Position numbers and translations under genes: made by a program. This document shows positions 1 through 35,711 of a stretch of 35,711 nucleotides of DNA, piece by piece; the first letter of the stretch is position 1, and the number at the start of each line of letters is the position of its first letter. The stretch lies in the NCBI GenBank assembly GCA_022565805.1, contig JAIULZ010000030.1, positions 1 through 35,711 on the forward strand, given 5' to 3'. The DNA comes from Balneolales bacterium (lineage in GTDB: Bacteria; Bacteroidota; Rhodothermia; Balneolales; Cyclonatronaceae). The notes below the pieces were generated by a model. That model saw only the letters and a list, made by a program, of their open reading frames with translations, made no database searches and was not told where the DNA came from.

Positions 1-54
1 CAGAGCAATCGGCTGTTAACCGATCGGTCGCTGGTTCGAATCCAGCCCGGGGAG
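1..54 (+). tRNA. tRNA-Asn (GTT), 5' part missing
   Basis: This is the 3' part of a tRNA cut by the window edge. The anticodon stem ATCGG/CCGAT encloses the loop CTGTTAA, giving anticodon GTT (Asn). A T-arm with stem GCTGG/CCAGC and loop TTCGAAT follows at 30-46. The acceptor 3' strand CCGGGGA is at 47-53 and the discriminator G at 54. CCA is not encoded. The D-arm is incomplete and the 5' acceptor strand is outside the window. Confidence 0.93.
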
Positions 55-55
55 C

Positions 56-93
56 AAAAAAGCCTTCAAATATCATTTGAAGGCTTTTTTTTT
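56..93 (+). terminator. Rho-independent terminator after tRNA-Asn
   Basis: A perfect 11-bp stem (AGCCTTCAAAT, 61-71, with ATTTGAAGGCT, 75-85) has a 3-nt loop and a run of nine T at 85-93. It begins two bases after the tRNA and ends its transcript. The A-tract 5' of the stem could also allow weak termination from the other side. Confidence 0.92.
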
Positions 94-554
94 GCCTGAT
101 AGTCTTTTAATTAGAAAGTATTTTTAAATGTGTCCTTACGCGGCACTTTTCAAATAGTAGTTTTTTTGATTGGATAACTAAATTCTTTAAAGAAAAATCG
201 CGGCACAGAAGTTTTTGTACTATCCGTTATTTCAATCTGCGCTATAATAGATCAACGGGAACAGCTTTCGTGAAATTATAGAAAATAAGTCTGAGGAGCA
301 GTTTCTGGTAGCCCAATGCCAGTATAGAAAATAAAAAGCCTCTGAATTCATATTAGACTAAGCTGAGTATTTACACATCATTCTATGAAAAGAAGCCTCT
401 TTTTCAACTACAAAAATTAAAGTGAATTAAAGTTAGCTTTAATATGAGAATCCCAAACTCTTAAAACAGGCGTATCAACCGATATTTTGCTATAAAATGA
501 ATATGCCATGATAACAGTGACATCAAGTTTATACATATGAACGAAAAAACACAC

Positions 555-574
555 TATATTTGTTTAAACAAATA
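555..574. promoter_or_regulatory. Perfect 18-bp palindrome overlapping a TAnnTTTG box: candidate repressor operator
   Basis: TATTTGTTTAAACAAATA (557-574) is identical to its own reverse complement. It overlaps TATATTTG (555-562), which fits the Bacteroidota -7 consensus TAnnTTTG. No clear TTG -33 element is seen. A palindrome over a -7 box is how MarR/TetR-type repressors commonly act. MhqO-like dioxygenases in other bacteria are controlled by quinone-sensing MarR proteins (known for MhqR in Bacillus). No regulator gene lies in the window, so the link is inference. Confidence 0.45.
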
Positions 575-716
575 AAATCACTACTTTCATAAAATCAGAA
601 TTAAGTCGCATGCAGTTATTATCGAAATTAATTTAAGAACTAAAGGATTAGAACAAACTTCAACAACAATCTGTGATAATAAGAGCCTGGAAATAATTTC
701 TTAACACTTACGAAAT

Positions 717-788
717 ATGGCCAAGAAAAAAGCACTAACCAATCCGTGTCGTTTTCGTAAAGGAATGTTCAGCTATTACTTTTACTAA
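717..788 (+). CDS. Possible 23-codon upstream ORF (leader peptide)
   Basis: An ATG-initiated frame begins MAKKKALTNPC and ends with TAA at 788, only five bases before the ATG of the dioxygenase gene. The peptide is basic and has three tyrosines near its end. The spacing would suit translational coupling or a leader-peptide role. No ribosome-binding site is visible, but few genes here have one. A frame of this size is expected by chance in 700 bp, so confidence is low. Confidence 0.25.
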   Translation: MAKKKALTNPCRFRKGMFSYYFY

Positions 789-793
789 TAAAT

Positions 794-1753
794 ATGGAAT
801 CATTGATCAAAGGAATTCATCACGTTACTGCCACTACAGACGTAGCCGCAGAAGATTATCTTTTTTATACAGCGGTTTTAGGGATGCGGTTTGTTAAAGA
901 GACCGTAAATTTCGATAATAATTCTGTTTATCATTTTTATTATGGCAACAAAAATGCAGAACCCTCAACTATTTTTACCACTTTCCCATATGCAAATGCC
1001 AATATCAGAAAGGGTACTATTGGCTCTGGTCAAATCACTCAAACCTATTTCTCAATTCCAACAGGTAGTTTAGGCTTCTGGAAAGAGCGACTTGCGAAAT
1101 ATCAAATTTTAGTAGGTAAACGTAGCCTTGGCAATAGTGAAGCAATTCTGTTTGAAGATCCTTCGGGCTTAAAGCTTGGGCTAATTGAGAGAAGTAAAGA
1201 TAATCGCACTAATATTTGGCAGAGTGAAGAAATACCTGAGAAAAATGCAATTAGAGGAATTGATTCTGTGATGCTGTCCCCGGCATCTGTTTACTTGTCT
1301 GAATTACTTAATTTTCTTGAAATATTTGGTTACCAACGCGCTAGTCTAATAAATAATACGTATGAATATTACGCAGAATCTCATGAAAGCGGGCACATTT
1401 TATATGTAGAAAATGGTGATTATCTGCCACGAGGAGTTAATGGTATCGGAACAATACATCATCTTGCCCATCGTGTAAATAACATAACTAATAGTCACCT
1501 TATAAAATCTGCTCTTGAAAAAAGAGGTTTTTCTGTTACTGATATAAAAGACCGGAACTACTTTAAATCCATTTACTTTCGGGTACCGGGGGGCATAATT
1601 TTTGAAGTTGCCACAGATGAACCAGGTTTTACTACAGATGAGACCATGCATGAACTGGGAAGCTCCCTGAAACTTCCCGAATGGATGGAGAAAGACCGGC
1701 TGGAAATTAAGGCTAATTTAGAAGATTATCGTGAAATTAGATCTCTTGGCTAA
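794..1753 (+). CDS. VOC-family ring-cleaving dioxygenase (MhqO/MhqA-like)
   Basis: This 319-aa cytosolic protein has two glyoxalase/bleomycin-resistance (VOC) modules. The family hallmarks are visible: GIHHVTA at 7-13, VLGMRFVKETVNFD at about 28-41, GTIHHLAHRV with His222/His223, and YFKSIYFRVPGGIIFEVATDEPGF ending the second module, with Glu271 as the likely third metal ligand. Family members bind a divalent metal and are annotated as hydroquinone or catechol-type extradiol dioxygenases linked to quinone detoxification (known for MhqO/MhqA). The exact substrate cannot be read from sequence. The ATG start keeps the full GIHHVT motif. The gene stands alone, with a palindromic candidate operator about 220 bp upstream and a strong terminator right after it. 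Confidence 0.88.
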   Translation: MESLIKGIHHVTATTDVAAEDYLFYTAVLGMRFVKETVNFDNNSVYHFYYGNKNAEPSTIFTTFPYANANIRKGTIGSGQITQTYFSIPTGSLGFWKERLAKYQILVGKRSLGNSEAILFEDPSGLKLGLIERSKDNRTNIWQSEEIPEKNAIRGIDSVMLSPASVYLSELLNFLEIFGYQRASLINNTYEYYAESHESGHILYVENGDYLPRGVNGIGTIHHLAHRVNNITNSHLIKSALEKRGFSVTDIKDRNYFKSIYFRVPGGIIFEVATDEPGFTTDETMHELGSSLKLPEWMEKDRLEIKANLEDYREIRSLG

Positions 1754-1781
1754 TTAATTGCACATATATTTTTCATATACT

Positions 1782-1822
1782 CGCTTCATGTTCTTATTTT
1801 AGAGCATGAAGCGTTTTATTTT
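1782..1822 (+). terminator. Strong terminator of the dioxygenase gene, overlapping the helicase start codon
   Basis: A 13-bp stem with one G-U pair (1782-1794 with 1801-1813, CGCTTCATGTTCT against AGAGCATGAAGCG) has a 6-nt loop and is followed by TTTTATTTT (1814-1822). It sits 28 bp after the dioxygenase stop. The 3' arm contains the ATG (1806-1808) used as the helicase start. Confidence 0.85.
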
Positions 1823-3845
1823 AAAGAAAGAAACTCAAAAGCCGTCTGAGTATTTAATCAAATATTCCGACTTGCTCAATTCTCAGCAGCTTAAAGCTGT
1901 TATGCACGACTCTGGTCCGGCTCTTGTAATTGCAGGCGCAGGAACTGGTAAAACACGTACTCTTATTTATCGTGTTGCCCGACTTATAGAATCGGGAACA
2001 GATCCTTCATCTGTCTTACTGCTTACTTTTACCAGAAGAGCAGCCCGCGAAATGCTGGATAGGGCAAGTTCTGTTCTGGATGAAAGATGCAACAGGGTAA
2101 AAGGGGGCACATTCCATTTTTATTGTAGTCAGCTGTTGCGAAGATATCATAAAGAAATTGATTTCCCCGCAGGGTTTTCTATCATCGATTCAGCTGATGC
2201 AAGAGACGTAATACAAATGCTGCGAGCAGAGCTTAAGCTTAACCGCAGCGATAAGCGTTTTCCTCAAAAAAGCACGCTATTAAATATGATAAGCGGTTCT
2301 GTGAACCGGCAGATTGAGCTTTCGGATCTCGTTGAGCAGGATTATAATCAGTTTCGTGATCATACAGAGGAAATTGGACGGCTAAAGAAAGCTTACGAAG
2401 AGTACAAAAGAAAGCATCATCTAATGGATTTCGATGACTTGCTGATTCGAACCCAAGAGCTGCTGAATACTGATGAGCGAGTACGAGCCGAAGTACAATT
2501 GCAGCATAAGCATGTTATGGTAGATGAATACCAGGATACGAATGCTCTGCAATCTGCTCTGGTAAAACTTTTTACGCCATATACTCAAAATGTGATGGTA
2601 GTGGGAGACGATGCCCAAAGTATTTATGCGTTTAGAGGAGCAGACCACAAAAATATTATGCAGTTTCCGGAATTACTTACGGGTACAGAAATCATCACTC
2701 TTGAAGAGAATTACAGGTCTACGGCAAATATTCTGAGAGTGGCAAACTCTGTTTTAGATCAGGCGAGGAACAAATATGAGAAGAAGCTTTTTACCAAAAG
2801 GGAAGATGGAGAGCTGCCCGCTTTGGTAAAAACAGAGGATACCAGAGAACAATCTCGCTTTGTTTCCCAAATGATTATGAATTTGAGGGAGCAGGAAGTG
2901 CCCTTGCATGATGTAGCAGTTTTGTTCAGAAATGCGAGGGATTCCTTTGATTTAGAAATTGAGCTAAATAAAAAGAAGTTACCATTCATAAAATATGGCG
3001 GTCAGAAATTTGCCGATGCCGCTCATATAAAGGATGTTCTGGCTCATCTTCGCGTTATAGAAAACCCGGCAGACGCCCTGTCCTGGACGCGTATACTAAT
3101 GCTGATTGATGGTATTGGACCCAAAACCGCATCTGATTTCATGGAGTGGCTCTCCGGTAATACCAACCCGTATGAACTGGCATCTTCCGGACTTGTAAAT
3201 GAAAGTTATAAATCCGGGTTATATAGTCTTAGTCAGCTTTTGATCGATTTAAAGAATGGATCTTTCACTCCTTATGAAGCCGTTGGACATATTAAAGAAT
3301 ACTACAGCCCGATTTGCGAAAAAAAGTTTGATGACTACCCAAAACGGGTAAAAGATTTAGAGGCACTGCACGCACTTGTTGTAGATTACCGCGATTACAA
3401 ACACTTATTGGAAGAACTGGCCCTAGACCCGATCGAAGCCACCGCTATAGATGTTGAAGGCACATCAGAAGATGAAAAGCCATTAGTCTTAAGTACAATA
3501 CACTCGGCCAAAGGTCTGGAGTGGAAGCATGTATTTTTAATACAATGCCTCGACGGGGTGATTCCGTCTAGTTTTTCTTTAAATGATGAAGATTCTTTGG
3601 AAGAAGAGCTTCGGCTTATGTACGTAGCCGTTACGCGGGCTTGTGATATGCTTTATATTTGCTATCCTATGCTACAGCACGGAGGCTTTGGTGATGTTAT
3701 GACAAAACCTTCGAGATTTATTGAACATGCTGGACAGGACTTGTTAGAGCCATGGCTGTTAACCGAAGAGGAGCAGCCTATTAATAATGAAAACCTACTT
3801 CCCGAAGCAGGCGCACCTATTAAACAGCTAAACTCGGGAAAATAG
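1806..3845 (+). CDS. UvrD/PcrA/Rep-family SF1 DNA helicase
   Basis: This 679-aa ATP-dependent 3'-5' DNA helicase has every SF1A motif in order: Q-motif LNSQQLKAV (24-32), Walker A GAGTGKT with Lys49, LLTFTRRAA (Ia), DEYQDT at Asp240/Glu241 (Walker B), VVGDDAQSIYAFRGA (III), EENYRST (IV), STIHSAKGLEW (V) and LRLMYVAVTRA (VI). It lacks the long C-terminal Tudor-like extension of PcrA/UvrD, so it could be UvrD, PcrA or Rep. ATG 1806 is the first possible start, because an in-frame TAG lies at 1800-1802. That ATG is inside the preceding terminator hairpin, so a TTG at 1872, just before LNSQQ, is an alternative. It converges with a small membrane-protein gene. Confidence 0.93.
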   Translation: MKRFILKKETQKPSEYLIKYSDLLNSQQLKAVMHDSGPALVIAGAGTGKTRTLIYRVARLIESGTDPSSVLLLTFTRRAAREMLDRASSVLDERCNRVKGGTFHFYCSQLLRRYHKEIDFPAGFSIIDSADARDVIQMLRAELKLNRSDKRFPQKSTLLNMISGSVNRQIELSDLVEQDYNQFRDHTEEIGRLKKAYEEYKRKHHLMDFDDLLIRTQELLNTDERVRAEVQLQHKHVMVDEYQDTNALQSALVKLFTPYTQNVMVVGDDAQSIYAFRGADHKNIMQFPELLTGTEIITLEENYRSTANILRVANSVLDQARNKYEKKLFTKREDGELPALVKTEDTREQSRFVSQMIMNLREQEVPLHDVAVLFRNARDSFDLEIELNKKKLPFIKYGGQKFADAAHIKDVLAHLRVIENPADALSWTRILMLIDGIGPKTASDFMEWLSGNTNPYELASSGLVNESYKSGLYSLSQLLIDLKNGSFTPYEAVGHIKEYYSPICEKKFDDYPKRVKDLEALHALVVDYRDYKHLLEELALDPIEATAIDVEGTSEDEKPLVLSTIHSAKGLEWKHVFLIQCLDGVIPSSFSLNDEDSLEEELRLMYVAVTRACDMLYICYPMLQHGGFGDVMTKPSRFIEHAGQDLLEPWLLTEEEQPINNENLLPEAGAPIKQLNSGK

Positions 3846-3854
3846 CTTTCAGGA

Positions 3855-4100
3855 TTATTTTAGCGACTCATTCGTAATTCGTGTATACTGGCGTATCATA
3901 TCAAAAATAAGCCAAATAATCGGGTACACGGGTACAAATATACAAAGCGCTATCGTGAAATTAGAGGCAGGCTTTTTAAGGTCTCTTCCGGCAATAATTC
4001 CGGCAATACCTGCTGCCCAAAAAATAACAGCAATAAAAAGGCTTATACTAAGAAATAGCGTGGGAAAAAACCCGATTTGTTCATATAAAGACCGTAGCAT
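3855..4100 (-). CDS. Small two-TM membrane protein, unknown function
   Basis: This 81-aa protein (from ATG 4100) has two hydrophobic helices, about 11-36 (ending IIAGRDLKKP) and 46-66, with a basic/polar loop between them and a charged tail ending NESLK. A longer version from TTG 4163 would add 21 residues; the ATG is preferred because the first helix then starts near the N-terminus. It ends 10 bp from the helicase stop (convergent) and is transcribed away from der. I do not recognise a family. Strong hydrophobic patterning and lack of overlap with other genes support a real gene. Confidence 0.6.
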   Translation of the reverse strand: MLRSLYEQIGFFPTLFLSISLFIAVIFWAAGIAGIIAGRDLKKPASNFTIALCIFVPVYPIIWLIFDMIRQYTRITNESLK

Positions 4101-4228
4101 AGAAAGAAAATAATTCGCAGTAATGAATTCGGTTAGACTTGTTGAAAAGTCGTATTTTAACAAGCTTGAACCGGCGCAGACAGAAAACCTGTGCGTCCAG
4201 TAATATTTAAATCAGGAATAGAAGAACT

Positions 4229-5533
4229 ATGTTACCAGTTGTATCCATTGTAGGTCGCCCTAATGTTGGTAAATCTACACTATTTAACCGACTCACAAAA
4301 ACGAAAAAAGCAATTGTTCACAATTTTTCGGGTGTTACTCGCGACCGCCACTATGGTACAGCATTCTGGAATGGCGTAGATTTTAACCTGATTGATACCG
4401 GCGGCTACGTTCTAAACGACGACGATGTGATGCTTACCGGCATACGCGAACAAGTACACATTGCTATAGAAGAATCCGATGCTGTCCTCTTCGTTGTCGA
4501 TGTGGAAACCGGTATTACAGATTTAGACTCCAATTTAGCCCAAATATTGCGTCCATCCCAAAAGAAAGTATTTATTATTGCCAATAAGGCAGATAATGAA
4601 CAAAGAAGATGGAGCGCCAACGAGTTTTACAGCCTTGGTTTCGAGCATGTTTACCCCGTTTCGGCAATAAATGGTTCCGGATCTGGCGAGCTACTCGACG
4701 AATTAGTTAAAGTTCTCCCGGAAAGAGCACCTATTGAAGAAAGCAGTATTCCTAAACTAGCCATTGTGGGCAGGCCTAATGTTGGTAAAAGCAGCTATGT
4801 TAACGCATTGCTTAAAGAACAAAGGTCTATTGTTACTGATATAGCAGGTACAACTCGCGATACGATAAACAGTGAGTTTGAGCATAATGGCAAAAAATAT
4901 ATTCTAATGGATACTGCCGGCTTGCGAAAACGTGCTAAAGTTAAAGAGAATATAGAATTTTACAGTACTGTTCGTACTATGAAAAGCCTCATGGAATGTG
5001 ATGTAACCATGTTGCTAATAGATGCTGTACAAGGTTTTGAAGCACAGGATATTCGTGTTTTATCTGAAGCCGAACGATTTAACAAAGGTATCGTTATACT
5101 CCTTAATAAATGGGATTTAGTCGAAAAAGAGACTAACACCTTTAGAGATTATGTTGCCGGAATCCGTGAAAAAGTAAAGATGCTCTCTTATATACCAATA
5201 ATTAGTATATCAGCATTGAACAAAAAGCGGATTCATGATGCCTTTACAATCGTTGACCGCGTTATTGAAAACAGAAAAAGAAAAATTTCTACTTCCGAAC
5301 TCAATAACTTCATCGAGAAAATGAAGCAAGAGCAACCGCTTCCTTTTCACCGGGGGCAGCAGCTAAAAATGAATTATGCTACACAGGTTAAGGCAAATCC
5401 TCCGGTTTTTGCATTTTTCATGAACAAACCACAAGAATTACCTGTTAATTACAGAAGATACATCGAAAACAAAATTAGAGACACCTACGATTTTGAAGGT
5501 GTTCCCATTACAATGGTCTTCAAAGAAAAATAA
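4229..5533 (+). CDS. der: Ribosome-biogenesis GTPase Der (EngA)
   Basis: This 434-aa protein has two tandem Era-like GTPase domains and a C-terminal KH-like domain, the layout unique to Der. The first G domain has GRPNVGKST (9-17), DTGG and NKADN; the second has GRPNVGKSS near 180, DTAGLRKRAKV and NKWD. The C-terminus (PPVFAFFMNKPQELPVNYRRYIENKIR) matches the KH-like end. Der is an essential factor for 50S subunit maturation. Length is typical (E. coli 490, B. subtilis 436). The ATG start is followed directly by the first G1 motif. The 65-bp upstream gap can form an imperfect bulged hairpin (about 4175-4198), which may be part of its leader. Confidence 0.97.
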   Translation: MLPVVSIVGRPNVGKSTLFNRLTKTKKAIVHNFSGVTRDRHYGTAFWNGVDFNLIDTGGYVLNDDDVMLTGIREQVHIAIEESDAVLFVVDVETGITDLDSNLAQILRPSQKKVFIIANKADNEQRRWSANEFYSLGFEHVYPVSAINGSGSGELLDELVKVLPERAPIEESSIPKLAIVGRPNVGKSSYVNALLKEQRSIVTDIAGTTRDTINSEFEHNGKKYILMDTAGLRKRAKVKENIEFYSTVRTMKSLMECDVTMLLIDAVQGFEAQDIRVLSEAERFNKGIVILLNKWDLVEKETNTFRDYVAGIREKVKMLSYIPIISISALNKKRIHDAFTIVDRVIENRKRKISTSELNNFIEKMKQEQPLPFHRGQQLKMNYATQVKANPPVFAFFMNKPQELPVNYRRYIENKIRDTYDFEGVPITMVFKEK

Positions 5534-5621
5534 TCTATTTATTTCGTTTAGCATTGAGTACATCAACCATTTGCCTTATCTTAGGCACTTAAACTGATTG
5601 AGGTCAATCTACCAAACTACT

Positions 5622-6296
5622 ATGGCAGACTACACACAGAATTTAGATCAACCGGTAAGAAACGCTTTAACGGCGAACCACGAGAATGAGCGAAAGCTTA
5701 CTTTCCTTGAAAGATTATATTTGCCGGAAATATTTAAAGGTTTGGCTTATACATTTAAAACTATGTTTAAGCCCGACGTAACTATGCGATACCCTGAAGA
5801 AAGATGGGATCCACCCGCAATTTTTCGCGGCAGACCCGTACTTGTTAAAGATAACGGAAAAGAACGTTGCGTAGCTTGCGGGCTATGCGCACGTGCATGT
5901 CCTCCGCTTGCTATTAGCATGCAGGCCTCCGAGACCGAAGACGAAAAAGAGCGCTATCCCGAGTTTTTTGAAATAAATATGCTGCGCTGTATTTATTGTG
6001 GTTTTTGCGAAGAAGTATGCCCGGAAGAAGCAATAGTTATGAGCAAAGACTACGACCTTGTTTTTCACTCAAGAGCCGATGCAATTTACGACAAAGAAAG
6101 ACTGCTTATGCCGAAAGAAGATCTTAAAGATCGCCTCGACTTTCTTAAAGACTATCGTAATAAGCAGTTCGGCAAATTCTGGAACTACAAAGAAGACAAT
6201 AACATACATTCGGTACGTAACAGAGATGAAAACTGGGATACAGGTTTGTCTCTTGTAGATATTCTTGAAGCTAAGAAAGACTCCGTACAGAATTAA
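5622..6296 (+). CDS. nuoI: NADH-quinone oxidoreductase subunit I, stand-alone
   Basis: This 224-aa ferredoxin-like subunit of respiratory complex I carries two [4Fe-4S] clusters: Cys83/86/89/93 in [13 protein letters not shown] and Cys123/126/129/133 in [15 protein letters not shown]. Around them are the family features [40 protein letters not shown] and the [13 protein letters not shown] region. The C-terminal part after the clusters is about 80 aa, longer than in short NuoI proteins. ATG 5622 is chosen over an in-frame TTG at 5598. No nuoH, nuoJ or other nuo genes flank it: der is before, and a terminator and unrelated genes follow. It may serve a complex encoded elsewhere or be a paralogue. 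Confidence 0.9.
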
Positions 6297-6320
6297 CATA
6301 ACTCTACCTGAAATTATCTA

Positions 6321-6357
6321 AAAAAGCCTGTACCTGTTTTGGACAGGCTTTTTTTAT
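6321..6357 (+). terminator. Terminator after nuoI
   Basis: An 11-bp stem (AAAAAGCCTGT, 6321-6331, with ACAGGCTTTTT, 6343-6353) has an 11-nt loop and ends in a T-run up to 6356. It lies 24 bp after the nuoI stop. Confidence 0.88.
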
Positions 6358-6381
6358 TGAATCAATATTAGTTGCGCAACA

Positions 6382-6888
6382 ATGGATAAACCAAATAAAG
6401 AGTTTGCAGACAGAATTATTTCTGATATTGCCTACTTGAATGATGAGATTTACGGCTTAAAGCAGCTTATAGATGTGGTTCCCGCAACTGAAAAATCCAA
6501 GGGAATACTTTCAATCTTAGATATGATATCGCTTATCGAATATGCTCAGCAAAGTTTTTACAGACCTGCTGCAGAACAAATCTTTGCAGAGAACAAGCCG
6601 GTTATAGCGTTTACTGATTTCGAAGAAACTTTTACGCCAGATATTGAAAATAAACCGGAAGGTATAAAAGCTGTTTTGTCCTCTTTAAATGAATCCAGAA
6701 CCAGTTTTGTTAAATTTTTAGGTCAGATAGAGCCCATAGATTTTTCCCGAACAGGAACGATTAACGGCGTAGAAACAGAATTATATCAGGTACTGGAACA
6801 TATGATTAGTTTTGAACGAAAAAAGTTTCGTGAAATCGCGGAGCGCATCTTAACTCTTGAAAACACAGACAGAAATAAAAAGCAATAA
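6382..6888 (+). CDS. Hypothetical helical protein, possibly DinB-like
   Basis: This 168-aa soluble protein is predicted all-helical. The C-terminal pattern, a 'NESRTSFVKFLGQI' helix followed by 'TELYQVLEHMISFERKKFREIAERI', resembles the last helices of the DinB/YfiT four-helix bundle superfamily, where a His in the last helices usually binds metal. A His (LEHM) is present near residue 145, but the usual three-His site is not evident, so activity is uncertain. It follows the nuoI terminator by about 25 bp and precedes the 7-TM gene by 18 bp, so these two probably form a small operon. Assignment to DinB is tentative. Confidence 0.7.
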   Translation: MDKPNKEFADRIISDIAYLNDEIYGLKQLIDVVPATEKSKGILSILDMISLIEYAQQSFYRPAAEQIFAENKPVIAFTDFEETFTPDIENKPEGIKAVLSSLNESRTSFVKFLGQIEPIDFSRTGTINGVETELYQVLEHMISFERKKFREIAERILTLENTDRNKKQ

Positions 6889-6906
6889 TACTGCATTTAA
6901 AACATA

Positions 6907-7560
6907 ATGGAATACACAGGACTGCTTTTATCCATCAGCTTAATTTACGGTGTAGCTCGATTTTCTTTTTTGTTTTATCATGAAAGAAACCTCAAGTTTG
7001 CAAAATGGTCTTTAGCTTTTTTGTTTTATGCCCTAAGCTCCATGGGTTGGATTTTCTATGCCAATAATGCATCGTTAGATACTATACTCAGCTACAGATA
7101 TCTGGCCGATTGGTTTCAGGTTTGCGGTGTAAGTTTTCTGCTGATTGCTCTCGGTACGGAGAATTGGCAAGACAGACCGCCGGTAGCTCGTTTCCCGTAT
7201 ATATTTATTTATAGTCCTGTTCTCTTAATTCTAACTTTTTTTCTTGTACATGACACAATCTACATGAAAAATCTGCTTATAGGGATTTATGAAGGTGGCG
7301 CCCTTTTTGTAGCTTTATTTATCTTTGGTCTATATACTTCAAGAAATATAGATTTTCTCTACACTCTTTTAGGTTTGGTTATCCTACTACTCGCATTTGT
7401 TGTGTATTGGTTTCCGGGCGGTGCGGCAGCAGGTGCCTCGTGGGTCTGGAAACTAATAGCATGTATAGGTATTCTTTGCTTCATAACCGGTTATTTACTG
7501 GCATACAATAAAATGGAAAAAGAAGAAACAGAAGCGAAAATGATGGAACAGTTCTTTTGA
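6907..7560 (+). CDS. Seven-TM membrane protein, unknown function
   Basis: This 217-aa protein has seven apparent transmembrane helices at about 4-24, 33-51, 66-83, 97-116, 124-143, 149-168 and 178-200, and a short charged tail (MEKEETEAKMMEQFF). The hydrophobic layout resembles stand-alone versions of 7-TM sensor input modules found on bacterial signalling proteins, but no signalling domain is attached and no conserved motif is recognised. The 18-bp gap to the upstream DinB-like gene suggests co-transcription. Translation starts at ATG 6907. Function cannot be assigned. Confidence 0.75.
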   Translation: MEYTGLLLSISLIYGVARFSFLFYHERNLKFAKWSLAFLFYALSSMGWIFYANNASLDTILSYRYLADWFQVCGVSFLLIALGTENWQDRPPVARFPYIFIYSPVLLILTFFLVHDTIYMKNLLIGIYEGGALFVALFIFGLYTSRNIDFLYTLLGLVILLLAFVVYWFPGGAAAGASWVWKLIACIGILCFITGYLLAYNKMEKEETEAKMMEQFF

Positions 7561-7702
7561 ACACTTTTAAGAAGTACAGTAAAAGCCACGAATTGAAAAT
7601 AGTTTTGCAATGCCTTAAAAAACTATTTTATGGTCTTTATTTGCTTTTACTTACAATTAAATAGCTTAATTAAGAATGCAGGCTAAAATCCTTAATTAAC
7701 CT

Positions 7703-7710
7703 TAATTTTG
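7703..7710 (+). promoter_or_regulatory. Candidate -7 box upstream of the peroxiredoxin gene
   Basis: TAATTTTG matches the Bacteroidota -7 consensus TAnnTTTG and lies 83 bp before the peroxiredoxin ATG. No good TTG -33 element is seen. Just upstream are two TTAATTAA words (7666-7673 and 7692-7699) 26 bp apart, which could bind a regulator on nearly the same DNA face. Because the DNA is AT-rich, chance occurrence is possible. Confidence 0.3.
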
Positions 7711-7792
7711 TAGTTCTGATGTAATCTTAGGTATCAAATTATTTTACAAATCAATTCATTCTTTCATCAAATCATCTAAAACCAAATAGTCT

Positions 7793-8254
7793 ATGTCGAT
7801 TCAAACAGGGGATAGTGCTCCCGATTTTACTCTAAAAAATACCAATGGAGTAGATGTAAACCTCAGCTCATTTAAAGGTAATAAAAAAGTAGTCTTGCTA
7901 TTTTTCCCTTTAGCGTATACCGGTGTTTGTACAACAGAATTGTGTACGATAAGAGATTCTATGAAGCAATACGAAGATTTAAATGCCGAAGTACTTGCTG
8001 TTAGTGTAGATAGTTTTTTTACGCTGAAAGAATTTAAACAAGCTCAAAATCTAAACTTTCAGCTTCTCAGTGATTTTAATAAGGAAGTTGCCCACGCCTA
8101 TGATTGTCTTTATGAAGAGTTCTTTGGCATGAAAGGCGTCGCTAAACGTTCTGCATTTGTAATAGATGAGAAGGGTATAGTTAAATATACCGAGGTTCTG
8201 GAAAAAGCCTCTGATTTACCGGATTTTGATAAAATTAAGGCCGCACTTGCTTAA
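7793..8254 (+). CDS. Peroxiredoxin (AhpC/TSA family, BCP/AhpE-like)
   Basis: This 153-aa cytosolic thiol peroxidase reduces H2O2 and organic hydroperoxides. The Prx active-site loop PLAYTGVCTTELC holds Pro39, Thr43 and the peroxidatic Cys46; Cys51 is five residues on, the spacing used for the resolving Cys in some BCP proteins. The conserved Arg region is KGVAKRSAFVID, followed by the end strand KGIVKY. Length and motif spacing place it among BCP/AhpE-type short peroxiredoxins. It appears monocistronic, with a 232-bp gap before it that has a candidate -7 box, and a terminator after it. The electron donor is not shown by context. Confidence 0.93.
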   Translation: MSIQTGDSAPDFTLKNTNGVDVNLSSFKGNKKVVLLFFPLAYTGVCTTELCTIRDSMKQYEDLNAEVLAVSVDSFFTLKEFKQAQNLNFQLLSDFNKEVAHAYDCLYEEFFGMKGVAKRSAFVIDEKGIVKYTEVLEKASDLPDFDKIKAALA

Positions 8255-8283
8255 TATTTAAAGCTCGAACCAAACCTTCTTTT

Positions 8284-8319
8284 AAGAACTGATGCTCTTG
8301 CAGTGTCGGTTCTTTTTTT
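8284..8319 (+). terminator. Terminator after the peroxiredoxin gene
   Basis: A 9-bp stem with one G-U pair (AAGAACTGA, 8284-8292, with TCGGTTCTT, 8306-8314) is followed by a T-run ending at 8319, 30 bp after the stop codon. Confidence 0.85.
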
Positions 8320-8509
8320 GTCCTGAAATCTACTTGATAACACTCAGTTCGATGCGCCACAGAATCTTGGATATTTTTATAAGATAGGCTTTAAGATACT
8401 ATCTTACAATATCTTAAAGAAAATTATAGTGTTGATTAATTCCTTCTTAATTCATAAGATAGAATTGGTAACCAATAATCTTTCACACAATAGACCGGGG
8501 ACACCGCTT

Positions 8510-8899
8510 ATGGTTAGTAACACGTTTTTAGACGCCGTAGAACAAGGTGATTTCAACCAGGTAACACAACTTTTAGAATCCGGAGCTGATGCTAACGCCT
8601 GTGATGAGCACCAGCGAAGCGCGGCCTACAAAGCTGCAAAAAAAGGTCATCTTGCTATTCTAAAACTTCTGGCCGCCGAAGGCGCTGATTTAAATATAAT
8701 TGATAATAGGGGAACCAACGCTCTTTACTGGGCTGCTATTAATGGCCATCTTGATGTTGCTTCTTTTTTGATCGAAAATGGATGCAAAGCCGATGTAGTA
8801 GACGACAGAGGCTGGACTATCATGGATCATGTAGATAGTTCTGGTAATAAAAAAATGCATGCCTTACTCGAAAAACACCAACATGTTCAGGGTGTTTAA
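8510..8899 (+). CDS. Small ankyrin-repeat protein
   Basis: This 129-aa protein (from ATG 8510, MVSNTFLDAVEQGD) consists almost entirely of ankyrin repeats: NTFLDAVEQGDFNQVTQLLESGADANACD, then QRSAAYKAAKKGHLAILKLLAAEGADLNIID, then GTNALYWAAINGHLDVASFLIENGCKADVVD, and a half repeat GWTIMDHVD. Each shows the A..GH....LL..GAD.N core. It has no signal peptide and probably binds proteins in the cytosol. A longer frame from GTG 8429 would add 27 residues with no repeat features; ATG 8510 is the natural start of the first repeat. It lies between two terminators, so it is transcribed alone. The partner is unknown. Confidence 0.85.
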   Translation: MVSNTFLDAVEQGDFNQVTQLLESGADANACDEHQRSAAYKAAKKGHLAILKLLAAEGADLNIIDNRGTNALYWAAINGHLDVASFLIENGCKADVVDDRGWTIMDHVDSSGNKKMHALLEKHQHVQGV

Positions 8900-8934
8900 T
8901 CCTTTATAATTGGGTATAATTATTCTATTTTTAG

Positions 8935-8967
8935 CCCGTTTCTGGTATCAGGAACGGGTTTTATTAT
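8935..8967 (+). terminator. Terminator after the ankyrin gene
   Basis: A 10-bp stem with one G-U pair (CCCGTTTCTG, 8935-8944, with CAGGAACGGG, 8949-8958) has a 4-nt loop GTAT, followed by TTTTATTATTT. Confidence 0.88.
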
Positions 8968-9189
8968 TTATTTATAAAACCGAAATATGGAAAATCCGCC
9001 TGCTTAGCTTAAATTTTAAATTCTGACCCGAAGCGCATATAAATCAACTCAAGAATTACAACAAATGAAGCGCTGTCCGTGTTTTTTAGTTGTATGGATA
9101 CCTTACGCCACTTACTTTTAGCATATGGTATTTAAGGATTAAAAACACCTCATATTTATACAATTCATTAATAATTTAACCTTTAGAAA

Positions 9190-10050
9190 TTGCAAAAAAC
9201 AGTTCAGGTTGGTCTAATACAAACTACAGCAGATGCTCTTCCTGCTGATAATATAAGGCGAACCCATTCCCTAATCCGTAAGGCTGCAGATAAAGGCGCG
9301 CAAATTATTTGTACCCAGGAACTTTACACCTCTTTGTACTTTTGCCAAAATCACGACGAATCCAACTTCGATCTTGCCGAAAAAATACCGGGAGAACTCA
9401 CTCAAAAAACGGGTGAGCTTGCCAGAGAACTTGGGGTTGTCATTATTTCGTCTGTTTTTGAAAATAGAACTGCAGGCATTTATCATAATTCAGCAACCGT
9501 TCACGATGCAGACGGTTCGTATCTCGGCATATATCGTAAAATGCATATACCGGAAGATCCTGGTTTTCATGAAAAATATTATTTCACACCCGGGGATACA
9601 GGTTTCAAAGCGTTTGATACGCAATTTGGCCGAATCGGGGTACTAATTTGCTGGGACCAATGGTTCCCTGAAGCAGCAAGGCTCACAGCTTTGGAAGGAG
9701 CTTCTATTCTCTTTTACCCAACAGCAATTGGCGTTTTACCAGAAGAGGATGATGCAACTCGACAGGAGTTTACAGAAGCTTGGGAGATTATGCATCGGAG
9801 CCATGCTATTGCAAATGGAGTGTTTGTTGCCGCCATTAATCGCGTGGGGACAGAAAAGGATATTCGGTTTTGGGGGAATTCGTTCATGACGGCTCCAAGC
9901 GGGAAGGTTCTGGCAAGGAGCGGTGATGAAGAAGAAGTTCTGGTTGTTACCTGCGATTTAAATGCTGTAGAGAAGCACAGAAGAACTTGGCCTTATCTAA
10001 GAGACCGTAGAATAGATGCGTATAAAAACCTTCTAAAACGCTTTAAGTAA
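9190..10050 (+). CDS. aguB: N-carbamoylputrescine amidase
   Basis: This 286-aa nitrilase-superfamily enzyme converts N-carbamoylputrescine to putrescine, CO2 and ammonia. The Glu-Lys-Cys triad is Glu44 (TQELYTS), Lys117 (YRKMHIPEDPGF) and Cys154 (VLICWDQWFPE). The AguB-type features MHIPEDPGFHEKYYF, LFYPTAIG, NRVG and RRTWPYLRDRRID are all present. The start is TTG 9190; no ATG lies near, and the first strand VQVGLIQTT needs this N-terminus. It is followed 36 bp later by aguA, so the pair makes putrescine from agmatine. No arginine decarboxylase is in the window. Confidence 0.95.
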   Translation: MQKTVQVGLIQTTADALPADNIRRTHSLIRKAADKGAQIICTQELYTSLYFCQNHDESNFDLAEKIPGELTQKTGELARELGVVIISSVFENRTAGIYHNSATVHDADGSYLGIYRKMHIPEDPGFHEKYYFTPGDTGFKAFDTQFGRIGVLICWDQWFPEAARLTALEGASILFYPTAIGVLPEEDDATRQEFTEAWEIMHRSHAIANGVFVAAINRVGTEKDIRFWGNSFMTAPSGKVLARSGDEEEVLVVTCDLNAVEKHRRTWPYLRDRRIDAYKNLLKRFK

Positions 10051-10086
10051 AATAAACAAACTAACTGTAAGACAATACTTTACAAA

Positions 10087-11133
10087 TTGAATCCAATAGA
10101 TTATAGAATGCCTGCCGAATGGGAAAAACACGCAGGTACACTTATCAGCTGGCCGGCAAATGCAGAAACATGGCCGGGCGAACGCCTTTATCGGGTAGAG
10201 AAGGTTTACCGCCAATTAATTAAACATATTACAACAACCGAACACCTTCATATTATCGCTTCTGATGAAAGTGCTTTTGAGCGCTGCAGCCGCGCACTAA
10301 ATGAGACCGGTTGTAAGCCTGGTCAGTTTACAATTCACAGAATTAGTGGAAACGACGTCTGGGCCAGAGATTATGGACCCATTTTCGTAAAAAGCAAGAC
10401 CGAAAATGACTGGGCAATTACCGATTGGGACTATAATGCCTGGGGTGGCAAATATCCTCCTTTCGACTCTGACGATGCTATACCACAGTTTTTTGCTGAT
10501 AAACTCAAGTTACCTGCATTTAAACCAGGTATGATTTTAGAGGGTGGATCTATAGATGTAAATGGCAACGGTGTACTGCTTACAACCGAATCTGTTCTCC
10601 TGAATCCCAACAGGAATCCGGATTTGACCAAATCGGACATAGAAGTCAGGTTGAAGCAGTTTTTAGGTGTAGAGAAAATTATATGGCTTAAAGATGGCCT
10701 CGCCGGTGACGATACTGACGGGCATATAGATGATCTAAGCCGTTTTGTAAACGAAAAAACCATTATTACAATGGTAGCCGAAGATAAAGAAAGCGTGAAT
10801 TATGATGTGTTGCAAGAGAATCTTGAAATACTTAAATCATCTGTAGATCAGTTTGGCAAACCGTTTAATATTATACCTATACCACTTCCTGAAACACGCA
10901 TAGAAGGTACAACAGTAGATGGTTCGGAACATGTACCAGCTAGCTATGCCAACTTTTATTTTATAAATAAAGCCGTTTTGCTTCCTGTTTACGATCCGCG
11001 TTACGATGAAAAAACTATTCAGGTTTTTAAGGAACTGCTGCCCGACAGGAAAATAATACCGGTACCCTGTGCCGACTTGGTTTGGGGGCAAGGGAGTATT
11101 CATTGCATTACACAGCAACTCTATGGTTTTTAG
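10087..11133 (+). CDS. aguA: Agmatine deiminase
   Basis: This 348-aa member of the guanidino-group-modifying (pentein) superfamily hydrolyses agmatine to N-carbamoylputrescine and ammonia. Visible family motifs: FxMPAEWEKHAGTLISWP type start (YRMPAEWEKHAG), NDVWARDYGPIFV, LEGGSIDVNGNG, DTDGHIDDLSRF with His213, and GSIHCITQQ with the catalytic Cys340. The start is TTG 10087, which retains the conserved YRMPAEWE segment; the alternative ATG (residue 8) would cut into it. It is co-transcribed with aguB, the next enzyme of the pathway. No terminator is obvious downstream. Confidence 0.95.
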   Translation: MNPIDYRMPAEWEKHAGTLISWPANAETWPGERLYRVEKVYRQLIKHITTTEHLHIIASDESAFERCSRALNETGCKPGQFTIHRISGNDVWARDYGPIFVKSKTENDWAITDWDYNAWGGKYPPFDSDDAIPQFFADKLKLPAFKPGMILEGGSIDVNGNGVLLTTESVLLNPNRNPDLTKSDIEVRLKQFLGVEKIIWLKDGLAGDDTDGHIDDLSRFVNEKTIITMVAEDKESVNYDVLQENLEILKSSVDQFGKPFNIIPIPLPETRIEGTTVDGSEHVPASYANFYFINKAVLLPVYDPRYDEKTIQVFKELLPDRKIIPVPCADLVWGQGSIHCITQQLYGF

Positions 11134-11420
11134 TTATCCCTAAAAAGAATTTTCTGTTCAATAAGGGTTAACTGGTTTTACTATAAATGCAGGTATGTTT
11201 TTTGGCAAAATGAAGTGAAATAGCCATGATACTTTTGTACCTTACAACGACTAGTAAAAAAAGAACGGCAGGTTCCTTTTCAAAAAAGGATGTATATCTT
11301 TCATTTACGTCAGACATCATTTATACATTTTTTATAAAAAACAAACACTAGTATTTAATATACTTACCATGATATGTAAGTATTACTGAAATCCATCAAT
11401 ATTCACTAATAGTTCAGATT
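11134..11420. other. 287-bp gap with candidate promoter of the gatB operon
   Basis: No gene is seen. TACTTTTG at 11230-11237 fits the TAnnTTTG -7 consensus, with a TTTGG at 11201-11205 as a possible -33 element, although the 25-bp spacing is longer than usual. This would give a leader of about 180 nt before gatB. Low confidence. Confidence 0.3.
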
Positions 11421-12881
11421 TTGAGTATCACAGTAACAGCAGACACTCAGTTCGAAACCGTAATTGGTCTCGAAGTTCATGCCCAACTTCTTACCAAGAG
11501 TAAGGCATTTACGCCCGTAAAAGCAGAATACGGGGGAAATCCTAATACGCAGATTAGCCCTCTTTGTCTCGGTCATCCGGGTACACTGCCGGTTTTAAAT
11601 GAAAATTTAGTACGATTTATCATTAAAATAGGCCTTGCTACACATTGCGAAATCGCTCCTAAATCCATATTTGCGCGTAAGAACTATTTTTACCCGGATT
11701 TGCCTAAAGGCTATCAGATATCGCAATTTGATACTCCTATCTGCTTTGGCGGGCATATCATGATTACTTTAGAAGATGGCTCGACGAAGAAAATAGGCCT
11801 CACGCGCATACATATGGAAGAGGATGCAGGAAAGTCTATTCATGATCAGGATCCGTATAACACTCTCGTTGACTTAAACCGTGCAGGTACTCCTTTAATT
11901 GAGATTGTTTCTGAACCGGACCTAAGATCACCGCGCGAGGCATACGATTATCTAACGCAGATAAAAAAAATTGTGCAGTATTTGGAAATTTGTGATGGAA
12001 ACATGGAGGAGGGAAGCTTGCGTTGCGATGCCAATGTTTCTATAAGGCCTGTTGGTCAAAAAGAATTTGGTACACGTACCGAAATTAAAAATCTGAACTC
12101 CTTTAGAAATGTAGAGCGGGCCTTAGCTTACGAAGTTGAAAGACAAAAACAGCTTATTTTAGACGGAGGAAAAGTTATTCAGCAAACTCTTCTTTGGGAT
12201 GCAAATCGTTTAGAAACAAGACAATTACGATCTAAAGAAGAAGCGCACGACTACAGATACTTTCCAGAACCAGATTTGCCACCCGTAATTGTAACAAACT
12301 CTTTGTTGCAGGAAATTAAGGCTAGTTTGCCCGAAATGCCCGAAGTTAGAAAGCAGCGCTTTGTGGAAGAACTTGGTTTACCAGAATACGATGCGGTTCT
12401 GCTTACCGAAGACCGTTATCTGGCAGATTATTTCGAAAAAGTTTCTGATTTAAGCGGTGAGGCTAAACAAACTGCTAATTTTATACTCACAGAGATAAAA
12501 CGGGTGCTTAATGATCAGCACTTAGATATTCGTGAGCTGTCTGTAAAACCCGAAATGCTTGCTGAGCTCATTACCCTTAAGACTAGTAATAAAATTAGCT
12601 CATCGTCGATGCAGCCAATTTTTTCTGAAATGCTACAGACCAGCCTTACAGCTTCTGAAACAGCCGAAAAGCTGAATCTGTTACAGGTTTCTGATAACTC
12701 TTTTCTGGAGCCTATTGTGGGACAGGTAATTTCTGATAACCCCGATGAAGTAACTCGTTACAAGGAAGGCAAAAAAGGTCTTATGGGATTTTTTGTTGGT
12801 CAGGTAATGCGGTTGAGTAAAGGAAAAGCTAATCCTAAAATGGTAAGCCAAATGGTAGCTAAAAAACTGGAGGAAGCGTAA
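11421..12881 (+). CDS. gatB: Asp-tRNA(Asn)/Glu-tRNA(Gln) amidotransferase subunit B
   Basis: This 486-aa subunit of GatCAB binds tRNA and activates the mischarged Glu or Asp for transamidation. Motifs include FETVIGLEVHAQLLT (11-25), the metal/activation region with PDLPKGYQISQ, HMEEDAGKS, VDLNRAGTPLIEIVSEPD, and DGNMEEGSLRCDANVSIRP, followed by the helical and YqeY-like tail ending MVAKKLEEA. The start is TTG 11421, since no ATG precedes the conserved IGLEVH segment. It is the first gene of a tight operon: only one base separates its stop from the next ATG. gatA and gatC are not in the window. Confidence 0.97.
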   Translation: MSITVTADTQFETVIGLEVHAQLLTKSKAFTPVKAEYGGNPNTQISPLCLGHPGTLPVLNENLVRFIIKIGLATHCEIAPKSIFARKNYFYPDLPKGYQISQFDTPICFGGHIMITLEDGSTKKIGLTRIHMEEDAGKSIHDQDPYNTLVDLNRAGTPLIEIVSEPDLRSPREAYDYLTQIKKIVQYLEICDGNMEEGSLRCDANVSIRPVGQKEFGTRTEIKNLNSFRNVERALAYEVERQKQLILDGGKVIQQTLLWDANRLETRQLRSKEEAHDYRYFPEPDLPPVIVTNSLLQEIKASLPEMPEVRKQRFVEELGLPEYDAVLLTEDRYLADYFEKVSDLSGEAKQTANFILTEIKRVLNDQHLDIRELSVKPEMLAELITLKTSNKISSSSMQPIFSEMLQTSLTASETAEKLNLLQVSDNSFLEPIVGQVISDNPDEVTRYKEGKKGLMGFFVGQVMRLSKGKANPKMVSQMVAKKLEEA

Positions 12882-12882
12882 T

Positions 12883-14259
12883 ATGATGCAATTTAAATTA
12901 GTGCTTTTGTCTATTTCGCTTACATTTTTTCTCCAGTTTGGTAACTGGTCTTATGTAGATGCACAGCGACTTTCTGCAAATATAAGCGGAACAATAACCG
13001 TAGACCGGGCTCTGGATTCTACTGGTGATTACTCTGGCATTGGCGTAGCTATCGTGCATTTCGACCCTAATGATAATCGTTTGGATACTCTCTTTTATGC
13101 GGTTACAGATTTACAGGGGCGTTTTTCGGGAATAGCACGTTTTCAAACCAAAGATGAATATGTGATTTCAGTTACAAGAAATCAAAGGTTGATTTCAACA
13201 TCTACTCTGGTGCTTGCAAATGGCGAGGATGTTCGCATTTCTTCACAAATCCCAAACTTTACAGACCATTTCCGGGCTGAGTCCCCAGAAAATACTGCCG
13301 TTTCAGATTTTAGAAGGGTAGAGCGAAATTACAGCCGGATCGTAGATTATATTAATGCCGGCTTTACAAGCGTAAGTCAAGATACTATTCCTATTCTTAT
13401 GCGTACTTGGAGCGATTTATTTTGGTCATTAAACGATCTGCACCCTGGTACTCTTGCAGCCGAATCGGGCACACTAAGAGCTGTTGAAATCTTGCAGGGC
13501 TGGGACGACGACAGAACAATTTACCTTGCCAAACAATCTTTATTATCTCAAAATCGCTTTATTGCCGATCGTGCGCTTATTGCAGCTGAGGCAATTACCC
13601 GTACAAGGGGGCTTGAATACGGGCTTGCATTTATAGACTCTGTGCGCACAGTAGATATACCCGAAGATGATCATATTATACTGGAAATCAGAAAAATTGA
13701 GCTGCTGTCAGATTTCAATGAGAGAGAGCGTGCATTACGCTATCTTAATGATTTCAGGTCTAAGTATGGAGAAGATTTCACCCTTCTTCAATGGGCTAAT
13801 ATGTTTGCTTATGATCTGGAAAACTTGGCTAAAGGCATGCCTATGCCCGAATTTCAGCTCAATTTACGGGACGAAAGAACAGTTACAAACAGCGATTTTG
13901 AAGGCAAATATTTAATTGTCGAAATCGTAAATCTTGCTTCCAGACGCTATATGACCGATCACACAATTATGCGCTTGTTGTATGAGGATGTAAGGGATAA
14001 GGTGCAGTTTCTAACAATCCCTACAAATGAAAGCCCGGTTACAATCTCGGCTTTTTATGATGAGCGCCAAACTCCATGGCCGGTAAGCAAAGCAAGACAG
14101 GTTTATGCTGCAAACCTTATTGAATTACTAAACGTAGTTGTGCAACCAACCCGCTTACTAATAGATCCCAATGGAAACATTGTTAGGAAATATTCGGGCA
14201 CGGAGTTTTCAATTATAGAAAATGAACTAAGAACCCTATTAAATCAGGATCCTTCATGA
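12883..14259 (+). CDS. Exported, cysteine-free thioredoxin-fold protein
   Basis: This 458-aa protein has a signal peptide (about 1-27, cleavage near VDA|QR). Residues about 32-125 look like a beta-sandwich 'carboxypeptidase regulatory'-type module (TDLQGRFSG), then a helical region (about 135-320). A C-terminal AhpC/TSA-type thioredoxin fold (about 324-455) starts GMPMPEFQLNLRD, has FEGKYLIVEIVNLASRR where TlpA/ResA proteins have the WCxxC site, and keeps the cis-Pro region (QPTRLLIDPNGN, Pro422). There is no cysteine in the whole protein, so it cannot do disulfide exchange. It sits between gatB (1-bp gap) and tpiA (4-bp overlap). It is probably periplasmic or cell-surface; function unknown. 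Confidence 0.85.
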   Translation: MMQFKLVLLSISLTFFLQFGNWSYVDAQRLSANISGTITVDRALDSTGDYSGIGVAIVHFDPNDNRLDTLFYAVTDLQGRFSGIARFQTKDEYVISVTRNQRLISTSTLVLANGEDVRISSQIPNFTDHFRAESPENTAVSDFRRVERNYSRIVDYINAGFTSVSQDTIPILMRTWSDLFWSLNDLHPGTLAAESGTLRAVEILQGWDDDRTIYLAKQSLLSQNRFIADRALIAAEAITRTRGLEYGLAFIDSVRTVDIPEDDHIILEIRKIELLSDFNERERALRYLNDFRSKYGEDFTLLQWANMFAYDLENLAKGMPMPEFQLNLRDERTVTNSDFEGKYLIVEIVNLASRRYMTDHTIMRLLYEDVRDKVQFLTIPTNESPVTISAFYDERQTPWPVSKARQVYAANLIELLNVVVQPTRLLIDPNGNIVRKYSGTEFSIIENELRTLLNQDPS

Positions 14260-15032
14260 GAAATTTACTTATCGCCGGAAATTGGAAAATGAACCAGAAT
14301 AATGCGGAAACAAAAGCCTATTTCGAAGGTCTTTCCGAAATAATCAGCGAGGCGCCCGCAGGAGTAGAGCTTTTGCTTTGTCCGGTTTATACCTCTTTGG
14401 CTGTTGCCGTAGAAACGGCTTCTAGTATTACTGGAATGCACATTGGTGCTCAAAATCTTCATTTCGAAGACAAAGGTGCCTACACCGGTGAAATAACCGC
14501 ATCGATGCTTTCTGAAATCGGCGTTAGCCACGTTCTTATCGGGCATTCCGAAAGAAGACAATACTTTAATGAAACCGATGGAACAGTTAATCTTAAAACA
14601 AAAAAAGCACTTGATGCCAACCTTGTTCCCGTAGTTTGTGTAGGGGAACTTCTGGACGAAAGAAAAAGCGATACTCATTTTTCTGTTGTTAAAAAACAGG
14701 TTACAGAAGGCCTTAAAGATGTTTCTTTAAGCAATGCGAGCAAAGTAGTGATTGCATATGAGCCGGTTTGGGCAATTGGTACAGGCGAAACAGCAAGTCC
14801 GGATCAGGCGCAGGAGATGCATAAATTTATTCGTACGGAACTCAGTAAACTGTATAACGAAGAAACTGCAGACAAAATCAGGATTTTGTATGGTGGTAGC
14901 ATGAATACCGGAAATGCGGCTGAACTTTTATCCTGCAGCGATGTTGATGGCGGCTTAATTGGCGGAGCAAGTCTTAAGCCGGAAAGCTATGCAGAAATAA
15001 TTGATGCTGCCGCAAAACAAGCCAATAGCTAA
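14256..15032 (+). CDS. tpiA: Triose-phosphate isomerase
   Basis: This 258-aa TIM-barrel enzyme of glycolysis and gluconeogenesis interconverts dihydroxyacetone phosphate and glyceraldehyde 3-phosphate. Substrate-binding Asn9/Lys11 (NWKMN), the electrophile His97 (IGHSERR), catalytic Glu169 (VVIAYEPVWAIGTG) and the phosphate loops (YGGSMN, GGLIGGASL) are all present. Length is standard. Its ATG overlaps the upstream stop (ATGA), and its stop TAA shares one base with the ATG of purD, so translation of all three genes is probably coupled. Confidence 0.98.
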   Translation: MRNLLIAGNWKMNQNNAETKAYFEGLSEIISEAPAGVELLLCPVYTSLAVAVETASSITGMHIGAQNLHFEDKGAYTGEITASMLSEIGVSHVLIGHSERRQYFNETDGTVNLKTKKALDANLVPVVCVGELLDERKSDTHFSVVKKQVTEGLKDVSLSNASKVVIAYEPVWAIGTGETASPDQAQEMHKFIRTELSKLYNEETADKIRILYGGSMNTGNAAELLSCSDVDGGLIGGASLKPESYAEIIDAAAKQANS

Positions 15033-16348
15033 TGCCAAACGAAGAAGCCTTTAATGTTCTGCTAATTGGAAGCGGGGGCAGAGAGCATGCCCTCGCATGG
15101 GGTTTATCTAAATCTCCTTTGCTGGGACAATTATATGTTAGTCCGGGTAATCCGGGGACAGCAATCTATGGGATTAATGTGCCGGATTTAAATATTTCTG
15201 ATCATGAACAGGTAGCAGATTTTGTTTCATCCCAAAATATTGGCCTAACGATTATTGGCCCTGAACAGCCACTCGTAGATGGGTTAACCGATTTTCTGGA
15301 AGACCGGGGGCACTTCGTGTTTGGCCCGACTTCGGGTGCAGCACAGCTTGAAGGCTCTAAGTCTTTTGCGAAAGATCTTATGCAGAAATATGAAATTCCT
15401 ACAGCTGCATTCGAGATTTTTGACCGAAATGAGTGGAACAAAGCCTCAGATTATGTGTCGCAGAATGAAACATGGCCCTTGGTTGTAAAAGCAGATGGTC
15501 TGGCTGGTGGAAAAGGAGTCTTTATTTGCAAAGATAAAACTGAAGCCGCCGATGCGCTCGAATTTCTGCAAAACGATCCCGGATTAAGCACAGCTTCGTA
15601 CCGAATTGTAATTGAAGAGTTTATGGAAGGTGAAGAAGTTTCCGTATTTGCAATTTGCGATGGTAATTCGGCAAAGTTTTTAGCTCAGGCTCAGGATCAT
15701 AAGCGAATTTTTGATGAAGATAAAGGCCCGAACACTGGCGGTATGGGCGCATATTTACCCGCTCCTGTAGTTTCTGATCATGATATCAGTCATATAATGC
15801 GTGAAATTGTCGAGCCTACGGTAAACGCAATGGCCGAAGAAGGCATGCCTTTTAAAGGGATTTTGTACTGCGGGCTCATGATTACAAAAAATGGACCTAA
15901 AGTAGTTGAATACAATTGTCGTTTTGGAGATCCGGAATGTCAGGTAATTATCCCCTCTCTGAAAACAGATTTGCTCGAAATTATGATGGCGGCAATTCAT
16001 CAAAAGCTGGAATATATCGATATTGAGCTGTCTCAGAATCAATTTTTTACTTGCGTTATCCTGGCATCTGAAGGATATCCTAGATCTGTAAAAACCGGCA
16101 AAGAAATTAAGGGAATAAAAGAAGCAGCCGCTCTGGAAAACGTTCTGGTTTTCCAAAGCGGCACATCTATGTCTTCTGATGAAAATAACGTAGTTATAAC
16201 TTCTGCTGGACGTGTTTTAAGTGTTGTAGCAACCGATGAAACCCTTGCCGGATCTATTAATCTTGCCTATGAAGCTGTAGCTAAAATCTCTTTCGAAGGC
16301 ATGCAATATAGAACCGATATTGGATTGAAAGGCTTAAGAAGGCTTTAG
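15032..16348 (+). CDS. purD: Phosphoribosylamine-glycine ligase
   Basis: This 438-aa ATP-grasp enzyme (GAR synthetase) catalyses the second step of de novo purine synthesis, joining glycine to phosphoribosylamine. It has the N-terminal GSGGREHALAWG (13-24), GPEQPLVDGL, the ATP-grasp lid VVKADGLAGGKGV, the family signature HKRIFDEDKGPNTGGMGAY, and the metal-site segment YNCRFGDPECQ. Length is typical. It overlaps tpiA by one base and is followed one base later by the NHL protein gene. Another purine gene, purC, is in the window on the other strand, so purine genes are dispersed. Confidence 0.98.
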   Translation: MPNEEAFNVLLIGSGGREHALAWGLSKSPLLGQLYVSPGNPGTAIYGINVPDLNISDHEQVADFVSSQNIGLTIIGPEQPLVDGLTDFLEDRGHFVFGPTSGAAQLEGSKSFAKDLMQKYEIPTAAFEIFDRNEWNKASDYVSQNETWPLVVKADGLAGGKGVFICKDKTEAADALEFLQNDPGLSTASYRIVIEEFMEGEEVSVFAICDGNSAKFLAQAQDHKRIFDEDKGPNTGGMGAYLPAPVVSDHDISHIMREIVEPTVNAMAEEGMPFKGILYCGLMITKNGPKVVEYNCRFGDPECQVIIPSLKTDLLEIMMAAIHQKLEYIDIELSQNQFFTCVILASEGYPRSVKTGKEIKGIKEAAALENVLVFQSGTSMSSDENNVVITSAGRVLSVVATDETLAGSINLAYEAVAKISFEGMQYRTDIGLKGLRRL

Positions 16349-16349
16349 T

Positions 16350-17237
16350 ATGATCCTTTTCTTGCGACTTATTGGCTTATTTAGCTTTCTGATTTTTTTT
16401 TCGACTGAAGGCATTAAGGCGCAGGTAACAGACAGATTTGAGCCACAGGCTCTGGAGTTTTCAAAGATTACAACCGATCTGAGAAATGCATCATCAATAG
16501 AATTTCTGATGGCCGAAGACCGGTTGCTTGTGCTTGAAGAAGGCCGGCATCGTATTCTGAAACTTACCCGATCTGGTGTCAGAACAGATTCTGCAGGAGC
16601 TAGAGGGAGCGGTAACGGTCGCTTCGATTCTCCATCAGATTTAGGTATTGGCGCAGGTATGCAAATATTTGTGGCAGATACTCAAAACAACAGGGTTGTT
16701 ATTTTAGAAAGACATTTAAGTCAGGTTAGTACATTTAGGCCACATTCCGGATTTCCCGGAATTAACGAAACTTTCTTTCTTCCCAAAGCTCTTGCTCTAA
16801 ATGCTTTTGGCGATATATTTGTCTACGATCAAAATTCCGACCATATACTTCGGTTTGATCAAAATACCAGGCTACGAAATGCTTTTTCGCTTGGGATTAT
16901 GGATATAGAACTGCCGCTATCCGGAATTTCAGCCTTCGAGGATCAGCTTTTTCTTCTTGAAGAGCGAAGAGGAGTTCTTCATTTTATTAGCTCAAATGGA
17001 TCTTACTCTGGTTTTGCAGGTGGACTAACTGGTATAAAGGCCACTTTTGTTCATTCAAATCGCCTGTGGGCTCTTAGTCAGAACCAAATTTATCAGCTCA
17101 ATTTTTCGGGAAGGGTAGAGCAGGTTTTTAATCACTCAATTCCAGAATCGGATATCCTTAAAGACTTGGTTGTGCTTAGAGATTACATTTTTATCTTAAC
17201 AACAAATTCCGTTTACAGAAATATCAGAAATCATTAA
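16350..17237 (+). CDS. Exported NHL-repeat beta-propeller protein
   Basis: This 295-aa protein has a signal peptide (about 1-25, cleavage near IKA|Q). The mature part holds repeating NHL/YVTN-type blades, clearest at FDSPSDLGIGAGMQIFVADTQNNRVVIL and FLPKALALNAFGDIFVYDQNSDHILRF, then less regular blades (FEDQLFLLEERRG, HSNRLWALSQNQIYQLN, LVVLRDYIFILTTNSVY). It is about one six-bladed propeller, contains no cysteine, and no catalytic residues are apparent; a binding or scaffold role at the cell surface is plausible. It is the last gene of the gatB operon, starting one base after the purD stop. The partner or ligand is unknown. Confidence 0.82.
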   Translation: MILFLRLIGLFSFLIFFSTEGIKAQVTDRFEPQALEFSKITTDLRNASSIEFLMAEDRLLVLEEGRHRILKLTRSGVRTDSAGARGSGNGRFDSPSDLGIGAGMQIFVADTQNNRVVILERHLSQVSTFRPHSGFPGINETFFLPKALALNAFGDIFVYDQNSDHILRFDQNTRLRNAFSLGIMDIELPLSGISAFEDQLFLLEERRGVLHFISSNGSYSGFAGGLTGIKATFVHSNRLWALSQNQIYQLNFSGRVEQVFNHSIPESDILKDLVVLRDYIFILTTNSVYRNIRNH

Positions 17238-17617
17238 AATATAGTTGTAGTTATTGATGAAGGGACTTCTGACACCTGTTATAATCTGAATTTTTCATTA
17301 ATGTGAGGCGTTGCAAAACCACTCTTTTGCCTCTATTACAATGCAGAAATTGATTTGGATTGTTTTTGGTCAGTAACACGTTATTGTTGATGATCGCGGG
17401 AAAGCTGTAAATTATATCATACCATTTTGATAATTAGACAATTGTTATCTTTAAACTAGTATGAAATACAGAATCGCTTAAATGCAGTAGAATCAAAACA
17501 GAAACTGAATCATATTTTTGCCATAACCCCAAAAAGAAATACCAGAAATATGAGTGAATTAGCGGTTTTGTAACGTTTATTAAGAATAAATTCTACAGGA
17601 AATAAATAGATAGAAAG
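17238..17617. other. 380-bp gap with a conserved hairpin element
   Basis: No protein gene is seen. It contains the hairpin element at 17305-17333 that recurs, inverted, before yajQ (listed separately). A TATTTTTG box at 17513-17520 fits TAnnTTTG and could serve the small gene at 17618, but such words are common in AT-rich DNA. Confidence 0.5.
17305..17333 (-). repeat. Short structured intergenic element, copy 1
   Basis: Read on the minus strand, GAGGCAAAAGAGTGG is followed by TTTTGCAACGCCTC. It folds as an outer stem GAGGC/GCCTC, an inner stem AAAA/TTTT, a six-base loop GAGTGG, and a five-base bulge on the 3' side. A related sequence is at 22092-22120 on the plus strand, with GGCAAAA, GAGTGGTTTTG and, further on, ATTAAT in common. 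Confidence 0.5.
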
Positions 17618-17821
17618 ATGCTTAATCCAATTACCGGAAAGAGAAGAAAATTTAAACGATTTGACTATCAACCAAGGTATTACGATCCAAGTAAAGAAAA
17701 ATCGAAAAAGATAAAAGCCCAAATTCACTTTGAAAAGAAAACAAGTCGTGGGCAAGGTCGCTCCATCTTACTTTATGCAGCTCTGCTATTTGGCTTATTC
17801 TATATCTTTTTGCAGCTTTAA
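17618..17821 (+). CDS. Small basic tail-anchored membrane protein
   Basis: This 67-aa protein has a basic, aromatic N-terminal half (ITGKRRKFKRFDYQPRYYDP, then a lysine-rich stretch to RGQGR), followed by one C-terminal hydrophobic helix (about 49-66, SILLYAALLFGLFYIFLQL). This reads as a tail-anchored cytosolic-facing protein. The positive part could contact nucleic acid or ribosomes, but this is inference. The ATG start at 17618 fits. It stands alone in 950 bp between the NHL gene and mutL. An overlapping frame on the other strand (17510-17755) is considered its shadow. Family not recognised by name. Confidence 0.7.
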   Translation: MLNPITGKRRKFKRFDYQPRYYDPSKEKSKKIKAQIHFEKKTSRGQGRSILLYAALLFGLFYIFLQL

Positions 17822-18193
17822 ATTCTTCCAACTCATATCAGTTCTGATTCTCACTGAATATTTACTTTTTTCTGATGCTATATTTATTCTTTTAGAATAA
17901 GAAATGTTTCAAGAACTAAGGAGACGTATGTATGCCTTATTAAGATTTTAGATACGTCGACAAGTGGAAGAAAAAAGATACCACGTGATGTCTGCAGTTC
18001 GAAAACGTACATTTTTGATTAAACTTATAGAGCATGAAAAAGAATGGCATTTTCATTACTCTGCAAACAGTATAGCAAAAAGAGATTTCTAAGTGCTGTA
18101 CAATCAATTTTTCTGGTGCTTTTACTAAACCTATTGATGACCTTAAATATACATAATCAATCTTTTTCTTACTTCAATTTATAAAAGCGCATT
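17822..18193. other. 372-bp gap before mutL
   Basis: No gene is supported. There is a 7-bp inverted repeat (GACGTAT 17923-17929 and ATACGTC 17952-17958) and a small ATGAAAA/TTTTCAT hairpin near 18034. No terminator is clear. Confidence 0.45.
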
Positions 18194-20089
18194 TTGGAAA
18201 CATCAGATACAGTAATTCACTTACTTGAGCCGGAATTAGCAAATAAAATTGCGGCTGGCGAAGTTGTAGATCGCCCGGCTTCGGTTGTGAAGGAGCTACT
18301 CGATAATGCAATCGATTCGGGAGCAGACCAAATCGATATAACCATAAAAAACGCGGGCAGAACGCTTATACAGGTAACTGATAACGGTTGCGGTATGAGC
18401 AAGCAAGACCTGCATTTATGCTTTCAGAGACACGCCACGTCGAAAATACGTTCGGTAGACGACCTTTATAATATTCGAACACTTGGTTTTCGTGGGGAGG
18501 CTATGGCATCGATAGCATCAGTTTCACAGATTAATGTAAAAACCAGAAGATTAAACGATGATTCAGGTTGGGAAATTACCATTCATGGCGGTAAAGAAAG
18601 TGCGCCAGAACCAACCGCGAGCGAGCAGGGTACAACAATTGCGGTTAGAAATCTCTTCTTCAATGTACCAGCACGCAGAGCTTTTCTCAAAACAGATGCC
18701 ACCGAGTTAAGGCATATAATTATTGCTGTGCAGCAAGCCGCCCTGGCTCATCCTGAAATTTCTTTTTCTCTCTTAGATGAAAAAGAAATTATTTATAAAC
18801 TTCCTTCCGGTAGTCTGGCCGACCGTATTACCGCAATTTTCGGTAAACCATATCGCGCAAGTTTACTGCCAGTAGAAGAGTCGACTAGTGTGGTTACTTT
18901 AAAAGGATATTTAATTGATCCTAAACTGGCTAAAAAAAATCGTGGAGAACAGTTTCTTTTTGTAAATGGCCGTCCATTTATGCACCGTCATCTAAATTAC
19001 ATCATCCAAAATGAGTATTCTGTATGGACAGGAAAAGATATGTATCCTTTTTATGCATTATTTTTTGAGGTAGATCCCTCACGTTTAGATGTAAATGTGC
19101 ATCCCAGCAAGCTTGAAGTAAAATTCGATGATGAAAGAAGTATATCTACGTTTACCAGATCTATAATTAAACGTGCGCTAAACGAACGTTTTCAAGTGCC
19201 CGATTTCGACCGATTTACGGAATCTGACAATGAAATTGGTAAGCGATCTTCCGTTTCAGGTTTTTCGTCCGGAGGATTTAGCATTGAGGGTGGATTCGGC
19301 AATAGTTCCGGTTCTCGTGAGTATCGGGATCAGCAAAACAGGTTTTTTACTGATCACAGACAAATGGGTGCCACCCGCAGAATGCCGGATGGTAAACTTA
19401 TGATGGAAAAGCTTTATGCATCCGGAATGGGGCAGGAGCCAACCGGGGAGGAAAACTCTGGCGATTACGATAACGAAAATATTCCTCAGTTTAATCTACA
19501 GCCAGCAGGAAAAAGACATTTCGACAGAGGTAGTGGATTCTGGCAGCTGCATGATCAATATATTATTTCGCAAACGCGATCCGGTATGTTTATTGTAGAC
19601 CAGTATTTTGCCCATATGCGCATTTTATATGAAAAATCAATTGGCGCAACAGAAGGCGAATTACCGGGCACGCAGCAGCTTCTTTTTCCACAAACAATAG
19701 ATTTTTCTGCTTCTGATTTTGCAATTCTTACTGAGGCATTACCAACGCTTAAAAAAATCGGATTTAATATCCAGCTGTTAAGCGGAAATTCTGCTCTTAT
19801 ATCCGGAGTGCCGGCCGACCTTAAAATGGGCGACGAAAAGCCAATATTGGAGTCTATATTACATCAATATCAACATTATTCCGGACCGGTAAAGCTTACT
19901 CACAGAGAAAAGCTTGTTCTTGCATTTGCATCCAATGCAGCCGTACCCAGAGGTAAAAAATTGGGTCAGCAGGAGATGGAGGCACTTGTAGATCAGCTTT
20001 TTGCATGCGACCAACCATTTAAGGACCCGCTAAACAGACCAACTGTTGTATTTATACCTCTCGACGATATACAAAAGAAATTTCGATAA
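18194..20089 (+). CDS. mutL: DNA mismatch repair protein MutL (endonuclease motifs degenerate)
   Basis: This 631-aa protein has an intact GHKL ATPase N-terminus: LANKIAAGEVVDRPASVVKE with catalytic Glu34 and Asn38, DNGCGM, RHATSKI, TLGFRGEAMASI, GTTIAVRNLFFNVPARRAFL. The transducer domain (FVNGRPFMHRHL, DVNVHPSKLEVKF) is also present. A Gly/Ser-rich linker (about 345-450) leads to the C-terminal dimerisation domain. There, the nuclease motif DQHA(X)2E(X)4E reads DQYFAHMRILYE, the ACHxAxRAG-type motif reads FASNAAVPRG, and CPHGRP reads DPLNRP. The metal site is therefore largely lost and endonuclease activity is unlikely. The start is TTG 18194; no ATG lies before the conserved IAAGEVV segment. 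It is apparently monocistronic. Confidence 0.96.
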   Translation: METSDTVIHLLEPELANKIAAGEVVDRPASVVKELLDNAIDSGADQIDITIKNAGRTLIQVTDNGCGMSKQDLHLCFQRHATSKIRSVDDLYNIRTLGFRGEAMASIASVSQINVKTRRLNDDSGWEITIHGGKESAPEPTASEQGTTIAVRNLFFNVPARRAFLKTDATELRHIIIAVQQAALAHPEISFSLLDEKEIIYKLPSGSLADRITAIFGKPYRASLLPVEESTSVVTLKGYLIDPKLAKKNRGEQFLFVNGRPFMHRHLNYIIQNEYSVWTGKDMYPFYALFFEVDPSRLDVNVHPSKLEVKFDDERSISTFTRSIIKRALNERFQVPDFDRFTESDNEIGKRSSVSGFSSGGFSIEGGFGNSSGSREYRDQQNRFFTDHRQMGATRRMPDGKLMMEKLYASGMGQEPTGEENSGDYDNENIPQFNLQPAGKRHFDRGSGFWQLHDQYIISQTRSGMFIVDQYFAHMRILYEKSIGATEGELPGTQQLLFPQTIDFSASDFAILTEALPTLKKIGFNIQLLSGNSALISGVPADLKMGDEKPILESILHQYQHYSGPVKLTHREKLVLAFASNAAVPRGKKLGQQEMEALVDQLFACDQPFKDPLNRPTVVFIPLDDIQKKFR

Positions 20090-20234
20090 AAAACGGCATC
20101 AGATTCGTACTAACTGATATTATAAAAGCTTAACGCTTTGCATAACATTAAGTTAATAAAAAATAAAATGATGCGAATGTAATTAACTGTTTTATAGTTA
20201 TATAGGGTGTACTACTCACTTCGATTTTCGTCCT

Positions 20235-20612
20235 ATGGTTACTTTAGCAGTTATAGAATTTGGTTTACTTGCTGTGGCCCTTGTACTCAGCTGGGCTCAC
20301 GTAAAATGGATACGCAACAAAAAAGATACTTCTGATCCATCAACACAATTACACGATCATTTCAATATGGAATGGAATGGTATGGATGATGATGAAATTT
20401 ACGCCTGGTACAGAGTACGATTTAAAATACTACAGCTTGAGGAAGATGACCGGAACAGAGCCAAAAAATTAGAGCTTATAGAAGAATATGTGCGAAAACT
20501 TCGCACAAAGCCTATGAGAAGTAAATCCTATGTAAGTGAATATGGTGTTCTCGAAGGTAGCGACATAGATGATGGAAATGACAGCGGGCTATATGAATTT
20601 GAGCTAAAATAG
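20235..20612 (+). CDS. Small single-TM protein, unknown function
   Basis: This 125-aa protein has one N-terminal transmembrane helix (about 4-22, LAVIEFGLLAVALVLSWAHV), then a charged cytosolic part with helical, coiled-coil-like character (FNMEWNGMDDDEIYAWYRVRF and LEEDDRNRAKKLELIEEYVRKLR) and an acidic tail. It follows mutL by 145 bp and converges with the DUF457 gene. ATG 20235 is the first Met and gives a natural signal-anchor. No family is recognised. Confidence 0.68.
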   Translation: MVTLAVIEFGLLAVALVLSWAHVKWIRNKKDTSDPSTQLHDHFNMEWNGMDDDEIYAWYRVRFKILQLEEDDRNRAKKLELIEEYVRKLRTKPMRSKSYVSEYGVLEGSDIDDGNDSGLYEFELK

Positions 20613-20740
20613 AGGACTAAGTTTAGATTGCGCTCCAAGCGTATCACCAAACTTTAAAAATTCCGTGATCATGCTAAATAACTGAGCCTTCAAACTAAAA
20701 TATAAGCTTCAAAGGATTACAATCATGCCGCTCAAATAAG

Positions 20741-21787
20741 CTAATTTTCAAGACCAAACATACGGTTCCACAACTTCCTGAACGAACCCCGTTCACGATC
20801 GCCCTCAATTCTAAGTCTAATTCGCTCCACATCGAAATCATTTTCTTCCATGTTTGCTATCATTGTGTAGGAAAAAGCGTACGGGCTATCGATTTCATCA
20901 GAAAATTCGGCTACTCTTCCAAACCTGAGATCATTAAACACAAGAAAACCATCATCATTCAGAGTGATTTTATAAAAACCCTGACTTACCCACTTTAGCC
21001 TGTTCAGTGCCGGTTTTTCAGCCACATCATCAAGAAAATGATGCTGACCATCGACCCATTCAAACCGAATTTTGCTTTGACCATCGGCAATGGAGTAGTA
21101 TCCCACTAAATAGGAATCTGAATCAGCAACGCGGCCAATCCCTCTCCAAAGAATATTGTTAAACAGGGTTGGTTTAATTTCAAAATGGCTAATTTCCAGC
21201 TGTTTATCCTCCCAAGCCTTCAAAAACTTCTGCTCTACCTGTAGCTTGTTTACTAAGGTAGCAAATAAATAAAGGCACGAAATGAGGATAGCAATAAACG
21301 CAATTCGGGCTCTTTTTGGAACAGTAACCTTGCTGTATTTTAATAATAAATAGACCACTGCCATAAACAAAGAAATCGAAAAGATCGGATCTATTACGGA
21401 AATAGAGCTGATTGCAATCGCATCGGCTAAAAATGGAAGGTAAATTTGTGTTCCATACGAAGTAAAGCTATCTAAAAGCACATGAGCAAGCTGAGATAGC
21501 CAGATCATAAAAGCCCATTGCTTCCAGTTGTAGTCAATTTTTCGCTCCAGACGAGAAACGATCCAGCCGTAAAGAGGAGAAATGAGCGTTAAAAGAAAAA
21601 AAGAATGCGTTATACCCCTATGAAAAATAATTTTATCAATATCACCCATAAACATACCCAGGAAAACATCTATATCGGGTGCCACGCCCGCAGCCGCACC
21701 CCAAAGCATCGCTTTTCTTCCCGCTTTTTTGCCTAAAGTAGCTTCACCAATAAGAGCGCCAAGTGCCAGATGTGTTAAAGAATCCAT
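20741..21787 (-). CDS. DUF457/YdjM-type membrane-bound metal-dependent hydrolase
   Basis: This 348-aa integral membrane protein has the family start MDSLTHLALGALIGEA with His6, then APDIDVF (Asp38/Asp40) and FHRGITHSFF (His56, His61), the putative metal ligands. About four to five transmembrane helices cover roughly 62-195, ending near the ILISCLYLFATLVNK helix. The C-terminal 150 residues are a soluble beta-rich domain (periplasmic or cytosolic) with no known motif. E. coli YdjM is LexA-regulated, but no SOS box is obvious here. ATG at 21787. It is divergent from yajQ. Confidence 0.88.
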   Translation of the reverse strand: MDSLTHLALGALIGEATLGKKAGRKAMLWGAAAGVAPDIDVFLGMFMGDIDKIIFHRGITHSFFLLTLISPLYGWIVSRLERKIDYNWKQWAFMIWLSQLAHVLLDSFTSYGTQIYLPFLADAIAISSISVIDPIFSISLFMAVVYLLLKYSKVTVPKRARIAFIAILISCLYLFATLVNKLQVEQKFLKAWEDKQLEISHFEIKPTLFNNILWRGIGRVADSDSYLVGYYSIADGQSKIRFEWVDGQHHFLDDVAEKPALNRLKWVSQGFYKITLNDDGFLVFNDLRFGRVAEFSDEIDSPYAFSYTMIANMEENDFDVERIRLRIEGDRERGSFRKLWNRMFGLEN

Positions 21788-21995
21788 TTAGTTTTTTTAT
21801 AATAAATTAAGGGAAGCTTTGTATTTACGTATAATAAGCCTATGCAAAGCAATTTCTTAACATCTCTTTAGTACTGCAAAAAATAAACTGTACTAAACAA
21901 GTTTAGGTCAAAAATCTTTCCCTATAAAGCTGTTTTAAAATCTATAGCGCATATTCGTATATTAAATCGCTTTGTTAATATATAGATATAGTATC

Positions 21996-22017
21996 AGAAG
22001 GCTTTGAAAAACCTTCT
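21996..22017 (+). repeat. Bulged-C hairpin element, copy 1
   Basis: AGAAGG-C-TTT-GAA-AAA-CCTTCT forms a nine-bp hairpin with one bulged C and a three-base loop, followed by ATTTTG. The same design occurs at 31042-31063. Similar downstream words (TTGT... then ACGCC and GA) follow both copies. It lies 140 bp before yajQ. Confidence 0.45.
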
Positions 22018-22091
22018 ATTTTGTTCGTAATCCACGCCAGAGTATAGGCTATCTATATCATGGATTTTGTTTTTAGTCCAAGGCAGAAAAC

Positions 22092-22120
22092 GGGCAAAAA
22101 GAGTGGTTTTGTAAAACCTA
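22092..22120 (+). repeat. Short structured intergenic element, copy 2
   Basis: The core CAAAA-AGAGTGG-TTTTG lies between flanking GG and CC, with TAAAA as a 3' bulge. It matches the minus-strand element at 17305-17333 in primary sequence (about 36 of 43 positions when extended to the shared ATTAAT) and in fold. It lies about 40 bp before the yajQ ATG. Confidence 0.5.
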
Positions 22121-22156
22121 CTATTAATCAAATTAAAAAACCGATAAATCTAGAAT

Positions 22157-22648
22157 ATGCCATCATTCGATGTTGTAAATGAAATTGATCTGCAGGAAGC
22201 AGATAATGCAGTAAACAATACAATGAAAGAAATAAGTACCCGATACGATTTCCGTGACTCAAAAACGGAAGTAGATTTCAATCGTAAAACAAAAGTGATT
22301 GATGTTTCCTGCGAAGACAGTATGAAGCTGAAAGCTGTAAAAGAAATGCTTGTAGCGAACTTTGTTAAACGAAAACTCAGCCCTAAATCACTTGAGTTTG
22401 GCGACCCCGAAGGCACCTCGCATGGCGGCTTAAGGCAACAAGTTGTAATAAATGAGGGGATTGACCGCGATAATGCGAAAAAACTAGTTAAACTGGTTAA
22501 AGACTCCAAAATTAAAGTTCAGGCAGCTATACATGATGATAAAGTTCGGGTTACCGGAAAAAAGATTGATGATCTGCAGGAAGTTATGCAGCTTTTAAGA
22601 GGTGCCGAAGTTGAAATACCGCTTCAATTTAATAATATGAAAAGCTAA
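22157..22648 (+). CDS. YajQ-family nucleotide-binding protein
   Basis: This 163-aa member of the YajQ/UPF0234 family has tandem ferredoxin-like halves. Hallmarks: MPSFDVVNEIDLQEADNAVNN, STRYDFRDSK, KPSLEFGDPE-like segment (SLEFGDPEGTSHGGLRQQVVINEGI), DSKIKVQAAIHDDKVRVTGKKIDDLQEVMQLLR and the end EIPLQFNNMK. Family members bind nucleotides, and a Xanthomonas member binds cyclic-di-GMP. ATG 22157 starts the conserved PSFD. Its leader holds two structured elements. It converges with the patatin gene. Confidence 0.95.
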   Translation: MPSFDVVNEIDLQEADNAVNNTMKEISTRYDFRDSKTEVDFNRKTKVIDVSCEDSMKLKAVKEMLVANFVKRKLSPKSLEFGDPEGTSHGGLRQQVVINEGIDRDNAKKLVKLVKDSKIKVQAAIHDDKVRVTGKKIDDLQEVMQLLRGAEVEIPLQFNNMKS

Positions 22649-22701
22649 TATAATTACATTTTTATGCGTGTGAATGGGCGTATGCTATAGCAATTTAGAT
22701 G

Positions 22702-24945
22702 TTAGAACATTACGCCAACTCCATATTGGAGCATTAAGAAATTTCGTACACTACCCGAAACTGCAATTTGAACCGGTGCTATTCGTGTATCTATTCCAAG
22801 ACTTGCGGCCCATCCAAACCGAATAGGACTGTCTATTATATTGAGCTTGTATATGTCTTCGGTGCTTGCTGCATTTAGCTGTAATCCAACATATCTGTTA
22901 GTTACCGGTTCGAACTGCACGCCGGCTCGTAGCATGCGAATATTATTCGAGCCAATTTCGTATAGCCTGTATCCTGCAAAATCAGGAAAACCGCCCAAAT
23001 GGAACTGCCTATGAAGTGGTAAAGCATCTTGTGTAGCGTAGCCAATTTTACCTCCCGCTATAATCGTAAAGTCGTCATCAAGCTGAAAATATCCGCTCCA
23101 GTCTACCATAGACTGGAAAAAGATGATTGATGTATCGAATAAATCTATAGATTGAGATGCCTCAATATGAAGCTTATGACCTCGCCGCGTAAAATTTCTG
23201 CGGTCCAGATTATCGAATTGAAAACGGGTTAAAAGCTGGCTCACTGTTGTTCGGCCTCCCGGAAAATCGAAGTCTCCCACTCTGGCAGATATATCGAAAA
23301 CTTCCTGTCGTAAACCAAAGCCAACAAGCATTTGATTGTTGGTAAATGGTATATACATACCTTCAGCAAAAATTGCATTTGTATTATAGCGTGCTAAAGT
23401 ATTGCCGTTTTCGCTAAACAGATCGATTTGGCTTAAACTGTAATTTAATCTAAGGCTTATCGCAGCATTCGATTCGCTACTTAGATAATTAAAAAAACGG
23501 ACGTCAACAAATGGTTCTTCACCAAGCTTCACGTTTAAGCGGGTTATGGAGCTCGAATACAAAAAATTTCTGAATGTTGTATTTAGCAGGATAGAAGCGA
23601 GCCTGTAATTATCGTAATAAAAACCGAATCGAAACAAATCCTGCTGTCTTTCCTGAATGTCAAGAACTAATCGGTATCCTTCCGTACCATCTGAGGCAGT
23701 ATCGTTTTCGAGGTAATAGGTTACCCGGCTAAAAAACTGAAGCCCATAAATATTTTCTATTCCAAAGGTTATATCCTGCAGATTGATATGAGATTTTTCC
23801 TGAATAAGTAATTTTGAACGAACTTGTGTTTCTGAGCTTTCCTGAACTCCTTTTAGCACAATATCTGTGATAAAAATCTCCTCGGCAAATTCCGGAATAA
23901 CCGGATAAACGGGTTGGGCAGATCTTGCAGTATTGAACGCATCGGCCAGACTTTTTAGCTCATCGTAATATTCTCTGGCCATAGCCTCACCTAAATCGAT
24001 AAGTTTTTGTGCCTCCTCGAAATCAGTAATTGAAACTGAGAAAATATCATCACTTTCAAAAACAAGATTAGCCAATTTCTTTGAACGGTTAATACTTTCT
24101 GAAATTTGAAAGGTAATTGTCTGATCTAAAATATCTACAATATTAAAAAGCTCATCCGCATCTTTTAAAGGAGCACTTACATTTACACCAAGTATGAAAT
24201 CTACTCCTAAATCTTTAAGCTCCTCTACCGGAAGATTTCGAACAACTCCGCCATCTACGAGTTTTCTTCCATTTATTTCTTTAGGCTGGAAAATACTAGG
24301 GATCGAGATACTTGCCCGTATTGCCTGTGCTATGTTCCCTTCATCGAGTATAACACCTTCGCCGGAAATAATATCTGTTGCCATACATAAAAAGGGAATC
24401 GGGAAATCGAGAAAATTTTGGTGGCCGGGGTATGGCCATGCCAGCTGATTTAGAAGCAACTCTATTCTCTGACCTGCGATTACCCCGGCTGGCAACGAAA
24501 TTGACCTTTCAATTATAGGTAAGGTTACCAGGTAAAGATTGTCCCATTCTTTTTCTTCGAAAGGCATATGCCTGCGGCGAATAGCATCGGTAAATAGATC
24601 GTCCCAATTTATATTATTGGCGAGGTTTTCGATGTATTCTGTACTATAGCCCATAGCGTATAGACCACCCACAAGGGCTCCCATACTTGTACCCGAAATA
24701 TAATCTATGGGCATGCCAACTTCTTCCAGCACTTTTATTACCCCTAAATGTGCAAAACCTTTGGCACCTCCACCGCTTAGCGCCAGACCAAAGGTTGTGT
24801 TTTCGTCTATAGATTCTTTGAACGAAATAATGTTCTCGCGCACTTCTTCAATATTCCGGTCTTCTGCAGATGCATCTATAAGGAAAGGGGGATACGCAAT
24901 TAAGACTGCAACAAGCAGCATTGTCTTTGCAAGGTTGTAAGACAT
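22702..24945 (-). CDS. PlpD-like patatin phospholipase with outer-membrane barrel (type Vd autotransporter)
   Basis: This 747-aa protein has a signal peptide (about 1-27, ASA|ED). A patatin domain (about 51-340) follows with oxyanion loop GGGAKGFAHLGV (58-69), nucleophile Ser87 in GTSMG and catalytic Asp231 in DGG. Next come a POTRA-like segment (about 345-430, IFITDIVLKGVQESSE) and a C-terminal beta-barrel of the BamA/surface-antigen class, ending in an aromatic residue (YGVGVMF). This order is that of Pseudomonas PlpD and Fusobacterium FplA, the type Vd autotransporters. Likely a surface or released lipase. It is transcribed alone, with a 362-bp upstream gap before the purC 3' end. Confidence 0.93.
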   Translation of the reverse strand: MSYNLAKTMLLVAVLIAYPPFLIDASAEDRNIEEVRENIISFKESIDENTTFGLALSGGGAKGFAHLGVIKVLEEVGMPIDYISGTSMGALVGGLYAMGYSTEYIENLANNINWDDLFTDAIRRRHMPFEEKEWDNLYLVTLPIIERSISLPAGVIAGQRIELLLNQLAWPYPGHQNFLDFPIPFLCMATDIISGEGVILDEGNIAQAIRASISIPSIFQPKEINGRKLVDGGVVRNLPVEELKDLGVDFILGVNVSAPLKDADELFNIVDILDQTITFQISESINRSKKLANLVFESDDIFSVSITDFEEAQKLIDLGEAMAREYYDELKSLADAFNTARSAQPVYPVIPEFAEEIFITDIVLKGVQESSETQVRSKLLIQEKSHINLQDITFGIENIYGLQFFSRVTYYLENDTASDGTEGYRLVLDIQERQQDLFRFGFYYDNYRLASILLNTTFRNFLYSSSITRLNVKLGEEPFVDVRFFNYLSSESNAAISLRLNYSLSQIDLFSENGNTLARYNTNAIFAEGMYIPFTNNQMLVGFGLRQEVFDISARVGDFDFPGGRTTVSQLLTRFQFDNLDRRNFTRRGHKLHIEASQSIDLFDTSIIFFQSMVDWSGYFQLDDDFTIIAGGKIGYATQDALPLHRQFHLGGFPDFAGYRLYEIGSNNIRMLRAGVQFEPVTNRYVGLQLNAASTEDIYKLNIIDSPIRFGWAASLGIDTRIAPVQIAVSGSVRNFLMLQYGVGVMF

Positions 24946-25307
24946 GCAAATTGTATTGAAAAGATTGATAAATTTAATACAAAACTAACAGGCTGATTCT
25001 ATTTAGAGGGCAGACCCAATTTCTACATGGTTAAATATACATTCGTGTTTATTTGAGATAAGATAAAAATACCGTAACAAATCTTAATTCGAAATGAAAA
25101 AATAATTCATATATAATGAATTGATATACAAGCTCCTTTAGAATAAAACATTAAAAGAAGCGAGATTACGAAAATTGGGCTGATTTAATATCAATCGCAA
25201 ATAAAAGCCCAAGATCTCAGGTTCGTAGATTTAAATATTGAAACAAGGCAGGAGGGGGGAGAAAAAGTAGTTTGAAAAAATATCGTTAATTAAGATAAAG
25301 AAGCAAA
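24946..25307. other. 362-bp gap between patatin and purC genes
   Basis: No gene is seen. A purine-only tract with six G in a row (about 25250-25267) stands out in the AT-rich background. An inverted repeat TAGTTTG (25268-25274) and CAAACTA (25304-25310), followed on the minus strand by CTTTTTCT, may be a long-loop terminator of purC. The rest is the likely promoter region of the patatin gene. Confidence 0.35.
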
Positions 25308-26273
25308 CTAACTGAAATGTTCGCCGGAAGAATATTTGGAAAGAATTTTACCCAGCACAGTATCAAAATCGGGTGTAAAGACCGGAGTAAATTCTTCACC
25401 CGTTAAAGCAGTGTAAAGCTCTATGTATTTCTGGTAAATCTCGGTTACTTTAGACTGCGACATATCAGGCATTATATCACCGTTCCGGCCGGCAAATCCT
25501 TCGCTAATGAGCCATTCACGAACAAATTCCTTAGATAGCTGAGTTGGTGACTCGTCTTTAGCAACTGCTTTTTCATAGCTGTCTTTGAGAAAATAGCGGG
25601 AAGAATCAGGTGTATGTATTTCGTCAATAAGATAAAGTTCATCCTCGAATATGCCGAACTCATACTTCGTATCGGCCAAAATAAGGTTCCGATTAGCGGC
25701 AATCTTGGTACCACGTTGAAAAAGTTTGCGTGAGATACCGCAAATCTGATCCCATAGTTTAGCATTTACCAAACCCAACGAAACAATTTGTTCATGACTA
25801 ATGTCTTCGTCATGCCCTTCAGAAGCTTTAGTCGTAGGTGTAATGATGGGTTCTGGAAACGGCTGGTAGGCCTTCATATCTTCTGGCATTTTCTCGCCAC
25901 AAAGCACTCTGCCACCTTTGCGATAAACACGTAGCGCATGTCCGCACAAATAACCCCTAACGACAACTTCTACCTTGAGAGGGGTGCATTTTCTGGCTAT
26001 GGTAATATTAGGATGCGGAATATCAATTAGATGAGTAGAAATAATATCTTCTACTTGTTGCATCGAAAAAGCGGCAATACGATTGAGAACCTGCCCTTTA
26101 AAAGGTATAGCTTCTGGTAAAATATGATCAAAAGATGAAATGCGGTCAGTTACCACTATAGCCAGTTTTCCGTTGTTTAGATCGTAAACATCCCGAACTT
26201 TACCACGATAGGGTTGATTCCAGCCTGGAGCACTAGTCATCTTTAAAGCTTGAGAAAAAAACTCAGAATTCAT
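25308..26273 (-). CDS. purC: SAICAR synthetase (phosphoribosylaminoimidazole-succinocarboxamide synthase)
   Basis: This 321-aa cytosolic enzyme of de novo purine synthesis joins aspartate to CAIR using ATP. Motifs include GKVRDVYDL (24-32), VTDRISSFDHILPEAIPFKGQVLN, VEVVVRGYLCGHALRVY, TPTTKASEGHDEDIS, LADTKYEFG and IDEIHTPDSSRYF. It is the long form (about 300 aa, as in yeast Ade1) rather than the short E. coli form. Its ATG at 26273 follows the lacI stop by two bases, so it is the second gene of a lacI-purC operon. Its stop TAG (25308-25310) lies inside a possible terminator. Confidence 0.97.
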   Translation of the reverse strand: MNSEFFSQALKMTSAPGWNQPYRGKVRDVYDLNNGKLAIVVTDRISSFDHILPEAIPFKGQVLNRIAAFSMQQVEDIISTHLIDIPHPNITIARKCTPLKVEVVVRGYLCGHALRVYRKGGRVLCGEKMPEDMKAYQPFPEPIITPTTKASEGHDEDISHEQIVSLGLVNAKLWDQICGISRKLFQRGTKIAANRNLILADTKYEFGIFEDELYLIDEIHTPDSSRYFLKDSYEKAVAKDESPTQLSKEFVREWLISEGFAGRNGDIMPDMSQSKVTEIYQKYIELYTALTGEEFTPVFTPDFDTVLGKILSKYSSGEHFS

Positions 26274-26275
26274 TT

Positions 26276-27289
26276 CTATGATGTTCGTCTCGTCGATTTA
26301 CGTGGAATTAGCTCAGGTTCTATAATAGTATGCTTAGGCTGGAGATTTTTGTCTTTATATCGCTCAGAAAGACGCTGTATAGCCCGAATTCCAACATCGT
26401 ACATAGCCTGATCTATTGTAGTGAGATCGAGATATTTTGAAATTTTGATATTATCGTATCCTACAATTCCAACATCTTCAGGAATTCGTAACCCAAGCTC
26501 GTTAATAGCATGAATAGCGCCAATAGCCTGTGCATCGTTAGAGCAAAATATTGCATCGGGAAAAGAACCGCGCTCCTTAAGTATTTTTACCGCTTCGTAG
26601 CCAGCTTCTTCGGAAAAACCGGCATGCTTTCTGGTAATACCGGTAACAAGCATCAAATCATCTAAATCAATACCGGACTCGGCCAAAGCCTCTCTAAAAC
26701 CACGTTCTCTCTCATCGGAGATTTCAGATTTACTATGCGAGCGAATTAAGGCTACTTTTTTATACCCCATATCAACAAGATGCCTGCCAGCTTTATAGCC
26801 GCCTTTGTAATTATCCCAGTAAAAATAATCGTAGGAGGGGTGGTTAGCGCCCACTAAAATAACAGGGATGTCATAATCCTTTAACCGCTTGTGAACATCT
26901 TCAGTTATATCTATTGAAAATATTACGAGTCCGTCGGGAATACCACGGTCTACAAATCGTCTGAACTGCTTCTCAGGATTTTCTGATCCTGTGTTATAAA
27001 TGATGAAGTCAAGATCATGTTTGTTAATTTCATCCTTTACACCTTTAAGAACTTCATTAAAGAAGGGGGTTGTAAATGTGGGAACCGCAACAGCGATAAT
27101 CTGAGGCTGTCGCTTAGCAAGCATTCGGGCATTTACCTGTGGATAAAAATCCAGTTTGGCTATAGCCGCTTGTACTTTAGTTTTGGTTTCATCAGATACG
27201 TAAGGAGATTCATTTAGAACACGCGAAACAGTAGAGATTGCTACACCAGCTTCTTTTGCTACATCATAAATGGTTATTTTCTTTCCCAT
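26276..27289 (-). CDS. LacI-family transcriptional regulator
   Basis: This 337-aa repressor has the N-terminal LacI helix-turn-helix (ITIYDVAKEAGVAISTVSRVLNESPYVSDETK, 4-35), hinge helix (ARMLAKRQ) and a periplasmic-binding-like sensor domain (IIAVAVPTFTTPFFNEVLKGV, FCSNDAQAIGAIHAINELGLRIPEDVGIVGYDN, LTTIDQ). It lies immediately upstream of purC. The residues that bind hypoxanthine in E. coli PurR (Arg190/Thr192 region) are not conserved in an obvious way (here SEISDERERGF), so the effector is unknown. A core AACGTT (27310-27315) lies 21 bp upstream of its ATG and could be an autoregulatory site with the CG centre typical of LacI operators. Confidence 0.93.
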   Translation of the reverse strand: MGKKITIYDVAKEAGVAISTVSRVLNESPYVSDETKTKVQAAIAKLDFYPQVNARMLAKRQPQIIAVAVPTFTTPFFNEVLKGVKDEINKHDLDFIIYNTGSENPEKQFRRFVDRGIPDGLVIFSIDITEDVHKRLKDYDIPVILVGANHPSYDYFYWDNYKGGYKAGRHLVDMGYKKVALIRSHSKSEISDERERGFREALAESGIDLDDLMLVTGITRKHAGFSEEAGYEAVKILKERGSFPDAIFCSNDAQAIGAIHAINELGLRIPEDVGIVGYDNIKISKYLDLTTIDQAMYDVGIRAIQRLSERYKDKNLQPKHTIIEPELIPRKSTRRTS

Positions 27290-27309
27290 AAATAATTGTT
27301 TTTAATAAA

Positions 27310-27315
27310 AACGTT
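27310..27315. promoter_or_regulatory. Possible LacI-type operator core
   Basis: AACGTT in an A/T-rich setting is located 21-26 bp upstream of the lacI start. LacI-family operators usually centre on CG within A/T-rich half-sites. Only six bases are palindromic, so this is weak. Confidence 0.2.
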
Positions 27316-28857
27316 AAAATTAAAAATTATTTGCAGAGGGTATATAATATTTTGGGATCTTATTCAATATAAAACATTAGAAGCATAACCTTTGGTATCT
27401 TTATGTTATGAATAATCTGTTTAAAACCACAAACTTCAAAAGCCGTTACGGCAAGTGCTTAGTCACCAAAAAACCACCTATTAAATTATCCTCTTAAAAT
27501 ATAATGTTGCGTGTAAGCTGCATGTCTATTCATAAAAGTGTTCATAAAGCATTGAAAAACCGACTCATACGACAGCGTCTTAAATGATTTAAATTTAAGA
27601 ATATAAATAAGGGTAACTAAGCTTAACTCATATTTTTTGATACATTGTCGAATATGAAGAAAACAAACAAATTTTTTTTATAAGCCTTGTTTCATTCAAG
27701 GGCTATAAATTTTAGCAAAATTAAAGCAGCCTAATAAAACATACCGGCTCAAGCGCTCTTCTTTATTTACTGTATCCTATTCTTTAATACCTCATTGTCG
27801 ATATCAAACAAGAGGGTATATTGTTAATCAGATATCACAAATAAAAGTCTAAAAATTAGTAGCAGTAAAATTAACAGGTAATTTAAATTTCTTTTGAAGA
27901 AAGATAAGCACGCTCAACTAGCTCTTAAAATATGCCATGCCCAAACCAAATAATACCAGTCGAATGCAGGTCATATTTTAGGTACAATGGTTTACAAAAG
28001 ACTACTCAATATAGCATTAAAACACAAGAAATATGAATTAGCAGAGCAATACTGACGCTAAATACACAACTTGTAATCAAATAAACCGGGAATGCAAGCG
28101 AGAACGATACAAACACTAAGTGAATTTGCTGTGAATACCTGATTTTAGAAGTTAAAAAAAATGGCTGCAAAAAAGTGTTTGTATATCATTTAATATTAAT
28201 AGTTTGAGGATTTTGCAAAACGTCTATCCTAAATTGAAATTTAAAAATAACTACAAATCAACTTTTCATAGGCTTAATAAATTCGGCTTAAAATAATTAT
28301 TTTTTAACAAAAAAAAGACATTTTGCCTTAATAACACAGACATTTGAGATGTTTTCCAATAGAAAGTAATATCATTGGCTCTGGTATAATTTGTTCTCTA
28401 ATATACTTCCTTAAAACAATTTTTATTAGATGACGTTATCTTATATTAAGTGTTATCAATCCGTTTCCAAAAGGATTATTTTCTATATCAGGCTTAGCAC
28501 CATTATTAAATTTATTCGTTATCCCACATTCTGTTTAGTAAATAAGAAAATCAATGATGAATGATAAAATTATAAGAATTTTTATCATTGATTTATATAG
28601 GTTCAAGTCATCTTCACGAGCACGAAATTTTGCTTCAAATCCTTAACTCTACAGTATTACTTTTTTTTCGTAAACGACAAAATGGGTCTATTGTCACACC
28701 AGTAGGAAGCACCAAGATTACAGAAGAAGAATTTTGTAATCTTCGATGTCTGTTCTTCATTAAAGTGTTAGGAAATATCTTTTTGATCCGCTTTCAGGAA
28801 CGCAGTCATCTCGATTTGGATTAAAAGAAGAAATTATCAGCCCACATCCGCCCGAAC
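27316..28857. other. 1.5-kb gene-poor region between lacI and crtB
   Basis: This is the longest stretch without a supported gene. All frames are rich in stops. The only sizeable frame is 28588-28824 (78 codons from TTG), with no recognised features. Structures seen: a hairpin near 27682-27703 (AGCCTTG against CAAGGGCT, one bulge), a CATAAC/GTTATG pair near 27382-27405, and a 10-bp inverted repeat AATGATAAAA (28560-28569) with TTTTATCATT (28580-28589). No repeat, tRNA or IS end is seen. It may hold long 5' leaders, an undetected RNA, or decayed sequence. Confidence 0.5.
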
Positions 28858-29826
28858 ATGAATACTATACTAAAACTACCTTACACTTTATTCAGACCTG
28901 TTTATGAAAAAACCTCTTTTCATAAATCAGTTATTGATGAAGTACCCACAGTAGGGTTAAGGCAAGCTTATACCCATTGCAGGAAAATAACCAGGGAATA
29001 TGCAAAAACTTTCTATTTGGCAACAAGGTTATTGCCAAACAAAAAGCAACGCTCCATTTTTGCTGTATATGCTCTGTGTCGCTTCATTGATGACTTAGTA
29101 GACGAAGCCGAAGATTTAATTTTAAATAAAGAATTAAGCATTACAGAGATTCAGGCAAAACTCGATGAATTAAAAGAAATGTTGGTTTGCACCTACAACG
29201 GAGAGACTATCGAGCATCCAATACTGTATGCCTTATCCGATGTTCTTCGCACCTACCACATACCAATTAAGTATCCGCTTGAGCTTATGGAAGGGGTTTC
29301 TATGGATTTAACCAAGTCCCGTTATGCAAACTTTGATGAACTTTATGATTATAGCTATAAAGTTGCATCTGTTGTGGGTTTAATGGTAAGCGAAATTTTT
29401 GGCTATTCTGATAAAAAAGCCTTGACTCATGCAATAAGTCTTGGTATTGGAATGCAGCTCACCAACATCCTGCGAGATATTGGAGAAGACCTAACGCGAA
29501 ATCGAATTTATCTGCCACAAAATGAACTTGCGGAATTTGGAATATCAGAAGAAGATTTATTCAGCCACAAAATTGATGATAAATTTATTTCTTTCATGGA
29601 GTTTCAGATTAAACGTGCCGAGCATTATTACGAGGACGCCGATTTAGGTATACCACTACTTTCACGTGATAGCAGGTATCCTGTTGCCATGGCTAGGGTT
29701 AATTACAGTAAAATTCTAACACGAATTCGTAATAACAATTACGACGTTTTTACTCAAAGAGCCTATCTTACAACCACCGAAAAGCTATCTATGATCCCCA
29801 AAGTATGGTGGGCTAACCGGGTTTAA
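28858..29826 (+). CDS. crtB: Phytoene/squalene synthase family protein (phytoene synthase)
   Basis: This 322-aa head-to-head prenyl synthase condenses two geranylgeranyl diphosphates to phytoene, the first step of carotenoid synthesis. Both Asp-rich motifs are present: DDLVDEAED (Asp78, Asp82) and NILRDIGED (Asp207, Asp211), with RNRIYLPQNEL after the second and FYLATRLLPNKKQRSIFAVYALCRFIDD before the first. The motifs fit CrtB better than squalene synthase, but HpnC/HpnD-type enzymes cannot be excluded. No desaturase (crtI) or other carotenoid gene is near. ATG 28858 is chosen. A strong terminator follows. Confidence 0.88.
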   Translation: MNTILKLPYTLFRPVYEKTSFHKSVIDEVPTVGLRQAYTHCRKITREYAKTFYLATRLLPNKKQRSIFAVYALCRFIDDLVDEAEDLILNKELSITEIQAKLDELKEMLVCTYNGETIEHPILYALSDVLRTYHIPIKYPLELMEGVSMDLTKSRYANFDELYDYSYKVASVVGLMVSEIFGYSDKKALTHAISLGIGMQLTNILRDIGEDLTRNRIYLPQNELAEFGISEEDLFSHKIDDKFISFMEFQIKRAEHYYEDADLGIPLLSRDSRYPVAMARVNYSKILTRIRNNNYDVFTQRAYLTTTEKLSMIPKVWWANRV

Positions 29827-30265
29827 CTATCAATTTTATTGTTAAAGCGCTTTTATGATTAAATATGCATAAAAGCGCTTTTTTGTTTTATAAGGAAGGC
29901 TTTTGAAGTATATTTCAGATAGACCAATCGAATAAACTTTTAAAACAAGCCTGATATCTGTTGATAGGGGCTGCTATCAAAAGAACTTGTTATAATACTG
30001 ATCAAATAGGTTCTTACAGCCTTGCCTAAAAAATGACGTACTTTATTTGAATAAACGGAGGCCAGAGCTTACCATTTGAGGGTACTATAAGTATACTTTG
30101 TATTAAATAAGCACTATCACAATTGGAAATTAACAAAAACAGCACTATAGAATTATGCCTTTTCAGACTATATAGGGCAAACAAAAGGGATTTGTAAGGG
30201 TCTTTTGAAAATCCCTTTAAACATTAATATTCAATCCTTCCACCACATTAAAGCAGGTAATTACA
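29827..30265. other. 439-bp gap after crtB
   Basis: After the crtB terminator no gene is seen. A 7-bp hairpin TTGATAG/CTATCAA with loop GGGCTG lies at 29961-29980. It may belong to the leader of the pseudo-esterase gene. Confidence 0.45.
29844..29890 (+). terminator. Strong terminator after crtB
   Basis: A perfect 14-bp stem (AAAGCGCTTTTATG, 29844-29857, with CATAAAAGCGCTTT, 29868-29881) is followed by TTTTTGTTTTA. Confidence 0.93.
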
Positions 30266-30970
30266 ATGAAATTTGAGTCTATTAACTGGCAAAGCCCGAG
30301 TTTGGGTAGTAAAGTTACTGTTCGTGTTGCCGGCAATGCTGGAACACCCGTAATTATTTTGGCCGATACCGAGTATATTAAAAATGAAGCCTTGCTTGCC
30401 GAGAAGCTTGCCTATCAAATTAAAGAAGACCATAATGTACTTATAATAGTACCAGCAGAATTAGTTAGTCCTATTTTCGATACTACCGTTAAACCGGAAT
30501 CAAGGCTAGTACAGTATCTACATGTTGAATCTTTTATAACCGATGAACTAATTCCCCGACTTGTAAAGGATTACAGCAATAACTTCATCATTTTAGCTGG
30601 TGTTGGCAGATTTGCATATGTGGCTGCAAATCTTGTGTTTCGATTTCCTGAGAAAGTGGGCAAATTAATTTCAATTTCAGGCTTATATGATATGCGCCCG
30701 GGCTTTAACGGCGCAGAATCTGTAGATTATTACTACAATAACCCCGTCGAGTACCTTCCTCATCTTAATGAAGAATCTATTTTAAAGGAACTTACTGCAA
30801 CCGATATCAGGATTGTTTCACATAAACAGGATCCTAATAAATTTCAGGCCGAGAGCATTAGTGATTTTTTAAATCATAAATCTATTTATCACGATTTAGA
30901 TGTTTGGGGTGATGAAACGACTTTTTGTGAGGAAACTTTTTCTCTAATGCTTGCTAAACATGTGCCCTAG
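30266..30970 (+). CDS. Catalytically dead esterase-family (alpha/beta-hydrolase) protein
   Basis: This 234-aa protein aligns by eye with the putative-esterase family of alpha/beta hydrolases: NWQSPSLGSKVTVRVAGNAGTPV at the start, FPEKVGKLISISGLYDMR and YYNNPVEYLPHL in the middle, DIRIVSHKQDP and HHDLDVWGD-like end (YHDLDVWGDE). The nucleophile elbow, usually GCSFGGY in this family, is GVGRFAY (112-118), so the Ser position is Gly114. The C-terminal GHDWPWW, carrying the catalytic His, is replaced by TFCEETF (Phe220 at the His position). It should be a pseudoenzyme, with a binding or regulatory role. It is cytosolic, starts at ATG 30266 and stands alone before a structured gap and accC. Confidence 0.78.
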   Translation: MKFESINWQSPSLGSKVTVRVAGNAGTPVIILADTEYIKNEALLAEKLAYQIKEDHNVLIIVPAELVSPIFDTTVKPESRLVQYLHVESFITDELIPRLVKDYSNNFIILAGVGRFAYVAANLVFRFPEKVGKLISISGLYDMRPGFNGAESVDYYYNNPVEYLPHLNEESILKELTATDIRIVSHKQDPNKFQAESISDFLNHKSIYHDLDVWGDETTFCEETFSLMLAKHVP

Positions 30971-31270
30971 ATTGTTTTATAACTAGAATGGCAGTTAACT
31001 TTTATTTTTAAATTCTTTCCGATAGCCTTTATTTTAGCTTTTGAAGGCTTTGAGTAACCTTCTCCGGGTTGTCTCTTCGACGCCCGATCAAAAATAGAAT
31101 CAGAGTCTTCTACGCTTCAAAGTCGAAGACTCTGCTTTGGTTTGAGGAAGAAGACAGCCAAAGCAAAGAAATGGTTTTTCAGAGCCATCTCTTTTTTGAT
31201 ATTACGTAGAGCTTGTTGCAAAGCTATTTCATTTATTAGTGTTGTACTGTATTCATGATTTTCAATTATT
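30971..31270. other. 300-bp gap rich in hairpins: structured leader before accC
   Basis: Five stems are seen. (A) AGCCTT 31024-31029 with AAGGCT 31044-31049. (B) the bulged-C hairpin 31042-31063, which competes with A for the same bases. (C) CGGG/CCCG plus GTC/GAC at 31065-31086. (D) a perfect 10-bp CAGAGTCTTC (31101-31110) with GAAGACTCTG (31125-31134). (E) TGCTTTGG (31133-31140) with CCAAAGCA (31158-31165). No terminator T-run follows D or E on the plus strand; on the minus strand D is followed by ATTCTATTTTT. No ORF is supported. Confidence 0.55.
31042..31063 (+). repeat. Bulged-C hairpin element, copy 2
   Basis: GAAGG-C-TTT-GAGT-AA-CCTTC repeats the design of the element at 21996-22017: the same five-bp GAAGG/CCTTC clamp, the same bulged C and T/A upper stem, with differences only in the loop. 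It lies 207 bp before accC. Confidence 0.45.
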
Positions 31271-32791
31271 ATGCCAGATATTTCTAAAGTATTAATCGCT
31301 AACAGGGGAGAAATAGCTGTTCGGGTAATCCGTAGCTGCAAACACCTGGGTATAAAAACGGTAGCGGTCTATTCCGAACCAGATTCTTCAATGCCACACG
31401 TACTTTTGGCAGACGAGGCTGTACATATTGGTGAGGCCGCCTCATCAGCCAGCTATCTTGTAACAGATAAAATTATAGGTGCTGCTAAAAAAACGGGGGC
31501 AGATGCCATTCATCCTGGTTACGGCTTCTTGAGTGAAAACGCATCATTTGCAAAAAGATGCAGGGAAGAAGGTATAATTTTTATAGGTCCGTCGCCCGAA
31601 GCTATTGAAGCAATGGGAGATAAAACCAAGGCTCGGGAGCTTATGGAAAAACACGGTGTACCGCTTCCACCCGGAACAGCTTCTGCTTTAAAGGATATAG
31701 CCGAAGCCGAAAGTGTAGCAGAAAGAATTGGCTATCCTGTTATGATTAAAGCGGCTGCCGGCGGAGGGGGTAAAGGAATGCGCATTGTTCATCGTAAGGA
31801 AGATTTCACCTCTTCTATTCGTACCGCTAAATCTGAGGCCATGAGCGCGTTTGGTGACGACAGGGTTTATGTAGAAAAATACCTGGAAAATCCTCGTCAT
31901 ATTGAGTTTCAAATTATGGCAGACACTCACGGAAATGTGCTGCATTTCTTCGACCGGGAATGTTCCGTACAGCGAAGGCATCAAAAAGTAGTAGAAGAAG
32001 CTCCTAGTCCTTTTTTAGATAATACAATGCGGCAAGATATGGCCGCTGTAGCTGTAAAAGTAGCGAAAAGTTGCGGGTATACCGGCGCAGGTACTGTAGA
32101 GTTTCTGGCCGACAAACACCGTAATTTTTATTTTCTGGAAATGAATACACGCCTGCAGGTTGAACATCCCGTTACCGAATCAATTACAGGTTACGATCTC
32201 GTAGAGCTTCAAATCAAGGTGGCTGAAGGTAAAAAACTCGAGATTAGTCAGGACGATCTATTTATTAAAGGCCACGCTATAGAATGCCGTATTTGTGCTG
32301 AAGACCCAGCGGAAAATTTTATGCCAAGTACAGGCTATCTAAAACGCTTTTCGCCTCCTTCAGGTATTGGCGTGCGCGTAGATGAAGGCATCGAATCGAA
32401 CCGTACAGTTTCAATCAATTATGACCCGCTTCTTGCAAAACTAATTACCTATGGTAAAGACCGTGATCAGGCTATAAGAAGAATGAAAACAGCGCTCGAA
32501 GAGTTTGAGGTTGACGGTTGTAAAACAACAATCCCATTTTGCCATTTTACCATGAAACATCCCGTTTTTCAATCAGGTAATTATGACACTCACTTTATTG
32601 GCCAATATTATAAGCCTGCGCAGCTTATTCAGGAAAATGGGGATGATAATATTGATTCTGCTGCAATTCTTGCCGCAGCTTTAATCGCTGCGAATAGTAG
32701 TAAATCGCATATGGATCTTGCTAAAAGCGAAAGTAATGGACATGGCTCTAACGCTAATGGATCACTTTGGTGGACAAAAAGAGTTCGATGA
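31271..32791 (+). CDS. accC: Biotin carboxylase (acetyl/propionyl-CoA carboxylase type)
   Basis: This 506-aa ATP-grasp enzyme carboxylates biotin on a carrier protein using bicarbonate and ATP. Motifs: KVLIANRGEIAVRVIRSC (6-23), HPGYGFLSENASFA, IGPSPEAIEAMGDK, the glycine-rich AAAGGGGKGMRIV, FDRECSVQRRHQKVVEEAPS, and the catalytic LEMNTRLQVEHPVTE. It extends about 50 aa beyond the usual 450-aa AccC, with an Ala-rich helix and a Ser/Asn/Gly-rich tail ending WWTKRVR, as in some Bacteroidota acyl-CoA carboxylases. No biotin carrier protein or carboxyltransferase gene is adjacent. ATG 31271 is used. The leader is rich in hairpins. Confidence 0.95.
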   Translation: MPDISKVLIANRGEIAVRVIRSCKHLGIKTVAVYSEPDSSMPHVLLADEAVHIGEAASSASYLVTDKIIGAAKKTGADAIHPGYGFLSENASFAKRCREEGIIFIGPSPEAIEAMGDKTKARELMEKHGVPLPPGTASALKDIAEAESVAERIGYPVMIKAAAGGGGKGMRIVHRKEDFTSSIRTAKSEAMSAFGDDRVYVEKYLENPRHIEFQIMADTHGNVLHFFDRECSVQRRHQKVVEEAPSPFLDNTMRQDMAAVAVKVAKSCGYTGAGTVEFLADKHRNFYFLEMNTRLQVEHPVTESITGYDLVELQIKVAEGKKLEISQDDLFIKGHAIECRICAEDPAENFMPSTGYLKRFSPPSGIGVRVDEGIESNRTVSINYDPLLAKLITYGKDRDQAIRRMKTALEEFEVDGCKTTIPFCHFTMKHPVFQSGNYDTHFIGQYYKPAQLIQENGDDNIDSAAILAAALIAANSSKSHMDLAKSESNGHGSNANGSLWWTKRVR

Positions 32792-32936
32792 ATCCGAAAG
32801 AGTAATTTTTTAGAAGAAACTGTATGCAAATGGTACATATTCTTATGACTTACTTTAATTTTCTCAGAATTGCCCCTCCCGGAAACCAGAAGATCTTCAC
32901 AGAGCAACGGCAAAGATTTTCTTTTTATATAAAAAT

Positions 32937-33866
32937 ATGAACTCTCTTTTTGAGCAGCTAAAAGCCCTTGATACCGAGCAAATAAATTTGTCGACCAGCA
33001 GAATTGATCAGGTAAATACCCTTGAAATGGTTCGGTTAATGAATGCTGAGGATGCTAAAGTAGCGGGATATGTTCAGAAAAAAGAAAAAGAAATTGCTGA
33101 AGCTATCGATGTAATCACCTCATCATTCCGAAACGGTGGTCGCCTAATCTACTGTGGAGCAGGCACTAGTGGGCGAATTGCTATAACAGATGCTTCTGAA
33201 TGCCCGCCAACTTTTGGTGTTTCTCCCGATATGGTTACCGCTTTAATTGCCGGAGGCAAAAGCGCAGTATTTCAGGCTGTTGAAGGTGCGGAAGACAATC
33301 CGGAGGCCGGCGCTCAGGATCTTGATACCATTAGTATTAATCATAATGATGTGGTATGTGGTTTGGCTGCAAGCGGCAGAACACCTTATGTTGCAGGAGC
33401 ATTACACAAAGCATCATCAATTGTCTGTAGAACAATACTTATATGCTGTGTACCGGCATCGCAGCTACCACATGAAATGAATGCAGATATTATAATTGAT
33501 ATTCCTGTTGGACCGGAGGTTATTGCAGGCAGCACAAGGCTCAAAAGTGGTACCGCTCAGAAAATGGTCTGTAACATGCTAACGACGGGTAGCATGATAC
33601 TGCTGGGTAAAACATATGGGAATATTATGGTTGATCTGCAGTTGAGTAATAAAAAATTGGTAGAAAGAGCTCGTCGCGTAGTAATGGATATTACAGGTTT
33701 ATCATATGCGCAGGCGGTTTCTGCTTTAAAAGAGTGTAATGGGCACGTAAAAACGGCTATATTGATGGGTCTAACCGGTCTTTCTGCGCAAGAATCATCT
33801 ATCTTGCTTAATCGTAATCGTGGCAGAATCTCTGCCGCAGTCGAAAGCATTCATAAACGACCTTAA
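32937..33866 (+). CDS. murQ: N-acetylmuramic acid 6-phosphate etherase
   Basis: This 309-aa SIS-fold enzyme cleaves the lactyl ether of MurNAc-6-phosphate to give GlcNAc-6-phosphate and D-lactate in cell-wall recycling. The SIS domain has RLIYCGAGTSGRIAITDASECPPTFG (69-94), with Glu88, and AVEGAEDNPEAG, with Glu118; both correspond to the catalytic Glu residues of MurQ. A UBA-like C-terminal end (LSYAQAVSALKECNGHVKTAILMGLTGLSAQESSILLNRN) is typical. No sugar kinase or MurP transporter is adjacent. It leads a probable operon murQ-plsC-TonB-like (gaps 14 and 29 bp). Confidence 0.96.
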   Translation: MNSLFEQLKALDTEQINLSTSRIDQVNTLEMVRLMNAEDAKVAGYVQKKEKEIAEAIDVITSSFRNGGRLIYCGAGTSGRIAITDASECPPTFGVSPDMVTALIAGGKSAVFQAVEGAEDNPEAGAQDLDTISINHNDVVCGLAASGRTPYVAGALHKASSIVCRTILICCVPASQLPHEMNADIIIDIPVGPEVIAGSTRLKSGTAQKMVCNMLTTGSMILLGKTYGNIMVDLQLSNKKLVERARRVVMDITGLSYAQAVSALKECNGHVKTAILMGLTGLSAQESSILLNRNRGRISAAVESIHKRP

Positions 33867-33880
33867 CTAAATACGTATAC

Positions 33881-34624
33881 ATGAATCATTTGCTAAGCGC
33901 AATACTATGGGTAATCTACGGCTTTTCATTTGTTTTGTCTTTTTTAACTGGATTAGTTGTTCGCATTTTTACATTTCCATTCGATAAATTTAACCGCTAC
34001 CCAAACGCAGTGATGATGTTTTTCGGCAAGTCTATTATTGTGTGTAATCCATTTTGGAAGAAACACTATTTCGGACTAGAAAAACTTGATAACAGGGTAC
34101 CGGGGTATATCCGGGTCGCAAATCATCAAAGTTTTCTTGACATGCCCTTGTTGGCCACTCTGCCCACAAACATGAAATGGATATCAAAAAAAGAGCTTTT
34201 TAAAATACCTATCGTAGGCTGGATTATGTCGTTAGCCGGACACATTTCTGTAGACAGGGGCGCTAAAGGCGCTGCTAAATCACTACTTGCGATGAATGCA
34301 CCTATAGAATGCGGAACAAGTGTCATGATATTTCCAGAAGGAACGAGATCCCGGGAGGGTAAGTTAAAACCTTTTAAGAAAGGCGCATTTTACTCCTCCT
34401 TTGATAACAAGTTCGACATACAACCAATCGTTATTGAAGGAACTTATAAATGCATGAAACCCGACACATGGGTAATGAATCTGACCGGTAATTTATATGT
34501 TTCGGTCCTCGAGCCCATTAGCCCGGAAAACTTTAGCTCTGTAGATGAACTAACAAACCATGTATTTAATGTGATTAAGCAAGAGTCTGACAGATTGCAG
34601 AGTCTTGATAATAAAAATACATAA
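33881..34624 (+). CDS. plsC: 1-acyl-sn-glycerol-3-phosphate acyltransferase
   Basis: This 247-aa membrane-anchored enzyme adds the second acyl chain to lysophosphatidic acid, making phosphatidic acid. One hydrophobic N-terminal helix (about 6-30) precedes the acyltransferase domain: the HX4D motif is NHQSFLD (His82, Asp87), then the substrate pocket segment NMKWISKKELFKIPIVGW, FPEGTRSREGKLKPFKKGAFY (from 151) and IQPIVIEG. These are the four blocks of the LPLAT family. Length fits. It lies 14 bp after murQ, so both are probably transcribed together. Confidence 0.95.
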   Translation: MNHLLSAILWVIYGFSFVLSFLTGLVVRIFTFPFDKFNRYPNAVMMFFGKSIIVCNPFWKKHYFGLEKLDNRVPGYIRVANHQSFLDMPLLATLPTNMKWISKKELFKIPIVGWIMSLAGHISVDRGAKGAAKSLLAMNAPIECGTSVMIFPEGTRSREGKLKPFKKGAFYSSFDNKFDIQPIVIEGTYKCMKPDTWVMNLTGNLYVSVLEPISPENFSSVDELTNHVFNVIKQESDRLQSLDNKNT

Positions 34625-34653
34625 CACCTGCCTAATAGCTGCGTTTTCTGGCT

Positions 34654-35319
34654 ATGCATTCCCTTAATAGCTTTACAGAATCCATTTTATATCGCCATAA
34701 AGTGATGGGGGCTATTTGCGTAGTTTTAATACTGATGAATTGTATTTTTAAGCTTTGGCCTATCGATGAATTATCCAGTTCCGTATCTCATCAGGAGACA
34801 TCTGCAGAGGCGCTGTTGCTTGAAACTCCGGTAGCCACAACACATACAGCTCGCAGTATAGCTCCTGCAAGACCATTCATCCCCTCAGAAATTCCAGATG
34901 ATAACGTCATTGAAGATGAAATTGATTGGGATTTTGCCGGTTTAAGTAAAGATTTTGGGGAAGATCTGATCCCTGAAGTTAAAGATATTAGTAATGCGGT
35001 ACGAATAGTTGAGCAGCCCGACAGAACCCCACGAGTAAGAAGAATTGTGGAAGCAGTAACACCGGCAGAAGCTAGAGACCTTGACTACAGAGTAGAGGTT
35101 ACAGTAAACTTATTGGTTATGCCAGATGGATCCGTAGCTGACGTTACCATTACAGATATAGTTAAAATTTTTCCAGATGAAAGGCGTGAATCTGTTGATG
35201 CCATTGGTTTTGGCATTATGGAAGCAAGCATGCGAGCAGCAGCGCTTTGGCAGTTTATACCAGCCTTATACGAAGGTGAGCAAGTAGGCAGCTATTCCGT
35301 TCATCGATTCATTTTTTAA
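34654..35319 (+). CDS. TonB-like energy-transducer protein
   Basis: This 221-aa protein has one N-terminal transmembrane helix (about 17-35, VMGAICVVLILMNCIFKLW) and an acidic periplasmic linker (about 36-140) that is less proline-rich than in classical TonB. The C-terminal domain fits the TonB_C fold: RVEVTVNLLVMPDGSVADVTITD, then a helix with MEASMRAAALWQF and IPALYEGEQVGSYSVHRFIF as the last strands. The usual YP motif is not evident. It is likely inner-membrane anchored, contacting outer-membrane proteins or a paralogous role. No exbB/exbD lies near. It follows plsC by 29 bp, suggesting the third operon place. Confidence 0.8.
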   Translation: MHSLNSFTESILYRHKVMGAICVVLILMNCIFKLWPIDELSSSVSHQETSAEALLLETPVATTHTARSIAPARPFIPSEIPDDNVIEDEIDWDFAGLSKDFGEDLIPEVKDISNAVRIVEQPDRTPRVRRIVEAVTPAEARDLDYRVEVTVNLLVMPDGSVADVTITDIVKIFPDERRESVDAIGFGIMEASMRAAALWQFIPALYEGEQVGSYSVHRFIF

Positions 35320-35400
35320 GTGCATAGCCAACCAATTCTGCACGATAAAAATTAAACAGACAGACCTCAGAAAATAAATGACTACTTATAGATATGGGTG

Positions 35401-35429
35401 TTGATATCGGGTACTGAAACAATTATCTT
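35401..35429 (+). promoter_or_regulatory. Candidate promoter of tRNA-Ser
   Basis: TTGATA (35401-35406) and TATCTT (35424-35429) are separated by 17 bp, close to the sigma-70 consensus. A transcript would start about 28 bp before the mature tRNA end at 35464. Plausible but not specific in AT-rich DNA. Confidence 0.4.
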
Positions 35430-35463
35430 ATGTGTCTGCCAAAAAAAACAAGGCAGAAAAGTA

Positions 35464-35551
35464 GGAGAGATGCCAGAGCGGTCGAATGGGCTCGCCTGGA
35501 AAGCGAGTGTGCCCTAACCGGGTACCAAGGGTTCGAATCCCTTTCTCTCCG
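35464..35551 (+). tRNA. tRNA-Ser (GGA)
   Basis: The acceptor stem GGAGAGA (35464-35470) pairs perfectly with TCTCTCC (35544-35550), and the discriminator G is at 35551. The anticodon stem CTCGC/GCGAG encloses CTGGAAA, giving anticodon GGA (Ser, codons UCU and UCC). A long variable arm (about 35498-35526), typical of tRNA-Ser, precedes the T-arm AAGGG/CCCTT with loop TTCGAAT. CCA is not encoded. Confidence 0.97.
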
Positions 35552-35556
35552 CTCTT

Positions 35557-35599
35557 AAAGCCATCTGATATGCACTTACGCTTTCAGATGGCTTTTTTT
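35557..35599 (+). terminator. Terminator after tRNA-Ser
   Basis: A 12-bp stem (AAAGCCATCTGA, 35557-35568, with TCAGATGGCTTT) is followed by a T-run to 35599. It begins six bases after the tRNA. Confidence 0.92.
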
Positions 35600-35711
35600 A
35601 TTCAGCCAGCCTGCCCAATAAAGCAATCAATCGACAGGAGAGGATAGGGTCTTCAATTAACTTAACTTCCGCAAAAAGACCGTGTAGTGGCTACAAATCA
35701 ACTTGTTTAAC

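Follow-up and report, generated by a model that had tools for sequence, protein, structure and literature searches.

The gene considered here lies on the forward strand of a 35,711-nucleotide stretch of Balneolales DNA (the window) and forms an open reading frame that runs from ATG to stop, encodes 234 amino acids and contains no internal stop. Its relatives fall into two paralogue groups, the a-type, which includes the window gene and lacks the nucleophile Ser of esterases, and the b-type, which bears it. The gene, the sites within it that bear on its function and its neighbours are as follows.

28858-29826, forward strand: squalene/phytoene synthase family gene, the conserved upstream neighbour (Pfam SQS_PSY, synteny)
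30266-30970, forward strand: a-type (Ser-less) esterase-fold protein of 234 amino acids (open reading frame, Pfam Esterase, AlphaFold, Foldseek)
30599-30613, forward strand: nucleophile elbow, residues 112-116, GVGRF where the active paralogue has GASFG, with Ser replaced by Gly114 and the second Gly by Phe116 (alignment)
30830-30832, forward strand: Asp189, the kept triad acid (the column is Asp throughout the Ser-bearing Balneolales paralogues and in 36 of the 38 distinct members of the clade)
30920-30940, forward strand: former His loop, residues 219-225, TFCEETF, with His replaced by Phe220 (HDWPAW in the paralogue; alignment)
31271-32791, forward strand: biotin carboxylase subunit, the usual downstream neighbour (synteny)
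32937-33866, forward strand: N-acetylmuramic acid 6-phosphate etherase (murQ), conserved downstream (synteny)
33881-34624, forward strand: PlsC-type acyltransferase, downstream in family f1 and some other families (Pfam Acyltransferase, synteny)
34654-35319, forward strand: TonB C-terminal-like protein, conserved downstream (synteny, and a weak Pfam TonB_C match of 22.8 bits against a cut-off of 24.6)

This order is typical of a-type loci in families f1, f3 and f4, where purC and lacI on the reverse strand are followed on the forward strand by phytoene synthase, the a-type gene, biotin carboxylase, murQ, plsC and the tonB-like gene, with plsC absent from some loci. In the gene-less Balneolaceae genera and the f5 genome G014 that were examined, phytoene synthase directly adjoins biotin carboxylase. 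The gaps flanking the window gene are large, 439 bp upstream (29827-30265) and 300 bp downstream (30971-31270); five congeners and a close relative have downstream gaps of 72-159 bp. Scans for promoters and terminators around the gene gave no clear excess over shuffled sequences. The biotin carboxylase of the window carries about 55 additional C-terminal residues and, because a separate copy in the same genome adjoins a BCCP-like gene (contig C50), is a second, stand-alone one.

The protein matches the Pfam Esterase family (PF00756) from residue 10 to residue 171 with a score of 22.6 bits, marginally above the cut-off of 22, and the same family is matched at E<=0.001 by 27 of 33 clade members. 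An IPI_T4 match in Pfam (E 0.02, under the cut-off) was set aside as due to chance, no NCBIfam model for the protein was found, a single-protein sequence search of the PDB returned chance matches only (antibody chains, E 0.17) and no relatives were found among viral contigs. An AlphaFold model, built from the window protein together with 30 relatives, has a pLDDT of 93.2 and a pTM of 0.91, and its best Foldseek matches are solved esterases, namely Bacteroides feruloyl esterases (E 2.5e-11 against 7xrt), S-formylglutathione hydrolases and antigen 85. As modelled, the alpha/beta-hydrolase fold is intact. No signal peptide is evident in the protein, which is presumably cytoplasmic.

Reading of the DNA alone had proposed that both the Ser nucleophile and the catalytic His are replaced, and both losses, together with the fold, were upheld when the protein was compared by HMM and structure with the Pfam Esterase family and with its orthologues. 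In alignments with Ser-bearing homologues, Ser117 of the b-type paralogue encoded in the same genome corresponds to Gly114 in the window protein, His223 corresponds to Phe220, and the triad acid Asp192 is kept as Asp189. The family profile places the nucleophile column on Ser150 of the solved esterase BT_4077 (GLSMGG in 7xrt), whose S150A mutant is also in the PDB (GLAMGG in 7xrv), and the correct catalytic column was therefore inspected. No Ser, Cys or Thr occurs at or adjoining the nucleophile position of the window protein. Furthermore, the second Gly of the elbow, which all 143 other sequences in an alignment of 144 homologues have, is replaced by Phe116, making the window copy the most degenerate of the clade at this site and the sole one without that Gly. 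Of the features that define a serine esterase, the protein thus has the triad Asp and lacks both the GxSxG Ser and the triad His; judged from these residues, classical catalysis would be impossible and the protein is presumably inactive. The family match alone would label it an esterase, but the comparative evidence says otherwise. The kept Asp189, the lost second Gly, the intact paralogue in the same genome and the ancient, clade-wide state described below are additions to what the first reading had claimed.

Relatives were present in 39 of 60 related genomes searched; the nearest belong to Balneolales and Bacteroidota, and the nearest named ones are Balneolales/Balneolia metagenome-assembled genomes. 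Among 38 distinct a-type genes none has the nucleophile Ser, the position being occupied by G, D, H, F, A, N or R, and the Asp column holds Asp in 36 and the His column still holds His in five. Loss of Ser is common to the whole order-wide Balneolales clade and is not private to the window gene. In a tree calculated with the catalytic columns masked, the a-type genes were monophyletic (bootstrap/SH-aLRT 97/93), and a grouping of them with the Ser-less paralogues of family f22 was rejected (p-AU 5e-7); therefore, it was concluded that Ser was lost once in the Balneolales clade and separately elsewhere. In a larger, quickly built tree five changes were needed in total. The loss is placed long ago, in an ancestor of an entire group of salt-lake bacteria. 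Literature searches found no description of a Ser-less Balneolales clade. Elsewhere in the phylum, the f22 genes (loci L168, L179, L188, L192 and L193) make up a second, independent Ser-less clade of the same esterase family, and one further homologue (L142, genome G073) has exchanged Ser for Gly (TGCGFGAYH) with HDW retained, a loss of Ser only.

The variety of residues at the nucleophile position also bears on whether the protein might still be an enzyme, using another nucleophile or carrying out a non-hydrolytic reaction through the kept Asp. The near-universal retention of that Asp in the clade, a predicted fold that keeps its pocket, the His that five members have at the old His column and, in the window protein, a His (His186) three residues ahead of Asp189 would all suit such an activity. 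However, the replacement of Ser is inconsistent, from which it follows that no alternative nucleophile stands at this position; no new clade-wide polar residue was found at the site, and the window protein lacks Ser and His and has Phe in place of the elbow Gly. An alternative catalytic site is accordingly considered improbable.

Selection on the gene was assessed from several directions. Ratios of nonsynonymous to synonymous change (omega, NG86) were 0.04-0.15 in close pairs of Ser-less genes vs 0.03-0.05 in Ser-bearing pairs, close pairs being few. The window protein shares 42-46% amino acid identity with its congeners, and matching at fourfold sites is 14-37%, which is about random. Its distance to the outgroup G009 is 1.76 compared with 1.52-1.84 for the congeners, so that lineage-specific acceleration was not seen, and an initial suspicion that its long branch reflects decay was dropped, as the neighbouring genes of this species also lie on long branches and the outgroup distance is ordinary. 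Orthologue frames were open throughout, both in relatives and in the phylum searches. The gene is maintained under purifying selection and is not decaying, in agreement with the first reading, which had rejected decay from the lack of stops and frameshifts. These findings weigh against the view that it is a relic under relaxed selection and heading for loss, a fate that the degenerate elbow of the window copy, the drift at many sites and the clean absence of the gene from several Balneolaceae genera and the single f5 genome inspected at the locus might otherwise suggest. Because it is cleanly absent there, the gene is dispensable in those lineages, but the low omega values, the conserved protein beside randomized fourfold sites, the open frames and the unexceptional outgroup distance make the relic explanation quite unlikely.

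A comparison of 39 alignment rows of the a-type with 24 from Ser-bearing genes indicated where the remaining constraint lies. Thirty positions are fixed alike in both sets; Asp189, portions of YxNNP and glycines and prolines of the scaffold are among them. At another 33 the Ser-bearing set is fixed but the a-type is not, and these include Ser117, Phe118, His223 and Asp224 as well as Ser34/Ser35/Gly37/Arg38 and Asp66/Val68/Ser72/Tyr74. One (type-II) position is fixed differently between the sets, and five are fixed in the a-type only. At the level of sequence, this pattern is that expected of a fold kept and an active site fallen into disuse. The sequence-only reading had held that the rest of the protein is conserved, which is correct for the scaffold but not for the 33 drifted positions. 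Its suggestion of selection for a non-catalytic function in binding a ligand or protein agrees with the intact fold and the purifying selection, but binding itself would be a deduction, and the rows compared revealed no pocket or surface newly conserved in the clade.

The b-type paralogue in the same genome (contig C105, 11319-12032) has a Ser-Asp-His triad and is 28% identical to the window protein over 236 residues. The two proteins are of equal length, belong to the same family and share the motifs SPSLG, YxNNP and LDVWGD, but the b-type keeps GASFG, GDHD/GEWD and HDW, whereas the window protein is without GASFG and HDW. Their surroundings also differ, in that the a-type lies mostly between phytoene synthase and biotin carboxylase/murQ, and the b-type sits in a conserved, same-strand cluster (C105, 6897-12032; locus L079, also L080, L081, L083 and L085) that encodes the Ser-bearing esterase, a RimK-like ATP-grasp protein, a protein of 450-474 amino acids for which no Pfam or PDB match was found, a class I glutamine amidotransferase-like protein and a second PF00756 esterase. 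The cluster has the look of a pathway for a small peptide or amide metabolite.

Coexistence of the two copies in family f1, own genome included, raises the question of a classic pseudoenzyme-enzyme pair, in which the window protein would be a regulatory subunit of, or form a heteromer with, its Ser-bearing paralogue. Near-complete f4 and f3 genomes (G036, G044, G047, G055, G058, G015, G012 and G031), however, have just the Ser-less copy, f5 genomes have just the active one and the neighbourhoods of the two genes are unrelated, leaving such a pairing exceedingly unlikely. A role as accessory subunit to the neighbouring biotin carboxylase would fit the position of that gene downstream in most a-type loci examined, several of them with the two genes <=10 bp apart or overlapping. 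Against this, the a-type gene and murQ are adjacent in G012, G015 and G031 with no biotin carboxylase between them, no orthologue of the carboxylase was found in G015 and many f4 and f5 genomes have the carboxylase but not the a-type gene; this role is judged very unlikely. Since the a-type gene persists where either is missing, it does not depend obligatorily on the active paralogue or on biotin carboxylase.

The explanation that we favour is that the window gene encodes a maintained non-catalytic alpha/beta-hydrolase, or pseudo-esterase, which probably works by binding in the cytoplasm. It has what distinguishes such proteins: a kept fold, a lost nucleophile and purifying selection. A gene for a Ser-Asp-His esterase would have been duplicated in the Balneolales ancestor, one duplicate settling between phytoene synthase and biotin carboxylase/murQ and there losing its nucleophile Ser, once. 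Selection would then have kept the fold as the old active site drifted, with the scaffold serving to bind a protein partner or small ligand in place of chemistry. Such a binding role is the most likely one because the fold is intact and selected while the former active site drifts, and it is suggested also by analogy with the mycobacterial protein MPT51. A more specific proposal is that the order-wide clade, anchored beside genes for carotenoid, fatty acid and cell-wall recycling functions, has acquired a new non-enzymatic role in regulation or ligand sensing that is independent of the active paralogue; this is possible but tentative, and on balance doubtful. These proteins offer a natural series for the study of fold retention after loss of catalysis: one genome encodes both an active and a dead form, the loss happened once at the base of their clade, other losses occurred independently elsewhere in the phylum, and sister genera do without the gene.

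Dead enzymes kept for another job are a familiar phenomenon, and there is good support for placing the window protein among the known non-catalytic alpha/beta-hydrolases. The solved structures closest to its model and to the family profile, the Bacteroides feruloyl esterases BT_4077 (7xrt) and Bacint_04212 (5vol), are active serine esterases that share 10-15% identity with it. The f22 paralogues belong to the same esterase family and have likewise lost Ser, but form a separate clade. The closest precedent is MPT51 (FbpC1, PDB 1r88), a paralogue of antigen 85 in M. tuberculosis that is termed a 'non-catalytic alpha/beta hydrolase' (Wilson et al., 2004, as cited in a passage of PMC6119806) and is regarded as non-catalytic elsewhere as well (PMC3485045). 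The model of the window protein matches 1r88 with a Foldseek E of 7.3e-9 and a TM of 0.73 at 14% identity. This low identity, together with the Balneolales and Bacteroidota affinities of its nearest relatives, ruled out membership in the MPT51/antigen 85 lineage proper. MPT51 is mycobacterial and a proposed binder of extracellular matrix, whereas the window protein is of separate origin, but in both cases a protein of esterase fold that lacks a functional catalytic site has arisen beside active paralogues.
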